Shown one piece after another: positions 1 to 64,000 of a stretch of DNA of 64,000 nt. Source of the stretch: Bifidobacterium tissieri. Lineage in GTDB: Bacteria; Actinomycetota; Actinomycetes; Actinomycetales; Bifidobacteriaceae. Positions within the stretch are counted from its first letter, which is position 1. Every line of letters begins with the position of its first letter. A program made the position numbers and the translations under genes. The notes beneath the pieces were generated by a model. That model made no database searches. It saw nothing but the letters and a program-made list of their open reading frames with translations, and was not told where the DNA came from. Location of the stretch: contig NZ_MWWV01000015.1 of NCBI RefSeq assembly GCF_002259645.1, forward strand, positions 1-64,000, written 5' to 3'.

Positions 1-438
1 TCCTCGGATACGGCGTCGCATGCGTACATCTACCGTCATATGCCGGACGTGTATGGCGTGGTGCACACGCATTCGACGTATGCGACGGCGTGGGCGGCGA
101 CGGGTCAGAACATCCCGTGCGGGCTGACGATGATGGGTGACGAGTTCGGTGGCCCGGTGCCGGTGGGCCCGTTCCGTCTGATCGGTTCGGAGGCGATCGG
201 CGAGGGCGTGGTCGAGACGCTGAGGAAGTATCCGAAGTCTCCGGCGGTGCTGATGCAGAACCATGGCCCGTTCACGATCGGCAGGGACGCGGAGGGCGCG
301 GTGAAGGCCGCGGCGATGACCGAGGAGGTCGCGCATACGATGTGGGCGGCCCGTCAGCTGGGCGAGATCATCGAGATCGATCAGGCGGACATCGACAAGC
401 TCAACGACCGCTACCAGAACGTGTACGGCCAGCACTGA
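1..438 (+). CDS. araD: L-ribulose-5-phosphate 4-epimerase, C-terminal part
   Basis: Class II aldolase-family epimerase converting L-ribulose-5-phosphate to D-xylulose-5-phosphate in L-arabinose catabolism. The reading frame is open from base 1, so the gene starts upstream; about 145 C-terminal residues are seen. YRHMPDVYGVVHTHSTYATA carries the HTH metal-ligand pair typical of AraD/FucA enzymes, and QNHGPFTIG holds the third conserved His. It ends at TGA 436-438. In this organism araD is separated from araA by a 3.4 kb repeat island and a transporter gene rather than forming a compact operon with it. The identification is firm; only the N-terminus is missing. Confidence 0.95.
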   Translation, partial: SSDTASHAYIYRHMPDVYGVVHTHSTYATAWAATGQNIPCGLTMMGDEFGGPVPVGPFRLIGSEAIGEGVVETLRKYPKSPAVLMQNHGPFTIGRDAEGAVKAAAMTEEVAHTMWAARQLGEIIEIDQADIDKLNDRYQNVYGQH

Positions 439-579
439 CGTGCCGGGGCGCCTCCCGCGTTGCGCGGGGCTCGGCGTACCGTTGTACGCCTTCGTCCCGC
501 GCGCCTTGGAGTCGCACGCATCACGCCGGTGCCGCGGCCCGCGTCGCCGGTGCGCGCCCCGTTAGTGTGAGGCCTTTCG

Positions 580-670
580 TTGGTGTGAGCTCACACTAGC
601 GTCGTAGGCCTCCGAATCGTTGGAATTTCAACACCCCCGTCTTTTGGTGTGATCACACTAAGGGATGGGG
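580..670. repeat. Palindromic element family A, copy 1
   Basis: A ~90-bp element built of three palindromes: GTGTGAGCTCACAC, then GTTGGAATTTCAAC, then a longer inverted repeat centred on GTGTGATCACAC whose arms extend to CCCCCGTC and GGGATGGGGG. Written as RNA the last part folds into a stem of about 18 pairs with G:U wobbles. Other full copies are at 758-847, 1015-1106 and 61808-61898. A shared but less conserved tail (TATTCGGGCAG) follows the first three. Confidence 0.85.
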
Positions 671-757
671 GTGTCTGCTATTCGGGCAGATTTTGGAATA
701 TGGGATTGCGCGTGGTCCTGAGGGTGTCGCGCACCCCGTTGGTGTGAGTCCCGTCGC

Positions 758-847
758 TGGTGTGAGCTCACACTAGCGTCGTAGGCCTGCAAAACGTTGA
801 AATTCCAACGTCCCCGTCTTTTGGTGTGATCACACTAAGGGACGGGG
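758..847. repeat. Palindromic element family A, copy 2
   Basis: Same three-palindrome layout as copy 1, with GTTGAAATTCCAAC in the middle and arms CCCCGTC/GACGGGG at the outer end of the last hairpin. The differences from copy 1 keep every palindrome pairable. It is preceded at 738-748 by a single degenerate GGTGTGAG half-unit. Confidence 0.85.
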
Positions 848-1014
848 CGTTCTCTATTCGGGCAGGTTTTGGGATGTGGGATTAAGTGCAGGATCGAACG
901 CGGGAATAGACACGGGATTCAACGTTGGCTTGTGGGCTGGAGCGGTCGGCACAGGCTTCCGTTGCTGGTGTGAGCCCCGTTGGCGTGAGTCCCGTGTTGG
1001 TGCGAGGTCTTTCA

Positions 1015-1106
1015 TTAGTGTGAGCTCACACTAGCGTCGTAGGCCTGCAAAACGTTGAAATTCCAACGTCCCCGTCTTTTGGTGTGATCACACTAAGGGA
1101 CGGGGC
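1015..1106. repeat. Palindromic element family A, copy 3
   Basis: Almost identical to copy 2 through the body. Here the first palindrome is perfect over 18 bases (TAGTGTGAGCTCACACTA). Several degenerate GTGTGAG half-units (about 965-1005) lie just upstream. The tail TATTCGGGCAGGTTTTGG matches the tail of copy 2. Confidence 0.85.
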
Positions 1107-1653
1107 GCTCTCTATTCGGGCAGGTTTTGGAATATGAGATTGCGCGCGCGGTTAAGTATGGGAGTAGGTGTGGAGTGAACAGGACGGGGGTGTGGTGGCC
1201 GACTTGATTTCTTAATTCTTCTGATGTTGTGATGAGCGAGAGACACTGCGGGTTTGCGTTGTATCCGACAACCTTTCGTGCGTCCTCATCCCGTGCGCCT
1301 TGGAGCCGCACGCATTATTGCAGCAGTGTTGCGCAACAGGGGCAAGGGCGGTGTTCTTTGGTGGACGTGCGGTGTGTTTCCTTCGGTTTGCTTCAGAACC
1401 GGATGCGTTCGTCAGTACTATGGCAAGGTGGAATAGGGCGAGATAAGACTCCGATCATTGGAGGTTCTCTGATGGCTGCGGTCATTGCACGAGAACCTTT
1501 TATTATTTCCGGGGAGCATTTGGCGCGGGACAATGATGATCGGCATCGTACCGCTCCGCGGTGAGAGTGGGGCGTATCGGTGTGAGTAGATCTCCTGTTG
1601 ATGGCGTGGTTGGTGCGTTGGGAATGATCGTATGCTGCGAATCTGTGGTCGTG

Positions 1654-2055
1654 TGGCAGAGAATTGCGGATTAAGCTGATATGCCATTCTCTGCCATCGG
1701 TTTTGGCAGAGAATAACGAATTACGACGTTTGAGCATTCCCTGCCACAAGAATTATGGTCCAGAATCGCAAAGTGCAGCGTTGGAGACCAATGAAGTTTC
1801 AATATTTGACATCTTCAAGTCGATTATGGACAGCATGAACCTTATTGAGTGTCGACTGCGTGGCAGAGAGTGCGGGATTTCGGGTAATCGTCATTCCCTG
1901 CCATGATCATGTGGCAGAGAACGGCGATCGGCGGTGATATGCCATTCTCTGCCACGATTTGTGGCAGCGAGCGACGGATTCGTGGTATATGTTCATTCTC
2001 TGCCATGAGCCGTGGCAGAGAATGCAGAATCGTGCCTTATATATATTGTCTGCCA
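1654..2055. repeat. Hairpin array family B, six units on a ~50-bp step
   Basis: Six pairs of TGGCAGAGAAT and its reverse complement ATTCTCTGCCA. Left arms begin at 1654, 1704, 1861, 1912, 1962 and 2013; right arms end at 1696, 1746, 1903, 1954, 2004 and 2055. Each pair encloses about 21 bases that often contain CGGATT and GATATG. Steps are 50, 51, 50 and 51 bp except between units 2 and 3, where about 110 bp of unrelated lower-GC sequence (1747-1858) intervenes. Arms vary (GAGAGT, GCGAGC, TTCCCT), yet several changes still pair. Not CRISPR: the repeat itself is the hairpin and the loop is semi-conserved. Confidence 0.8.
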
Positions 2056-2210
2056 CGACGGGGTGGATCCATGTCCCTTTCTTCTTGGGAGTGTCTCGGT
2101 GGGTGTGCAACTGGTCTTGGCTGACAGCTACGAGGTCGGCAGAAAGAGGCCCCGCTGATCGAAGCAGTGACGACATATGAGAAGACAGTCTCCCGCTTCG
2201 GTGTATATAC

Positions 2211-2640
2211 GACGCACGCATGCACCGAACAAGCACCGGACGCACGCCCCGATGCCCATATGGCGCATATGTGCGTCCGACAAGCATCCAAGCGACTGCC
2301 CGGTGCTCAAACGACGCACGAATACGTCACTTAAGCACCGGAGACACGCCACGGCGCCTGTATGGCACACGCATGCGTCGAACAAGCACTGGAGACACGC
2401 TTCAGTGCGCATTTGACGCACGCGTGAGGCAAACCCGCAGCGAGCCGCACGCCTCGGTGCGTATCCGACGCATGTTTGTGACGAACCCGCACCAGGGGAC
2501 ACGCTTCAGTGCGTATCCGGCATCCATATACGACAAACCCGCATCGAAGGGCGTACTTCGCTGCGGGTTCGTCACAAACGTGAGGCAAACCCGCAGTTGG
2601 AAACCCGATCCAGTGCGTATCTGTCGCACGCATGCGACCA
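2211..2640. repeat. 51-bp tandem repeat family C, array 1, merging into family D hairpins
   Basis: Units start at 2211, 2262, 2313, 2364 and 2415 (exactly 51 bp apart), then near 2467, 2519, 2570 and 2621 with 51-52 bp steps. A unit opens with GACGCACGCATGCGTC-like sequence (arms GACGCA/TGCGTC), then AACAAGCACCGG, and closes with CGGTGCCCAT-like sequence, giving two potential hairpins per unit. From about 2430 the units carry CAAACCCGCAG motifs, and CTGCGGGTTC 2561-2570 pairs with CAAACCCGCAG 2586-2596. The same unit forms the array at 42250-42606. Confidence 0.8.
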
Positions 2641-3572
2641 GGACCAGTTGCACACTTACCGAGACACACCCTTCTTCCCCGGAATCCTTCCGGCGTCTCG
2701 TAGTATGCCCGGATGATCTCGATGTCGATCATCGAAGGTGGGGGGTGTTCGTGAGGCGATATCGGCGACGATGGAATGCCGGTCGGTGCCGTAGCACTGG
2801 CGACAGAGTGGTAGTGGTGACGGAGAGTGGTGGCAAGTGGCAGAGCGGTAGCGAATGGTGTTTGTGATGGTGAAGTCGTGGTGCTGAAGGGGTTCTTGGT
2901 GTTGGTGGTTGTGTGGATAGGTAGTGGCGGTGGGCACCGATAACAGGGGGAGTTGGCGGCGACAAGAGGCTGGCGGAAACGGGAGGCGAGCGGCAAGAAG
3001 GGATGCGGTTTCGAAAAGAACTGCGAGCTCAACACCGCGATCAATATCCAAGTCGCCGGGAGTGCCTCGAAGATCCTGAACGCGCATGGAGGGGCTGTAA
3101 GACGAAGCAGTCACGGTCGTACAACTCTGGACCCAGTGACGTGCGAACCAAGCAGTCACCACGGTGGTGAGGCTTGGAGCGGACGGACGCAACCGTCCTG
3201 CAAGCTAGAACAAATTAGTCTTAACGGCTGGAGGCAATGGTCTGCTGATGGCGGTGGAACGTTGGCGGCGGGTGGCAGTGGGGAACCAGCTGCGAAGGGA
3301 CGTTGGTGGTAGCGATTTTTGCCGGACGTGGTGTCGTCCGCGACGCTGGTGTGGTGTTGGCGACGGTGTTGGCAGTGGCGCTGGCCGCGACGCCAGTCGC
3401 GGCGTCGCAACGGCGGTGGGCGACACGCCGTAAGTTATAGCGAGTTATTAGTCAATTGTATTTGTAATCAGTTTCACAACGTGCTCATTATCAAGCATGA
3501 GATCACAAGAACGAACATTAATGTTCTATTTATGGTAGTGAAACAATAAGAAATGTTTGATTCGAGTCGATT

Positions 3573-3590
3573 TATGTGAACGCTCTCATA
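3573..3590. promoter_or_regulatory. LacI-type operator upstream of the sugar transporter
   Basis: TATGTGAACGCTCTCATA is a near-perfect palindrome with a central CG-containing core, as expected for a LacI-family regulator. It differs at one base from the perfect operator in front of araA (5398-5415), so the two genes probably share a regulator such as an AraR- or AraQ-like protein; the protein itself is not in the window. A second, weaker match (ATGTGAACGATGCGCATG, about 3629-3646) abuts the -35 box. Confidence 0.75.
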
Positions 3591-3650
3591 TTTTTGGAAA
3601 AAGTTGGAAAACGCATGATAAATGGCGGATGTGAACGATGCGCATGTGGC

Positions 3651-3679
3651 TTGACATGCCATTTTGTGAGCGGTAACAT
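3651..3679 (+). promoter_or_regulatory. Promoter of the sugar transporter gene
   Basis: TTGACA at 3651-3656 and TAACAT at 3674-3679 are separated by 17 bases, a near-consensus housekeeping promoter. The predicted start near 3686 gives a leader of about 130 nt before the ATG at 3818. The weaker LacI-type operator lies directly upstream of the -35 element. Confidence 0.7.
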
Positions 3680-3817
3680 TTCAACCAGCTACCGAAAGGG
3701 AACGAACTTGGGCGAACATGTTTGTTCTTGATCGATTGGCTGATGGAGCATTCCGGGTCGTTGGAGTCCCGCTTGATGCGTCCGTCACAAGGGTGAAACA
3801 AAAATCAAGGAAGAACA

Positions 3818-5191
3818 ATGTCTCAGACTTCTCAGGGCGCTGTTAAGCAGGGCTCGATGAAATATGTGGTCATTCTGGCGGTCAGCGCCGGTCTGGCCGG
3901 TCTGCTGTACGGCTACGATACCGTGAGCATCTCGGGTGCCATCGTGTACCTGTCCTCGTTGTGGAAGCTTTCCGCCGCCATGGAAGGCCTCATCATTTCC
4001 TCCATTATGATTGGTGGCGTCATCGGCGTCGGCGTCTCCGGCTTCATCTCCGATCGCATCGGTCGTCGTCCGGTGCTGCTGATCGGTGCCGCGGCCTTCT
4101 TCGTGGCAGCCCTGTGGTCCGCCATGGTGAACGACCCGACCTCCATGATCATCGCTCGTATCCTTGGTGGTCTTGGTATCGGCCTCGCCTCCTCGCTGGC
4201 CATTACGTACATCACCGAGTGCGCTCCTGCCAAGTACCGTGGCACGCTGTCCTCGATGTACCAGCTGCTCACCATTCTTGGTATCTTCCTGACCAACCTC
4301 ATCAACTTCTGGATCGCCGGCTTCGGTGGCATCCACTCCGACTTCGCCGACAAGGCCTGGCGTTGGATGCTGGGTATCGGTGCTCTTCCGGCACTGATCC
4401 TCTTCATCGCCCTGGCTCTGTCTCCTGAGTCCCCACGCTTCCTGCTCCAGTCCGGCAACAAGGAGAAGGGCTTCGCGGTCCTCGAGCGCATCGGTGGTAC
4501 CGAGTCCGCCAAGAAGGAAGCCGCTGAGATCGAAGCCTCCATCGCCGAGAACGCCAAGGGCTCCCTGTCCGATCTGTTCCGCGCCCCGCTGGCTCACGCC
4601 ATGCTCGTCGGTATCTTCCTGGCCATCTTCAACCAGGCCGTTGGTCAGAACGCCATCTCCTACTACGCTCCGACCATCTTCAAGCCGATCTTCCAGGGCG
4701 ACACCGCCGCCTTCCTGTGCTCCACGCTGATCGGTCTCGTCGAGCTCCTGTTCACCTTCGTGGGCATGTACTTCATCGATAAGCTCGGTCGTAAGCCGCT
4801 GATGCTTGCCGGTTCCCTCGGCATGTGCATCTTCTACTTCCTCATGGGTCTGTCCATGCTGCTCAACTGGTCCGGTGTGCTCACGCTGATCTTCGCCTGC
4901 CTGGTCATCGCGTCCTTCGCCTTCTCGATGGGCCCGGTCACCTGGGTCATGATCTCCGAGCTGTTCCCGACCTACCTGCGTGGTCGTGCCGCTGGTCTGT
5001 GCACCGTGTTCCTGTGGGGCGCCAACTTCCTGGTCGCCCAGTTCACCCCGGTCATGTTCAGCGCTTGGGGTGGTGGCACCTTCATCTTCTGGGCCGCCAT
5101 GGATCTCGTCGCCTTCCTCGGCGTGAAGTTCCTGGTTCCCGAGACCAAGGGCAAGACCCTTGAGGAGATCCAGTCCTTCTGGACCAAGTGA
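3818..5191 (+). CDS. Sugar-porter family MFS transporter, probably L-arabinose/D-xylose uptake
   Basis: A 457-residue twelve-helix membrane transporter of the sugar-porter (AraE/XylE) branch. It has GLLYGYDTVSISGA in helix 1, the loop motif DRIGRRP near residue 85, PESPRFL before the central loop, DKLGRKP after helix 8, and the C-terminal signature PETKGKTLEEI, all diagnostic of this family. AAGGA at 3807-3811 sits 6 bases before the ATG. Position between araD and araA, and an operator shared with araA, point to arabinose as a substrate, although family members also take xylose, glucose or galactose. Codon use is strongly biased, as in highly expressed genes. Confidence 0.9.
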   Translation: MSQTSQGAVKQGSMKYVVILAVSAGLAGLLYGYDTVSISGAIVYLSSLWKLSAAMEGLIISSIMIGGVIGVGVSGFISDRIGRRPVLLIGAAAFFVAALWSAMVNDPTSMIIARILGGLGIGLASSLAITYITECAPAKYRGTLSSMYQLLTILGIFLTNLINFWIAGFGGIHSDFADKAWRWMLGIGALPALILFIALALSPESPRFLLQSGNKEKGFAVLERIGGTESAKKEAAEIEASIAENAKGSLSDLFRAPLAHAMLVGIFLAIFNQAVGQNAISYYAPTIFKPIFQGDTAAFLCSTLIGLVELLFTFVGMYFIDKLGRKPLMLAGSLGMCIFYFLMGLSMLLNWSGVLTLIFACLVIASFAFSMGPVTWVMISELFPTYLRGRAAGLCTVFLWGANFLVAQFTPVMFSAWGGGTFIFWAAMDLVAFLGVKFLVPETKGKTLEEIQSFWTK

Positions 5192-5216
5192 TCCCCTCGG
5201 GTACATTCCTCAATCC

Positions 5217-5261
5217 TTGGTGTGATCACACTAGTGGAATCGTCCTGGTGTGATCACACCA
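5217..5261. repeat. Two partial family A palindromes
   Basis: TTGGTGTGATCACACTAG (5217-5234) and CTGGTGTGATCACACCA (5245-5261) are isolated copies of the third palindrome of family A. They lie 25 bases after the transporter stop codon, where no other terminator is visible, and about 95 bases before the araA promoter. They could act as a weak terminator or protein site. The rest of the 300-bp gap up to araA holds only the promoter and operator listed separately. Confidence 0.7.
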
Positions 5262-5354
5262 CCACACTCGCACACGCATCCAACACGTATCGCACACGCA
5301 TCGCGCTTGCGAAACGAAAAACGAATAGATATAGCAACTTTGACGAGCGACGCG

Positions 5355-5384
5355 GTTGCCTGTCGAGGCCGCTACTGCTACACT
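5355..5384 (+). promoter_or_regulatory. Probable araA promoter
   Basis: TTGCCT (5355-5360) and TACACT (5379-5384) are spaced by 18 bases. The implied start near 5391 falls just before the perfect palindromic operator at 5398-5415, the arrangement expected for repression. The call rests on consensus matching only. Confidence 0.5.
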
Positions 5385-5397
5385 GTGTAGTGGCTGA

Positions 5398-5415
5398 TAT
5401 GTGAACGCTCACATA
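5398..5415. promoter_or_regulatory. Perfect LacI-type operator in front of araA
   Basis: TATGTGAACGCTCACATA; apart from the central bases it is a full palindrome. It lies immediately downstream of the predicted araA transcription start. It matches the site at 3573-3590 at 17 of 18 positions. A partial second half-site (GTTCACAC) follows at about 5420-5427. Confidence 0.8.
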
Positions 5416-5491
5416 CCGGTGTTCACACATCGAAAACTTAATTCCGCATCATCCAAAACCAAACACCAAAATAGGCACAAAGGAGTCAATT

Positions 5492-7009
5492 ATGGTTATG
5501 GAGAACCCCTTCGAGGGCAAGGAAATCTGGTTCGGCGTCGGTTCGCAGGACCTCTACGGTGAGGAAGCCCTTCGCCAGGTGGCCATCCACTCCGGCGAAA
5601 TGGTCGACTACCTGAACAAGACCGGCAAGATCCCGGCCAAGATCGTCCTCAAGCCCACCCTGAAGTCTTCCGACGGTGTCAAGGAGTTCATGGTTGAGGC
5701 CTCCGCCAACCCGAACGTCATCGGTGTCATCACCTGGTGCCACACCTTCTCTCCGGCCAAGATGTGGATCCGTGGTCTTGAAGTGCTGACCAAGCCGCTG
5801 CTGCAGCTGGCCACCCAGCACCACAAGGAGATCCCGTGGGAGACCATCGACATGGACTTCATGAACCTGAACCAGGCCGCCCACGGCGACCGTGAGTTCG
5901 GTTACATCGTCTCCCGCCTCGGCATTCCGCGCAAGATCGTCGTCGGCCACTACACCGATCCCGAGGTCGCCGAGAAGGTCGGCACCTGGGCTCGCGCCTG
6001 CGCCGGCTGGGACGCCTCCAACAACATGAAGGTCATGCGCTGGGGCGACAACATGCGTAACGTGGCCGTCACCGAGGGTGACAAGACCGAAGCCGAGCGC
6101 GTGTTCGGTGCCTCCATCAACACCTGGGCCGTCAACGAGCTCGTCGCCGCCTACGACGCCGTCAAGGACGATCAGGTCAAGGACATCATCGAGGACTACA
6201 AGGCCAAGTACGACGTGGATCCGGCCCTGCTGGACGCCAAGTACGACTCCCTGTTCATCGCGGCCAAGGAAGAGGCCGCCATGGTCAACATGATGCGTGA
6301 GAACGGCTGCACCGCCGGCGTGGACAACTTCGAGGACCTCGGTGCCCTCCCGCAGCTGCCCGGCGTTGGCCCGCAGCGCTTCCCGTCCGAGTACGGCTGG
6401 GGCTTCTCCGCTGAAGGCGACTGGAAGACCTCCGTCCTTGTGCGCATCGGTGCCGTCATGGGCTACGGCCTCGAGGGTGGTGCCTCCCTCATGGAGGACT
6501 ACTCCTACAACTTCACCGAGGGCGACGAGCTCGACATGGGCTCCCACATGCTCGAGGTCTCCCCGGCCATCGGCACCATCGCCAAGCCGAAGCTGGAGAT
6601 CCACCCGCTGGGCATCGGCGGCAAGGCCGACCCGGTGCGTCTGGTCTTCTCCGGCAAGCCGAAGAAGGACGCCGTCGTGGTCTCCATGGCCGACGAGCGC
6701 GAGCGCTTCCGTCTGCTCATGGACGTCGTGGACGTCGTTGAGCCGCAGGGCTCCCTCCAGAAGCTGCCGTGTGCCCGCGCCGTCTGGAAGCCGCAGCCGT
6801 CCCTGAAGACCGCTGTTCAGTGCTGGATCACCGCCGGCGGTTCTCACCACACCTGCATGACCACTTCCGTTGGTCGTGAGGCTTGGGAGGACTTCGCCCG
6901 CATCGCCGGTGTCGAGCTCGCCGTGATCGACGAGAACACCACCACCCGCCAGTTCGAGAAGGAACTGGAGCTGTCGGAGATGTACCACCGTCTGAACAAC
7001 CGCCACTGA
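5492..7009 (+). CDS. araA: L-arabinose isomerase
   Basis: Cytoplasmic enzyme interconverting L-arabinose and L-ribulose, the first step of the pathway that araD continues. At 505 residues it is the usual length. It opens with the family-typical EIWFGVGSQDLYGEEALRQV, and contains TWCHTFSPAKMWI, DMDFMNLNQAAHGDREFGY, and the late SLMEDYSYN and GSHMLEVSPAI segments that carry active-site Glu and His residues. AAGGAG at 5480-5485 is 6 bases from the ATG at 5492; the next in-frame ATG (5498) is too far for this site. Codon use is strongly biased. A co-directional araB is not present here. Confidence 0.97.
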   Translation: MVMENPFEGKEIWFGVGSQDLYGEEALRQVAIHSGEMVDYLNKTGKIPAKIVLKPTLKSSDGVKEFMVEASANPNVIGVITWCHTFSPAKMWIRGLEVLTKPLLQLATQHHKEIPWETIDMDFMNLNQAAHGDREFGYIVSRLGIPRKIVVGHYTDPEVAEKVGTWARACAGWDASNNMKVMRWGDNMRNVAVTEGDKTEAERVFGASINTWAVNELVAAYDAVKDDQVKDIIEDYKAKYDVDPALLDAKYDSLFIAAKEEAAMVNMMRENGCTAGVDNFEDLGALPQLPGVGPQRFPSEYGWGFSAEGDWKTSVLVRIGAVMGYGLEGGASLMEDYSYNFTEGDELDMGSHMLEVSPAIGTIAKPKLEIHPLGIGGKADPVRLVFSGKPKKDAVVVSMADERERFRLLMDVVDVVEPQGSLQKLPCARAVWKPQPSLKTAVQCWITAGGSHHTCMTTSVGREAWEDFARIAGVELAVIDENTTTRQFEKELELSEMYHRLNNRH

Positions 7010-7020
7010 GCAATAGGAGT

Positions 7021-7064
7021 AATAGTGAGGTGACGGACACCGTGATGGACGTCACCTCACTATT
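7021..7064 (+). terminator. Perfect 15-bp stem after araA
   Basis: AATAGTGAGGTGACG (7021-7035) and CGTCACCTCACTATT (7050-7064) are exact reverse complements around a 14-base loop. It begins 12 bases after the araA stop. There is no U-run, so it may protect the mRNA 3' end or slow polymerase upstream of the next hairpin. Confidence 0.65.
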
Positions 7065-7157
7065 GATGTCGTGAATGGCTGGATCCTGTGACCGCGACGA
7101 AGATCGGTCGTTGCCGTCGCAGGCGGTAGCCGGAATTCTTTTTCTCCTTCCTTCCCT

Positions 7158-7194
7158 AGAGGGCCGTTTCCATATTGGAAGCGGCCCTCTTTTC
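7158..7194 (+). terminator. Rho-independent terminator of araA
   Basis: AGAGGGCCGTTTCC and GGAAGCGGCCCTCT form a 14-pair stem with one G:U, a five-base loop and a trailing TTTT. This is the canonical terminator of the araA transcript. Confidence 0.85.
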
Positions 7195-7708
7195 GTTGTT
7201 CGGTATCAGACGCTTGCACAATCTGTGGTTATATGACGGATGGGGGTTCGTGAGCGGTGAAGCTCCGATACTCCTGATTGCATACTCCTGATTGCATACA
7301 CCTGATTGGCGTGGCGAATTATCTCCAGAACGATTTTGGAGTTCATCGAATTTTTTCTGGACAACCGGATTGCGCACGGCCATGCGGGCGTCCGTCGCCC
7401 GCAGTACCCATATGACCACGCCTCAACATGTGAACAGTGCATGAATTCCCAGCCCCCGTATGCGGTACGTAGTCGATTGATTTGCGCCACATAAGGGGGC
7501 ATCTGATGACACGAGTGAATACATCCGTTACGTAGCGAGGCTCATAAGGGTGCATGTCGTGTGATGTGGATGGGGAAAGTGGGGGATGACAGCGATATGC
7601 CAGAAGCATATTCTTGCGTTCAGGATTGAGAGGCATATGTGCTGGTGGGCATCGAACGGGTGCATGGAACATGTGCGAGTTCGATGACTGAGGAGAGTCT
7701 TACAAGGA
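7195..7708. other. 500-bp gap before the carrier-protein operon; short tandem repeat
   Basis: No gene is supported. Three tandem 14-bp copies of CATACTCCTGATTG (first and third with one change) run from 7267 to 7308. GCCCCCGTATG (7452-7462) and CATAAGGGGGC (7490-7500) are near-complementary, and a diverged version of the second arm recurs near 7547, so the region could form an RNA leader structure. The promoter of the downstream operon should lie here, but no clean -35/-10 pair was recognised. Confidence 0.5.
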
Positions 7709-9571
7709 ATGAAACGGTTTTACAGAATTCCCAATCTGATGAAAGTCAGCGATCTACGGGACGTCATCAACTATGCTAAGCGCCGGTACGCCAGCAAGAT
7801 CGCCTACCGTCAGATCGAAACGCCGATCTACGAAAGCGCCATCACCTTCCGAGGCTTCGCCGACAACATCAGCGCATTGGGAACCGCGCTCATGCGTCTG
7901 CCCAAACCGTTCTCCTCCACGGCTCGCCCGGAGGGCGGAGCGACGCCGGCCGTGTCCGGATCCGGCGATGAGCAGTCGTCTTCGGCCACGACATCGTTGA
8001 CCACGTTGTCCGGATCGCATATCGCCCTCATCGGCGGCACATCCATCGAATGGCTCACCGCGTTCTTCGCCACCATGAACGGCGTGGGATGCGCCGTGCC
8101 GATCGACAGGCTGCTCGACCCCGATACCATGGTCGCCCAGTTGGTCTTGGCCGACGTGGACGCCATTTTCTGTGAGGGATCGTTCCTCGACAAGCTCCAG
8201 CCGCTACTTCCGCGTCTGCCCAAGGTGCGCGCGGTCATTGTGATGCGTGGCACCGGCTCGGCGGTCGACCTGCTCAAGAAGCTGTCGGTCGAGGACCAGG
8301 ATCGCGACTACTACGCCTACACCAGACTGGTGGCCCATGGTCGGGCTCTGGTGCGCGCCCACGAAACGGTGTTCACCGAGGCGCCCATCGACGCCGATAC
8401 CATGAGCCTGCTGGTCTTCACGTCCGGCACCACGGGCGCCAACAAGGGTGTGATGCTCTGCCACCGCAACATCGTCACCGTAATGAAGGGCGCACGCCAG
8501 CTCACCACCTTCCGCAGGACCAACCTGTCGGTGCTGCCGATCAACCACACCTACGAACTGGTATGTAACATCATCTGCTCGATCTGGGAGGGCACGACCG
8601 TCGCCATCAACGACGATCTGCGCCATGTGGCCCGCAATCTGGAGCATTTCGGACCGGAGATGTCGAGCATGGTTCCCATGATGCTCGACCTGCTCGTACG
8701 CAAGATCACCATCGAATCGAAACGCAACGGCCTGTGGGAGCATCTCCAGTACGGCATGAAGGTCAGCGCCGCATTGCGGCTATTCGGCATCGACCGTCGT
8801 CGTCGATTCTTCAAGCCGGTGCTGCAGGCCCTGGGAGGGAACCTCTCCATGGTCGTCTCCGGCGGAGCGCCGTTGGCGCATGAGACGGAATCCTTCCTCG
8901 ACGCCATCGGCATCGATGTGAAGAACGGCTATGGCATCACCGAATGCGCGCCGTTGGTGGCATCCTGCGGTGACCATTACCGCCGGGCCGGATCGGTCGG
9001 CCATGTGCTGCCCAACATCGACGTGCGCATCGCCAATCCCGACGAGCACGGCAATGGCGAGATCCAGGTGAAGGGCGACAACGTGATGCTCGGCTACTAC
9101 AAGATGCCCGAGGACACGGCCACCGTGTTCACCGACGACGGCTGGCTGCGCACCGGCGATCTCGGCCATGTGGACAAGGACGGATACCTGTTCCTCACCG
9201 GACGACTCAAGAACCTCATCATTCTCGCCAACGGCAAGAACGTGAGCCCCGAGGACATCGAGGAACACATCATGCACGGCATCGATTACGTGCGCGAATG
9301 CGTGGTGTATTCGGACGACGCGGGCACCGGCATCTACGCCGTGTGCTTCCTCGACGACGATCAGTGCGAACAGCTCGGATTGCATGATCAGCAGGCTCGG
9401 CACGATCGTCTGATGGAGGACATCCGCATCGTCAACCGGTCCGTGCCGTCGTACAAGCGGATCGCCGACGTAAGCATATCCGACCACGAGTTCGAGAAGA
9501 CCACCACGCAGAAGATCCGACGATTCAAAGTGATCGAACGCATGCGCAGACGAGGACGGAACGACAGCTGA
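7709..9571 (+). CDS. AMP-forming acyl/aminoacyl ligase of the ANL superfamily, first gene of a carrier-protein operon
   Basis: 620 residues with all core adenylation motifs: FTSGTTGANKGV (about 237), GYGITECAPL (about 406), GWLRTGDLG (about 478-486), a hinge region TGRLKNLIILANGKN, and a C-terminal TTTQK (Lys near 602) that would catalyse adenylation. The family activates a carboxylic acid with ATP and passes it to CoA or a phosphopantetheine arm. The carrier-protein gene 64 bp downstream makes loading of that carrier the likely job; the substrate cannot be read by eye, and the overall look is nearer to fatty-acyl ligases than to NRPS adenylation domains. A Ser/Thr-rich insertion lies at about residues 70-105. 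AAGG abuts the ATG and AGGAG lies 13 bases upstream, so the start is a little uncertain. Confidence 0.85.
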   Translation: MKRFYRIPNLMKVSDLRDVINYAKRRYASKIAYRQIETPIYESAITFRGFADNISALGTALMRLPKPFSSTARPEGGATPAVSGSGDEQSSSATTSLTTLSGSHIALIGGTSIEWLTAFFATMNGVGCAVPIDRLLDPDTMVAQLVLADVDAIFCEGSFLDKLQPLLPRLPKVRAVIVMRGTGSAVDLLKKLSVEDQDRDYYAYTRLVAHGRALVRAHETVFTEAPIDADTMSLLVFTSGTTGANKGVMLCHRNIVTVMKGARQLTTFRRTNLSVLPINHTYELVCNIICSIWEGTTVAINDDLRHVARNLEHFGPEMSSMVPMMLDLLVRKITIESKRNGLWEHLQYGMKVSAALRLFGIDRRRRFFKPVLQALGGNLSMVVSGGAPLAHETESFLDAIGIDVKNGYGITECAPLVASCGDHYRRAGSVGHVLPNIDVRIANPDEHGNGEIQVKGDNVMLGYYKMPEDTATVFTDDGWLRTGDLGHVDKDGYLFLTGRLKNLIILANGKNVSPEDIEEHIMHGIDYVRECVVYSDDAGTGIYAVCFLDDDQCEQLGLHDQQARHDRLMEDIRIVNRSVPSYKRIADVSISDHEFEKTTTQKIRRFKVIERMRRRGRNDS

Positions 9572-9635
9572 CGGTCTGACGGTCGCAACTGGAACCAGAA
9601 CACAACAGAAGGAAGCAGAAGGAAGGATTCAGACG

Positions 9636-9860
9636 ATGTTTGAGAAAGTACGCACGATGTTGCTCGAGTACGTGGATGTCGATCCCAGGACGATCACCCC
9701 GGAGACCGAGTTCCTCAAGGACCTCAAGGTCACGTCATACGACATTCTGACGATGGTCGGCGAACTGGAGGACGAGTTCGGCATTCACATCAGCGACGAC
9801 GAGCTCAAGGACATGCTCACCGTCGGTGATCTGGCGAAGTACCTGTCGGAAAACGTGTGA
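9636..9860 (+). CDS. Acyl carrier protein (stand-alone)
   Basis: A 74-residue acidic four-helix carrier. Ser34 in LKVTSYDIL is the predicted phosphopantetheine site; the residue before it is Thr instead of the usual Asp, as also occurs in some specialised carriers. The helix II/III part (GELEDEFGIHISDDELKDM) is typical of the family. GGAAGGA precedes the ATG. Being flanked by an adenylating enzyme, a condensation-like protein and a phosphopantetheinyl transferase, it is probably dedicated to this operon rather than to general fatty-acid synthesis, which in bifidobacteria uses a type I synthase. Confidence 0.88.
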   Translation: MFEKVRTMLLEYVDVDPRTITPETEFLKDLKVTSYDILTMVGELEDEFGIHISDDELKDMLTVGDLAKYLSENV

Positions 9861-9888
9861 GACGTCACGGGAATCGGAAAACGACATC

Positions 9889-11073
9889 ATGAATACACCG
9901 ATTGAGGATGTGAATGATCTGGGCGTGTTCGACCAGAACGATGCGGCACCGTCGTCCGCTTCATCGACACCGTCCGTATCGCCGTTGACCATGCCGACCG
10001 TACCGGATGTGCCGACCGTACCGGCCATGCACGCCGTACCGGGCGTGCCGGCCCATGTGCCTTCCGGCAGAACGGTTTCCGGCAGTGCGGTGGATGGACG
10101 TCATCGTCGTACCGCGTCGTCGGCCGTGCACGACGTGCCGAACGACGTGCCGAACGACGTGCCGACCGTGACTCCGGCCGTTTTCGAGTGGCCCACCGAC
10201 CCGGACGCCACGGCGGACCAGAAGCCAATCTCCGTTCCCGTGACCTCCGACCCGCTTGCGGCATCGAAGGCTGTCACGGAACCGATCGAACGCCCGCAGA
10301 CGCCCGACGGCGCGGCGAGCGCCCCGGCGGAGGAATCGTCCGATGCCATATCCGATGCCACGTCGGATGATCACGCATTCATTGAGTTCGATCATGTGTC
10401 GAAGACCTACACGATGGGCGAAACGCACATCCAGGCGCTCGACGACGTCAACTTCCGCATCGACAACGGCGAATTCGTGATCGTGGTGGGCGCGTCCGGT
10501 GCCGGTAAGAGCACGATCCTCAACATCCTTGGCGGCATGGATACGCTCACGTCCGGCAAGGTGTTCGTGGACGGCAACGAAGTGAGCACGTACAACGACA
10601 AGCAGCTTGTGCTCTATCGTCGCTACGACGTCGGATTCGTGTTCCAGTTCTATAACCTCGTGCAGAATCTGACCGCACGGGAGAACGTGGAGCTCGCCAC
10701 CCAGGTGAGCCGTGACCCGCTCGATGTGGACGAGGTGATCGACGCCGTCGGCCTCGACGATCGCAAGGACAACTTCCCCTCGCAACTTTCCGGTGGTGAG
10801 CAGCAGCGTGTGGCCATCGCGCGAGCGCTGGCCAAGAACCCCAAGCTGCTGCTGTGCGACGAGCCCACGGGCGCCCTTGACTACAACACCGGCAAGCAGA
10901 TTCTGAAACTGCTGCAGGACTATGCGCGTCGCAGCAAGATGACCGTGATCATCATCACGCACAACTATGCGCTCACCAGCATCGGCGACAAGGTGGTGCA
11001 TGTGAAGAACGGACATATCGAGGCGATCGAACTCAACGCTCATCCGATGAACATCGCGGACGTGGAGTGGTAG
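9889..11073 (+). CDS. ABC transporter ATP-binding protein (MacB/LolD type) with long N-terminal extension
   Basis: 394 residues. Residues 1-160 are low-complexity, rich in Pro, Val, Thr, Ser and Asp (repeats of VPDVPTVP and DVPN), and probably disordered. The ATPase follows: Walker [10 protein letters not shown] (about 201), Q-loop FQFYNL, signature [15 protein letters not shown] (about 301), Walker [12 protein letters not shown] (about 320), H-loop IIITHN. This class pairs with FtsX-fold permeases, and the next gene, 7 bp away, is one. The upstream ATG at 9826 would overlap the carrier-protein gene, so ATG 9889 is preferred, though its ribosome site is weak. The extension is unusual for the family and might tether the ATPase. 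Confidence 0.88.
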
Positions 11074-11080
11074 GACCGGT

Positions 11081-14000
11081 ATGACCAAGGCACTACTGCT
11101 CGATTTCTGGCGGGAGATCCGCCATTCGGCGAACAGGTTCTTCTCGATCCTGCTGATCGTCGCCATCGGCGTGGGATTCTTCGCCGGTCTGAAGTCCGCC
11201 GCCCCCGACATGAAGCATACGATGGACGGCTACTTCGACCAGTCCAACATCGAGGACATTAGCGTGATGTCCACGCTCGGCCTGACCGACAAGGATCTGA
11301 ACGCCATCCGCAGAACCGAAGGCGTCCAGGCCGTCCAGCCTGGGCATTTCACCGACGCCATCGCCAAGGAGAACGGCAGCCAGCTGGTGTTCCGCATCCA
11401 CGGACTGCCCACCGGAACCAACACGCTCAACAAGGTGACCCTGGTCAGCGGACGTATGCCCTCGCAGCCCAATGAGATCGTGATCGAGGACAGCGCCAAC
11501 TACGGCAGGAGCCTCAAGGTGGGCGACAAGATCACCTTCGTCTCCGGCACGTCCAAGAAGATCACCGACGGCACTCTGTCGACCGACACATTCACCGTCG
11601 TCGGCCGTGCCATCACCCCGTACTATCTGACGGTCGAAAAGGGCACGTCGCAGATCGGCGGCAAGTCGATCAACCTGTTCGCCTATGTTCCTGACTCCAC
11701 GTTCACCGTGAAGGACGACAACGGCGACCCGATCTACACGCAGGCGTCCGTGACCGTCAAGGGAGCCAAGGAGCTTAACGCCTTCGACGCCAAGTACGAC
11801 AAGCTCGTCGGCAAGACCGAGGACGCGCTCAACAACATCGGTTCCGACCGTGCGCGCGAGCGCGGCAACGAGGTTCGTGACGCCGCTCAGCAGAAGCTTC
11901 AGCAGTCGCAGGCCGAATACGACAAGAAGAAGGCCGAGTACGACCAGCAGATCGCCGACGCGCAGGACAAGCTCGACGATGCGAACGCCCAGCTGGCGAG
12001 CGGCGATGCCAAGCTCGACGGTTCCAAGGAGAACTACGAGCTCAAGAAGCAGAACGCGCAACTGCAGATCCAGAACGGACAGCAGCAGCTCGACTCCGCC
12101 AAGCAGCAGATCGAGTCCGGTCAGGCTCAGGTGGATGCCGGCCAACAGGCCTACGACAGTCTGAAGCAGCAGTATGACAGTCTGAACCAGCAGATGGGTC
12201 AGGCCACGGCCATGACCCAGTGGATGCAGCAGCAGATGGATTCGATGAGCGGCAACCTCAAGAACCTCAACGATCAGATGTCGAAGCTGCCGCCGGATCA
12301 GCAGCAGCAGATGAAGCCGATCATCGACTCGTACCAGAAGATGTACGATCAGCTGTCGCAGCAGAAGACCGCGCTCGACCAGACCACGCAGGGTGTGCAG
12401 CAGCTGCAGGGTTCGGTGCAGGGTGCGTTTGACTCGGCCGCCGCCCAGTTGCAGGACGGCAAGGATCAGCTCGCGCAGGCGCAGAAGGAGTATGAGCAGG
12501 GCGAGGCCCAGCTCGAGGCGGCCAAGAAGCAGCTCGCCCAGGCCGACGCCAACGCGAGCAAACAGTTCGCCGACGCCAAGGCCAAGCTCGATCAGGGCAA
12601 GTCCGAGTACCAGAAGAGCAAGGCCGACTTCGAAACGCAGAAGGATGACGGTGCGCAGCAGCTTGACGACGCCAAGGAGAAGCTGATCGCCGCGAAGTAC
12701 CGGATCGACAGCCTGAACAACCCCACATGGTATGTGCTCGACCGCAACGCGAACGCCGGTTTCGTCAGCTATAAGAACACCGTGGACCGTGTGGATGCGA
12801 TTTCGCAGATCATCCCCGTGTTCTTCATCCTCGTGGCCGTGCTGGTGTGCATGACCACGATGGCCCGCATGGTCAGCGAGCAGCGTGGCGTGATCGGTAC
12901 CTACAAGGCGCTCGGCTACCAAAACAATGCGATCGCCATGAAGTACGTGCTGTACGTGGTGGCGGCGAGCGCCGTCGGCGGTGTGATCGGCGCGATCGTG
13001 GGCGTGTGGACGTTCCCGGAGTCGGTGTACAAGGCGTGGGCGGCGATGTACCGCCAGCCCGCGCTGGTGCATGGATTCCATCCGTTCATCGTGCTGATCA
13101 GCCTGCTGATCACGGTGGGTGCGATGGCGCTGGTGTCGTATCTCACCTGCCGCAACGAGCTCAACAGCCAGGCGGCTGCGCTGATGCGTCCGAAGGCGCC
13201 GAAGATCGGCAAACGCATCCTGTTGGAACGCATTCCGGCGTTGTGGAAGCTGCTCAACTTCTCGCAGAAGGTGACGGTGCGCAACCTGTTCCGGTACAAG
13301 CGTCGTCTCATCATGACGATCGTCGGCATCATGGGCTGCACCGGTCTGTTGGTGGCAGGTCTGGGCATGAACGACACGATCGGTTCCGTGGTGGCCAAGC
13401 AGTACGGTCAGGTGTTCGCCTACGACATGTCGGTGTCGCTCGACCAGACCGCGACGGACGCGCAGGTGGCCGACGTCTACGGTGCGCTTGACGGCAATCC
13501 GTCGGTCAAGTCGTATACGCGGGCCGGCGTAGGCAGCGTGAGCATCAGTAACGGCGGCGACGACGAGACGCTGGCGATCTACGCGGTCAACAAGCCCGAC
13601 TCGTTCACCGACTATATCCGTCTGGACGATCCGACGACAGGCAAGCCGATCCATCTGACCGACGACGGTATCGTGCTCACCCAGAAGCTCGCCAAGAACC
13701 TTGGCGTCAGTGCCGGCGACACCGTTGCAGTACGCGATTCGGGCGGCATGACCAAGCGGATCCCCGTCACCGGCGTCACCGAGAACTATGTATTCCACTA
13801 CGCGTACATGACGCAGAAATCGTATGCCAAGTACTTCCTCGAGGAACTGCCGCCGAACACGCTGCTGGTCAAGTTCAGCGACAAGGTGACGGCCCGGCAG
13901 GAGGACAACCTGGTCAAGGCGTTGCAGAACAGCGACGGCGTGGCGTCGGTGACGTCGTACACGAAGGTGGCGGAGGAGTTCACCGATCAGATCAAGGCGA

Positions 14001-14401
14001 TGAGCAGCATCGTGCTGCTGATCATCGTGTGCGCGGCCCTGCTGGCGTTCGTCGTGCTGTACAACCTGACGAACATCAACGTGTCGGAACGCATTCGCGA
14101 GATCGCCACGATCAAGGTGCTTGGATTCAAACGCGGCGAGGTGGCCATGTACATCTACCGCGAGAATCTGCTGCTCACCATCATGGGCGCGGTGCTGGGC
14201 TTGCTCATCGGCAGTGGTCTGCACCGGCTGATCATGCAATCCATCGAACAGAAGGATGTGACCTTCGGCTACATGATTTCCCCGTGGAGCTACGTGTGGT
14301 CGTTCCTGCTCACCCTGCTGTTCTCCATCATCGTGATGGTGGTCATGTATCCCAAGCTGGTGCGTATTCCGATGGTCGAATCACTCAAGAGCGTGGAGTA
14401 G
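11081..14401 (+). CDS. FtsX/MacB-type ABC permease with a ~290-residue coiled-coil ectodomain
   Basis: 1106 residues. One helix near 20-40 is followed by an extracellular part of about 530 residues, of which about 256-545 is heptad-rich and full of Gln, Lys, Ala and Asp: a long coiled coil. Then come three helices (about 574-690), a second unit beginning with a helix near 745, another ectodomain, and three helices (about 970-1095) ending in the FtsX-family signature around NVSERIREIATIKVLGF. Partner of the preceding ATPase; such pairs are usually mechanotransmitters or lipid/peptide extractors rather than channels. The coiled coil could span the peptidoglycan. No DNA-level repeat was noted despite the repetitive protein. 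Confidence 0.9.
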   Translation: MTKALLLDFWREIRHSANRFFSILLIVAIGVGFFAGLKSAAPDMKHTMDGYFDQSNIEDISVMSTLGLTDKDLNAIRRTEGVQAVQPGHFTDAIAKENGSQLVFRIHGLPTGTNTLNKVTLVSGRMPSQPNEIVIEDSANYGRSLKVGDKITFVSGTSKKITDGTLSTDTFTVVGRAITPYYLTVEKGTSQIGGKSINLFAYVPDSTFTVKDDNGDPIYTQASVTVKGAKELNAFDAKYDKLVGKTEDALNNIGSDRARERGNEVRDAAQQKLQQSQAEYDKKKAEYDQQIADAQDKLDDANAQLASGDAKLDGSKENYELKKQNAQLQIQNGQQQLDSAKQQIESGQAQVDAGQQAYDSLKQQYDSLNQQMGQATAMTQWMQQQMDSMSGNLKNLNDQMSKLPPDQQQQMKPIIDSYQKMYDQLSQQKTALDQTTQGVQQLQGSVQGAFDSAAAQLQDGKDQLAQAQKEYEQGEAQLEAAKKQLAQADANASKQFADAKAKLDQGKSEYQKSKADFETQKDDGAQQLDDAKEKLIAAKYRIDSLNNPTWYVLDRNANAGFVSYKNTVDRVDAISQIIPVFFILVAVLVCMTTMARMVSEQRGVIGTYKALGYQNNAIAMKYVLYVVAASAVGGVIGAIVGVWTFPESVYKAWAAMYRQPALVHGFHPFIVLISLLITVGAMALVSYLTCRNELNSQAAALMRPKAPKIGKRILLERIPALWKLLNFSQKVTVRNLFRYKRRLIMTIVGIMGCTGLLVAGLGMNDTIGSVVAKQYGQVFAYDMSVSLDQTATDAQVADVYGALDGNPSVKSYTRAGVGSVSISNGGDDETLAIYAVNKPDSFTDYIRLDDPTTGKPIHLTDDGIVLTQKLAKNLGVSAGDTVAVRDSGGMTKRIPVTGVTENYVFHYAYMTQKSYAKYFLEELPPNTLLVKFSDKVTARQEDNLVKALQNSDGVASVTSYTKVAEEFTDQIKAMSSIVLLIIVCAALLAFVVLYNLTNINVSERIREIATIKVLGFKRGEVAMYIYRENLLLTIMGAVLGLLIGSGLHRLIMQSIEQKDVTFGYMISPWSYVWSFLLTLLFSIIVMVVMYPKLVRIPMVESLKSVE

Positions 14402-14416
14402 AAGAGAGGAGTCCCG

Positions 14417-16012
14417 ATGACGGAGAACAATCACGACAACAGCGTAGATAGTCCGAATGGTGTGAATGACACCGACGGCGTGAACGATCCGGACGGCATG
14501 GGAAGCCGCGTGATCGATTCGGTGCGGTACTATCCGCTCACGCAGTCGCAGAACCTGATGTTCTACAACCTCAAGTTCAGCTTCCGAAAGCAGATCGTCA
14601 ACGTCTGCAGCCTGGTGGACCTGTACGACAAGATCGACGAACATCGTCTGGTGCAGGCCGTGTACTTGGCGATGATGCGCATCCCGTCGAACGCGGTGCG
14701 CATCCACCTTGTCGACAAGCGTCCGATGCAGTACTTCGCCACCGACGTGCCGCACGACATCGAACTGGTGGACATGCGCGGGCGCTCGCAGCGCGACGTG
14801 GAGCGCTACTGTGACGAGATCGGTGCCACGCCGTTCCCGAACGGCGGCAATGACACACAGCTGTATCGCGTGCGGATCATCCGTCGCGACAACGACCGGG
14901 TCAGCCTGTACTACTGCGTGAGCCACGTGGTGTTTGACGCCTACTCGCTCATGGGCTGCCTGACATACACGTTCGCCATTTACCAGGCGCTGTGCAACGG
15001 CACCGCGTTGCCGGACGAACCGTATTCGCCGCTGCCCGCCTACAAGGCCGACTTCGCGCAGCAGAAGGGCGAGCGCTACAAGCGTCAGGTGGAGTGGTGG
15101 AGGAAGCATTTCTCCGTCGAACCGCAGTTCACCTCGGTCAATGGCCTGAAGGGCAAGGAGTTCATCAGGGGCGAGCGCTACGGCGTGACGCTGCGGTTGT
15201 GGCAGACCAAGGGTGGCATGGTGGATTATCGCATCGACCGTTCGCTCGTGTCAGCCATGCGCGACTATTGCGAGCGCGAGCATCTGCCCATGCAGATCCC
15301 GTATTTCATTGCGTTGCGTACGTTCCTGAGCCGTATGTCCGGCACCGACGACGTGATGTTCATGAACGCGGTGGCCCGTCGCGCCACGCTCGCGCAGAAG
15401 CGTGCCGGCGGCACCATGGTGAACGCGGTGGCGCTGCGTACGGTGATTCCCGGTTCCACGTCGTTCGCCGACGCCTGCGAGATCCTGATGCACGAGCAGA
15501 TGGACGCCTACCGTCGTGCGAACGTGGCCACCGCCGACATTCTCGACGTGCTGCGGGCGAACTTCGGGCTCAAGGCGTGCCGGGGCTATACGAGCGTCAG
15601 CACCACGTTCCAGCCGTATTTCGACGGCAGCCTGCCGGTGCGGTTCCGGTTCCGCCGCCGTCCGAACGGCGCGAACGCGATGCCGTTGTACGTGAGCATC
15701 ATGCCGCTCGACGCCAGCGGCGACCTGTGGGTGAACTACGAGTACATCGTGGGCTATGTGGATCCGGAGTCGATCCGTCGTTTCCACCGGTTCATGCTTG
15801 CGTTCCTCGACGAGGTGGCGAAAAACCCGGATCGGACGATTGACCAGATCGCCACGGTCGCGCACGGTCGCGCGTCGGCCATGCGTCTGCAGACGCCTGA
15901 CGATCTGCCGTATGAGATCGCCATGCAGGGTGCCGGAAGCGACGCCGCCGTGGATGCGGCTGGCACGGACGGCGTTGGCGCGGTGGATGCGACAAAGGGC
16001 GGTACCGCATGA
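14417..16012 (+). CDS. Stand-alone condensation-domain (NRPS C-like) acyltransferase
   Basis: 531 residues. It shows several NRPS condensation-domain motifs in order: YPLTQSQNLMFY (C1) near 40, SHVVFDAYS (C3) at about 169-177, YKADFAQQ/WWRKHF near 215-235, and GTMVNAVALRT (C5) near 330. The active-site motif HHxxxDG is altered: the first His is Ser169 while the catalytic His170 and Asp174 remain, and Gly is Ala. Such free C domains transfer a carrier-bound acyl or aminoacyl group to an amine or alcohol. The first 30 residues are Asn/Asp-rich linker. It lies 15 bp after the permease and overlaps the next gene by 4 bp. No transmembrane segment, so it acts in the cytoplasm, presumably on the operon's carrier. 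Confidence 0.8.
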   Translation: MTENNHDNSVDSPNGVNDTDGVNDPDGMGSRVIDSVRYYPLTQSQNLMFYNLKFSFRKQIVNVCSLVDLYDKIDEHRLVQAVYLAMMRIPSNAVRIHLVDKRPMQYFATDVPHDIELVDMRGRSQRDVERYCDEIGATPFPNGGNDTQLYRVRIIRRDNDRVSLYYCVSHVVFDAYSLMGCLTYTFAIYQALCNGTALPDEPYSPLPAYKADFAQQKGERYKRQVEWWRKHFSVEPQFTSVNGLKGKEFIRGERYGVTLRLWQTKGGMVDYRIDRSLVSAMRDYCEREHLPMQIPYFIALRTFLSRMSGTDDVMFMNAVARRATLAQKRAGGTMVNAVALRTVIPGSTSFADACEILMHEQMDAYRRANVATADILDVLRANFGLKACRGYTSVSTTFQPYFDGSLPVRFRFRRRPNGANAMPLYVSIMPLDASGDLWVNYEYIVGYVDPESIRRFHRFMLAFLDEVAKNPDRTIDQIATVAHGRASAMRLQTPDDLPYEIAMQGAGSDAAVDAAGTDGVGAVDATKGGTA

Positions 16013-16659
16013 GCATTGCGTTGGAGACCGTGGGTCTACGACAGGGGATCGACAGCATCGCCTACGGGAGGATGCTGTCCGATCATGCCCATGCGCTGGC
16101 CCTGCGTCTCGTGCGCGCGATGAGCGGCGACGATCATGCGGTGATCCGCAAGGATGCGCATGGCCGGCCGTATGTGGTTTCCGGTACGGGCGCGATTTCC
16201 GGCGCGGAGTCGGAATCGCGGACATGGGCGGTCAGCATATCGCATGCCGACGGTCTGATCGCATGCGCCGTGCATCGGGGAGGACGTGTGGGCATCGACG
16301 TGGAGTCGGTGCGCCGCCCCACCGCAGGTGTGCTGCGCCATTGTTTTTCTCCCCGCCAGCGTGGGGAGCTGCGTGATCCGATTTCGTCGGATCATTCCGT
16401 CGTCATGGACGACGTCGAAGCGGACCCCGACATGCTCGCCGAACGGACGATCATGCTGTGGACGCTCAAGGAGGCTTACGGCAAATACACAGGGCTCGGG
16501 CTCGCGGACTGTGCCGCGATACGCGCATGCGACCCGCTGTTCTGCAGACGCCGTGGGCTGGCGGTCGAACAGTCACGACATGTGGTGAACGGCCGTCGGT
16601 ATTGGTGTTCAGTTGTGTTTCCCAACACTAAGGAGAATGGAAATGAGCAAGTGGAGTAG
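16009..16659 (+). CDS. Sfp-type 4'-phosphopantetheinyl transferase
   Basis: 216 residues. Transfers phosphopantetheine from CoA to the serine of carrier proteins. The two signature motifs are present: GIDVE (95-99, Mg-binding Asp97 and Glu99) and WTLKEAYGKY (151-160, Lys154 and Glu155). Its ATG overlaps the stop of the condensation-like gene (ATGA), implying coupled translation, and its 3' end overlaps the next gene by 17 bp. The natural target is Ser34 of the carrier protein in the same operon. A dedicated transferase argues that the carrier belongs to a specialised pathway. Confidence 0.9.
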   Translation: MSIALETVGLRQGIDSIAYGRMLSDHAHALALRLVRAMSGDDHAVIRKDAHGRPYVVSGTGAISGAESESRTWAVSISHADGLIACAVHRGGRVGIDVESVRRPTAGVLRHCFSPRQRGELRDPISSDHSVVMDDVEADPDMLAERTIMLWTLKEAYGKYTGLGLADCAAIRACDPLFCRRRGLAVEQSRHVVNGRRYWCSVVFPNTKENGNEQVE

Positions 16660-17824
16660 GGCTCTCATTGGTGCCGTCGCCGGTCTGGCGATGCTGGTGC
16701 CGGTGAACGGAGCCGCATTCGCCGCCGACGGTGATGCCGCGGCGGAGCAGACCCAGAATCAGACGACGGAACAGTCGGGCGAGCAGTCGAACCAGTACTT
16801 CGACCTGTCCCAGCTGTTCGATTTTTCATCTGCCAACCAGAACGGTGACGCGGCCGTCACGTCCATCCCCGCCACCAGCGAGGAGCGCGCCCGTCTGCAG
16901 GCCGAGGTGGACAAGGACAAGGCGATCGACCTGTCCAAGTACCAGGACAATCTGCACAAGACGATCTTCCAGCAGCGTCTCGCCCACGCCGAGGAGGTGC
17001 TTGCCGATGCCAACTCCGGCACCGCTCGCGTGAACGTGGCCTACGATCTGCTGTACAAGGCCGCCGACCGTCTCGACCCGGTGAACGGCGAGCCCGGCAC
17101 CAAGCCCGATAAGCCGGGGAACCCGGACAAGCCCGGCGACAACAACGCCAAGTCCCACACCTACACGTTCGTGGTCTACGATCCGGCCACCGGCAAGAAG
17201 GTGCACGAGGAGTCCAAGGACTTCAAGGACGGCAAGAAGGTTTACGTGCCGTTCAACACCAAGCTGTCGGCTCCCGCCGGCTATGAGATCGTCGGCTGGG
17301 CCGACGAGTGCGGTCGCAGCTACGACGCCGACCTGACCGGCGTGTACTCCACGGCCGACACCACGCTCGTGGCGCTGCTGTCCCCCATTGACCACGGCAA
17401 TGGCAATGGCAATGGCAACGGCAACAACAACGGCAACGGCAACGGCAACGGCAACAACAACGGCAACGGAAGCCTGAACAATAACGGGAACAATAACGGC
17501 AATGGCAACACCATCATTGTGAACCGCGACAACCACGGCAACGTGGTCATCCCGACCTGGTGGACCAAGAACCCGCCCACCACCAACAACGGCACCCCGT
17601 CCAAGCTCGACAAGACCAGCACGCCGACCACCACCGGCAAGAAGGCGACCACCCCGTCGTCCTCCACGCCGAACGCATCCGATGGCAGCCAGCTGGCCTC
17701 CACCGGTGCCGCCATCGGCACCATCGTCGCCGTCATGGTCGTGCTCGCCGTCGTGGCCGCCATGATGTTCGCGCTGCGTCGCCGCAAGCTCTCCGACTCC
17801 CTGCGCGCCGGAGACGAGCACTGA
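16643..17824 (+). CDS. LAXTG-anchored, Asn/Gly-rich cell-surface protein
   Basis: 393 residues. AAGGAG at 16630-16635 selects the ATG at 16643. A signal peptide (MSKWSRALIGAVAGLAMLVP...AFAAD, cleavage near 28) is followed by an acidic Gln-rich stretch, a helical segment to about 145, a Listeria-Bacteroides-repeat-like domain (YTFVVYDPATGKK...GYEIVGW, about 170-225), a low-complexity tract of GN/NN residues (about 250-290), a Thr/Pro linker, LASTG at 351-355, a membrane helix and an Arg-rich tail. LAXTG is the form used by class E sortases. No sortase gene is in the window. As the only surface protein of the operon it may be the cargo or the modified target of the carrier pathway. Confidence 0.85.
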   Translation: MSKWSRALIGAVAGLAMLVPVNGAAFAADGDAAAEQTQNQTTEQSGEQSNQYFDLSQLFDFSSANQNGDAAVTSIPATSEERARLQAEVDKDKAIDLSKYQDNLHKTIFQQRLAHAEEVLADANSGTARVNVAYDLLYKAADRLDPVNGEPGTKPDKPGNPDKPGDNNAKSHTYTFVVYDPATGKKVHEESKDFKDGKKVYVPFNTKLSAPAGYEIVGWADECGRSYDADLTGVYSTADTTLVALLSPIDHGNGNGNGNGNNNGNGNGNGNNNGNGSLNNNGNNNGNGNTIIVNRDNHGNVVIPTWWTKNPPTTNNGTPSKLDKTSTPTTTGKKATTPSSSTPNASDGSQLASTGAAIGTIVAVMVVLAVVAAMMFALRRRKLSDSLRAGDEH

Positions 17825-17856
17825 TCCATCCCGAGGAAACCGAATCGAGGAAAGCG

Positions 17857-18681
17857 ATGAAGAAACCAATCGAAGGCCGCTTCGACGGCAAGGTGATGAT
17901 CCTCACCGGTGCCGCTCTGGGCATCGGTGAAGCCACCGCCCTGCGCGCAGCACAGGAGGGTGCCAAGCTCGTTCTGGTCGACAAGCTCGAAAAGGAGGGC
18001 GAGGACATCCTCCGCCGGGTCAGGGAACTCGGGGCAGAAGCTGTGTTCCTGCACGGCGACGTCTCCGAGGAAAGCACCTGCCGTGACATGGTGGAGCTGG
18101 CCGTCAGCACATTCGGCCGGCTCGACATCGCCATCAACAATGCCGGCATCATGGGCCAGCCCGGCCGCATCGTCGACGTCACCAAGGAGCAGTTGGACCA
18201 TACCATGGCCAACAACTTCTACTCGGTGTTCTTCAGCTGCAAGTACGAGATCATCGAATTCCTCAAGGAGAACCACGGCGGCGTGATCCTCAACGTCTCG
18301 TCGATCGCCGGCCTGACCGGTCTGCCCGGCAACCTGCCGTACAGCGCATCCAAGCATGCGGTGAACGGCCTGACCAAGAACGTGGCCATCGACTACGCCA
18401 GCAAGGGCATCCGCGTCAACTCGATCAACCCGGCGGGTACGACCACGCCGCTGACCAAGGCCGCCTACGAGTACGTCAAGCGCCACCGCGAGCAGGCGAT
18501 CGCCGCCGGCATGGACCCCAAGGAGGCCAACTCTATGGCGGGCCTGAAGCGGCGCTCGCTGATCGACCGCGAGGCCGAACCGGACGAGCAGGCATCCGTG
18601 ATGCTGTTCCTCGTCTCCGACGACGCCTCGTTCCTCACCGCGGAGACAATCGCCTCCGACGGCGGATGGACGTCGTTCTAA
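17857..18681 (+). CDS. Short-chain dehydrogenase/reductase
   Basis: 274 residues, classical SDR. Cofactor motif TGAALGIGEA (about 16-25), Asp after the second strand suggesting NAD(H), NNAG-like INNAGIMGQ, catalytic Ser in NVSSIAG and YSASK. The C-terminus has the SDGGWTSF ending common in the group. GAGG precedes the ATG by 7 bases, and it follows the surface protein by 32 bp, so it is the last gene of the operon before the hairpin at 18736. Its substrate is unknown; in context it might reduce or oxidise the acyl group handled by the carrier, but it could also be an independent alcohol/sugar dehydrogenase. Confidence 0.85.
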   Translation: MKKPIEGRFDGKVMILTGAALGIGEATALRAAQEGAKLVLVDKLEKEGEDILRRVRELGAEAVFLHGDVSEESTCRDMVELAVSTFGRLDIAINNAGIMGQPGRIVDVTKEQLDHTMANNFYSVFFSCKYEIIEFLKENHGGVILNVSSIAGLTGLPGNLPYSASKHAVNGLTKNVAIDYASKGIRVNSINPAGTTTPLTKAAYEYVKRHREQAIAAGMDPKEANSMAGLKRRSLIDREAEPDEQASVMLFLVSDDASFLTAETIASDGGWTSF

Positions 18682-18735
18682 CCAAGACCTGCCGGGACCG
18701 GTGACACATGTCTTCGGACCCGGCGTGCAAAAACC

Positions 18736-18803
18736 GGAAGACCACGATCGCGTATCGCTCCGAATCGGGGATGATACGCGGCCGTGGTCTTCTCCGTTCT
18801 TTT
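18736..18803. terminator. Strong hairpin closing the carrier-protein operon
   Basis: The arm GGAAGACCACG followed by CGCGTATC (18736-18756) pairs with GATACGCG followed by CGTGGTCTTC(TCC) (18773-18795), with a two-base internal mismatch, and is followed by GTTCTTTT. It separates the operon from the convergent acyl-CoA synthetase gene and may serve both strands. Confidence 0.8.
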
Positions 18804-18818
18804 CCGCGGTGCCGTCCG

Positions 18819-20639
18819 TTACTTCTTGCCTGCGTAGACCTCGTCGTCGATCACATCGGCGAACACGGTGTTCACCTTCGGACGCACCACCTTGAGCGAC
18901 GGGGTTAGGCATCCATTGTCCTGCGTGAACCGTTCGGGCAGCACCACGAACTTACGCACCGATTCGGCACGCGACACCTGCGAGTTCGCCTTGTCCACGA
19001 ACAGCTGGATCTCGTCGCGTACCGTCTTGTTCGCGGCGGCCTCCTCCAGCGGCATATCGGCCTGCAAACCGTGTGCGGGCAGCCATACGGCAAGTCCCTC
19101 CGGGTCAAGCGTGATCAGTGCGGCGATGAACGGGCGGCCGTCGCCGATCACCACGGCGTGCTCCACGATCGGGCAGTCGTTGATCGTCTCCTCCATCGGA
19201 ATGGGGGAGACGTTCTTGCCGCCGGCGGTGATGATGATGTCCTTCGCACGGCCGGTGATGGTCAGCGTGCCGTCGTCGTCCAGCGAACCTAGATCGCCGG
19301 TGCGCAGCCAGCCGTCCTCGGTGAACGCCTCGGCCGTCTTCTCCGGCAGATTGTGGTAGCCGCGGAACACGTTCGCACCCTTGACCTGCACCTCGCCGTC
19401 GTCGCTGATGCGCACCGACGAGCCGGGCGCGCAGCGTCCCACCGTGCCGATGCGGTTGTCGTCCACACGGGTGACGGTGAACGGCGCCGCGGTCTCCGTC
19501 ATGCCGTAGCCCTGGATCATCGGCAGGCCGATGCCGGCGAAGAAGTGCGCCAGATCCGGGTTCAGCGGCGCGCCGCCGCAGGCCACGTACTTGATGTTCG
19601 GTCCGAGCGCGCTGCGTACCGTGCGGTACACGGTCGACTCATACATCGCGTGCTCGGAGATCTGCCGCAACGTGTGGTGACGGCCCTCCTGCGCGGTGCG
19701 CGACCAGTCGCGGGCGGCCTCGGCGGCCTTGGCGAACATCCGGCCCCTCATACCCATGCCGGCCTTGCGGGAGGCCGCGTTGTACACCTTTTCGAACACG
19801 CGCGGCACACCCAGCAGATACGTGGGCTTGAAGCTACGCAGGTCGGGCAGCAGCGAGCGCGTATCCGGCAGATAGCCGACCACGCCGTCGTCGGAACCGA
19901 TCGAGCAGTACTGGATGTAGCGGGCGAAGCAGTGGGCGAGGGGCAGGAACAGCAGGAGTCGCGGATGCCCGTCGCAGATCATCTCCTTCATGCACACATA
20001 GCCGGCGCGCACGATGCTCAGGAAGTTGCGGTGCGTCAGTTCGGCACCCTTCGGCGCTCCCGTGGAACCGGACGTGTACACGATCGTGGCGAGATCGTCG
20101 GCTCCAACCGAGGCGATGCGCTCGTCGAGCTCGTCGTCGCCCACGGTGACGCCCAGTCCTTCGAGCGCGCCCATCGCGTTCGCGTCGAGCATGAGGATGC
20201 GGTCCAGCTTTGGACAGTCGTTCACCACCGACTGCAGGCGGTCGAACCGCTCCTGATCGTCGGCGATGGCGATCCGCACGTCGGAGTCGTTGAGAATGCG
20301 CTTGGCCTGCGCGGCGGAGTCGGTGTCGTAGATCGGCACGTTCACCGCGCCGATGGCGGCCAGCGCGAAGTCGAGCACGCCCCACTCGTAGCGGGTGCTG
20401 GAGAACAGGGTCACCGCGTCGCCCTTGCGGATGCCGAACGCCATGAATCCCTTGGCGCACGCGCGAACCAGGCGGTGGAATTCGCCGGTGGTGACGTCGG
20501 ACCAGGCGCCGGGGCCGGTCTTGCGGCTGGCGATCACCGTGTCCTCGCCAGTACGGTCGATGCGTTCGGTGAGCAGCGAGTAGAGGGTTTCGTCGTCGCG
20601 AACCTCGATGGTTCCGGGTTCCGTGTATTCCTTCATCAT
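18819..20639 (-). CDS. Long-chain acyl-CoA synthetase (FadD15-like)
   Basis: 606 residues. AMP-forming fatty acid-CoA ligase with YTSGSTGAPKGAELTH (about 190-205), GYGMTETAAPFT (about 375), GWLRTGDLG (about 440), TGRAKDIIITAGGKN (about 460) and a C-terminal lysine in LTPSLKVVRPKV. This matches the actinobacterial FadD15/long-chain group. Start MMKEYTEPGTIEV; GAGG lies a few bases upstream on the minus strand. It is convergent with the carrier-protein operon and so not co-transcribed with it, yet two AMP-forming ligases within 13 kb suggests shared fatty-acyl chemistry. Role could equally be membrane fatty-acid recycling. Confidence 0.92.
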   Translation of the reverse strand: MMKEYTEPGTIEVRDDETLYSLLTERIDRTGEDTVIASRKTGPGAWSDVTTGEFHRLVRACAKGFMAFGIRKGDAVTLFSSTRYEWGVLDFALAAIGAVNVPIYDTDSAAQAKRILNDSDVRIAIADDQERFDRLQSVVNDCPKLDRILMLDANAMGALEGLGVTVGDDELDERIASVGADDLATIVYTSGSTGAPKGAELTHRNFLSIVRAGYVCMKEMICDGHPRLLLFLPLAHCFARYIQYCSIGSDDGVVGYLPDTRSLLPDLRSFKPTYLLGVPRVFEKVYNAASRKAGMGMRGRMFAKAAEAARDWSRTAQEGRHHTLRQISEHAMYESTVYRTVRSALGPNIKYVACGGAPLNPDLAHFFAGIGLPMIQGYGMTETAAPFTVTRVDDNRIGTVGRCAPGSSVRISDDGEVQVKGANVFRGYHNLPEKTAEAFTEDGWLRTGDLGSLDDDGTLTITGRAKDIIITAGGKNVSPIPMEETINDCPIVEHAVVIGDGRPFIAALITLDPEGLAVWLPAHGLQADMPLEEAAANKTVRDEIQLFVDKANSQVSRAESVRKFVVLPERFTQDNGCLTPSLKVVRPKVNTVFADVIDDEVYAGKK

Positions 20640-20885
20640 GCCTCGAATTCATGTCGTCGATCAGACGATCGGCGTACGGGTATGCCTATGTCCTCTTTTA
20701 TGTTACGGTGCCGTAGTCGGGTGCGCATTGTCGGGGGATATGAACTTGCCGCCGCGACGTTGTGGAATGGTACAAACGGCCGTGGGCCGCGTCCGTACAA
20801 TGAAAACGGTATGCACGGGAACGGTAGGCATGATCACGACAGACATGGTCACGGTGCGTATGATCGCGACACGGAAGGGGATGCG

Positions 20886-21836
20886 ATGGCGGATCTGTCA
20901 CGGAAGGCGCTGGTGATCGGTGTCTCATCCAGGGCGTTGTTCGACCTTGAGGAGGCCAACGACGTCTATCGCAACGACGGCGTGGCACAGTACGAGGATT
21001 ATCAGAAAAGCCGTGTCGACGAGACGCTCGCCCCGGGCACTGCGTTCCCGTTCGTCTCGCGTCTGCTCCGGTTCAACCGGCTGTTCGACGATCCCGACGA
21101 GGGCGTTGAGGTGGTGGTGCTGTCACGCAACAGTCCGCGTACCGGACTGCGCATTATGAATAGCATCCGCGCCCATGATCTCGACATCACGAGGGCGGTG
21201 TTCCGCAGCGGGATGTCCACGTTTCCGCTGATGCGCGAGTTCAATATGTCGCTGTTTCTGTCCGCGAACGCCGACGAGGTCAAAAGCGCCGTGGACAAGG
21301 GGCTGCCCGCCGGTCTGGTATTGCCGTTCCGTCGTCGATCGCACCAGCTTGATGATGACAATGAGCTGCGGGTGGCGTTCGACTTCGACGGTGTGCTGGC
21401 CGGCGACTCGTCCGAGCGGGTGTTCCAGCAGGCCCGTCGGAACGATCCCGAACACGCGACGGAAGTGTACGGCGACCATGAGCTGATGAACGCGGACCGG
21501 CCGTTGGAGAACGGGCCGCTCGAACGACTGCTCAAGGGACTGAACGCGTTGCAGCGGGCGGCACGTGAAAGCACGTTGCCGGACAAGCCGTCGCTGCGCG
21601 TGTATCTGATGACCGCCCGCAGTGCGCCGGCCCACGAGCGTGCCATCCGTACGCTGGAGGAGAAGGGGCTGACCGTGGACGAGGCGTTCTTCCTCGGCGG
21701 GCTCAGCAAGACGCCGTTCCTCAACGAGGTGCAGCCCCACATCTTCTTCGATGACGACATGATGAATCTGGAGAACCCCGATCTCAACATCCCCGCCGTG
21801 CACATCCCATTTGGCATCCGCAACGACGGCGAGTGA
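20886..21836 (+). CDS. 5'-nucleotidase, cytosolic cN-I-like family
   Basis: 316 residues. Starts MADLSRKALVIGVSSRALFD; GGAAGGGG at 20873-20880 is 5 bases from ATG 20886, which decides the start although the frame stays open far upstream antisense to the acyl-CoA synthetase gene. The HAD-type nucleophile motif AFDFDGVLAGDSSE is near residue 160 and FFDDDMMNLE near 285. The family dephosphorylates nucleoside monophosphates. It stands alone, divergent from the synthetase gene and convergent with the amidotransferase gene 15 bp away. Confidence 0.85.
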   Translation: MADLSRKALVIGVSSRALFDLEEANDVYRNDGVAQYEDYQKSRVDETLAPGTAFPFVSRLLRFNRLFDDPDEGVEVVVLSRNSPRTGLRIMNSIRAHDLDITRAVFRSGMSTFPLMREFNMSLFLSANADEVKSAVDKGLPAGLVLPFRRRSHQLDDDNELRVAFDFDGVLAGDSSERVFQQARRNDPEHATEVYGDHELMNADRPLENGPLERLLKGLNALQRAARESTLPDKPSLRVYLMTARSAPAHERAIRTLEEKGLTVDEAFFLGGLSKTPFLNEVQPHIFFDDDMMNLENPDLNIPAVHIPFGIRNDGE

Positions 21837-21851
21837 GCGCCTTCCCCGCGC

Positions 21852-22580
21852 CTATCCGCGATCGCGGTTTCGCCGATACGTGCGGCAGGCATCCACGAAC
21901 GCCGTCGCCAGACGATGGCTTGGTTCGTCGTCCGGCGTCTGCTCGGGATGCCACTGCACGGCCATGAAGAACTCACGATCCGGCCGATACGCGGACTCGA
22001 TAACACCGTCGGGCGCGCTCGCCTGCACGACCACGCCCTCGCCCGGTTCATGCACGGCCTGATGATGCACGCTGTTGACCATGATGCCGTCGCATCCGAG
22101 AATGCCGTGCAGGGGAGTGTCCGGCAGCACGGTCACCGTATGGCTCGGCTGATCGAATGGCTGCTTCTGCCAGTGATCCAGAGCACCCGGAATATCGTCG
22201 GCGATCTGCTGGTAGAGGTTGCCGCCCGCCAGCACGCACATCATCTGCAGGCCGCGGCACACGCCAAGATAGGGCATATGCCGTTCGTAGGCGGCCCTCA
22301 GCAACGTCGCCTCCGCATGATCGCGCAACGGAACCGGTTCGTCCATCCCCGGCAGATGACGGCCGCCATACAGATCCGGATTGATGTCGTTGCCGCCGGG
22401 AATCAGCAGGCCGTCAGCGCGGTCGAGCATGTCGGCAAGATAGCGATCGTCATCGGACGGGTCCACGGTCAGCACGTTGGCCCCGGCGAACTCCACCAGC
22501 CGCAGATATCCGGGATCAATGTCGAACGCTCCCGGAACCGTCTCCGAATACTGCATCATCAACGCCACGATGGGCTTCAT
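21852..22580 (-). CDS. Class I glutamine amidotransferase-like gamma-glutamyl-GABA hydrolase
   Basis: 242 residues, peptidase C26/PuuD family. The start MKPIVALMMQYSE is set by GGAAAGG 8 bases upstream. The nucleophile elbow is PYLGVCRGLQMMCVLAGG (Cys near 110), and the distal catalytic His/Glu are in AVQWHPEQTPDDE (near 215). GLLIPGGNDINPDLYG is the typical oxyanion-side loop. The family cleaves gamma-glutamyl amides such as gamma-Glu-GABA in putrescine breakdown; no other putrescine genes are nearby, so the physiological substrate is open. Confidence 0.88.
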   Translation of the reverse strand: MKPIVALMMQYSETVPGAFDIDPGYLRLVEFAGANVLTVDPSDDDRYLADMLDRADGLLIPGGNDINPDLYGGRHLPGMDEPVPLRDHAEATLLRAAYERHMPYLGVCRGLQMMCVLAGGNLYQQIADDIPGALDHWQKQPFDQPSHTVTVLPDTPLHGILGCDGIMVNSVHHQAVHEPGEGVVVQASAPDGVIESAYRPDREFFMAVQWHPEQTPDDEPSHRLATAFVDACRTYRRNRDRG

Positions 22581-22685
22581 CGACGTCGCCTTTCCTTGGA
22601 CCGCGCATGGCGGGGATACACTGAATGTCAATTGCGATTATATGAGTGATGCGATTATATGAGTGCATGAGTGGAGGTTCCATCA

Positions 22686-24011
22686 ATGGCTGACAATTCC
22701 ACTGCGGAATGCGGCAATCCCACTGTCGGGCATAACGATCACCATGATGACGTGGCGACGTTCCCCGGAGCCGACGCGCTGCTGCATGAACTCGCACGAT
22801 CCGAATTCCCGGTTTCCGACGATGTGATCGAACGCCTGCGCGGCATCTACGATCATCTTGCCGATGTCTCGCCCGATGATCCCGAATTCGAACGGTATCT
22901 GCGCGAGGACGTGATCGAACATGGGACGTTCACGCGTGCCGAGGCCATTGATATCAGTGATTCCGTACTGGACGTCAGTGCCCGGCACAAGAACGATCCC
23001 GCGCTGCTGGTCCCGTTCTTCATCGCATTCGAGTGGTTCCACCGGTGTGAGTTCGACTCCGATCAGCGGTTGCTCTACTGGCGGCGGTTCGTGCCGTTGC
23101 TGCGTCCGTGTCTTGGCGGGTTCTCGCTCTACCAGTACGCGCTGTCCATGTTCTGCCTGTATGGCGGTGACGAGCAGGGGGCCGAGGCGGCTGCCCGCCG
23201 CGCCCTCGACACGGCCCCGGACCATATCGGTTTTCTCAACACCTATACCGAGCAGATTCTGGACCGCGTGGAGCATGAGCTTATCTCCTCGGGCCGGCAG
23301 ATGCCCGACGAGGATGATCGTCAGTCGCTTGAGCGTCTTCTGGACGACTTCGAGAAGCGTCCGAGGGACGGATGGCATCCGATCTTCCATGTGAGCTACG
23401 GACGAATTCTCGCATGCCTCGGCCGGTATGGTGAGGCGCAGAGCGAGTTCTCCCAGGCCGTGGATCTGGAGAACGCGCGATACAACGCGTGGAGTGAGTC
23501 CAGTGATGCCGCGCAGACGACCACGATCAAGGGCAGCACGTACGTGACCGAGATGAATGAGATCTTCGACGCGCGCAACACGTGCAATATGCTGTCGAAC
23601 ATGCGCTCGCTGTCGGCGGTCATCGATGATGCGCAGGATGCGCAGCGGGCCCGTGCCCGCGAACTTGACGACAAGATGGATGAGCTCGGCCGGCGTTTCG
23701 ACAACGAACGCATCGACATGCTGGAGTTCATCGGCTTCTTCGCCGGCATCATCTCGTTCGTCATCGCCTCGATCCAGCTCGGCGATGGCCTGTCGTTCCC
23801 CACTCGCGCCCTGATGGTGCTGATCGTCATGGGATCGTTGCTGGTGGCGTTCGGCGCGTTTTCCATGCTGTTGGAAAGCGGCCGTGACGTCGATCCGAAG
23901 AACCCGAAACAGGGGCGTATGTTCGGTGTGCGTACTGGGCTGATCGCAGTGATCGTCATCGGTCTGGTGGTCATCGTGACCGCCATGCTGATGTATCTCG
24001 TCATCCGCTGA
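22686..24011 (+). CDS. TPR-like helical protein with C-terminal membrane segments, unknown function
   Basis: 441 residues. GGAGG at 22673-22677, 8 bases from the ATG. Residues 1-300 are helical with a tetratricopeptide-like rhythm (SLYQYALSMFCLYGGDEQGAEAAARRAL; PIFHVSYGRILACLGRYGEAQSEFSQAV). A charged helix (ARELDDKMDELGRRFDNERID) leads into three hydrophobic segments (about 350-372, 378-400, 415-440). I recognise no named family. The layout, a cytoplasmic scaffold on a membrane anchor, suggests an assembly or sensing role. It is monocistronic between a divergent amidotransferase gene and a terminator. Confidence 0.75.
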   Translation: MADNSTAECGNPTVGHNDHHDDVATFPGADALLHELARSEFPVSDDVIERLRGIYDHLADVSPDDPEFERYLREDVIEHGTFTRAEAIDISDSVLDVSARHKNDPALLVPFFIAFEWFHRCEFDSDQRLLYWRRFVPLLRPCLGGFSLYQYALSMFCLYGGDEQGAEAAARRALDTAPDHIGFLNTYTEQILDRVEHELISSGRQMPDEDDRQSLERLLDDFEKRPRDGWHPIFHVSYGRILACLGRYGEAQSEFSQAVDLENARYNAWSESSDAAQTTTIKGSTYVTEMNEIFDARNTCNMLSNMRSLSAVIDDAQDAQRARARELDDKMDELGRRFDNERIDMLEFIGFFAGIISFVIASIQLGDGLSFPTRALMVLIVMGSLLVAFGAFSMLLESGRDVDPKNPKQGRMFGVRTGLIAVIVIGLVVIVTAMLMYLVIR

Positions 24012-24017
24012 CGGATA

Positions 24018-24057
24018 CAAACGGGCCGGACGGTGTATGACCAGTCCGGCCCGTTTG
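24018..24057. terminator. Bidirectional terminator
   Basis: CAAACGGGCCGGAC (24018-24031) and GTCCGGCCCGTTTG (24044-24057) are exact complements over 14 bp with a 12-base loop, between two convergent genes. The AAAC/GTTT ends give a short U-rich edge on both strands. Confidence 0.8.
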
Positions 24058-24088
24058 CATATCTTCCCCTATCCCTTGTTCGGGAACG

Positions 24089-24487
24089 TCACACGATCTG
24101 GCAGAATTCGATGGTTTCGTTGTTGGGGCCGTAGATGTTGAAGAAGCGGATGCCGTTGTTCCAGAACGAGGAGATGGACTGGATCTCGGTGTCCTTGAAC
24201 CGCAGTCCGAGCTCCTTGGCGTTGGCGAACGCGGCCTCGATGTCCGGGGTGTCGAACGCCCAGTGGTTGATCGCACCGGTTTCCATCGGCGCGGGATCGC
24301 CTTCCCAGGTTTCGATGGTCAGGTGGCCGTAGCGCAGGAACGCGCAACGGTTTTCGCCGTTGTGGAACAGGCCGGCGAGCTCGAATCCGAGCACCTTGGT
24401 GTAGAACTCGATAGTCTCGTCAAGATCCTTGGCGGGCATGCCGGAATGCTGGAAATCAGTGGTGAATGCGGTCATTGTCTTGGCCAT
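24089..24487 (-). CDS. VOC-superfamily (glyoxalase/dioxygenase fold) protein
   Basis: 132 residues, a single vicinal-oxygen-chelate domain made of two beta-alpha-beta-beta-beta modules (FQHSGMPAKDLDETIEFYTKVLGFE and INHWAFDTPDIEAAFANAKELG). His14, Glu in LTIETW, His in INHWAF and Glu in ETIEFCQ are placed to bind a metal. AGGAG precedes the ATG. It is 70 bp downstream of the MFS permease gene and on the same strand as the alcohol dehydrogenase, so probably part of that operon. Reaction not assignable; lyase or isomerase on a sugar-derived intermediate is plausible. Confidence 0.8.
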   Translation of the reverse strand: MAKTMTAFTTDFQHSGMPAKDLDETIEFYTKVLGFELAGLFHNGENRCAFLRYGHLTIETWEGDPAPMETGAINHWAFDTPDIEAAFANAKELGLRFKDTEIQSISSFWNNGIRFFNIYGPNNETIEFCQIV

Positions 24488-24557
24488 GATGATGTCTCCT
24501 TGATGTCGATGTCATGTTGATTGATGGGGCGACTGGTGTGCGTGGAGGCTGATTCGA

Positions 24558-25898
24558 TCACGCCTTGGCGGTGGCGACGAGTTCGATCTGCTCCTGCTCC
24601 TCCATGAGCGCGTCGCCGAGCGTCTTGGCGCCGGGGATGCGATGGCCCTTCTCGTCGAAGCCGGGCTGCTTCGGGTGCAGGGTGAGCGTGAGGAGGAACG
24701 CCAGCACGTACAGTCCGGCGTACGTCCAGCAGATGCCTTCGATGCCGATGGTCGGCAGCAGGAGGGTGGCGATGCCGGGACCGACGAAGGTGGTGAGTCC
24801 GGCGGCCAGGTTGTATGCGGACAGTGCCGCGCCCTGCTTGCCGGGGGCCTCAAGCGTCATTACCGTGGGCAGGCAGGAGAAGGCGCAGGTGCCGATGCCC
24901 ACCACGATCGAGGCGACGATCATCATCAGGGTGTTCGGGCCGAACCAGCGCGGCATGTAGTAGAAGAGCACGGATCCGACGGCGAGCACGCCGCAACCGA
25001 ACCAGCGCATCGGCCAGATCCAGCCGAAACGGTCCATGAACCAGCCCCAGAACGTGTTGAAGATCAGGGTGACGACGAACACGAATCCCCAGATGCGCAT
25101 CCATTCCTCGGTTTTGAAGATGTTGATGCCACCGTATTTCGTGGTGCACAGGTACAGCGGCATGATCACCGGGAATCCGTACAGCAGCAGGTTGTTGATG
25201 ATGCGGATGACGGCGCAGATGGCGATCTTGCGGTTGGTGAACAGGATGGTGGCGCCTTCGGCCAGTTCCTTGAGCTGTTCGGCGCGGCTCAGGCCCTCGC
25301 CCTTGACCACCTTGTTCTTCGGGACGCAGAAGAAGCACATGATCGTGCCGACGATCGAGAACGGCAGTGCGAACCAGAAGGTCTTGTATTCGCCGAAGTG
25401 CGGCATGATGAAGCTCGGCAGGTAGGCGCCGAACACGCCGATGCCCAGCGAGAAGCAGGTCCAGAAGAAGCCGGTGGCGCTGGCGAGCCTTGCGGGGGCG
25501 ATGTACTGGGCCATGAGCACCACGAAGCTGTAGATGAACAGCGGATAGCCGATGCCGCGGATCGCGTAGACGCCGAGGATGAGCGGGTAGATGCCGCTGG
25601 GCAGTGCCACGGCGAGGAAGACCAGATGCACGCCGATCCACCAGCAGGCGCCGAACATCATGACCCGACGTGCGCCGAACATCTCGGCGAGCACGCCGGC
25701 CGTCCATCCGCCGAGTGCCGCGAACAGACCGTACACGGTGACCAGTCCGGACGCTTGCGCCGCCGTGAATCCCTGATCGACCATGTACTTCGACAGGAAC
25801 GTCAGCTCAAAGCCGTCGCCCGTCATGAAGATGGCCACCGCCAGGAACCCCAGCAACAACGCTCGGGGGATTCCAAACTTTTCAATCGCCTTAATCAT
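24558..25898 (-). CDS. MFS permease of the polyol permease (RbtT/CsbX-like) group
   Basis: 446 residues with twelve hydrophobic segments. The first helix region GFLAVAIFMTGDGFELTFLSKYMV closely resembles the start of ribitol/arabitol permeases and CsbX, and the length fits. Neighbours on the same strand are a zinc-dependent dehydrogenase upstream and a VOC protein downstream, which fits uptake and oxidation of a polyol or similar sugar derivative. The specific substrate is not readable. Start MIKAIEKFGIPRA; the reverse strand shows AGGTGG about 10 bases before it. Confidence 0.82.
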   Translation of the reverse strand: MIKAIEKFGIPRALLLGFLAVAIFMTGDGFELTFLSKYMVDQGFTAAQASGLVTVYGLFAALGGWTAGVLAEMFGARRVMMFGACWWIGVHLVFLAVALPSGIYPLILGVYAIRGIGYPLFIYSFVVLMAQYIAPARLASATGFFWTCFSLGIGVFGAYLPSFIMPHFGEYKTFWFALPFSIVGTIMCFFCVPKNKVVKGEGLSRAEQLKELAEGATILFTNRKIAICAVIRIINNLLLYGFPVIMPLYLCTTKYGGINIFKTEEWMRIWGFVFVVTLIFNTFWGWFMDRFGWIWPMRWFGCGVLAVGSVLFYYMPRWFGPNTLMMIVASIVVGIGTCAFSCLPTVMTLEAPGKQGAALSAYNLAAGLTTFVGPGIATLLLPTIGIEGICWTYAGLYVLAFLLTLTLHPKQPGFDEKGHRIPGAKTLGDALMEEQEQIELVATAKA

Positions 25899-25994
25899 AA
25901 CAATCCACCTAACAACCGCCTCGTCGCGGTCCTATTTTTCATCATTGTCCAAAAGCATGAATCCGCCGGGAACTTCCGGCGTCACAGTCATTGT

Positions 25995-26029
25995 TGTTGG
26001 TGGCAGCGCCACAGGCGCTGCCACCAACA
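25995..26029 (-). other. Perfect 16-bp stem hairpin between dehydrogenase and permease genes
   Basis: TGTTGGTGGCAGCGCC (25995-26010) and its exact complement (26014-26029) enclose a 3-base loop. No U-run follows on either strand, so it is more likely an mRNA stability or processing element than a simple terminator. Confidence 0.7.
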
Positions 26030-26061
26030 TGCCCTCCAGGCCAAGTATTCGCTCAACCTGA

Positions 26062-26190
26062 GCGGGGGAGGCGGTATATGTTTCGCGATCGTAGTCAACG
26101 GAGGGGGTTTGTTATGCTTTGCAAAACAAACCCCCGGAGTGAGGCCGAACGGCCATGAGTGTATCGCGAAACGTACACCGCCTCCCCCGC
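26062..26190 (-). other. Nested 130-bp inverted-repeat structure
   Basis: Arms of 28 bp (beginning GCGGGGGAGGCGGT at 26062 and ending ACCGCCTCCCCCGC at 26190) pair with only one mismatch and one G:U whichever strand is transcribed. Inside, GGGGGTTTGTT (26104-26114) pairs with AACAAACCCCC (26125-26135) as a second hairpin, and GGCCGAACGGCC (26143-26154) forms a third. It begins 27 bases beyond the dehydrogenase stop on the minus strand. With the hairpin at 25995-26029 it fills most of the 318-bp gap, which holds no gene. Confidence 0.75.
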
Positions 26191-26216
26191 GACCAAGGGG
26201 AGGGCCGAGCCGAACC

Positions 26217-27221
26217 CTACTTGCCGACCTTCACCACGGCCTTCGACACCCCAGTGAACTTCCCCTCGAGGAAGTCCTGCACCTGCTCCAGCTCGATCTC
26301 ATGGCTGATCAGCGCGCCGATGTTCATCTTGCCGGTGGAGACGAGGGCGATGGCGTCCTTGAAGGTGAGCGGGTTGATGAAGGAGCCCTGGATGGTGAGC
26401 TGCTTCTTGTAGATGTCGTAGGTGTTCATTTCGAAGTGCGCCTCCTGCGGGCCCACGCCGAACATGAGGACCTGTGCGCCCTTCTTGGTGGCGGCCACGG
26501 CCTGCGCCTGGGTGGCGGGCAGTCCTACGGCTTCGATGACCACGTCGTAGGTGTCGGCGGGGATCTGCTCGCGGGTGGTGTTGTAGATGTTGGTGACGCC
26601 GAAGAGGTCCTTGTTGCGCTGGAGCTTCTCGTCGAAGATGCCGGCGAGGTCCACCTGGTGCACACCGTAGGCCTGGAGTAGCTGCACGAAGATCTGGCCC
26701 ATGAAGCCGTCGCCGATCACGAGCGCCTTCTGGTAGGGGCGCAGGTCGAGCAGGTCAAGGCCGTGCACGCCGCAGGAGACGGGCTCGATGGCGGCGGCGT
26801 CGCGCAGACTCACGGTGTCGGGCAGCTTGTAGACCACGGTGGCGGGGGCGGTGAACTGTTCGGCGAGGCCACCGTCGCGGGTCACGCCGACGGCGCTCAG
26901 ATGATCGCACAGTTCGGGGCGCTGGGTGAGGCAGAACTCGCACTGTCCGCAGTAGATGTTCGGGTCGACGGCCACACGGTCGCCGGGCTTGACGTTGGTG
27001 ACCTCGTCGCCGATGGCGGCCACGACGCCGGAGTTCTCATGGCCGAGCACGATCGGCGGCACGGCGGCTGCGGAGCCGGGGCGGCCTGCGTACAGGTCGT
27101 GGTCGGTGCCGCATACGCCGGCGTATGCGGTGTTGATGAGCACTTCGTTCGGGGCGATTTCGGGGGTGGGCAGATCCTGGATTTCGAACTGCTTGACGCC
27201 GGTGAGAACAAGAGCCTTCAT
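26217..27221 (-). CDS. Zinc-dependent alcohol/polyol dehydrogenase (MDR family)
   Basis: 334 residues. Catalytic-zinc ligands Cys37 (AGVCGTDHD) and the GHE motif near 60, and four structural-zinc cysteines in YCGQCEFCLTQRPELC (about 88-103). The nucleotide-binding GDGFMGQIF lies near 165; GDGFMG replaces the usual GxGxxG with one changed position. This is the sorbitol/threonine dehydrogenase-like branch. Start MKALVLTGVKQFE is set by GGAAGG about 9 bases upstream on the minus strand. It heads an operon with the permease and VOC genes, separated from them by a heavily structured gap. Confidence 0.9.
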   Translation of the reverse strand: MKALVLTGVKQFEIQDLPTPEIAPNEVLINTAYAGVCGTDHDLYAGRPGSAAAVPPIVLGHENSGVVAAIGDEVTNVKPGDRVAVDPNIYCGQCEFCLTQRPELCDHLSAVGVTRDGGLAEQFTAPATVVYKLPDTVSLRDAAAIEPVSCGVHGLDLLDLRPYQKALVIGDGFMGQIFVQLLQAYGVHQVDLAGIFDEKLQRNKDLFGVTNIYNTTREQIPADTYDVVIEAVGLPATQAQAVAATKKGAQVLMFGVGPQEAHFEMNTYDIYKKQLTIQGSFINPLTFKDAIALVSTGKMNIGALISHEIELEQVQDFLEGKFTGVSKAVVKVGK

Positions 27222-27896
27222 GATTGTTGCCTTCCATCTTCTTCCCGCTGTCATACCTGCGGGAGGTGCGCGGCTTCCATGCCGCGAATGCTGATTGTCG
27301 ATTGTTGTTGTGAGGGGATGTCCGTTCATGGCTGATGCTGCATTGTGTCGCCATGGGGATACAAGAGATGTTTCACGTGAAACAGAAGGGTGTATGCAGT
27401 TTGACGCCGATTGTCCGATCGGTCGTCGTGTTGTGCCGACTACAGATGCGTCTGACGGCGGACGAGCCGCTCGCGGCGGTGGCGGAGCTGTACCGCCGTG
27501 CACGCTGCATCGTCGAAGAACCTCATCATGGCGGATCACCTCCTCGTTGTTGCCTCGTTGCTGTGATGGCACTAACAGTACCTTATGTAAAAAACTTTTG
27601 CAAATTATATTTCTATAACTGACGACACGCCTCGAATTACAACGATTATGAACATTGTGATTGCAGTCCAAGTGACGATATTTCGCGACCCGCGCATGCC
27701 CGCGTACTGCCGATGTGACGTAATCAACATCCGTGAAAACCCGCGTAGAGCTGAATGTGCACCCTTCCGTAATCATCCGAATCACGCTACCGTGGAAAGG
27801 CTGCCCGTGTCCGTCGCGTGAACCGTCGTGACCGTCGGCATCATGAATCATCCATGACATATAGACACGTAGATAAAGGGAGGCAACAGGGGAGAT
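27222..27896. other. 675-bp divergent intergenic region carrying parS
   Basis: Lies between the dehydrogenase (minus) and the ABC exporter (plus). Short frames (for example 27295-27618) lack ribosome sites and recognisable products. The parS site at 27369-27384 is the clearest element. The part from 27590 to 27660 is AT-rich. Promoters for both flanking genes must lie here but no confident -35/-10 pair was found. Confidence 0.6.
27369..27384. promoter_or_regulatory. parS: parS, ParB binding and loading site
   Basis: TGTTTCACGTGAAACA is a perfect 16-bp palindrome identical to the consensus parS bound by chromosomal ParB in most bacteria. It loads ParB for chromosome segregation and SMC recruitment. 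Because actinobacterial parS sites cluster around oriC, it suggests that this window is in the origin-proximal part of the chromosome. No parA, parB or dnaA gene is in the window. Confidence 0.88.
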
Positions 27897-30800
27897 ATGT
27901 TCGACAAACGTCTGTTTTCCATAGTGCCGGGGGTCGGACGACTCGTCGCCGGCAAGGCGGCGCTGCTGTGGGTCACGCTGATGGCCAACGTCGCGTTCGC
28001 CGTCACGCTCGTCCTATTCCTGTTCGATCTGCTCACCGCGGCCGATCCACACCGTCCCGTGCCGGCCAGCTGTCAGATTGATCCGAACGGCGGCTGTGCG
28101 CCCGCGCCCGGACTCGCCGATCTTCATCTTGGCATGACGCCGAACGAAGCCGTCCCATACCTCATCGCGTTCGTGATCATCGCCGCGATCCGCTATGCGG
28201 CCACGCGCGGTGCCACGCATCTGGGCTTCCTCGCCGCCGAAAAGGTCAAGCTCGCGCTGCGTCAGAAGATGATCCGCAAGATGCACGCCCTCGGACCCGC
28301 GTACTCATCCACCGTCCGCACCTCCAACGTGGTGCAGCTCGCCGGCGAAGGCGTCGAACAGGTGCAAACCTTTTTCGACCTGTTCCTGCCCCAGCTGTTC
28401 TACAGCGTGCTCGCCCCCATCACCCTGTTCGTCGTGCTGCTGCCCGTGAACCTGCCGGCCGCCGTCACACTGCTCGTCTGCGCGCCGCTCATCGTGTTCA
28501 TCGTCGGACTCGTCGCCATGAGCGCCGCCCGTGTCTTCAAGAAATACTGGGGCAAGTACACCGATCTCGGTGCCACGTTCCTCGACGACCTGCAGGGCCT
28601 TGAAACCCTCAAGAACTTCGACGCCGACGAACGCGCCCACCACACCATGAACACGCGCGCCGAGGAATTCCGCGTCATGACCATGAACGTGCTGCAGATC
28701 CAGTTGCGCTCGCTGTCCGTCATGGACCTGGTGGCGTACGGTGGCGCGGCCGCCGGCATCGGCGTGGCCCTGTGGCAGTACGCCACGTACGGCGTGGACC
28801 TGGGCGCCGTGCTGCTCATCGTGCTGCTGTCCGCCGACTTCTTCATCCCGCTGCGTCAGCTCGGCTCCTACTTCCATGTGGCCATGAACGGCATGACCTC
28901 CAGCCGCAAGATCCTCGACCTGCTCGACACCCCCGAACCTGATCACGGCAACGGCGTCATGCCTGTCGACGCCGTGACCGTGCGATTCGACGGCGTGGGA
29001 TTCCGCTACGCGGACGACACCGAAGCCCTGCGCGATGTGTCGTTCACCGCCCGTCCCGGCGAACTGACCGCGATCGTGGGCGTGAGCGGCTCCGGCAAAT
29101 CCACCGCCGCCGGTCTGATCGCCGGACGGCTCACCGGCTACACCGGCTCCATCGCCCTGCGCGGGGTCGCTCCCGGCAAGGACGGCAAGGACGACGGCAC
29201 GTCCGTCGAACTGCGCGACGCCTCCCTGGATTCACTGCTTGCCGGCGTGACCATCGTCTCCGCCACCAGCCACCTGTTCCACGACACCCTACGGAACAAC
29301 CTGCTCATGGCCGCCCCCGATGCCACCGACGACGACCTGTGGCATGCGCTCGAACTCGCCCGCGTGGCCGACTTCGTCCGCGAACAGCCGGACGGGCTCG
29401 ACATGCGCATCGATGAAGGCGCGTCCAACCTCTCCGGCGGACAGAAGCAGCGCATCGCGCTGGCCCGCGGCCTACTGCACGATTCGGCCATCACCGTGTT
29501 CGACGAGGCCACCAGCAACGTGGACGCCGAAAGCGAGCGCCTGATCCTCGACGCGATCCACGATCTCGCCGCATCCGGCAAGACCGTGATCATGATCACC
29601 CACCGCATGGCCAACGCCGTGGACGCCAACCACGTGGTCGTGTTCGACCACGGCACGGTCGTCGAAACCGGTACGCACGCCGAACTCATGGCGGCAGCCG
29701 GCGAATACGAACGACTGTTCCGCACGCAAAGCGCGGTGGAAAACATTGGGGATCGCGGTGCCGCCGCCGTACGCGACGCGAACCTCACGCATGCTGATGG
29801 CAACGCCACCGACGTCGACGATGCCGCATCCGTTGATTCCACCCAGTCCTCGTCGCCGTCCACGAACGGCACGACGATGTCCACAATGGGCCTGATCCGC
29901 CGACTGCTCGGTCAGGCCCGACCGCTCGCCGGATTCATGACCGCAGCCGTCGTTTGCGGCGTGATCGGCCATCTGGCGGCGACCCTGCTGCCCACGTTCG
30001 GTGTGATCGGCCTGTTCGCGCTTGCCGGCCACCCCGTCTGGGGCATCGGCGTCGTCCCTGCCACGATCGGACTGGCGGTGTGCGCGGTGGTCCGTGGCGC
30101 CATGCGCTACGTGGAACAGTTCATGAACCACAACGTGGCATTCCGCCTGCTCGCCCTGTTCCGCGACAAGGCGTTCGGCGCGCTGCGACGTCTTGCCCCG
30201 GCCAAACTCGCCGGACATGGCAAGGGCGATCTGGTGGCCCTGATCACCACCGACGTGGAACTGCTGGAGATCTTCTTCGCCCACACCATCTCCCCGGTGG
30301 TCATCGCCGTCGTCACCTCGATCGTGTTCGCCGCGCTGCTGGCCGGACTGAACCCGTGGTTCGCCCTGCTGCTCATCGTCGCCCACCTGACGGTAGGCGT
30401 GGCATTGCCCCGACTGTTCGCCGCGCGCGTGACGCCGCTTGGCGCGCAGATTCGCAAGACCTCGGCCGAACTTGACGACTATGTGCTCGACGGCATGCGC
30501 GGCATGGACGAGACCATCCGCTTCAACCAGGGCGAGCACCGCGTGGCTTCGATCACCGAACGCACCATGGCGTTGTGGAACCGTCGCGGACGACTCAGCC
30601 GCGCCAACGGCGTATTCGCCGGCCTCGGTGGTGTGCTGGTCGAACTGTTCACCGTGATCGCCGCGGCCATCGCGTTGTCGCTCGCGTTCGCCGACTCGCT
30701 CAGCGTGCCGAACTCGATCGTCGCCATCACGCTGATCTCCAGCTCGTTCGGCCCCACGCTCGCACTGAGCGCCCTGCCGGCCAGCCTGACCCAGACGTTC

Positions 30801-31595
30801 GCCTCGGCACGTCGCCTGTTCGCCCTCATGGACGAGGCTCCGGCCGTCGAGGAACGCGGTACCGCAACCCCGGACTACACCGGCATGACGCTCGACCATG
30901 TCACCTTCGCCTACCCCGGAACGGATACGACGATCCTGACCGACGCCTCGCTGAACGTGCCGCGCACGGGCGTGCTCGGCGTGCAGGGGCGCTCCGGTGC
31001 CGGCAAGTCCACCATGCTCAAGCTGCTCATGCGGTACTGGGACCCGAACACCGGCACGGTACGCATGTCCGGCACCGATCTGCGTGACGTGGACGCGCAT
31101 CATCGCCGTCGCGTACAGACCATGCTCGCCCAGGAGACCTACCTGTTCGACGGCACGATCCGCGAGAACCTGCTGCTGGCCGATCCGAACGCCAGCGAAG
31201 AGGCATTGACCGACGCCTGCCGTCGCGCAAGCGTGACCGACCTCATCGACTCGCTGCCGGACGGACTCGACACCGCCGTGGGCGAGCTGGGCGACCGTCT
31301 CTCCGAAGGCGAGCGCCAGCGCATCGGACTGGCCCGCGTGTTCCTGCGCCGCGCCGATCTGGTGCTGTTCGACGAGCCGACGAGCCGCCTCGACGCACTC
31401 AACGAGGCCGTGATCCTACGGTCCATCGACGCGCTTGCCACCACGGACGGACCGGCCGTGATGCTCGTCTCCCACCGCGAATCCGCCATGCGCATCGCCG
31501 ATCGCGTGCTGCAGGTCGGCCCGGCCGCAACAGAAACGTCGGCAACGGAAACGGCGACAACGGCGGAGAAGACGGGCCGGCCGATCCGCGAGTAG
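27897..31595 (+). CDS. Fused double ABC exporter (TMD-NBD-TMD-NBD), CydDC-like
   Basis: 1232 residues, two ABC half-transporters in one chain. First half: six-helix exporter domain (about 15-330), Walker A GVSGSGKST (about 395), signature NLSGGQKQRIALARG, Walker B ITVFDEATS. A Ser/Thr/Asp-rich linker (about 620-660) joins the second half: helices to about 960, Walker A GRSGAGKST (about 1032), a degenerate signature LSEGERQRIGLARV and Walker B LVLFDEPTS. The layout matches fused CydD-CydC proteins that export thiols for cytochrome bd assembly; no cydA or cydB is in the window, so a general lipid, drug or peptide exporter is possible. GGGGAG precedes the ATG. The asymmetric second signature suggests one weak ATPase site. 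Confidence 0.85.
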   Translation: MFDKRLFSIVPGVGRLVAGKAALLWVTLMANVAFAVTLVLFLFDLLTAADPHRPVPASCQIDPNGGCAPAPGLADLHLGMTPNEAVPYLIAFVIIAAIRYAATRGATHLGFLAAEKVKLALRQKMIRKMHALGPAYSSTVRTSNVVQLAGEGVEQVQTFFDLFLPQLFYSVLAPITLFVVLLPVNLPAAVTLLVCAPLIVFIVGLVAMSAARVFKKYWGKYTDLGATFLDDLQGLETLKNFDADERAHHTMNTRAEEFRVMTMNVLQIQLRSLSVMDLVAYGGAAAGIGVALWQYATYGVDLGAVLLIVLLSADFFIPLRQLGSYFHVAMNGMTSSRKILDLLDTPEPDHGNGVMPVDAVTVRFDGVGFRYADDTEALRDVSFTARPGELTAIVGVSGSGKSTAAGLIAGRLTGYTGSIALRGVAPGKDGKDDGTSVELRDASLDSLLAGVTIVSATSHLFHDTLRNNLLMAAPDATDDDLWHALELARVADFVREQPDGLDMRIDEGASNLSGGQKQRIALARGLLHDSAITVFDEATSNVDAESERLILDAIHDLAASGKTVIMITHRMANAVDANHVVVFDHGTVVETGTHAELMAAAGEYERLFRTQSAVENIGDRGAAAVRDANLTHADGNATDVDDAASVDSTQSSSPSTNGTTMSTMGLIRRLLGQARPLAGFMTAAVVCGVIGHLAATLLPTFGVIGLFALAGHPVWGIGVVPATIGLAVCAVVRGAMRYVEQFMNHNVAFRLLALFRDKAFGALRRLAPAKLAGHGKGDLVALITTDVELLEIFFAHTISPVVIAVVTSIVFAALLAGLNPWFALLLIVAHLTVGVALPRLFAARVTPLGAQIRKTSAELDDYVLDGMRGMDETIRFNQGEHRVASITERTMALWNRRGRLSRANGVFAGLGGVLVELFTVIAAAIALSLAFADSLSVPNSIVAITLISSSFGPTLALSALPASLTQTFASARRLFALMDEAPAVEERGTATPDYTGMTLDHVTFAYPGTDTTILTDASLNVPRTGVLGVQGRSGAGKSTMLKLLMRYWDPNTGTVRMSGTDLRDVDAHHRRRVQTMLAQETYLFDGTIRENLLLADPNASEEALTDACRRASVTDLIDSLPDGLDTAVGELGDRLSEGERQRIGLARVFLRRADLVLFDEPTSRLDALNEAVILRSIDALATTDGPAVMLVSHRESAMRIADRVLQVGPAATETSATETATTAEKTGRPIRE

Positions 31596-31658
31596 GCCGA
31601 AACCGGTCGTTCTATCATGGCAGGAAGATGGATATCGTCTGACGAGCAAGGAGCACCT

Positions 31659-32513
31659 ATGGGATTTGGACCGATTCCGAACATCACGTTGTCCAACGGC
31701 GCGGCCATTCCGCAGATCGGACTGGGCGTGCTGCGCATTGACGACGACGCCACCGCGCCGGTCGTCAAATCCGCACTCGAAGTGGGCTACCGTCACATCG
31801 ACACAGCGGCCGGCTATGGCAACGAGGGCGGTGTGGGACAGGCGCTGGAAGCGTCCGGATACGCGCATGGCAGCAAGCGCGAGCAGGTGTGGATCACCAC
31901 CAAGCTCCGTGACTCCGAGCAGGGATACGACTCCGCGCTCACGGCGTTCGACCGTCAGATCGGTCTGTTGCGCACGGACTACGTGGACATGTACATGATC
32001 CACTGGCCCACGCCGTTCGACTGGCGCAGCGCCGACGTGTGGCGCGCGTTCACGCGTCTGCGCGACGAGGGTCGTGTGCGCACGCTCGGCGTCTGCAACT
32101 TCCTGCCCGAGCATCTGGAACGCCTGCACGAGGAGACGGGGGAGTGGCCCGCCGTCGATCAGATCGAACTGCACCCCACCTGGCAGCAGCGTGAGGTGAC
32201 CGCGTTCTGCAAGGCGCACGGCATCGCCGTGGAGGCGTACTCGCCGATCGCGCGCGGTGCCGATCTCAACGCCGGCGACGGCGTGATCGCCCGCATCGCC
32301 GAGGCGCATGGCGTCAGCCACGCCCAGGTGATTCTGCGCTGGCATATCGAGAACGGCACGATCATCATCCCCAAGTCCGTGCATCGCGAACGTCAGATCG
32401 AGAACGGCTCGCTGTTCGACTTCGCGCTCACTGCGGAGGAGCATGCGGCCATCGACGCGCTCGACGGCCCGACGCGCGCCGGCCACGATCCACGTACCTT
32501 CTCCTACAGCTGA
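31659..32513 (+). CDS. Aldo/keto reductase (2,5-diketo-gluconate reductase-like)
   Basis: 284 residues, NADPH-dependent TIM-barrel reductase. Catalytic tetrad is visible: Asp and Tyr in GYRHIDTAAGYGNE, Lys in WITTKL, His in YMIHWP. The cofactor-binding IIPKSVHRERQIEN is near 245. AAGGAG lies 6 bases before ATG 31659, preferred over the earlier in-frame start at 31617. It is 63 bp after the exporter gene and 4 bp before the nuclease gene. Likely reduces reactive carbonyls or sugar ketoacids. Confidence 0.92.
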   Translation: MGFGPIPNITLSNGAAIPQIGLGVLRIDDDATAPVVKSALEVGYRHIDTAAGYGNEGGVGQALEASGYAHGSKREQVWITTKLRDSEQGYDSALTAFDRQIGLLRTDYVDMYMIHWPTPFDWRSADVWRAFTRLRDEGRVRTLGVCNFLPEHLERLHEETGEWPAVDQIELHPTWQQREVTAFCKAHGIAVEAYSPIARGADLNAGDGVIARIAEAHGVSHAQVILRWHIENGTIIIPKSVHRERQIENGSLFDFALTAEEHAAIDALDGPTRAGHDPRTFSYS

Positions 32514-32517
32514 TCGC

Positions 32518-33252
32518 ATGGCCAAACGTCGCAGACGCGCATTCCGAGGATCGTCACCGTTGGAACGGCTGGCGATCCTCGTGGTGTTGGCCGTCGTGAT
32601 CGGGATCAGCGCCGGACTGCTGCTGCCGCAGGTGAGCGTGACCGTGGGGCGGGCGACCGGTGAATACACGGCGACCGGCAGCGCCGCGGACACGCTGGCC
32701 ACGCTTGCTGTGGTCGACGATCGCAAGCCGTCGAGCACCTACCAGCGTGACGCATTCGGCTTCCGCCAATACGATCCCGACGGCAACGGTTGCGATTCGC
32801 GCAACGATACGCTTGCCCGCGATCTGAAGAACGTCACCTATGCGAACGCCGAACGGTGTAAGGTCGAATCCGGCACGCTCGACGATCCCTACACCGGCAG
32901 GACCATCACCTTCAAACGCGGTCAGACCACCAGCGCCGCCGTGCAGATCGATCATGTGGTGGCGCTCAACAACGCGTGGAAGTCCGGCGCGGACTCGTGG
33001 GACACGAAGAAGCGATACGAGTTCAGCAACGATCCGTACAATCTGCTGGCCGTCGACGGTCCGGCTAACGTGGAGAAGGGCGATGCCGACGCGTCGGTCT
33101 GGCTGCCGCCGAACGCGTCGTACGACTGCGCGTACGTGGCCCGACAGATCGGTGTCAAGGCCAAGTATGGGCTGAGTGTGACCACGGCGGAGAAGAACGC
33201 CATGCTCAAGACGCTCGCCGAATGTCCGGGACAGGCCGTGCCCGACCGCTGA
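32518..33252 (+). CDS. Secreted or membrane-anchored HNH-type nuclease domain protein (DUF1524/GmrSD-like)
   Basis: 244 residues. A basic start (MAKRRRRAFRG) and one hydrophobic helix (LAILVVLAVVIGISAGLLL, about 17-36) place the rest outside the membrane. The catalytic segment is QIDHVVALNNAWKSGADSW (about 143-161) followed by NDPYNLLAVDGPANVEKGDA, the His-Asn-His pattern of the DUF1524 family found in many actinobacterial exported proteins. Cys in GNGCDSRND, ERCK, YDCAY and ECPG may form disulphides. The ATG is 4 bp after the reductase stop with no own ribosome site, so translation is probably coupled. Function could be nutrient DNA scavenging. Confidence 0.85.
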   Translation: MAKRRRRAFRGSSPLERLAILVVLAVVIGISAGLLLPQVSVTVGRATGEYTATGSAADTLATLAVVDDRKPSSTYQRDAFGFRQYDPDGNGCDSRNDTLARDLKNVTYANAERCKVESGTLDDPYTGRTITFKRGQTTSAAVQIDHVVALNNAWKSGADSWDTKKRYEFSNDPYNLLAVDGPANVEKGDADASVWLPPNASYDCAYVARQIGVKAKYGLSVTTAEKNAMLKTLAECPGQAVPDR

Positions 33253-33313
33253 AATCGTGCCTGATCGACGAGTCGGTTCGCCACCCGATACGTGAAGGTG
33301 TTATAACGGCGCT

Positions 33314-34756
33314 GTGAGTATGAATGATGGGGAACGTACGAACATGGACGATCGCAATCAATCGAATCAGACGCTGAACGGTCGACAGCCGTCCGATAAT
33401 CACGAACGCAATGAACATGACAGTGGCTCCGAACCCGTGGATTCCGGGTTCGTGGATCCTGATGAGGCGGCGGTGCTCGCCGCCAGCGGCAGACCCCACC
33501 GCCAGCACATGCGCAGCGTACCGAAGCTGGCCACCCCGCACACCGGGGCCAAGACCAAGCTGTCGGCCATCATCGGGCCGGCCTTCGTGGCGGCCGTGGC
33601 CTATGTGGATCCGGGCAACGTGGCCGCCAACATCACCTCGGGCGCACGGTATGGATTCCTGCTCGTCTGGGTGCTGGTGCTCGCCAATGCGATGAGCGTG
33701 CTCATCCAGTACCAATCCGCCAAACTGGGCATCGTGACCGGCCAGTCGCTGCCCGCGCTGCTGGGCAATCGCATGAACCCGGGAGGACGACTGCTGTTCT
33801 TCGCGCAGGCCGAGGTGATCGCCATCGCCACCGATCTGGCCGAGGTGATCGGCGGGGCGATCGCCCTCAATCTGCTGTTCGGTCTGCCGATGTTCGTCGG
33901 CGGGTGCATCATCGGCGCGGTCTCCACCGTGCTGCTGCGGTTCCAGGGCAGGAGCCAGAATCTGTTCGAGAAGCTCATCGTGGCGCTGCTGCTCGTCATC
34001 ACATTCGGTTTCATCGCCGGACTGTTCATCGAGCCGCCGGCTCCATCCAAGGTGCTCGGCGGTCTGGTCCCGCACTTCAACGGGTCGGACTCGGTGCTCA
34101 TGGCCAGCTCCATGCTGGGGGCGACGGTGATGCCGCACGCGATCTACCTGCATTCCACGCTGGTCAATGACCATTACGAGGGGCGCAAGGAGCGCCCCGA
34201 CATCCGTCGCGAGCTGTTCGGCACCAAGATCGACGTGGTATGGGCGCTACTGCTCGCCGGCACCGTGAATCTGGCGTTGCTGCTACTCGCCGCGAACAGT
34301 CTGCATGGCATGTCCGGCACCGACACGATCGAAGGTGCCCAGCATGCGGTGGTGCAGGTGCTCGGACCGGTCATCGGCACGATCTTCTCGATCGGCCTGC
34401 TCGCTTCCAGTCTGTCAAGCACATCGGTGGGCACCTACGCCGGTCAGGAGATCATGCACGGCCTGTTGCACGTGGATGCGCCGATGTGGGCATGCCGCAT
34501 CATCACGCTCGTGCCGGCCCTTGTGATCCTCTGGTTCAGTTCGAACCCCACGTTCGCGTTGGTGGTGGGTCAGGTGATCCTTTCGATCGGCATCCCGTTC
34601 GCTATCATTCCGCTCATGCGCTATACGCACGATCGCCAGCTTATGGGCCAATGGGCGGATGGGCCCGTCAAGCATGTGATCTTCATGCTTGTGGCCGCGC
34701 TGATCATCGTGCTCAACGTGACGTTGGTGGTGCTCACCTTCATGGGGAGGAACTGA
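33314..34756 (+). CDS. mntH: Nramp-family divalent metal (Mn2+/Fe2+) transporter
   Basis: 480 residues at most. The metal-binding helix 1 motif DPGN (in AAVAYVDPGNVAANI) and helix 6 motif MPHAIYLHS define the Nramp family; ten to eleven hydrophobic segments follow. Residues 1-75 are a hydrophilic Asn/Asp/His-rich extension longer than in typical MntH. The start is uncertain: GTG 33314, ATG 33320 or ATG 33344 (the last has GGGGAAC upstream). It is separated from the nuclease gene by 61 bp. Proton-coupled Mn2+ uptake at the membrane is the expected role. Confidence 0.9.
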   Translation: MSMNDGERTNMDDRNQSNQTLNGRQPSDNHERNEHDSGSEPVDSGFVDPDEAAVLAASGRPHRQHMRSVPKLATPHTGAKTKLSAIIGPAFVAAVAYVDPGNVAANITSGARYGFLLVWVLVLANAMSVLIQYQSAKLGIVTGQSLPALLGNRMNPGGRLLFFAQAEVIAIATDLAEVIGGAIALNLLFGLPMFVGGCIIGAVSTVLLRFQGRSQNLFEKLIVALLLVITFGFIAGLFIEPPAPSKVLGGLVPHFNGSDSVLMASSMLGATVMPHAIYLHSTLVNDHYEGRKERPDIRRELFGTKIDVVWALLLAGTVNLALLLLAANSLHGMSGTDTIEGAQHAVVQVLGPVIGTIFSIGLLASSLSSTSVGTYAGQEIMHGLLHVDAPMWACRIITLVPALVILWFSSNPTFALVVGQVILSIGIPFAIIPLMRYTHDRQLMGQWADGPVKHVIFMLVAALIIVLNVTLVVLTFMGRN

Positions 34757-34953
34757 CTCGGGGCATTCGGCATTCGATGTGAATGTCGCGCGATGACACG
34801 CCGATATCGCTGCAAAATTCATCCGACGTCCATGTTTGGTATACCGTCCGTCCGCTTGGAGCGTTGTGTCGTCTGTGGTCCGTCCATAATGTGGTAGACG
34901 AAAAACGATCGACGGCGGGTGTATGCGCCTGCGCAAGGAGAACAGGACGGACG

Positions 34954-36435
34954 ATGTCGGATTCCGTGACGGCAGTGGTTGTCGCCGTAGTGATCATGGC
35001 TGTGATCGCGCTTGTGCTCATCATTCTGGCATGGCGGTACGGCGTGATGTCCGGCGAGGAGCGTGCCCAGACACGTCATGCCAGCGAACAGAACGCCATT
35101 CCGAAGTCGCTCTACGGCAGGGGAGTGTCCGCCGACGAGGCGTCACGCAATCTGCTGAAGACGCTGCGCAGCGGTGCCATCATCGTCGACGGGCTTGGCG
35201 ACGTGCGGTACGCCAGTCCTCGACTGGATAATCTCGACGTCGTGCGTGACGGTCATCTGATCTCGGGGGAGATCCGTGATCTGCTTGCGCAGGTGGCCGC
35301 CGATGGGGAGATCCGCGACCGTGAGATCGAAGTGACTGCGGTATCGCCGTCCGGGCGTATCACCGACCAGTCGAACGTGTATCTGCAGGTGCGTATCGGA
35401 CATATCGCCACCATCGAACCATTGTCCGTCACGTTCGGCATGGATATCGCCAACGCCGGCGGCGCCAATGAACTGTATGTGATCTTTCTTGAGGACGTCA
35501 GCGAGAAACGGCATTTCGAGCAGATGCGCCGCGACTTCGTCACCAACGTGTCGCACGAGCTCAAGACCCCTGCCGGCGCGATATCGCTGCTCGCCGAAAC
35601 CGTCTCCAGCGCCGCCGACGATCCGGACGCCGTACGCTACTTCTCCGGAAGGATCTCCAAGGAGTCCGAACGCCTGACCGAACTTGTGCAGAAGCTCATC
35701 GCCCTGCAGAAGGTGCAGGATGACAAGGGACTCGCCGCCGCGGACAGCGAGCCGGTATCCGTGCCGAAGATCGTTCGCGAGGCCGTGTCCGAAAACGAAG
35801 TGCAGGCCGCCGCCAAGCACATCGATATCCGCATGTACTTCGGCGACGATGACGAAGGCACGAGCGCCGAATACACCGCGGACGGGCAGCCTGACACATC
35901 GCTCGACGACGACATCATCGTCAACGGCGACGCCGATTCACTCAAGACAGCAGTGAAGAATCTGGTGGAGAACGCCATCCATTATTCGCCGGAGAATACG
36001 CATGTCGGCGTCAGCGTGCGGAAGAACGGCCGTGTGCAGATCCGCGTCGTCGACCAGGGCATCGGCATTCCCGCCGACGCGCAGAAGCGCATCTTCGAAC
36101 GGTTCTATCGCGTCGATCCGGCACGCTCCCGTGCCACGGGCGGCACTGGTCTAGGCCTCGCCATCACCAAGCACGTCGTGCAGGACGCCGGCGGTACGAT
36201 CTCCGTATGGTCCCGGCCGGGGGAGGGCTCCACGTTCACCATCGATCTGCCCAAGGCGGAAGATCAGTCCAACGACGATGATCTGCCCGAGGATGAGCAT
36301 CAATCCCGTCAATCACAGGCGGAGGAGAACGCGGTGAAGCAGGATGCCGCGGACGGTGTGAACGTTACGGACAGCGCGGACGCCGTTGATGCCGAGGACG
36401 ACGCTGAACGGGACTTGGTCGGTGAGGCCCGGTAG
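34954..36435 (+). CDS. PhoR/SenX3-like sensor histidine kinase
   Basis: 493 residues. ATG 34954 is chosen because the first membrane helix (AVVVAVVIMAVIALVLIILAW) follows immediately; AAGGAG lies 13 bases upstream. Only one membrane segment is evident. Then a PAS-like region (about 60-180), HisKA with phospho-acceptor His201 in VSHELKTP, and an ATPase domain with N-box NLVENAIHYSPEN, G1 DQGIGIP and G2 TGLGLAITKHV. The last ~65 residues are an acidic disordered tail, an addition to the usual design. The adjoining RegX3-like regulator and pst genes indicate phosphate sensing. The gene is convergent with that regulator instead of co-transcribed. Confidence 0.9.
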   Translation: MSDSVTAVVVAVVIMAVIALVLIILAWRYGVMSGEERAQTRHASEQNAIPKSLYGRGVSADEASRNLLKTLRSGAIIVDGLGDVRYASPRLDNLDVVRDGHLISGEIRDLLAQVAADGEIRDREIEVTAVSPSGRITDQSNVYLQVRIGHIATIEPLSVTFGMDIANAGGANELYVIFLEDVSEKRHFEQMRRDFVTNVSHELKTPAGAISLLAETVSSAADDPDAVRYFSGRISKESERLTELVQKLIALQKVQDDKGLAAADSEPVSVPKIVREAVSENEVQAAAKHIDIRMYFGDDDEGTSAEYTADGQPDTSLDDDIIVNGDADSLKTAVKNLVENAIHYSPENTHVGVSVRKNGRVQIRVVDQGIGIPADAQKRIFERFYRVDPARSRATGGTGLGLAITKHVVQDAGGTISVWSRPGEGSTFTIDLPKAEDQSNDDDLPEDEHQSRQSQAEENAVKQDAADGVNVTDSADAVDAEDDAERDLVGEAR

Positions 36436-36610
36436 ACCCGGTAGCGCCGACGATGCTTAGCAGGCCCAGATGTCTGTAGGCCTAGTGGCTTTGGTGAGTC
36501 CGGTGGCTTCGGCAGTTTTTGTCAGGACATGGTAAGCCGGGTCCCGCCACATGTGACTTCCGTGCGTTACTTCGCGCGCATTCGCAGACTCATATCGCAT
36601 GCCTGTGCAT

Positions 36611-36670
36611 ATGAAACGCTCCGGCTTCCTGAATCGGTACGATACCTATCGGGAAGCCGGAGCGTTTCAT
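36611..36670. terminator. Bidirectional 19-bp stem between kinase and regulator genes
   Basis: ATGAAACGCTCCGGCTTCC (36611-36629) and its exact complement (36652-36670) enclose 22 bases that contain a smaller GGTAC/GATACC pairing. It lies between two convergent genes. The rest of this 323-bp gap shows nothing else; short frames overlapping it lack ribosome sites. Confidence 0.8.
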
Positions 36671-36758
36671 CTATGCGGATTCACATGCGGATTCATATCT
36701 ACGGATTCCGACGGAATCTACGGAATCCTACGAAGATTGTTCTACAAACCGTCTCGTA

Positions 36759-37463
36759 CTACTCCGCCGGCTCGTCGATCTTGTAGCCAAGACCGCGCAC
36801 GGTGGTGATGTAGTGCGGATGGGCAGGATCCTCCTCGATCTTGGAACGCACACGCTTGATGTGCACGTCCAGCGTCTTGGTGTCGCCAACGTAATCCGAA
36901 CCCCACACGCGGTCGATCAGCTGATGGCGGGTAAGCACACGGCCCTTGTTCTGCATCAGGTATTCGAGCAGCTCGAACTCCTTGAGCGGGAAGAAGGCGT
37001 TCTCGCCATGCACCGTCACCGCATGCTGTCCCACCTGCATACGGATCGGTCCGCACACCAGCGGAATGTCGTCGTCGGCGGAATCGGAGCCATCCGCGCT
37101 GCCGGGCGCGCGACGCAGCACCGCACGTACACGGGCCAGCAGCTCGCGGAACGAATACGGCTTGGTCACATAGTCGTCCGCGCCGATCTCCAGCCCCACG
37201 ACCTTGTCGATCTCCGAGCTTTTCGCCGTCAGCATGATGATCGGCACGCGGCTCTGTTCGCGGATCCTGCGGCACAGTGACGTGCCGTCCAGACCGGGGA
37301 GCATAAGGTCGAGCAGCACCAGATCCACACCGCCCTTGGTGAACAGCTCAAGGCCCTCTTCCCCGGTGGCTGCCGCCACCACGTCATAGCCTTCATGGGT
37401 GAACTGATAGACCAGGGGCTCCCGGTAGGATTCCTCGTCTTCGACGACCAGTATGCGGGTCAT
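36759..37463 (-). CDS. OmpR-family response regulator, RegX3/PhoP-like
   Basis: 234 residues. Receiver domain with acidic pocket Glu8/Asp9, phospho-acceptor Asp52 (LVLLDLMLPG), Thr79 and Lys101 (TKPYSF); then a winged-helix DNA-binding domain ending RGLGYKIDEPAE. It is divergent from pstS with a shared 372-bp region that holds a PHO box, and convergent with the kinase gene, so this pair is arranged tail-to-tail. Expected role: activation of pstSCAB when phosphate is low and autoregulation. Confidence 0.92.
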   Translation of the reverse strand: MTRILVVEDEESYREPLVYQFTHEGYDVVAAATGEEGLELFTKGGVDLVLLDLMLPGLDGTSLCRRIREQSRVPIIMLTAKSSEIDKVVGLEIGADDYVTKPYSFRELLARVRAVLRRAPGSADGSDSADDDIPLVCGPIRMQVGQHAVTVHGENAFFPLKEFELLEYLMQNKGRVLTRHQLIDRVWGSDYVGDTKTLDVHIKRVRSKIEEDPAHPHYITTVRGLGYKIDEPAE

Positions 37464-37656
37464 GTGATTGACTCCCTCTCGTGTTGATTTGCCCGTGGCT
37501 TTGCGACCAAAGGCAACTTACTCAGGCACAGACAGCATACATCGTCGGGTTGATACCTGAGATTCACCATGCAAACGTCAGAACTTTACCCAGCGTACGT
37601 TATCGGAAGCTACACAATCTACATCCAAACGATGTAGAAAGCAGATATCAGCACAA

Positions 37657-37674
37657 GTTCACTTTCCGTTCACC
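37657..37674. promoter_or_regulatory. PHO box upstream of pstS
   Basis: GTTCACTTTCCGTTCACC contains two GTTCAC direct repeats 11 bp apart, the form of PhoP/RegX3 sites in actinomycetes. It is located between the regulator and pstS, about 160 bp before the pstS start. The rest of the 37464-37835 gap is lower in GC and shows no further confident site. Confidence 0.75.
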
Positions 37675-37835
37675 GACTTTGGTCTTGGGCTCTCCAACTC
37701 TCTCATAGTCTTGAATTGTCATGAAAAAGCGTGTTTTGCCAATGACAACAACCTGAAGGCGGCACGCGGTTGCGAATTCGGTTAATTACGGTTCTCCGAT
37801 GTTCGCGACGGAAAAGGATACAAGAGGGAATAGTT

Positions 37836-38963
37836 ATGCGAAAGAACATTCTTATGCGTTCCGTGGCCGTCGTGTCCGGTCTGGCCATGCTCGCCTCTCT
37901 GGCGGCCTGCGGTGACAACACCTCCGGCTCCAGCAACGGATCCAGCTCCTCCAGCTCCGCCGAGAAGATCTCCGGCGACTTCCAGGGTGCCGGCGCCTCC
38001 TCCCAGCAGAGCGCCGTCGAAGCTTGGATCGCTTCCTACCAGGCCACCAACCCCGACGCCAAGATCGCCTACAACCCGGTCGGCTCCGGCGCTGGTGTCA
38101 CCACCTTCCTCACCGGTGCCACCGCATGGGCTGGCTCCGACGCCTCCCTGACCAGCGAGCAGGTCGACAAGTCCAAGGCCGTGTGCGCTGACAACACCAC
38201 CGCCTTCGACATCCCGGCCTACATCTCCCCGATCGCCGTGGTCTTCAACCTCAACGGCATCTCCGGTCAGGACAAGCACCTGAACATGGACGCTGACACC
38301 GTCGCCAAGATCTTCGACGGCAAGATCACCAAGTGGAACGACGAGGCCATCGCCAAGCAGAACCCGAAGGTCACTCTGCCTGACACCGCCATCACCGTGG
38401 TCCACCGTTCCGATAAGTCCGGCACCACCCAGAACTTCGTCAGCTACCTCAAGGATGCCGCTCCGAGCTCCTGGACCTACGACCTGAGCGAGAACTGGCC
38501 GAACGAAGTCGGTCAGGGTGGTAAGGGCACCTCCGGTGTCATCAGCACCGTCAAGCAGGCCGACGGCACCATCGGCTACGCCGATGCCTCCCAGGCCGGC
38601 GACCTCGGCACCGTTGCCCTGAAGGTCGGCGAGAAGTACGTGCCGTACTCGGCTGAAGCCGCCTCCAAGGTCGTCGACGCCTCCCCGCTCGACGAGTCCG
38701 CCACTGGTGAGAACCGCGTGGTTGTCAAGCTCGACCACAACACCACCGCCGACGGCGCCTACCCGCTGGTGCTGGTCTCCTACGACATCGCCTGCCCGGC
38801 CTACAAGGACGCCAACACCGCCAAGTTCGTGAAGTCCTGGCTGACCTACGTGGTGAGCAAGGATGGTCAGGACGTGGCCGCCAAGAACGCCGGTTCCGCT
38901 CCGCTGTCCGACACGATGCGCGCCAAGATCACCAAGTCCATCGACGCCATCAAGACCGAGTGA
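37836..38963 (+). CDS. pstS: Phosphate ABC transporter substrate-binding lipoprotein
   Basis: 375 residues. Signal peptide with lipobox LAAC (Cys at about 25), then a Ser/Gly linker and the periplasmic-binding fold. Phosphate-contact segments are visible: GAGASSQQSAVEAW near the start, GSGAGVTTFLTGATAWAGSD and HRSDKSGTTQNF. GAGGG precedes ATG 37836 by 7 bases; the earlier in-frame start at 37770 would precede the signal peptide and is rejected. First gene of pstSCAB, behind a PHO box. Codon use is strongly biased, as expected for an abundant protein. Confidence 0.96.
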   Translation: MRKNILMRSVAVVSGLAMLASLAACGDNTSGSSNGSSSSSSAEKISGDFQGAGASSQQSAVEAWIASYQATNPDAKIAYNPVGSGAGVTTFLTGATAWAGSDASLTSEQVDKSKAVCADNTTAFDIPAYISPIAVVFNLNGISGQDKHLNMDADTVAKIFDGKITKWNDEAIAKQNPKVTLPDTAITVVHRSDKSGTTQNFVSYLKDAAPSSWTYDLSENWPNEVGQGGKGTSGVISTVKQADGTIGYADASQAGDLGTVALKVGEKYVPYSAEAASKVVDASPLDESATGENRVVVKLDHNTTADGAYPLVLVSYDIACPAYKDANTAKFVKSWLTYVVSKDGQDVAAKNAGSAPLSDTMRAKITKSIDAIKTE

Positions 38964-39048
38964 ACCGAATAATCGGTAACTGAGTCCAGGAATCCAAATC
39001 CGATCAGGCCGCGGTGTTTCCGCCTGAAGCGAGAAGCACTGCGGCTTT

Positions 39049-39066
39049 GTCGGGTCTAGATCCGAC
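39049..39066 (+). other. Palindrome in the pstS-pstC gap
   Basis: GTCGGGTCTAGATCCGAC is an 18-base inverted repeat (one wobble) in the 127-bp space between pstS and pstC, ahead of AAGGAG at 39080-39085. It could reduce read-through or stabilise the pstS message so that the binding protein exceeds the permease. Confidence 0.5.
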
Positions 39067-39090
39067 CACTACTTTGTGTAAGGAGAACCC

Positions 39091-40044
39091 GTGAGTTCGC
39101 AAGACAAAGCGGTAGTTCAGGAGAACACTGGAAAGACCGGAGATAAGGTCTTCAAGTTCTTCGCCTACGCCGCCGGTATTCTGATCCTCGTCGCGCTCGC
39201 AGCAGTGGCTCTGTTCCTGCTGTTCCGTGCGTGGCCCCTCATCGGCGGAGATCAGTCCGCCAACGCCGCCACCGTGGAATCGTTCACCGGTGGAAAGGCG
39301 CACAACTTCTGGCAGTACGTCGGACCGCTTGTGTTCGGTACAGTCCTCGTCGCAGCTCTGGCACTGATCATCGCCTTCTTCATCGCCGTGGGCATCGCAC
39401 TGTTCATCTCGCACTACGCGCCGAAGCAGGTGGCTGTGGTGCTGAGCTCCGTCGTCGATCTGCTGGCCGCCATCCCCTCCGTTATCTACGGTCTTTGGGG
39501 TGGTCTGATTCTGGTCCCGGCCATTGGCCCCTTCTGGAACTGGGTGGCCACCTACCTCGGTTGGATTCCGATCTTCGAGGGTCCTGCCGCCAGCCCGGCT
39601 CGTACGGTCGCCACGGTCGCCGTGGTGCTCGCCGTCATGATCCTGCCGATCATCACCTCCGTGTCGCGCGATATCTTCCAGCAGGCTCCGCGTCTGCAGC
39701 AGGAAGCCGCTCTCGCTCTGGGTGCCACCAAGTGGGAGATGATCAAGCTCGCCGTCATTCCGTTCGGCAAGTCCGGTGTCGTGTCCGCCTCCATGCTCGG
39801 CCTTGGTCGTGCACTTGGTGAGACGATGGCAGTCCTCATGATTCTGTCCCCTGGCCTCACCTACTCTGTCAAGCTGCTGCAGGCTTCCCAGAGCCAGACG
39901 ATCGCTGCAAACATCGCCGCGCAGTATCCTGAAGCCAACGATTTGGGCGTCTCCACGCTGATCGGAACCGGTCTGGTGCTGTTCATCATCACCTTCCTGG
40001 TCAACTTCATCGCCCGTAAGATCACTGAGAAAGCGAGCGTGTGA
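39091..40044 (+). CDS. pstC: Phosphate ABC transporter permease PstC
   Basis: 317 residues with about six membrane segments. The coupling-loop motif around QEAALALGATKWEMIKLAVIPFGKSG is typical of binding-protein-dependent permeases. GTG start with AAGGAG 5 bases upstream. Pairs with PstA to form the membrane channel of the high-affinity phosphate importer. Its stop codon overlaps the start of pstA. Confidence 0.96.
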   Translation: MSSQDKAVVQENTGKTGDKVFKFFAYAAGILILVALAAVALFLLFRAWPLIGGDQSANAATVESFTGGKAHNFWQYVGPLVFGTVLVAALALIIAFFIAVGIALFISHYAPKQVAVVLSSVVDLLAAIPSVIYGLWGGLILVPAIGPFWNWVATYLGWIPIFEGPAASPARTVATVAVVLAVMILPIITSVSRDIFQQAPRLQQEAALALGATKWEMIKLAVIPFGKSGVVSASMLGLGRALGETMAVLMILSPGLTYSVKLLQASQSQTIAANIAAQYPEANDLGVSTLIGTGLVLFIITFLVNFIARKITEKASV

Positions 40045-41036
40045 TGACTTCCGCAAACCCCACCGAATTCAGCAAGGTCAAGCAGCCTGACTTCGACAAG
40101 CTTGCTCCTACGCGCTCGTTCATCGAGGCTCGTAAGCGCAAGGACATCATCATGCAGGGCCTCATCTACGTGGCCTTCATCATCGCCCTGATCCCGCTGA
40201 TCTCCGTGCTTTGGACCACGCTGTTCAACGGTATCAAGCGCCTGAACATCAACTTCCTCACCTTCAACATGACGGGCGTCATCGGTGGTAACCCGACTCC
40301 GTCCGGTGGCTACGGTGGTGTGCTCCACGCCATCATCGGTACGCTGGAGATCACGCTCGGTGCCATGGTCATCTCCATCCCGATCGGTCTGATGTGCGCC
40401 GTCTACCTTGTGGAATACGCACAGCGCGGCGGCAAGCTCGCCCAGTCGATCTCCCTGCTCGTCGACGTCATGAGTGGTATCCCGTCCATCGTCGCCGGTT
40501 TGTTCGCATACTCGATGTTCACGATCTTCTTCGGACCCGGTACCATCAACGGTTTCGAAGGTTCCGTGGCATTGTCGCTGCTGATGATCCCGACCGTGGT
40601 CAAGACCAGTGAGGAAATGCTGAAGATCGTGCCTCACGATCTGCGCGAGGCCTCCTACGCTCTGGGCGTGACCAAGCAGCGTACGATCACCAAGATCGTG
40701 CTCCGCACCGCCCTTCCGGGTATCGTCTCCGGTGTGATTCTGGCAATCGCACGAGTCATCGGTGAGACCGCTCCTCTGCTTATGACCGCTGGCTTCATCT
40801 CCAGCACCAACGTCAACCTGTTCAGCGGACAGATGACCACCCTCCCTGTGTTCGTCTACCAGGAGTACAGCAAGCTCTCCGTGACCTGCCCGGCTTCCGC
40901 CGACGCCAGCTGCGTGCCCACCATCCCGATGGAACGCGCCTGGGCCGCCGCTCTGGTGCTGATCATCATCGTGCTTCTGCTGAACCTGCTCGGACGTTGG
41001 GTCGCCAAGGTCTTCGCCGTGAAGACGGAACAGTAA
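40044..41036 (+). CDS. pstA: Phosphate ABC transporter permease PstA
   Basis: 330 residues, six membrane segments, coupling loop REASYALGVTKQRTITKIVLRTALPG. ATG 40044 overlaps the pstC stop (TGATG), so translation is coupled; a GTG at 40041 is an alternative. A short insertion (VTCPASADASCVPT) with two cysteines lies in the last external loop. Confidence 0.95.
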   Translation: MTSANPTEFSKVKQPDFDKLAPTRSFIEARKRKDIIMQGLIYVAFIIALIPLISVLWTTLFNGIKRLNINFLTFNMTGVIGGNPTPSGGYGGVLHAIIGTLEITLGAMVISIPIGLMCAVYLVEYAQRGGKLAQSISLLVDVMSGIPSIVAGLFAYSMFTIFFGPGTINGFEGSVALSLLMIPTVVKTSEEMLKIVPHDLREASYALGVTKQRTITKIVLRTALPGIVSGVILAIARVIGETAPLLMTAGFISSTNVNLFSGQMTTLPVFVYQEYSKLSVTCPASADASCVPTIPMERAWAAALVLIIIVLLLNLLGRWVAKVFAVKTEQ

Positions 41037-41072
41037 GTCGCCGCATAGAACGAATCAAGTTAAGGAAAACAA

Positions 41073-41852
41073 ATGGGACAGCGAATTGATGTCAACCATC
41101 TGAACGTCTACTACGGCAACTTCCTCGCCGTCGAAGACGTGAACATGAAGATTGAGCCGAACAAGGTCACCGCATTCATCGGACCTTCCGGCTGTGGTAA
41201 GTCCACCGTGTTGCGCACCCTCGACCGCATGCACGAGATCATTCCCGGCGCCCACTGCAAGGGCGAGGTTCTGCTCGAAGGCAAGAACCTGTACGCTCCG
41301 GACGTTGACCCCGTGGCCGTGCGTCGTGACGTCGGCATGGTGTTCCAGCGCCCGAACCCGTTCCCCACGATGTCCATTCGTGAGAACGTGCTCTCCGGTG
41401 TGACTCTGAACAACCGCAAGATCAGCAAGTCCGACGCTGACGAGCTTGTCGAGTGGGCTCTGCGTGGTGCCAACCTGTGGGAAGAGGTCAAGGATCGTCT
41501 TGACAACCCCGGCATCGGTCTGTCCGGTGGTCAGCAGCAGCGTCTGTGCATCGCCCGCGCCGTGGCCGTGCACCCGCAGGTGCTGCTCATGGATGAGCCC
41601 TGCTCCGCTCTTGACCCGATCTCGACCCTGGCCGTCGAGGATCTGATCAACGAGCTCAAGGGCGACTACACGATCGTGATCGTGACCCACAACATGCAGC
41701 AGGCATCTCGTATCGCCGACTACACCGGCTTCTTCAACCTGAAGGCCGTCGGTCAGCCTGGTCACCTTGAGTACTTCGCTGACACGGACACCATGTTCCA
41801 CAATCCTCAGAACGAAGAGGCCGAGCGTTACATCTCCGGTCGCTTCGGCTGA
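41073..41852 (+). CDS. pstB: Phosphate ABC transporter ATPase PstB
   Basis: 259 residues, the usual length. Walker [10 protein letters not shown] (about 38-46), Q-loop FQRPNPFP, signature [14 protein letters not shown], Walker [17 protein letters not shown]-loop VTHNMQQA, all as in PstB. TAAGGAAAACAA precedes the ATG. Drives phosphate import with PstSCA. No phoU follows in this window. Confidence 0.97.
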
Positions 41853-42249
41853 TCCACTCCGCCGGGGGAACTTTCGCATGGCTGTGTCTGCACGGGTTAT
41901 GTGCGGTCGGTGTGCGTGGAGGCCGTATGGTTGTACACGGCTTTCACACCGCCGTCGGCAGCGCATAGCCTAGTGCGCACGGTTTCCCTCCTCCCGGCGG
42001 TTTTATTCTTCCCCTGTGTTTTTTCTTCTCTCCACTGGGGATGCCAAGGGCTCCTGCTTCTGCCTACGGGCAGACAGGAGCCTTTTGTATTGTGCCGTGG
42101 CGTTCTGTCACCTCTTTCGGTTCTGTTTCACGATGCTCTGGTATCGGTTCATAATCGGGGGGTAAGGGTCGGAACGTGGGTTTTATTCGTGTGTGTTGGC
42201 GTGTCGTTGGGGCCATAAGCCCTCATCACCCAACGACTAATGCTCCTTG
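41853..42249. other. Gap after pstB: no gene
   Basis: Apart from the terminator at 42056-42096 there is no coding or regulatory signal I can support. The stretch 41995-42035 is T/C-rich. The repeat array begins at 42250. Confidence 0.6.
42056..42096 (+). terminator. Rho-independent terminator of the pst operon
   Basis: AAGGGCTCCTG with TCTGCC pairs with GGCAGA and CAGGAGCCTT around a four-base loop, followed by TTTT. It is 200 bp beyond pstB. Confidence 0.85.
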
Positions 42250-42606
42250 CGACGCATGTGTGTGGCCAACAAGCACGGGGAACAAGCCCCGGTGCCTATC
42301 CGACTCACGCGTGTGACACACACGCACCGGGGACGGTCCGCTGTGTCCATTGGACGCACACGTACGTCAAACAGGCACCGGGAGCGAAGCTTCGTGCTCA
42401 TCGGACGCACGTATACGACCAACAGGCACCGGGGACGATCTCCGATACCCATCGGACGCACGCATGCGTCGAACACGCACCAGGGAAGAACCACCGTGCT
42501 CATGCGACGCACGCATGCACCAGACGGGCATCGAAACCGAGCCTCGGTGCCCATCGGACGCACGCGTATGTCGGACACGCACCGAATTGCTCAGGCCCGG
42601 GTCGCA
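42250..42606. repeat. 51-bp tandem repeat family C, array 2
   Basis: Seven units start at 42250, 42301, 42352, 42403, 42454, 42505 and 42556, exactly 51 bp apart; the last breaks down after about 30 bp. The unit consensus begins GGACGCACGCATGCGTCGAA, continues CAGGCACCGGGGACGATCTC and ends CGGTGCCCATC. Arms GACGCA/TGCGTC and CACCGG/CCGGTG give two hairpins per unit. Because 51 is divisible by three, several frames stay open, but no ribosome site or consistent codon bias supports translation. It matches array 1 at 2211-2640. Confidence 0.85.
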
Positions 42607-42937
42607 GGCGGCGAGCACGTTTCCTTACGCCGGCCGAGGAGCAGGGGCAGAGCGGGGGTCTTATTCGCATCGTCGGCGTGCCGCCGGCTGGTGTGACCGG
42701 CCCGGCCTGTCCGACGTCGAATCCGCTCTCGCAGGCGTCGGCTTCCTTCTTCGCATCGCAATCCCAGGCAATGGGGGTATCCCTGCCCTTGCCGGCCTGA
42801 GGTCGCATACGGAACAAGCCAACCGGATACATGCGAACTCCAATCCGAACGCCGAAACGCCCAACTTCTCGCCCGCACCTTCAGCATTGTTCCCGATGCC
42901 CATAGTCGCACATAGTCCGCTTCTCTGTTGCCCTTCG
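42607..42937. other. 330 bp of unassigned sequence between repeat families
   Basis: Frames on both strands are open but lack ribosome sites. One minus-strand frame (about 42832-42640) contains a Cys/Asp-rich stretch (AWDCDAKKEADACESGFD) that has a protein-like look, so this may be a relic of a decayed gene; I cannot name a family. Confidence 0.35.
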
Positions 42938-43130
42938 CTGCGGGTTTGTTGTGCAGACCGTTTTGACCAGCAGTGTGGAGGTTGTCATACTGCGGGTTCG
43001 TCGGGGTGATGTGTGAAACCCGCAGTGAGGTACTTTCTTCACTGCGGGTTTGTTATGCAGACCATTTGTACCTGCAGTAAGCCCCTTGTTTCGCTGCGGG
43101 TTCGTTGCATGGAATGACTGGACCCGCAGT
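42938..43130. repeat. CTGCGGGTT hairpin family D
   Basis: CTGCGGGTTTGT or CTGCGGGTTCGT occurs at 42938, 42990, 43042 and 43093, about 51 bp apart. Two are followed by complements: AAACCCGCAGT ending at 43026 and GACCCGCAGT ending at 43130. The copies at 42938 and 43042 extend into a ~30-bp direct repeat (TGCAGACC...). The same motif is interleaved with family C at 2430-2596. Confidence 0.8.
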
Positions 43131-43206
43131 GTTGATTCGGGTTCGCTCCCTGCACTCGTCGTAATCTCGGAATCATTGATACCAATGCCGATACCCATAT
43201 ACAAAT

Positions 43207-43238
43207 AATCCCCGTCCGGATCAGCCCGGGCGGGGATT
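43207..43238 (-). terminator. Terminator of the Rpf-like gene
   Basis: AATCCCCGTCCGG pairs with CCGGGCGGGGATT (one G:U) around a short loop. On the minus strand it is followed by ATTTGT. It lies about 55 bases beyond the stop of the gene at 43293. Confidence 0.7.
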
Positions 43239-43292
43239 ACGTATGAGATCGGTCGGTTGCGATCGGCAGATCGGCGAATCAGCGCATCAGTA

Positions 43293-44339
43293 TCAGTAGC
43301 TGTGGTGGGACAACCAATACGTGTAGGCCTGCTGGATTCCGCCGTAACGGTCGTTGCAGTAGCCGATGAACCACTTGAGCTGAGTCTGGTAGTTGGTCTT
43401 CCAGTCGGCGCCGGCGGAAGCCATCTTGCTGCCGGGCAGTGCCTGCGGCAGGCCGTATGCGCCGGAGGATGCGTTGGTGGCCGTCACATTCCAACCGGAT
43501 TCGTGGTTGATGATGTACACCATGCCGGTGAAGTCGGCTTCCGTGTAGCCGTTGGACAGCAGGTAGTCATGTGCCCACTGCTGCATGTCGCTGGCAGGAA
43601 TGGTGGTGCCGATGTCGTTGGACGACGAATCGGACGAACCGGCGTCGCTCTTGTTGGACGTGCTCGGCGTGGAGGAGGCCGTGCTGCCGGTGCCGATAAG
43701 CACCACCTTGTTCACAGGGGCCTTCTTCACGTAGGAGCTGATCGTGTTGCTGGAGACGACGTTGCCGCCGGACTTGGTGACCAGGTTCGTGGCCTCCATC
43801 ACGCCGGCCTCGCCCTCGGTCTTCACCTTGGTGGTGCCTGCGGGCAGGGAGTCGGTCTTCTCCTCGACGGTGTTGAACGGAATCTCGGTGTCGGCGGTCT
43901 CGATGGTGCTGCCGGCACGCTCGATGGTGATGGTGGTCGACTCGGTGACCTTGGTGTCAAGGCTGGGGGAGACGGAATCCTCCGGCTCCAGGGTGATGCT
44001 GCCCTGATCCAGCACGGACTTGACGTCGGTGAAGTCGGTGCCCAGCACCAGGCGGGATTCGCCGTTGATGACGACCTTCACATAGGCGGTGTTGGCGTCG
44101 GACCCGCGGGCGTCGCCACGGGATGCCGCCTTGAACGCGTTGACCTCGTCGCTCTTGGTGGCGGAGTACGAGGAGATGCTCTGCTGCGCATGAGTGGGGT
44201 TCGTCTGATAGAAGTCACGGGAGACGATGCCGCCGCCGATCAGCAGTGCCGCGGCCGCGCTTCCGGCTGCAATACGCATCCACTGACGTTTGGTAAGGCG
44301 TTTGAGGATAAATTCCTTCGGTTTGCGATGACTCGCCAT
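43293..44339 (-). CDS. Resuscitation-promoting-factor-like cell wall hydrolase (G5 domain plus transglycosylase fold)
   Basis: 348 residues. Basic N-terminus, one hydrophobic helix (about 23-40), a ubiquitin-like DUF348-type segment (YVKVVINGESRLVLGTDFTDVKSVLDQ), a G5 domain (about 135-205), a Ser/Thr/Asn linker and a C-terminal lytic-transglycosylase-like domain with catalytic Glu in MVYIINHESGWNV (about 273) and GAYGLPQALPGSKM. RpfB of actinobacteria has the same order. Acts outside the membrane on peptidoglycan glycan strands. AAGGAG precedes the ATG. Stands alone between two terminators. Confidence 0.9.
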   Translation of the reverse strand: MASHRKPKEFILKRLTKRQWMRIAAGSAAAALLIGGGIVSRDFYQTNPTHAQQSISSYSATKSDEVNAFKAASRGDARGSDANTAYVKVVINGESRLVLGTDFTDVKSVLDQGSITLEPEDSVSPSLDTKVTESTTITIERAGSTIETADTEIPFNTVEEKTDSLPAGTTKVKTEGEAGVMEATNLVTKSGGNVVSSNTISSYVKKAPVNKVVLIGTGSTASSTPSTSNKSDAGSSDSSSNDIGTTIPASDMQQWAHDYLLSNGYTEADFTGMVYIINHESGWNVTATNASSGAYGLPQALPGSKMASAGADWKTNYQTQLKWFIGYCNDRYGGIQQAYTYWLSHHSY

Positions 44340-44405
44340 GAATCTCCTTAGATCGACCGATAAGGCTCACACTGCCTCCATATTCTACCGATCGGTTATG
44401 ACGAG

Positions 44406-44449
44406 GGAAAAAATTCCGGTGCGGCGTACACCGTGTCGCCACACCGGAA
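44406..44449 (-). terminator. Terminator of the thioredoxin gene
   Basis: TTCCGGTG (44414-44421) and CACCGGAA (44442-44449) form the stem core; read on the minus strand the hairpin is followed by TTTTTT. It is about 75 bases beyond the thioredoxin stop. Confidence 0.85.
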
Positions 44450-44522
44450 GTGGTATATGCGTCGGGATATGTGAACGTCGGACGTTACCCGGACTAACTG
44501 GGCCTACGTCGTCTAGCTCGCA

Positions 44523-44864
44523 TTACTCGGCCTTGGGAGCGTCCTCCAGCTCCTTCACCTTGCCGATCAGCGTCTCGAGATCGGAAGGACGCAGCGCGCC
44601 GGCCTGCTTGAACACCACTTCGCCGTTGCGGATCGCGATCAGCGTGGGCACCGCGGAGATGCCGGCCGCCTGGGCAAGACCCTGCTGCTGGTCGATATCC
44701 ACCTTGGCGAAGTACACGTCGTCGTGGGTCTCCGAAGCCTTTTCAAAGGTCGGGCCGAATGCACGGCACGGACCGCACCACGTGGCCCAGAAATCGATGA
44801 ACACCAGCGGGTTCTTGGTGATCGTCTCTTCGAAGTTTTCGGTGGTCAGCTCATGGGTCGCCAT
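44523..44864 (-). CDS. Thioredoxin
   Basis: 113 residues. Redox motif WCGPC (29-33) in VFIDFWATWCGPCRAFGP, the cis-proline loop AVPTLIAIRNGE, and the standard thioredoxin length. AGGAGG is 7 bases before ATG 44864; the longer frame to 44933 is rejected. Disulphide reduction in the cytoplasm. No thioredoxin reductase adjacent. Confidence 0.95.
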   Translation of the reverse strand: MATHELTTENFEETITKNPLVFIDFWATWCGPCRAFGPTFEKASETHDDVYFAKVDIDQQQGLAQAAGISAVPTLIAIRNGEVVFKQAGALRPSDLETLIGKVKELEDAPKAE

Positions 44865-45073
44865 AATCGTCCTCCTATCGCGTGCGTCGCGTCCGCATCG
44901 CTTTCTGTGATGGAAGACCGCGCGCAACCGCACATCAATGGGTAAATCGCTACCAGCATCTCATAGCGGACCGCGACACGACAGTGGGTAAGCTCATGGC
45001 GCAGGATCGTCGACGGGTGTTCCACGTTGCGTGATTTCCCACGATTCGTGTCGCGTTTGCAAAGGCCGTCGTC

Positions 45074-45733
45074 ATGAAAAGGTCATGTGGCGGGCTGATA
45101 ATGGTGGGCATGCCGGTTCTTAATGACGAAGTGCCCGACGAGGGCGACTACGACGCCTCGCGTCGCCGTGGCGAGTTCGACAACATCACTCCCGATGATT
45201 TCATTCGCGGCTCCGATGGCAGCAATCCTCCGGGATGGCTGAGTTCTGCGGAGATCGATGATCTGCGCGGCAAGATGCCGATCGTGTACGTGGAGGTGGT
45301 CCCGGTGCGCGCCGACGACTTCGGCCGCATCTCCAAGGTGGGCACGCTGCTGCACATGGGGTCCGACGGCATGATCGAACGTACGCTGATCTGCGGTCGT
45401 GTGCTGTTCCATGAATCGTTGCGCGAGGCGGTGGCCCGTAACATCGCCAAGGATCTGGGCGATATCGCCCTGCCGCTGCTGCCGCTGAGCCTCCAGCCGT
45501 TCACCGTGGCGGAGTTCTTCCCCACGCCGGGCGTTTCCGAATTCTACGATCCCCGTCAGCACGCGGTGACGTTGTGCTATGTGGTGCCGATCGCCGGCGA
45601 CTGCAAGCCGCAGGACGAGACGCTGGACGTCGAATGGGTGGACCCGGCCGAGGTGCGACGTCCCGACTTCATGGCGCAGATGGCCGGCGGACATGGCGAG
45701 ATCCTCCGTCGTGCCATCGGTTGGGCCGGCTGA
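45074..45733 (+). CDS. DUF4916-like NUDIX-fold protein, unknown function
   Basis: 219 residues at most. The body (PIVYVEVVPVRADDFGRISKVGTLLHMGSDG...) resembles NUDIX proteins of actinobacteria labelled DUF4916. The position of the NUDIX helix is occupied by FHESLREAVARNIAKDLGDI, without the EExGE residues, so hydrolase activity is doubtful. Starts at 45074 (AAAGG 9 bases upstream), 45101 or 45110 are all possible. It precedes an alpha/beta hydrolase by 78 bp. Confidence 0.7.
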   Translation: MKRSCGGLIMVGMPVLNDEVPDEGDYDASRRRGEFDNITPDDFIRGSDGSNPPGWLSSAEIDDLRGKMPIVYVEVVPVRADDFGRISKVGTLLHMGSDGMIERTLICGRVLFHESLREAVARNIAKDLGDIALPLLPLSLQPFTVAEFFPTPGVSEFYDPRQHAVTLCYVVPIAGDCKPQDETLDVEWVDPAEVRRPDFMAQMAGGHGEILRRAIGWAG

Positions 45734-45811
45734 CGGCACGGCCGCGTGCGATCACACGACAACACGACATATATCGACGAATCAACGGCCAAGGGAAGGA
45801 CTTGAACGATC

Positions 45812-46681
45812 ATGACCATGACGATTCTGCGGACGACGTATCGCGAACCCGCCGCCGGTGCGGATCAGGGCGTGCCGGTGGTGTTGGTGCACGCATTCCC
45901 GATCGATCATCGGGTGTGGGACGAATGCGCATCCGTGCTGTGCGCGATCAGCGAGGGCGAGCAGGATCGCCCGTTCGCGCTGTACGGACTGGAGATGCCC
46001 GGTGCCGGCGAGTGCCCGGTGCCCTCCGCCGAGCAGACCGGCCCGGTGGCCGACGACGGCGCCTACCCTGAGGCCATGGACCGCATGGCGGAGTCGTTCG
46101 TTCAGGAGTTCCTCTCCACCGGTCATACCAAGGCCGTGTGGGTGGGCATCTCCATGGGCGGATACCTCACGCTTGCCGTGCACCGTCTGCATCCCGAGGT
46201 GGTGGCCGGCGTGGTGCTGTGTGACACCAAGTCCGAGGGCGACGGTCCGAAGGCCCGCGCCAACCGTCTGCGCATCGCGAACGTATGCGAGACCGAGCAC
46301 ACCGTGGAGCCGGTCATGCACTTCGCCCAGCCGCAGCCGGACGATTCCGATTTCAAGAAGTCGCCGGCGTTCATCGACCTGTTCACGCGCTGGATCAACG
46401 AACAGCATCCGGAAGGCGTGGCATGGCGTCAGCGCATGGCCGCGGGACGACCGGACGAGACGCCGCAGCTCGCGAAGATCACCGTACCCGCCGGTCTGGT
46501 GTCCGGCACGCTCGATCCGTCCAGTGCCCCCGATCGCATGCGTCTCATGCTGGAGAAGATGACCGGCACCGAATGCGCGTTCACCACGGTGTATGACGCC
46601 GGACACTTCACCTGCGTGGAAAAGCCCGATGTGGTGGCCCGCGCGATTCTCGACGTGCAGCATCGCGCGTCCACTATGTGA
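45812..46681 (+). CDS. Alpha/beta hydrolase
   Basis: 289 residues. HAFPID oxyanion loop near 30, nucleophile Ser114 in GISMGG, acid Asp in SGTLDPSSAP (about 235) and His in DAGHFTCVE (about 265). No signal peptide. It lies 27 bp before the NudC-like gene, likely the same transcript. Substrate unknown; esterase or peptidase of the proline-iminopeptidase-like class. Confidence 0.85.
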   Translation: MTMTILRTTYREPAAGADQGVPVVLVHAFPIDHRVWDECASVLCAISEGEQDRPFALYGLEMPGAGECPVPSAEQTGPVADDGAYPEAMDRMAESFVQEFLSTGHTKAVWVGISMGGYLTLAVHRLHPEVVAGVVLCDTKSEGDGPKARANRLRIANVCETEHTVEPVMHFAQPQPDDSDFKKSPAFIDLFTRWINEQHPEGVAWRQRMAAGRPDETPQLAKITVPAGLVSGTLDPSSAPDRMRLMLEKMTGTECAFTTVYDAGHFTCVEKPDVVARAILDVQHRASTM

Positions 46682-46708
46682 TATTCACGAAAGGAAACTA
46701 CGACAATC

Positions 46709-47779
46709 ATGGCTGACTTCTCGGCGTTCTCCCCGCTGGCGCTTACGCAGACGCTGCCGTTCCTGCCGCTTGCCCAAGGCACCATCGACTACGAGGTGGA
46801 CCGCCGCGGTGAGGAGGGGCTGATCGACACATTGCTCGCCGATCCGGCCACGCGCGTGATGCTCGTCAACCACGGTCTGATCGCCGTGCCGAAGGGACAG
46901 GGCGCCAAGGTCGATCTTGAGTCGGCGAAGATCCGTCCCGCGCTCGTACCCGGATCCTATGTGGTCGACGATGTGCGCGGTCGCAACGGCATCGTCGCGA
47001 TGTTCCTCGGCACCGACCGCACCGAGTCGGCCAGCGGAACGCATTATGTGGCACTGGACATCACCCGGGCGGTGCAGACGGTGCCCGACGACGCCCGAAT
47101 CGGCGCCGATCACGCCTTTGACGGATCGACGGCATCGCCCGTCGCCCGTGCGGCCGAGATCTTCGACTGGGTGGATCTGCGCGGATTCGCGCCACACGCC
47201 AGCGCCCGAGACGCCGGACTGGCCACCAGCGCCGTCACCGTGGGCATCTGGCACGACCGTCAGCGATTCTGCCCGTGCTGCGGTTCGCAGGTCCGTCCGG
47301 CGCTCGCCGGCTGGGCCCAGCGCTGCACCAACGAATCCGACGGCAACCGCATCCTGTTCCCCCGCATCGAACCGGCGGTGATCACGCTGATCGTCGATGG
47401 CAGCAACCGCGTGCTGCTGCAGCACAACACCGCATGGCGGAACAACCTCTACTCGGCATCGGCCGGATTCGTGGAGGCCGGCGAGAACCTTGAACATGCC
47501 GCCCGTCGTGAGGCCAAGGAGGAGACCGGCATCACGCTCGGCGAGGTGAAATATCTGGGATCCCAGCCGTGGCCGTTCCCGTCGTCGCTTATGATGGCGT
47601 TCAAGGCGCGTGCCCTGAGCACGGAGATTCGCGTGGATCATAAGGAGACCGGCGACGCACAGTGGTTCACCCACGACGAGTTCACCAACGCCATGATCAC
47701 CGGCAGGATCGAGGTGCCGGGCAAAGCCACCATCGCCCGATACATGATCGAGGAATGGTACGGTCAGCCGCTCAGCTGA
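46709..47779 (+). CDS. nudC: NUDIX NAD+ diphosphatase (NudC-like)
   Basis: 356 residues. Middle zinc-ribbon remnant CPCCGSQ...RCTNE (about 190-212), then a NUDIX domain with the box GFVEAGENLEHAARREAKEETGI (described by its key residues Gly, Glu and REAKEE at about 253-275) and the NudC-type YLGSQPWPFPSSLM motif just after it, which is specific to NADH diphosphatases. The expected fourth zinc cysteine before FPRIEP is absent (DGNR instead). AAAGGAAAC precedes the ATG. Hydrolyses NADH to NMNH and AMP and may decap NAD-RNA. Confidence 0.9.
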   Translation: MADFSAFSPLALTQTLPFLPLAQGTIDYEVDRRGEEGLIDTLLADPATRVMLVNHGLIAVPKGQGAKVDLESAKIRPALVPGSYVVDDVRGRNGIVAMFLGTDRTESASGTHYVALDITRAVQTVPDDARIGADHAFDGSTASPVARAAEIFDWVDLRGFAPHASARDAGLATSAVTVGIWHDRQRFCPCCGSQVRPALAGWAQRCTNESDGNRILFPRIEPAVITLIVDGSNRVLLQHNTAWRNNLYSASAGFVEAGENLEHAARREAKEETGITLGEVKYLGSQPWPFPSSLMMAFKARALSTEIRVDHKETGDAQWFTHDEFTNAMITGRIEVPGKATIARYMIEEWYGQPLS

Positions 47780-47972
47780 CATGAACTGTCAGCCGATTCC
47801 CATACCCCCTTCAGCAAGCGTTTCGTAAGTGTTCGCCCATGCCATACGGCTCTGTTCACTGCGGGACGAGTGTGGGATTGATCATAGATTGTTCATAACG
47901 GCGTTGTCATTTCGACGGGTATAGTGGACAGCGTTGCAAGACGCGATAATCGATCGCGAGAAATGGAAGATT

Positions 47973-49751
47973 ATGACTGACGACAAGGACTTCGGATACA
48001 CAGGGTCCGCCGGGGACTCGGCCTTCGATTTCCCCACAGCCGCGGCCCCGTCGCCCGACGAGGCGCAGACCGTCACCATGATGCCGCTTGGCAACCCCGG
48101 CGTTCCCATGGCATCCGGTGCCGCTGCTGGAGCATCCACCGTGGCATTCACCCCTATGAACTTCAGCGCGTCCTCTCCCTCGGCCACGGCGGCCGCAGCG
48201 ACGGCATCCCCCTTCGCTCCAGTGAACGGCGGCACGGTGCCGCCGACGGACAACGGACGTGCGGCCTTCGCCGCGGCCGGCGACCCCGATGATGCCGTCA
48301 TCGCAGTCAAGCATCGCAGGAAGAAGCCGGTGGCACTCATCGTCGTGCTGTCGATTCTCGCCGCACTCGTCGTGCTGTTCGCCGGCTACGTGTTCGGCGG
48401 CCAGCACTACTTCAAGGACAAGGCCGCTCCGGGAGTCTCCCTCGGCGGCATTTCGGTCGCCGGCCAGACCGCCGATGAACTGAAGACCACGGTGGACAAC
48501 GCTGTGAAGAACTCCTCCGTGAAGGTGACCACCACCAAGGGTGCGTCCACCACCGCATCGCTGTCCGAGCTCGGCGTGACCGTCGACGTGAACAAGACCG
48601 TGGATAAGCTGCTTGCCGCCACCAAGAGCAACGCGCTGTCCACCGTCAACCCGTTCTCCAAGAGCGAGGTCGGCCTCGTCACCTCCACCGACAAGCTCGC
48701 CATGAGCACCTATCTGTCCGACAAGCTCATCGGCGACGACGCCCGCGTGGTCAACGCCAACGTCGAATACAACGCCGACGACAACCGGTTCATCGCCACC
48801 GAAGCGCGCGACGGCGAATCGCCGACGATCGACGGCGTGGTCAATGCCGTCAACGCGCTCGCCACCGATCCGGGCACTACCAAGGTCGTGACCATCGACA
48901 CCGAAACCGTGTCCGCCCCGATCAGCGACAAGACCGCCACCGACGCGGCCGCCGCCGCGAACAAGCGCATCGACTCCGACATCGTGATCGGCAACGGCGC
49001 ATCCAAGAGCTTCACGATTCCCTCCTCCGAGATCGCCAAGTGGATCAAGACCACCGGCGATCCGACCAAGGGCACCATCGAACTGACCTACGACGAGGAT
49101 GCCATCAAGTCCTATCTGGCAAGCACCCTGCCCGACAAACTCAAGCAGGATGCCGTGGCCGAGGAGAACGTCGTCAACAGCAAGGGCACGGTGATCACCA
49201 CCAGCGTCAAGGGCGTGGATGGCGTGGAGGTGTCCGGCACCGACAACACCGCGACCCAGGTGCTCACCGCCCTGCAGAACGGCACCGGCGGCGAGATCAA
49301 GGCCGACGTCAAGGTGACCAAGCACGAGACCAAGTCCCGTCAGGTCAACTACGACGTCGAAAACGGCGATCCGCACATGGTGATCAACCTGAGCGAGCAG
49401 AAGGCCTACGCCTATAACGGCACCACGCTCGTCAAGACCTTCAACGTCTCCACCGGCAAGACCAGCACCCCCACCGATACGGGTACGTTCTTCGCCTCGC
49501 TGAAGTACCAGACGCAGACCATGCGCGGCGAGGACTATGTCACGCCGAACGTGCAGTGGATCACCTACTACAACGGAGGTGAGGGCTTCCACGCCGCACC
49601 GTGGAACGTCGCCGGCATCGCCAGCGGTACGCCGAAGTCGCATGGCTGCACCAACATGAGCACCGACGATGCTAAGTGGGTGTACGACTTCCTGCCGATC
49701 GGCGGCATGGTCGAGGTCGTGGGCAGCACCCCCACCTCCGCCGTCCGCTGA
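47973..49751 (+). CDS. L,D-transpeptidase (YkuD) with peptidoglycan-binding domains
   Basis: 592 residues. An unusually long cytoplasmic N-terminus rich in Ala, Pro and Thr (about 1-110), a single membrane helix (KKPVALIVVLSILAALVVLF, about 113-132), two tandem PG-binding-like domains (about 150-430) and a C-terminal YkuD domain with the catalytic motif SHGCTNM (Cys near 558). ATG 47973 is preferred. Forms or remodels 3-3 cross-links or attaches wall components on the outer face of the membrane. Confidence 0.9.
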   Translation: MTDDKDFGYTGSAGDSAFDFPTAAAPSPDEAQTVTMMPLGNPGVPMASGAAAGASTVAFTPMNFSASSPSATAAAATASPFAPVNGGTVPPTDNGRAAFAAAGDPDDAVIAVKHRRKKPVALIVVLSILAALVVLFAGYVFGGQHYFKDKAAPGVSLGGISVAGQTADELKTTVDNAVKNSSVKVTTTKGASTTASLSELGVTVDVNKTVDKLLAATKSNALSTVNPFSKSEVGLVTSTDKLAMSTYLSDKLIGDDARVVNANVEYNADDNRFIATEARDGESPTIDGVVNAVNALATDPGTTKVVTIDTETVSAPISDKTATDAAAAANKRIDSDIVIGNGASKSFTIPSSEIAKWIKTTGDPTKGTIELTYDEDAIKSYLASTLPDKLKQDAVAEENVVNSKGTVITTSVKGVDGVEVSGTDNTATQVLTALQNGTGGEIKADVKVTKHETKSRQVNYDVENGDPHMVINLSEQKAYAYNGTTLVKTFNVSTGKTSTPTDTGTFFASLKYQTQTMRGEDYVTPNVQWITYYNGGEGFHAAPWNVAGIASGTPKSHGCTNMSTDDAKWVYDFLPIGGMVEVVGSTPTSAVR

Positions 49752-49819
49752 CGCCATGTCGATTCATGCCGATTCATGACAATGACCGAATGGTAACCGC
49801 CTGACGGTAGGCTGGGAGT

Positions 49820-50245
49820 ATGACAGACGAACAGAATACTGAAATGACCGCAAGCGACATCGCCGCGGACATCGCCGTTCCGGAACATCTGCTCTACTCC
49901 GACGATCACGTGTGGGTCGATGATTCCGTGGACCCGGCGGTGCTCGGCATCACCGAGTTCGCCACAAGCCAGATCGGCGATCTCGTGTTCGTGGATCTGC
50001 CCGAGGTCGGCACCCGCGTCGAGGCCGGCGACGAGATCGTGCAGCTTGAATCCTCCAAGGCGGTTTCGCCGATGATCAGCCCGGTGGCCGGAGAGGTCAA
50101 GTACGTCAACCGCGAGGCGTACGACGATCCCAGCGTCGTTGACACCGATCCCTATGGTGAGGGCTGGCTGGTCAAGATCGAACTCGACGATGACGAACCC
50201 GATCTGCTCAGCGCGGACGAATACGCCAAGGTGGCCCATGACTGA
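49820..50245 (+). CDS. gcvH: Glycine cleavage system H protein, apparently orphan
   Basis: 141 residues. Lipoyl-accepting Lys80 in QLESSKAVSPMISPVAGEV and the family ending GEGWLVKIELDD. The first 18 residues are an extra acidic leader. No gcvT, gcvP or lipoate ligase is in the window, so it may serve as a lipoyl reservoir or relay. Its last 8 bp overlap the next gene. Confidence 0.92.
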   Translation: MTDEQNTEMTASDIAADIAVPEHLLYSDDHVWVDDSVDPAVLGITEFATSQIGDLVFVDLPEVGTRVEAGDEIVQLESSKAVSPMISPVAGEVKYVNREAYDDPSVVDTDPYGEGWLVKIELDDDEPDLLSADEYAKVAHD

Positions 50246-51473
50246 CGTCACCAAGACGATCGGAGAACCCGACTCCGGGCGCTCCGATCAGCTTTCCGGC
50301 TCCGAGGAGCCGATCATCGCGCAGCCCGCCAGCTCAAACTTCGACGCGGCGGGCCGCTATGAGCGCATCGACATCAAGCCGTTCGCCGTGCGTATCACAC
50401 GTCGCGTCATCACCCACACGTTCGGCCTGTGGAGTCGCATCTCCACGACCATCGTGAAACGCATGGGCTGGTTCCCGCGCGTGGAACCCTACGTGGGCTA
50501 TGGCACCGGTGCCTACTCCCGACTGATCTGCCGCACCGTGTACGCGCCGATCAACCGCGTGTCCGGTCTGGTGCAGCGTGGCATCCGCAATGCATTCATG
50601 GTTCCCGCGGCTGGCATCCGCGTGCGCATCAGCATCGACAACACCGAACTGCGCACCGTGCAGGTGGGCGTCTCCGAAGCCTATGACGCCGTGGACAACA
50701 GTCGCGCCAAGAGCAGCGAATACGCCATTTCCGATGTGCAGGGCTATCTCGATCTGGTCACCGAACGCGATCTGACGCCCGGTGTGCATGACGTGTCGTA
50801 TGTGGTGGACGGACGCCGTCCCTGCCATGCGCCGTTGTACACGTTCCCCGCCGACGCGGAGGTCGGCATCATCTCCGACGTGGACGACACCGTGATGGTC
50901 ACGCAGGTTCCCAAACTGTGGCGGGCCGTATACAACATGCTGTTCCTGAACCCGAGCAAACGCATGTCCGTGCCGTCGATGTCGGTGTTCTATTCGAAGC
51001 TGAGCGAGCAGTTCCCCGATGCGCCGTTCTTCTACCTGTCGACGTCGCCGTGGAATGTGGAGAGTTCGATCCGTCATTTCATCGACGAGCATGGATTCCC
51101 CGAAGGCCCGCTGTTGCTGCGTGACCTCGATCCGCGTCCCAAGACGTTCATTCCGACCGGTGTGCAGCACAAGCTCGAGTTCGTGGAACAGCTGATGGCC
51201 GACTTCCCGCGTATGCGGTTCATCCTGATCGGCGACGACGGGCAGAAGGACCCGACCACGTATGCGACGATCGCCCGTCGATACCCCGGTCGTGTGATCG
51301 CCATCGGCATTCGCCAGCTGTCTCCCGGCGAATCCGGCCGCCCGCTGCAGCGAGTGACGGGCGTGACCGCATCGCGGCCCACACCGGTAACCGACGTTCC
51401 GGTGTTCTACGGCCTCAACGGCGTGAATCTGATGAAGACGATGCTGCCGTATCTGCGCAACCTGTTCAAGTAA
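50238..51473 (+). CDS. App1-type (DUF2183) HAD phosphatase
   Basis: 411 residues. ATG 50238 overlaps the gcvH stop, implying coupling; the earlier frame start at 50139 is inside gcvH and rejected. Catalytic HAD motif DVDDTV (Asp214/Asp216/Asp217), STSPWN (motif II), KLEFVEQLM (motif III Lys) and GDDGQKDP (motif IV). This is the fold of yeast App1 phosphatidate phosphatase; bacterial members are uncharacterised mostly. Residues 75-150 form an accessory beta domain. A lipid phosphate is the likely substrate. Confidence 0.85.
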   Translation: MTDVTKTIGEPDSGRSDQLSGSEEPIIAQPASSNFDAAGRYERIDIKPFAVRITRRVITHTFGLWSRISTTIVKRMGWFPRVEPYVGYGTGAYSRLICRTVYAPINRVSGLVQRGIRNAFMVPAAGIRVRISIDNTELRTVQVGVSEAYDAVDNSRAKSSEYAISDVQGYLDLVTERDLTPGVHDVSYVVDGRRPCHAPLYTFPADAEVGIISDVDDTVMVTQVPKLWRAVYNMLFLNPSKRMSVPSMSVFYSKLSEQFPDAPFFYLSTSPWNVESSIRHFIDEHGFPEGPLLLRDLDPRPKTFIPTGVQHKLEFVEQLMADFPRMRFILIGDDGQKDPTTYATIARRYPGRVIAIGIRQLSPGESGRPLQRVTGVTASRPTPVTDVPVFYGLNGVNLMKTMLPYLRNLFK

Positions 51474-51587
51474 GTTCTGTAGCCGTCATGTCCGTTGCCT
51501 GGCATGACCTGATACGTGGTGATCGCCCATAGCCTATCGTGGACGTGAGTGTCACAATCCTGCGAATTAAGTGAGATACTGAAATTT

Positions 51588-54035
51588 ATGACTGTTGACA
51601 ATGTTTGGTCGGATATCACCGGACTGATGCCTCCCAAGGCGGTGAAGGAGCCGAAGCTGCGCAACGCGCAGGGGGAGACGTTCAACGATCCGTACGAGTG
51701 GATGCGCGACAAGGATTCCGAACGCGTGCAGAAGTTCGTGGCCGAGGAGAACGACTATTGCGAGCGCCGCATGGCCGGTTTGAAAACGCTGCGTGGCACG
51801 CTGTTCGAGGAGATCAAGACCCGCGTGCAGGAAACCGATATGTCGGTGCCCACGCGCATGAACGGCTACTGGTATTTCACACGCACCGAGGAGGGCAAGC
51901 AATACGGCATCCAGTGCAGGGTGCCGATTCGCGGCGAAGATGACTGGGATCCGCCGTCGATCAGCGCGTCCGTCATGCGTGGCGATGCGCTGGGTGGCGA
52001 GGAGATCGTGTTCGATTGCAACGCTGAGTCCGAGGGGCATGATTTCTTCAGCGTCGGCGGGCTTGATCTGAGCCATGACGGCCGTTATCTCGCGTACAGC
52101 GTGGATACGGCCGGCGACGAACGGTACGATCTGCGCGTCCGTGATCTGCAGACCGGGGAGGATTTCCCCGAGGTGATCACGGAGGTGTCGGGCGGCGGCT
52201 GCATTACGCCGGACGGCAAGTGGCTGTTCTACACTCGCGTGGACGACGCCTGGCGTCCGTATTGCGTGTGGCGTCATCGTGTGGGCACGCCCGCCGATCA
52301 GGACGTGCAGGTGTACAACGAGCCCGACGAGCGCTTCTGGGTGGGCGTGGGAACGTCGTTCGATGAGGAGCAGATCATCATCGAATCGAGTTCCAAGACC
52401 ACGTCCGAGGTGCTGATGTTGCCGGTGACCGATCCGGAAGGCGAGTTCCAGCCGTTCATCGAGCGTATGCCCGGCGTGGAATACGATGTGAGCTTCGCCC
52501 GGTTCGAGGACGATGGCGGTGACATTCCGGTGGCGTTGGTGATCCACAACGTGAGGAACCCCAACTTCGAGATCGATGTGATCGACATGCGCGCGCACAA
52601 GCCGCCGTACACGCTTGGCGAGGGCATGCGTGTGGCGCAGGGTTCGCCGGCGGGCTGCGAGCCGCCGCAGGGCCGCAAGTTCACGCCGGCCACGCGCGCG
52701 ATCCGGTATGAGTCGGTCAGTTCGCTCAGTGAGATCTCCGATAATCCGGAGATTCTGCAGGGCGTGCAGGGTCTGCGCATCGAAGGCATCGCGATGTATC
52801 GCAACTTCGTGGCGCTGTCGTACCGTGCGAACAGTCTGCCGCAGCTGGCCGTGATGCCCAAGTACGCGGCCAAGGAGGATTTCCTCGCCGGACGCCCGTG
52901 GGGATTCGGCGGCATCGTGCCGCGTGTGCCCGGCAAGCTGTATTCGATCGGTATGAGCGGCAACCCGTCGTATGATGCGCCGCGCATCCGCTACACCACG
53001 GTGAGTTATACGCAGCCGGGCGAGCTGCACGAATACGATCCCGTCACCGACACCGATGTGCTGCTCAAGCGCTCGCATGTGCTGGGCGATTTCGATCCGT
53101 CGGATTACGCGGAGAAGCGCATGTGGGTGCGTGTGCGCGACGGCGAGCATGTGCCGGTGTCGCTGGTGTGGCGTCGTGGTTTGGTGCCGGCGCTTGAGGG
53201 CACGAAGGAGGGGCTGACCGACGAGCTGATCGAAGCGCCGCGTGAGCTGATTCTCTCGTGGGAGGACATGTCGGCGCGCTATGACCGTCGTGAGGCCCCG
53301 ATGTTCATCACCGGCTACGGTGCGTACGAGATCAGCTCGGATCCGAGCTTCTCCGTGCCGAGACTGAGCCTGCTTGATCGTGGTGTGCTGTATGCGGTAC
53401 CGCATGTGCGCGGCGGCGGCGAGATGGGCCGTGCCTGGTACGAGCAGGGTCGCAAGCTCAACAAGATGAACACGTTCATCGATTTCATCGACGTGACGGC
53501 CGCATTGCAGCGCAACGGCATCGCCGATCCGAAGCGTACGGTGGCGAACGGCGGTTCCGCCGGCGGTCTGCTTATGGGTGCGGTGGCGAACATGGCTCCG
53601 CAGCTGTATGCGGGCATCGAGGCGGACGTGCCGTTCGTGGACGCGCTCACGTCGATTCTCGACACATCGCTGCCGCTGACCGTGACCGAATGGGATGAGT
53701 GGGGCGATCCGCTGCACAACGCCGAGGTCTATCGGTACATGAAGCAGTATTCGCCGTACGAGAACGTAAAGAGCGCCGACGAGCGCGAGCAGGAGTTCGG
53801 CACCCGTCAGTTCCCGGCCATGTTCATCACCACGTCGATGAACGACACCCGCGTGCTGTATGTGGAGCCGCTCAAGTGGCTGGCCCGTCTGCAGGAGCCC
53901 GAGGTGGAGGTCGATGCGGTGGCGAAAATCGAGGTGGAGGCCGGCCATGGCGGCGTCACCGGACGCTACAAGCGCTGGCAGGAGATCGCCTACGAGAACG
54001 CATGGTGCCTTGCCGCCATGGGCATCGAGGAGTGA
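51588..54035 (+). CDS. S9-family oligopeptidase B-like peptidase
   Basis: 815 residues. N-terminal seven-bladed propeller (about 75-430) and alpha/beta hydrolase domain with nucleophile Ser657 (ANGGSAGGLLMG), Asp in TSMNDTRVLYVEP (about 755) and His in EAGHGGVTGRYKRW (about 790). YEWMRDKDSERV near the start is characteristic of the prolyl oligopeptidase/oligopeptidase B line. No signal peptide, so cytoplasmic breakdown of imported peptides. Start ATG 51588. Confidence 0.93.
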   Translation: MTVDNVWSDITGLMPPKAVKEPKLRNAQGETFNDPYEWMRDKDSERVQKFVAEENDYCERRMAGLKTLRGTLFEEIKTRVQETDMSVPTRMNGYWYFTRTEEGKQYGIQCRVPIRGEDDWDPPSISASVMRGDALGGEEIVFDCNAESEGHDFFSVGGLDLSHDGRYLAYSVDTAGDERYDLRVRDLQTGEDFPEVITEVSGGGCITPDGKWLFYTRVDDAWRPYCVWRHRVGTPADQDVQVYNEPDERFWVGVGTSFDEEQIIIESSSKTTSEVLMLPVTDPEGEFQPFIERMPGVEYDVSFARFEDDGGDIPVALVIHNVRNPNFEIDVIDMRAHKPPYTLGEGMRVAQGSPAGCEPPQGRKFTPATRAIRYESVSSLSEISDNPEILQGVQGLRIEGIAMYRNFVALSYRANSLPQLAVMPKYAAKEDFLAGRPWGFGGIVPRVPGKLYSIGMSGNPSYDAPRIRYTTVSYTQPGELHEYDPVTDTDVLLKRSHVLGDFDPSDYAEKRMWVRVRDGEHVPVSLVWRRGLVPALEGTKEGLTDELIEAPRELILSWEDMSARYDRREAPMFITGYGAYEISSDPSFSVPRLSLLDRGVLYAVPHVRGGGEMGRAWYEQGRKLNKMNTFIDFIDVTAALQRNGIADPKRTVANGGSAGGLLMGAVANMAPQLYAGIEADVPFVDALTSILDTSLPLTVTEWDEWGDPLHNAEVYRYMKQYSPYENVKSADEREQEFGTRQFPAMFITTSMNDTRVLYVEPLKWLARLQEPEVEVDAVAKIEVEAGHGGVTGRYKRWQEIAYENAWCLAAMGIEE

Positions 54036-54095
54036 TCATCGGGCAGTGATCATCGAACGGTGATCGCAACCGCGACCGCACATCACGTATACCAC

Positions 54096-54161
54096 ATATC
54101 AATTGGGCGATGATGAGATCGGCATGATCATCTCATCGCCCAACTTGTATTTCAATTGATA
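54096..54161. terminator. Bidirectional terminator
   Basis: Nested stems: outer ATATCAATT/AATTGATAT (54096-54104, 54153-54161) and inner TTGGGCGATGA/TCATCGCCCAA (54103-54113, 54133-54143). Sits between convergent genes. Confidence 0.75.
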
Positions 54162-54196
54162 TTCGCAGTGATTCGTGGCATTTGGTTGGTATCCAG

Positions 54197-56506
54197 CTAC
54201 CGCAGATCGTCGTCGTGCACACCGACCAACGCGAACGTGAATTGTCCCCGTGCATCCTCGTAATAGTGCAGACGACGGGCCGAATGCCCCTGATCAAGAT
54301 AGATGCGCCACACCTTCTCGCCGTGCGGTCCGATACGGAACGGCGCCTCCGCGCCCGACCCGGTACGCAGACGGTGGCATTGCCGTGACTTCGACTGCTG
54401 CGCGATGCCGGTCAGCACCTCAAGGGCGGCGTCCACCACACGATCACGATTGATCTGCGTCTTCTCCAACGAATCGAAGAACGCCGACGTGTAATCCCAC
54501 GTATCCGGCAGACGCCGATGCGGCTTGTCGGCCGCAGGGAACCGTAGCGCCCACGCCTCGCGAATCCACATGGTGAACCGGTCACGCTCGAAGACGAGTC
54601 GTTCCCGATCATTACGGAACAGACCGCGCAACGTTCGATACTGCTGCCCCTGATAGATGCGGGCACGCCGCTGACTGATGGCATCCTCACGCAGGGACGC
54701 GTTCTGCCGACGCAGATCATGCAGTTCGGTGGACATCTTCCGATTCGCACGCTGCTCCTCGCCGATCTGCGCGGCCAACGTCATGATCATCTCCGCGGCC
54801 TCGCCGCCGGCATCCTCCGGAATCAGATCACGCACATCGGTGTCGGCATCGATCACGATGGCACGCTGACGCTCGTCCGCGCCAGGCTTCAACGCCCCCT
54901 GATCCTCCGGGCTCAGCCAGGGCGGGCCGCCCTCGACCAGCGACGGGGCGGGACGGATATGATCCTTGTCCGCCTCCACGAACGAGACAAGCCAATCGTT
55001 CTGATCGGTGCCGCGTGCCACGATCAGCATGGACAGCACGGTACCGCGGTCGAGCAGCAGACGCAGATCCTCGTGCTCGTCGAACGCATCGCCCAACGCA
55101 TCGCTGGCCTCCACCAGAATCTTCATGCCGGGGTAGAGCGTCACCATGCAATAATCCATGCGCACGGTGTCAACACGACCAAGCACGGTGTCACCATCCG
55201 CATAATCCGCGATCGCGTCCTTGCCAGGACGAATGGCAAGACCGGAGATCATGCGATCACGCGGATTGAACTCGCCGTGGATCACCTGACCGCGTGCCAG
55301 CACATGATCGGCGGGAATGCCGTCCGCCTCCGGAGGCAGCGTCACCGAAGCCATGTCACCGGATGCCAGCCGGGCGATGCCGCGCTGCGGATACACGCCG
55401 ATCACCGTGGCCGTGACCGGAACCGTATGCTCGGGAACGGCGGGTGCGTTCGTGGAGTAGGCGTGGGCCAGCATGCCCACCGTGTCATCGATGAGCTGCC
55501 GGCGTTGCATTCTGCGCTGCTCATCGGTGAATCCGCCATACGGGCCGCCCAGCAGTCCCGGATCATCCACCCATTCGAGATTCGGCGGATAGGCGCGCAG
55601 CATGCCGCCATACACCTGCGCGTCGGGTGGCAGCGCCGCGGTAAGATTCCACGCGGTTTTGGCATTGTCCAGTTCAAACACGATGGCCGTAGATTCCAGC
55701 TCCCGGGCCAGGGACTCGGTGTCGAACACCGGCAGATGCGTGGTCGACGTTCGTGTGGCCACCACCACGGGGATACGACGCTCGGGATCGGTGAGATATT
55801 CGGCCAGTTCCTCGGCCTGATCCTCCAACACCGGATGCACCAGACCGTCCGCCTTGTCGCGGATCGCGGCGGTGATCAACGTGCCCTCCGCGTTCTCCGT
55901 TTCGGAGACCGCGAACGATTCCGTGTTCGTGATGTTCGTGCTGTCTGAGATCACCGTGTCCGATTCTGGAGCATTCATGGCACCGGCGGCGTTGCCGGGT
56001 ACATCGCCACTGCCGCCGGTCATCGTTGGACCGCCCGCGCTCGCGTTCATCACCATCTGATTCTGCCGGATCTTCTGCTCCTGCTGTTCGATCGCGATCT
56101 GTCGGGCGACGGCACCACGGACATCGTTGCAGAACGCCTTGCCGGTGATCTGATGGTCGAGCATGAGTCGTGCCTCACGGTAATTATCGGGTTTCCACCA
56201 TCGTGAGGTGCCGGGATAGATGCGTACCGCGCCACCGAACACCGACCGTTCCCTGCCCATGCGATCGGTGAACTGAAATCCGGCTTCCGCCGTGTCGATG
56301 ATGGCGACGTCGATGTCGAAATCATCAAACAGTGCCTGCGGGTCGATCCTGAGTCGATCGCCATCCTTCTTATGCGTAACCACGACCGTCGGCCGGTCCC
56401 GTCGTGACTTGCGCAGATATCGCACCAATGCGATCACATCGTCAAGCGAACGGATATGGACGGGCGAATCCGCTGGAAATCGTGAACTATACGGGTCTGT
56501 ACTCAT
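54197..56506 (-). CDS. Large protein with duplicated N-terminal domain, S1-like segments and coiled coil; unknown function
   Basis: 769 residues from ATG 56506, chosen because AAGGA lies 9 bases upstream; the ATG at 56515 is too close. Residues about 20-110 and 235-325 look homologous: each starts with a helix and a PTVVVTHK or PVVVATRT strand, and ends VFGGAVRIYP or VYGGMLRAYP followed by Trp. A Met/Gly/Ser-rich linker separates them. Two beta-rich stretches (about 362-415 and 430-510) have the spacing of S1/OB RNA-binding folds (VLGRVDTVRMDYCMVTLYPG). A coiled coil covers 565-610, and the last ~46 residues form a compact basic/aromatic unit. I do not recognise a named family; RNA or nucleotide handling is a guess. 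Confidence 0.7.
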   Translation of the reverse strand: MSTDPYSSRFPADSPVHIRSLDDVIALVRYLRKSRRDRPTVVVTHKKDGDRLRIDPQALFDDFDIDVAIIDTAEAGFQFTDRMGRERSVFGGAVRIYPGTSRWWKPDNYREARLMLDHQITGKAFCNDVRGAVARQIAIEQQEQKIRQNQMVMNASAGGPTMTGGSGDVPGNAAGAMNAPESDTVISDSTNITNTESFAVSETENAEGTLITAAIRDKADGLVHPVLEDQAEELAEYLTDPERRIPVVVATRTSTTHLPVFDTESLARELESTAIVFELDNAKTAWNLTAALPPDAQVYGGMLRAYPPNLEWVDDPGLLGGPYGGFTDEQRRMQRRQLIDDTVGMLAHAYSTNAPAVPEHTVPVTATVIGVYPQRGIARLASGDMASVTLPPEADGIPADHVLARGQVIHGEFNPRDRMISGLAIRPGKDAIADYADGDTVLGRVDTVRMDYCMVTLYPGMKILVEASDALGDAFDEHEDLRLLLDRGTVLSMLIVARGTDQNDWLVSFVEADKDHIRPAPSLVEGGPPWLSPEDQGALKPGADERQRAIVIDADTDVRDLIPEDAGGEAAEMIMTLAAQIGEEQRANRKMSTELHDLRRQNASLREDAISQRRARIYQGQQYRTLRGLFRNDRERLVFERDRFTMWIREAWALRFPAADKPHRRLPDTWDYTSAFFDSLEKTQINRDRVVDAALEVLTGIAQQSKSRQCHRLRTGSGAEAPFRIGPHGEKVWRIYLDQGHSARRLHYYEDARGQFTFALVGVHDDDLR

Positions 56507-56596
56507 AGGCATCATCCTTCATGTAGTTCGATTGTACGTGGCGATGCGCGGTCGACCCCGGAACCGCGCCGTCACGTCAACGAATGTGGAGGACCG

Positions 56597-57718
56597 TTAT
56601 CTGGCCGGACAGTCCCGAACCAGTGCCTTCAGCGCCTGATGATCCGTGTCGGTCAGCTGCGGCGTGGCGTCGGCCACCGGATTCATGAACGATCCGGGGG
56701 AGTCGGTGTGGTCCAGGCCGAGGGCGTGCGCCACCTCGTGCTCGATCACCTCGACGGCAACCGGCTGACCGCCCTGACGGCTGTCCCCGCCGGTTTTGAA
56801 ATAGTCCTCATTCAGACGGATGTCCGCATAGTAGATGATCGGCGCCTCGTCGTTGCGCGCAATGGCCTGCGGATGCGCCTTGCCCAGCACGCGTTGCGTA
56901 CGGTTCATGTCGAAATCCGGATACTGTGCGGCGGTGAGGAATTCGAATTTGAACTCGGTATGGGTGGGGAGCGATCCGTTCGACTGGAACGATCCGTCGC
57001 CCACCTGCTGCACCTCCTGGAACCGCAGTCCGTTCACCGAGGTGATCGTCTCCAACGCCTGCTTCACCATGGCACGTTCATTCTCACTCGCCGGACCACT
57101 GAACGCATACCGGATCGGTTCGCAGGAGACCGTCAGTGCCGGCTGATTGCTGTTTGCTGAGAACAGCATGTACGCGTAACCGCCGGGCAGCGGGGTGTGG
57201 ACGCCGTCGGCCTGTTGCGCCTGCTGGGATTGGCCGGTGTCCGGTGCGGGGGACTGGCCGTTGACGCTGCCGCCGGCATCGGAGGAATCGCCGCCGTCGT
57301 TTGGCTGAGCGGTCTGATCGTCGGTGTTGGGACTGGGGGAGGCAGTATCGTTCGGTTTGCTGCCATCCGCGTTGCTATTCGGGTCCGTGCCGCCGAACAA
57401 TCCACGGAGGAAATCCATGAATCCGTTGCCCGACGACGAATCACCATTGCCGTCGTTGCCATTGCCGTCGAACAGTCCCTGAACATGATCGTTCCACCAC
57501 TGCGACGCGGAGTTCTTGGCTCCGTCGACGGCATCGGTGGCCTTGTTCCCCAGATCGGATCCCCATTCCTGAGCCGACTGCGGCAGGTCGCGGACGGCCT
57601 GCGGAATCTCGATGCCGCATCCGGAGGTGCCCAGCAGCAGTGCGATCACCGTTGCGGACGCGCATACGGTTCGGCAGACGGTCTTGCCGAACCTGCTCCA
57701 CCCCTTGCCGCCGGCCAT
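56597..57718 (-). CDS. Matrixin-like zinc metalloprotease lipoprotein
   Basis: 373 residues. Signal peptide ending in lipobox LGTSGC (Cys about 34); residues 60-165 are a low-complexity Asn/Asp/Ser/Pro linker; the C-terminal domain carries the metzincin zinc motif HEVAHALGLDH (three His, catalytic Glu) at about 332-342 and a Met-turn SFMNPV. Acts on the outer membrane face, on surface or host proteins. Its ATG overlaps the stop of the preceding SLOG-like gene (ATGA), so the two are translationally coupled. Confidence 0.87.
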   Translation of the reverse strand: MAGGKGWSRFGKTVCRTVCASATVIALLLGTSGCGIEIPQAVRDLPQSAQEWGSDLGNKATDAVDGAKNSASQWWNDHVQGLFDGNGNDGNGDSSSGNGFMDFLRGLFGGTDPNSNADGSKPNDTASPSPNTDDQTAQPNDGGDSSDAGGSVNGQSPAPDTGQSQQAQQADGVHTPLPGGYAYMLFSANSNQPALTVSCEPIRYAFSGPASENERAMVKQALETITSVNGLRFQEVQQVGDGSFQSNGSLPTHTEFKFEFLTAAQYPDFDMNRTQRVLGKAHPQAIARNDEAPIIYYADIRLNEDYFKTGGDSRQGGQPVAVEVIEHEVAHALGLDHTDSPGSFMNPVADATPQLTDTDHQALKALVRDCPAR

Positions 57719-58242
57719 CAGTGCAGCACGCCTTCGGGCCAGATCACGGTGACCGGTTTGCCGACCTCATGCGCGTAGGCCACGGCATCCGCAGTGCCGC
57801 CTTTGCCGTTCGCCGGCTGGCCATCCCAGAACGCGACCAGCAGATCGCAGTCATCCACCACACGCTTGCCGGCTGCGTAATAGGCCTCCTCGCAGGGTTC
57901 CGCATACCCCAGCGTCACCACCTGCCGGGCCTTGCCCACCAGCGTCTGGAACGACCGCAATCCGGATTCGTCGAACGTACGCTCGTAGCGTCTCGACGGA
58001 AGGATCGCCTTCAAGGTGTGTCCGGTGCGCAGAATCTCCGAGGCGAACAACTGATCCGCGCCCACGGCGAGCGAACTCAATCCCACCACGGGCTTGCCGT
58101 CGTACTGCGTCAGCAATTCACGCAGTCCACGCTCGACGAACACCCGAGCCTCCTCTGGAATATGCTGATGCCCCGTCACGCCAATGTGAATGATCTGCTG
58201 CTCGTCGCCCATCGGTTCGTTGCCCATCGGTTTATCGCCCAT
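57718..58242 (-). CDS. SLOG-like Rossmann-fold nucleotide-binding protein
   Basis: 174 residues from ATG 58242 (GAGGT about 10 bases upstream); the frame extends to TTG 58266 and further ATGs lie at 58227 and 58212. IIHIGVTGHQHI opens the first beta-alpha unit, followed by GLSSLAVGADQLFA and LLVAFWDGQPANGKGGTADAVAYA, the pattern of SLOG/LOG-type proteins that bind nucleotide ligands. Four tandem MGDKP/MGNEP-like pentads precede the domain. Coupled to a secreted protease gene. SLOG domains occur in nucleotide-signalling and conflict systems, but nothing else here proves such a role. Confidence 0.7.
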   Translation of the reverse strand: MGDKPMGNEPMGDEQQIIHIGVTGHQHIPEEARVFVERGLRELLTQYDGKPVVGLSSLAVGADQLFASEILRTGHTLKAILPSRRYERTFDESGLRSFQTLVGKARQVVTLGYAEPCEEAYYAAGKRVVDDCDLLVAFWDGQPANGKGGTADAVAYAHEVGKPVTVIWPEGVLH

Positions 58243-58478
58243 CTCGCCAACCACCTCGTTTCTCAAAGACGCTTTCGAGTCTACTCGCCGGGTGCCAGTC
58301 GATTCCAGCTCCGCCCGGCCTTACCAGCGGAATTCATTACCATAACGGATGACTGACGACTGCGCGACACAAGTGATCGCTGCGCCGTCATTTTTGATGA
58401 ACGTTCCATAGCAGTTCCCGTTCGTTACGCACGTAGACTCAAAGTACGATCATTATTTCGCCATCGAGGACGATCATC

Positions 58479-61400
58479 ATGCAATATCATGACTTGGAAA
58501 ACGCAGTCCGTACCAACACCCATCACGTACTCAATGACTTCCTGCAGCTCGCCCGTGGGAATGCGGCCGTCGTAGCCTCGGGCATCCATCAATTGCTTGC
58601 CGTGCCCGGAGGACGTGACTGGCTGCTGGAGGAAATCGGATACGGCGATGACGACGTTCGACGCATCTGGGTGTCCCCGCTGTTTCGGGTATTCATGGGC
58701 AATGCGTGGGTCCGCGATATGCAATTCCTGTGGAACGCGGTACGCACGTCGGGCATGACCGATCCCATGGTCTCCCGACTTGTGCGGACGGCGGAGTCTA
58801 TTGATTGCGATGCGGCGGCCGATGCCCTGCCGGACACCGTGTCGGAGGAATCCGTCGGCGGCAGTGACGATGCCGCCAGCGAATGGCGGTATCTGTGGTT
58901 CCAGCTGTTCCTCCAATGCGGCAGGATCGAAGCCGTGCTGCAGTCCGATGGGCCGGATGGCCACCGGTACTTGACCTGTGCCAGGGCTATTGCTCTGATC
59001 GACTTCGCGCAGCGCCCGAATCCGCTGGCTGACATGCCTTCCGACGGCGTGCAGCTGGGATACGGCACCGATGCGCAGGATATGATTCTGGGCATATCAT
59101 GGTCGTCGTTCGTGCGCACTCTCGACTTTTTCCGTTCCGGCATGGCCCATCGCGCAGGCAATGAGGAGGAAGCACGCCGATGCAAGGAATTCGTCGCCAA
59201 GGCCGACCGCGTATTCGACCCTGATAACGATGAGGAGGTGGCGCCGGGAATCCGCATCGTTCGTGTTCACCAGCCGGGGCAGTCGTCGGAATCGCAGCCG
59301 TACAAACCCGACTTCCGCAGGAACACGGCCATCGGCCTTGCCCGCGAGGCATCTGGATTGGTCGACGACAAACGGTATGCGGATGCATGGAACACATTCG
59401 AGCGCAGCAATGCGATTCTTCGCAAGATCGTCAAGGATGGTGAGACCGGAGAGCTCTACGATCTGCGTGACGTATCCGAGGATCATGCCGCAGTAGTGGA
59501 ACTCATCCGGACGGAATGCCTGCGCGACCTTGGTGTGAACGCCAAGCTCATGGCATCCTGCGCGAGCCATGTGCGTACGGAGGATGATGTCAAGGCCTGT
59601 GTGAACGCCATGGTGCGGTATGGAGAGGCATTCGACAAGGCCAGAAACTCCCCGGAAAGCAAGGGAGATCTGGAGGGGTATTACGCGATTGCGGTCACCT
59701 ATCTTATGGATTACGACCAGCCGGAGGATCGCGAAACGTGTCTGAAGTACTGCGAGGCCTTCTATCGTACGCGTGAGGAGTCCTTCGCCAAGGGCACGAG
59801 GATGGACAAGTTCCTGCACTCGTGTTGGCTGAATGTGAATGGATTCATTGCCCGTGGTCTGAGTGATGACACGATTTCGTCGGAACGGGTGGTGGATATC
59901 CTGATTCGGGCCAGCCGGACTGCGGCGGATGTTGGCGATTCCGACGGATATCGCATGCACGCCTATTTCATGGGTTCCCTTCTGGACATTATGCATCAGA
60001 AGAACGCCTTGTGGCAGAGTAGTGGTCAGGTCTCGCTGGAGTCTGTGTTTGCGAGTTCCTCGTTCGAGATCTGCAGACTGGCATTCAAGCATCACCGATG
60101 GGAAATGCTGAAGAGCCATGCCGAAAGTCTGATCGAACGATTGCCTCAGCTGCGCGAGCCGCAGTCGGTTTCCGATGTCGTGGACGCGGTTCTTTTTTAC
60201 GGGTTCCACCTCTATGACAAGGATCAGTATGACGAAGCCGTGAAGACGCTCGAAACACTTGTGGAACAGATTCGTTCGCGTGGCGTCGACGGTTTCAAGC
60301 CGATGGCTGTAATGGAGGTTTTCCGTCGGTATGCATCGTCGCTGTTGTACGCGCGTCGGTTCCGGGATGCCGCTGCCGCGGCCGATGAGACGGAGCGCAT
60401 GATTGATGAAATCGAGTCGCGCGGGGTTGACGCCGATCAGCATCAGGATCGGCAGAAGTTCATGTCCATGATAGCGCAGGTGCGTTGTCTGGCCTATCTG
60501 GATCACGCGAAGGCACTGTTCTTTCTGGGGGCGTTTGATGGCGTGCATACTTACCTTCGTGATATGGAACGGATTCTAGACGTACAGGGCAACGGATTCC
60601 CTGACGACCTCGTGAAGGGACTGTCCCAGGAGATACAACAGCTGCGCGATCAATGTGAACAATTGCACAACCAATATGAAGGATCCGTTACGTCAGATAC
60701 GTCGGATAATTGGACGGCTGCCGCGCGACAGGCATCGGATTCATCACATGCTCGGACTGATGATGCTGATGATGCTGATGATGCGGTGAATGACGACCGT
60801 CTGCGGAAGGCACGGAGTGGGGATCTGACTGCCCAGATTGATGTGATGGGGGATCTGCTGAATGGTGATCCCTCGCATCTGGGTGACATCGAATCCTGGT
60901 GCGATACCATATTGGACAATCCGGCGCTGAAGGCCGAAGCGGATGCCGGGGACGACACGGCGCTCAGCACGGTGTGCATGTACCGGGGTTTGGCGGAGCG
61001 GTTGGGACGTGGCCCGGAAGCGGAAAAGGAATCCTTCGTCTGGCTGGTGCGGGCCTCGTACTGCAAGAATCCCCTTGCCGGATACGCGCAGCATATGCTC
61101 GGGGAATCCTATCTGTTCGGCCACGGTGTGTCCCCTGATCCGGATCGGGCGCGTCACTGGTTCACGCAGTCGTGGGATAGTCTGCTGGGATTGGCGACCG
61201 ACATGTCGGATCCATCGGCGATAACCATGCTCTATCACATGGCACGGAACGAGCTGTTCCGGTATCCTGACGCCGTCAAGTGGTATAGGGTCGGCGCGCG
61301 TAAGGGGATGCGAGATGATCTGCTACAGTTCGACCGCAACCATGTTCAGGGGGACGACCACATGTGGGATCCGGAGAAGTCCTATCCCCTCGAGGAAGTG

Positions 61401-61748
61401 GAGCGGTATGCCGGGGTCGACAGGGAGCGGATCCTGGATATTCTGCATGAGTCGGGCTACGGTGACGGTTCCGACGATGCTCCGGACGCTTCGGATGCCC
61501 TGACCTCGTTGGACGGCATCGCCGCGTCGCTGGTGCAGGCTCGTGCCTTGTTCCCCGAGTCACAGGGTGATTCCCGTACGAATGAGTACCGGTCGTCGCT
61601 GGCGGAATGCGAGGCCCGTCTCGGATTCCGGTTCACGACCGATGAGCAGGAGGTTCGGCGTACCTGCCGGGAACTGCGTCGTCGTCTCGACTTCGTTGCT
61701 AAGTATGACCGATGGGTGAATGAGCAGTTGGACCCTCAGGCGGACTGA
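58479..61748 (+). CDS. 1089-residue TPR/Sel1-repeat protein, unknown function
   Basis: GAGGA precedes the ATG by 8 bases. No signal peptide or membrane segment. Mostly helical: about 300-700 shows tetratricopeptide-like pairs (DAVLFYGFHLYDKDQYDEAVKTLETLVEQI), 730-765 is an acidic Asp/Ser/Thr linker with an (DDA)n run, and 765-930 has Sel1-like repeats (AGYAQHMLGESYLFGHGVSPDPDRARHW). The first 220 residues form a separate globular part. Probably a protein-interaction scaffold. It stands divergent from the SLOG/protease pair. Codon use is a little less biased than in metabolic neighbours. Family not recognised. Confidence 0.75.
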   Translation: MQYHDLENAVRTNTHHVLNDFLQLARGNAAVVASGIHQLLAVPGGRDWLLEEIGYGDDDVRRIWVSPLFRVFMGNAWVRDMQFLWNAVRTSGMTDPMVSRLVRTAESIDCDAAADALPDTVSEESVGGSDDAASEWRYLWFQLFLQCGRIEAVLQSDGPDGHRYLTCARAIALIDFAQRPNPLADMPSDGVQLGYGTDAQDMILGISWSSFVRTLDFFRSGMAHRAGNEEEARRCKEFVAKADRVFDPDNDEEVAPGIRIVRVHQPGQSSESQPYKPDFRRNTAIGLAREASGLVDDKRYADAWNTFERSNAILRKIVKDGETGELYDLRDVSEDHAAVVELIRTECLRDLGVNAKLMASCASHVRTEDDVKACVNAMVRYGEAFDKARNSPESKGDLEGYYAIAVTYLMDYDQPEDRETCLKYCEAFYRTREESFAKGTRMDKFLHSCWLNVNGFIARGLSDDTISSERVVDILIRASRTAADVGDSDGYRMHAYFMGSLLDIMHQKNALWQSSGQVSLESVFASSSFEICRLAFKHHRWEMLKSHAESLIERLPQLREPQSVSDVVDAVLFYGFHLYDKDQYDEAVKTLETLVEQIRSRGVDGFKPMAVMEVFRRYASSLLYARRFRDAAAAADETERMIDEIESRGVDADQHQDRQKFMSMIAQVRCLAYLDHAKALFFLGAFDGVHTYLRDMERILDVQGNGFPDDLVKGLSQEIQQLRDQCEQLHNQYEGSVTSDTSDNWTAAARQASDSSHARTDDADDADDAVNDDRLRKARSGDLTAQIDVMGDLLNGDPSHLGDIESWCDTILDNPALKAEADAGDDTALSTVCMYRGLAERLGRGPEAEKESFVWLVRASYCKNPLAGYAQHMLGESYLFGHGVSPDPDRARHWFTQSWDSLLGLATDMSDPSAITMLYHMARNELFRYPDAVKWYRVGARKGMRDDLLQFDRNHVQGDDHMWDPEKSYPLEEVERYAGVDRERILDILHESGYGDGSDDAPDASDALTSLDGIAASLVQARALFPESQGDSRTNEYRSSLAECEARLGFRFTTDEQEVRRTCRELRRRLDFVAKYDRWVNEQLDPQAD

Positions 61749-61807
61749 CGGGTACACTGACGGTCGTTAGTGTGAGCCTCGACGGTGCATGACACAGGTC
61801 TTGGCTG

Positions 61808-61898
61808 TTAGTGTGAGCTCACACTAGCAACCAAGGTCTCCAAAACGTTGAAATTCCAACAACCCTGTTTTTTAGTGTGATCACACTAAGGGAGAGGG
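61808..61898. repeat. Palindromic element family A, copy 4
   Basis: The three palindromes of the 0.6-1.1 kb copies recur in order: TAGTGTGAGCTCACACTA, GTTGAAATTCCAAC and TTAGTGTGATCACACTAA with CCCT/AGGG-type arms. The spacer between the first two has diverged (AACCAAGGTCT instead of GTCGTAGGCCT) while the palindromes are kept. It lies 60 bp after the TPR/Sel1 gene. Confidence 0.85.
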
Positions 61899-62147
61899 GT
61901 GCTCAGTATGTGGATGGATTTTGAGTGGTGAGATGATTGGGGAGAATGAGCAGTGATTTGTGGGTGCGTAGTTGTTTGTGAAGTTTTGTTAGATGGCTGA
62001 TGGGTATGGGACAGTCTGGCTGATGGGTATGGGCAGTCTGTGCGGCGGATGATTGGCGGGACACCGGAATGATGGCGGCCTTCGTGCTCTGTCCACCAGA
62101 CGGACTTCGAGCGATGGTTTCGGACGGGCACACCTACCCTGTTGGGT
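61899..62147. other. leuB upstream region with a short direct repeat
   Basis: TGGCTGATGGGTATGGG is repeated twice (61994 and 62017) in a 22-23 bp tandem. TACCCT at 62135-62140 is placed 7 bases before ATG 62148 and no ribosome site is visible, which would fit a leaderless leuB transcript; no good -35 element supports this. Confidence 0.4.
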
Positions 62148-63188
62148 ATGGCAAATGACATCAAGACACTGAACATCGCCGTCATTCCGGGCGATGGCAT
62201 CGGCAAGGAAGTCACCCCCGTCGCCCAGCAGGTGCTTGAAAAAGCGTCCGAAGGCGTCGTGAACTTCAACTACACCAACTTCGAACTCGGTGCCGAGCGT
62301 TACCTGCGCGACGGCGCGATCCTGCCCGACGATGAGCTGGAGGAGATCAAGAAGCAGGACGCCATCCTGCTGGGTGCCGTCGGCGACCCGCGCATCAAGG
62401 CCGGCATTCTGGAACGTGGTCTGCTGCTCAAGCTGCGCTTCGCACTCGACCAGTACGTGAATCTGCGTCCCACCAAGCTGTACAAGGGCGTCACCTCGCC
62501 GCTCGCCAACCCCGGCGACATCGACTTCGTGGTGGTGCGTGAGGGCACCGAAGGCCTGTACTGCGGTGCCGGCGGCGCAGTGCGCGTCAACACTCCCAAC
62601 GAGGTGGCCACCGAGGTGTCCATCAACACGGCGTACGGCGTGGAGCGCGTGGTACGTTACGCATTCGATCTGGCCATGAAGCGCAAGAAGCACGTCACGC
62701 TCGTCCATAAGAAGAACGTGCTCATCAACGCCGGCGACATGTGGCAGCGCATCGTCGACAAGGTCGGCGAGGAATACCCCGAGGTCACGCACGACTATCT
62801 GCACATCGACGCCACCACGATCTTCCTGGTGTCGAACCCGAGTCGCTTCGACGTGATCCTCACCGACAATCTGTTCGGTGACATCATCACCGACGAGGCC
62901 GGTGCCGTGGTCGGCGGCGTGGGATACTCCGCCTCCGGCTGCATCAACGCCACGAACGAATACCCGTCGATGTTCGAGCCGATCCACGGTTCCGCCCCCG
63001 ACATCGCCGGCAAGGGCATCGCGAATCCGACGGCCGCCGTGCTGTCCACCGCCATGCTGCTGCGTCACTTCGGCTACGACGAGGCCGCCGCGCGTATCGA
63101 CGCCGCCGTCGAGGCCGACATCCAGGAGCTCGGCTCCACCAAGCGCAGCACCGAACAGGTCGGCAAGGACATCCTCGCCCGCCTGTAA
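62148..63188 (+). CDS. leuB: 3-isopropylmalate dehydrogenase
   Basis: 346 residues, the short actinobacterial form. NAD-dependent oxidative decarboxylation in leucine biosynthesis. [15 protein letters not shown] at the start, [22 protein letters not shown] with the substrate-binding loop, [13 protein letters not shown] with catalytic Lys, and metal-binding Asp residues in [32 protein letters not shown] is the adenosine-binding loop. ATG 62148 is preferred over TTG 62142. Monocistronic, followed by a terminator. Confidence 0.96.
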
Positions 63189-63248
63189 GTCTGCGGTGGC
63201 GGTCCGGTAGGAACCGGGCTGGTCAGCATCGCTACGTGCATTATCGTG

Positions 63249-63290
63249 ATGGTCCGTGCGAATCCAAAACATCGGATTCGTACGGACCAT
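63249..63290 (+). terminator. Terminator of leuB
   Basis: GGTCCGTGCGAATCC (63251-63265) pairs with GGATTCGTACGGACC (63274-63288), one G:U, 8-base loop, followed by ATTGTTGTAT. Confidence 0.8.
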
Positions 63291-63387
63291 TGTTGTATAC
63301 GGAGTTGCGGAGTTACAGAATATGACAATGTGAGATTGGCACCGCATTTACAGCACAATGTTGCATCGGTCGGGTAGCGTGAGGAAT

Positions 63388-64000
63388 ATGACCTCATATA
63401 ACGAGAATCCCAATCCGTTCGCCAACGGTCCCTCCGAATCAGACAATGCCGGTAACGCAGGCAATGACAACGCCGCGGGTGCCAGCGGCACTGGTGACAA
63501 CGGCAGCGCCAATCCGTATTCCAGCGCCTACGGTCAGAATGATCAGAACGGCCAGACCGGTCAGTCCTCCTACGATCAGAGTTACGGTTCGGCCGGCCAG
63601 ACCGACCAGTCCACATATGGTCAGAATCCGTACAGCCAGAGTCCGTACGATCCTTCCGGTCAGACTAGTCAGGCTGATCAGGCGGCATACGGCCAGAGCC
63701 AGTATGGGCAGAACGGACAGTCGCCGTACGGCCAGAATCCATACGATCAGAGTGGCCAGTCGGCGTATGGTCAATCTCCATACGGCCAGCAGTCCGGAAC
63801 CAATCCGTACACTGGCAGTCCGTATGGACAGAACACGTACGCACAGGATCCGTATGGTCAGAACACGTACGGTCAGAACGTATACGGGCAGAATCCGTAT
63901 GCGCAGACCCCGTACCAGTCCGCTCCGAACGCGGCGCAACCCCCCTATCAGCAGGCGCCTCAGCAGCCGTACACGCAGACCCCATATGCACAGACCCCGC
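63388..64000 (+). CDS. Gln/Tyr/Asn/Gly/Pro-rich N-terminus of a truncated gene
   Basis: The frame from ATG 63388 (GAGG 5 bases upstream) is open to the window edge: 204 residues seen. After MTSYNENPNPFANG it becomes a repeat of YGQNPY/YGQSPY/YAQTPY-like units with frequent GQ and NP, giving a prion-like, tyrosine-spaced low-complexity tract. In actinobacteria such tracts often precede membrane domains (for example DUF4190, RDD or TM2 proteins), but the downstream part is outside the window, so no function is assigned. Confidence 0.75.
   Translation, partial: MTSYNENPNPFANGPSESDNAGNAGNDNAAGASGTGDNGSANPYSSAYGQNDQNGQTGQSSYDQSYGSAGQTDQSTYGQNPYSQSPYDPSGQTSQADQAAYGQSQYGQNGQSPYGQNPYDQSGQSAYGQSPYGQQSGTNPYTGSPYGQNTYAQDPYGQNTYGQNVYGQNPYAQTPYQSAPNAAQPPYQQAPQQPYTQTPYAQTP

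Follow-up and report, generated by a model that had tools for sequence, protein, structure and literature searches.

A consensus parS site between dehydrogenase and exporter genes of a Bifidobacterium, placed by synteny far from the origin of replication

The window analyzed here is a stretch of 64,000 nucleotides, bases 1-64000 of contig C7 (80,356 bp), from a draft genome of 2.87 Mb in 38 contigs. The genome is that of a Bifidobacterium with B. callimiconis and B. vansinderenii as close relatives. Four features make up the locus:

26217-27221, minus strand: gene of the zinc-dependent alcohol dehydrogenase family, 334 aa (Pfam ADH_N and ADH_zinc_N)
27369-27384, no strand: parS, the exact 16-bp palindrome TGTTTCACGTGAAACA, with the conserved core at 27370-27383
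27440-27529, minus strand: conserved small ORF of 29 codons with a strong AGGAGGTGA-like ribosome-binding site, upstream of the dehydrogenase gene
27897-31595, plus strand: ABC exporter gene, 1232 aa (Pfam ABC_membrane twice and ABC_tran twice)

The dehydrogenase and exporter genes are divergent, and their start codons (27221, minus strand, and 27897, plus strand) are 147 and 512 bp from parS, respectively, which agrees with the intergenic location given in a preliminary description of this DNA. Orthologs of the dehydrogenase are present at 92-94% identity in six of eight other genomes of the genus. The exporter, with two membrane and two ATPase domains, is most similar among Bifidobacterium records to proteins of B. 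callimiconis (84%) and B. vansinderenii (83%). The small ORF lies between these two genes, and parS sits between the small ORF and the dehydrogenase gene. The small ORF is equally long in seven species and pairwise differences by codon position (64, 91, and 251) are a coding signature; the product may be a small protein or a leader peptide. No promoter or terminator overlapping parS was detected between 27180 and 27940. Elsewhere in the window, the sole Rfam match is a Transposase-2 RNA (RF03015; 3138-3202, plus strand, 48.6 bits), which points to a possible transposon close to the left contig end.

The palindrome is the parS consensus used in PMC10197239, and the exact 16-mer is present at 27369-27384 as had been described. 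The site thus matches exactly the sequence of chromosomal parS of the Spo0J/ParB type. It is the sole match to TGTTTCACGTGAAACA in the window, even with up to three mismatches allowed. Under a first-order Markov model of window composition, the number of exact copies expected by chance is 1e-5 for the window and 4.5e-4 for the genome. Nine exact copies were found genome-wide, nine more sites differ by one or two changes, and the reversed 16-mer, used as a control, has no genome match at up to two mismatches. We therefore rejected a chance match.

The genome also encodes the proteins of a chromosomal partition system, on the contig that carries dnaA:

C6:5209-6666: ParB, with ParB_N and HTH_ParB domains (Pfam)
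C6:6656-7654: ParA-type ATPase, beside parB

The parAB locus is near dnaA. A cognate ParB with an HTH domain is encoded beside parA, and the best PDB match of this ParB is Spo0J (6sdk). An smc gene scores above the curated cutoff. With ParA, ParB, and Smc encoded, the machinery required by a parS site is present. One of the exact copies of parS, at C6:7631-7646, lies across the 5' end of parA and is read there in frame as NVSRETA. Within 10 kb of dnaA there is one exact site, and degenerate sites near dnaA are at C6:3664, 5122, and 8852. Because nine exact copies are present against fewer than 0.001 expected and all three proteins are encoded, the palindrome at 27369-27384 is very likely a real ParB-binding site, and its identity as a chromosomal parS is well supported by its sequence, its copies, and these genes. 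We also considered, and rejected, an origin of the site in an integrated plasmid or island that carries separate partition genes. The sole match in the window to the genome's ParA and ParB covers 29 residues at E = 0.41, though a divergent partition system may escape this comparison.

The preliminary description inferred from the site that the window belongs to the origin domain. That placement was not supported. The dnaA gene is on contig C6 and the site is on C7, where it is alone at up to two mismatches. Because the genome is a draft, the position of C7 relies on synteny: in B. primatium, dnaA and the orthologous dehydrogenase gene are on one contig, 463 kb apart, which puts the site ~463 kb to the left of dnaA (positions in genome G005 agree with this B. 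primatium record, and the two were treated as one). In the complete chromosome of B. catenulatum subsp. kashiwanohense (2,337,234 bp), the exporter ortholog is ~376-380 kb to the left of the dnaA end. Both references place the locus at ~16% of the chromosome, or approximately a third of one arm. When the origin domain is defined as ±10%, that is, 20% of the chromosome around oriC (PMC7022226), the site falls outside of it by synteny with both species. GC skew gave no information on placement. The site is thus predicted to be distal both to oriC and to other parS sites. On the 244-kb contig of B. callimiconis with the orthologous parS, no second core site is present at up to one mismatch.

The core of the site is conserved among the closest relatives. 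In a scan of 66 loci, the only ones with the parS core, apart from that of the window, were those of B. callimiconis and B. vansinderenii, where it is upstream of the dehydrogenase gene (L034 and L035 and genomes G001 and G008 give identical sites and were counted as two species, not four). In these two species one outer base is changed and the core is kept. Across the spacer that separates the small ORF from the dehydrogenase gene, all 14 core columns are identical in the three species versus 79 of 212 other columns, and just two windows of 14 columns are fully invariant, one coinciding with the core and the other offset from it by a single base. These sequences are most simply read as showing selection on the core, and its retention in close relatives suggests a function at this distal place. 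Since the three species are close, the comparison spans a short time. Four other relatives (G002, G004, G005, and G006), whose dehydrogenase is 92-94% identical, have no parS match at up to three mismatches. This absence from the same place indicates that the site is dispensable in the genus. We consider the parS at 27369-27384 to be lineage-specific, apparently selected, and origin-distal.

Lineage specificity is also what would be expected if the site were a relic of an old rearrangement or a chance gain, still bound by ParB and tolerated without function where it is. The four relatives lacking the site have a spacer of 115-139 bp, compared with 213-220 bp in the three species that carry it, and Caulobacter is reported to tolerate extra copies of parS within ~500 kb around ori (PMC5815017). 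However, without selection the site would be expected to decay as much as the sequence around it, and the invariance of the core relative to the rest of the spacer makes a tolerated, functionless site unlikely.

An inversion or other rearrangement could instead have brought C7 close to oriC, in which case the window would truly be in the origin domain. The genome is in 38 contigs, and B. catenulatum and the clade differ by rearrangements of gene order, both of which leave room for such an event. But collinearity with a single B. primatium contig was observed for each of C7 (segment from -439 to -515 kb), C38 (-235 to -14 kb), and C6, which holds dnaA. Parts of the interval are matched by C1, which carries the next B. 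primatium segment from -440 kb, adjoining that of C7, and by C37, which holds most matches to the segment from -260 to -240 kb with some internal rearrangement. In the pieces compared, the B. callimiconis contig with the orthologous site is likewise collinear with the B. primatium segment between -580 and -401 kb. A move of the window to the origin is therefore very unlikely. It is also very unlikely that the palindrome is a local operator for a transcription factor (e.g., of the LacI type) controlling the dehydrogenase or exporter gene, with its likeness to parS a coincidence: its position between divergent genes, with the nearer start codon 147 bp away, would suit an operator, but the identical 16-mer occurs eight more times in the genome, including in parA, and the site is not conserved together with the dehydrogenase in the four relatives, which is unexpected for a regulatory site.

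We consider it likely that 27369-27384 is a genuine chromosomal parS located ~0.46 Mb from the origin on the left arm and acting as a satellite loading site for ParB and Smc. We counted in its favor the exact consensus with nine genome copies, the parA, parB, and smc genes, the parS at the 5' end of parA, the invariance of the core, the collinearity of contigs with B. primatium, and the natural distal sites described in L. reuteri (PMC10197239) and B. subtilis (PMC8357415); against it we counted that the site is single copy while origin-proximal parS sites are reported to tend to bind ParB better (PMC12322038), that it is absent in four relatives, and that the three species are close. ParB is described as binding parS, closing as a clamp, and sliding off (~15 kb; PMC9242446). 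We infer from the protein family that ParB from the parAB locus adjoining dnaA would bind the site, close as a CTP clamp, and slide several kilobases both ways over the dehydrogenase and exporter genes. Given how ParB is known to behave, the spreading over neighboring genes proposed in the preliminary description is plausible, and it may affect those genes. ParB at the site is also predicted to recruit Smc. The satellite site would then add to the sites near oriC by initiating a separate, probably one-sided, loop of DNA on the left arm.

The distribution of parS across Bifidobacteriaceae provides a context for this position. The core was found in 29 of 31 one-contig genomes, and the 14-bp core of their oriC-proximal clusters is identical to that of this site. 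Positions relative to dnaA were compared in 27 genomes (the 29 without G050 and G054; G023 was counted with four of its five sites). Most have several cores within ~15 kb of dnaA, whereas the site described here is ~463 kb away. Seven of the 27 have a site more than 100 kb from dnaA and one has a site more than 400 kb away, near 440 kb; distances that span the contig end are approximate, as genome lengths were taken to the nearest 100 kb. Genome G086, with a site ~100 kb away, is borderline and was left outside the seven. An exact core is absent from genomes G098 and G099, and the only one in G108 is ~275 kb from dnaA.

B. primatium has parS cores at approximately -318 and -176 kb. In the genome analyzed here, sites on the right arm (contigs C34, C36, and C23) are placed only roughly, by synteny with B. 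catenulatum, and the C23 sites at 157357 and 273658 are beyond the synteny anchors and were left unplaced. We compared the 11 core sites of this genome with 13 of 19 B. callimiconis pieces, and six, including 27369-27384, align exactly over the core. The site at C36:74626 aligns partly, across a gap; at C6:47644, there is a B. callimiconis core in the matching area but the alignment does not span the site; C36:73389 aligns to sequence that is not parS; C23:273658 has flanking matches only; and the sequence corresponding to C23:157357 is outside the pieces compared. A one-mismatch site with the core GTTTCACGTGGAAC is present in collinear stretches of this genome (C23:123020-123035) and B. callimiconis (C28:223215), and this stretch of C23 carries an ORF of 3146 aa.

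In sequence, the clade looks more dispersed in parS than most of the family, with right-arm positions rough. We tentatively suggest, as a possibility held at somewhat less than even confidence, that the callimiconis/vansinderenii clade, including this genome, has a dispersed centromere. The cluster at dnaA would be reduced to one exact and several degenerate sites, and conserved sites would extend along the arms to ~0.46 Mb or more.

Among the part of the literature matches covered by our search, no title or abstract dealt with mapping of parS in Bifidobacterium; one of 12 gut genomes scanned for parS in PMC10197239 is a Bifidobacterium. Origin-distal parS is already known from Bacillus subtilis and Limosilactobacillus reuteri, and what is less usual is the breadth of the spread in this clade. 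B. subtilis shares the 16-bp type of site and has natural copies far from oriC, with origin-distal sites listed at +17, +42, +91, and -27 degrees (PMC12322038); the site described here would be at ~58 degrees if the estimate of 463 kb in 2.87 Mb holds. The B. subtilis site at -304 kb forms an arc in contact maps and the asymmetric pattern is ascribed to Smc collisions (PMC8357415). L. reuteri is a gut bacterium that has distal parS without sporulation. Its three spaced sites at -180, -17, and +206 kb each have a distinct Hi-C pattern, and the distal two show hairpins of their own (PMC10197239). But L. reuteri is a Firmicute with shorter distances and Hi-C data for its sites, and B. subtilis sporulates, the use proposed for its scattering, whereas members of the genus Bifidobacterium are not known to sporulate and the site described here is known from sequence. 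By analogy with both species, satellite loading on the left arm is expected at this site.

In Pseudomonas and Caulobacter, parS too far out is described as harmful or disfavored (PMC5098823; PMC5815017), and moves of 650 kb in Vibrio cholerae and 400 kb in Caulobacter are reported to be harmless (PMC5098823). Scattered parS has been viewed as counterproductive, as Smc complexes loaded far apart collide, with scattering limited to few lineages and possibly serving sporulation in B. subtilis (PMC8357415). If the centromere is dispersed in the callimiconis/vansinderenii clade, partition and Smc loading would occur over a third of the chromosome, and sporulation would not be available as an explanation. 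Small-genome gut actinobacteria with conserved distal parS, beside relatives with compact clusters, would offer a natural comparison for the function of distal sites.
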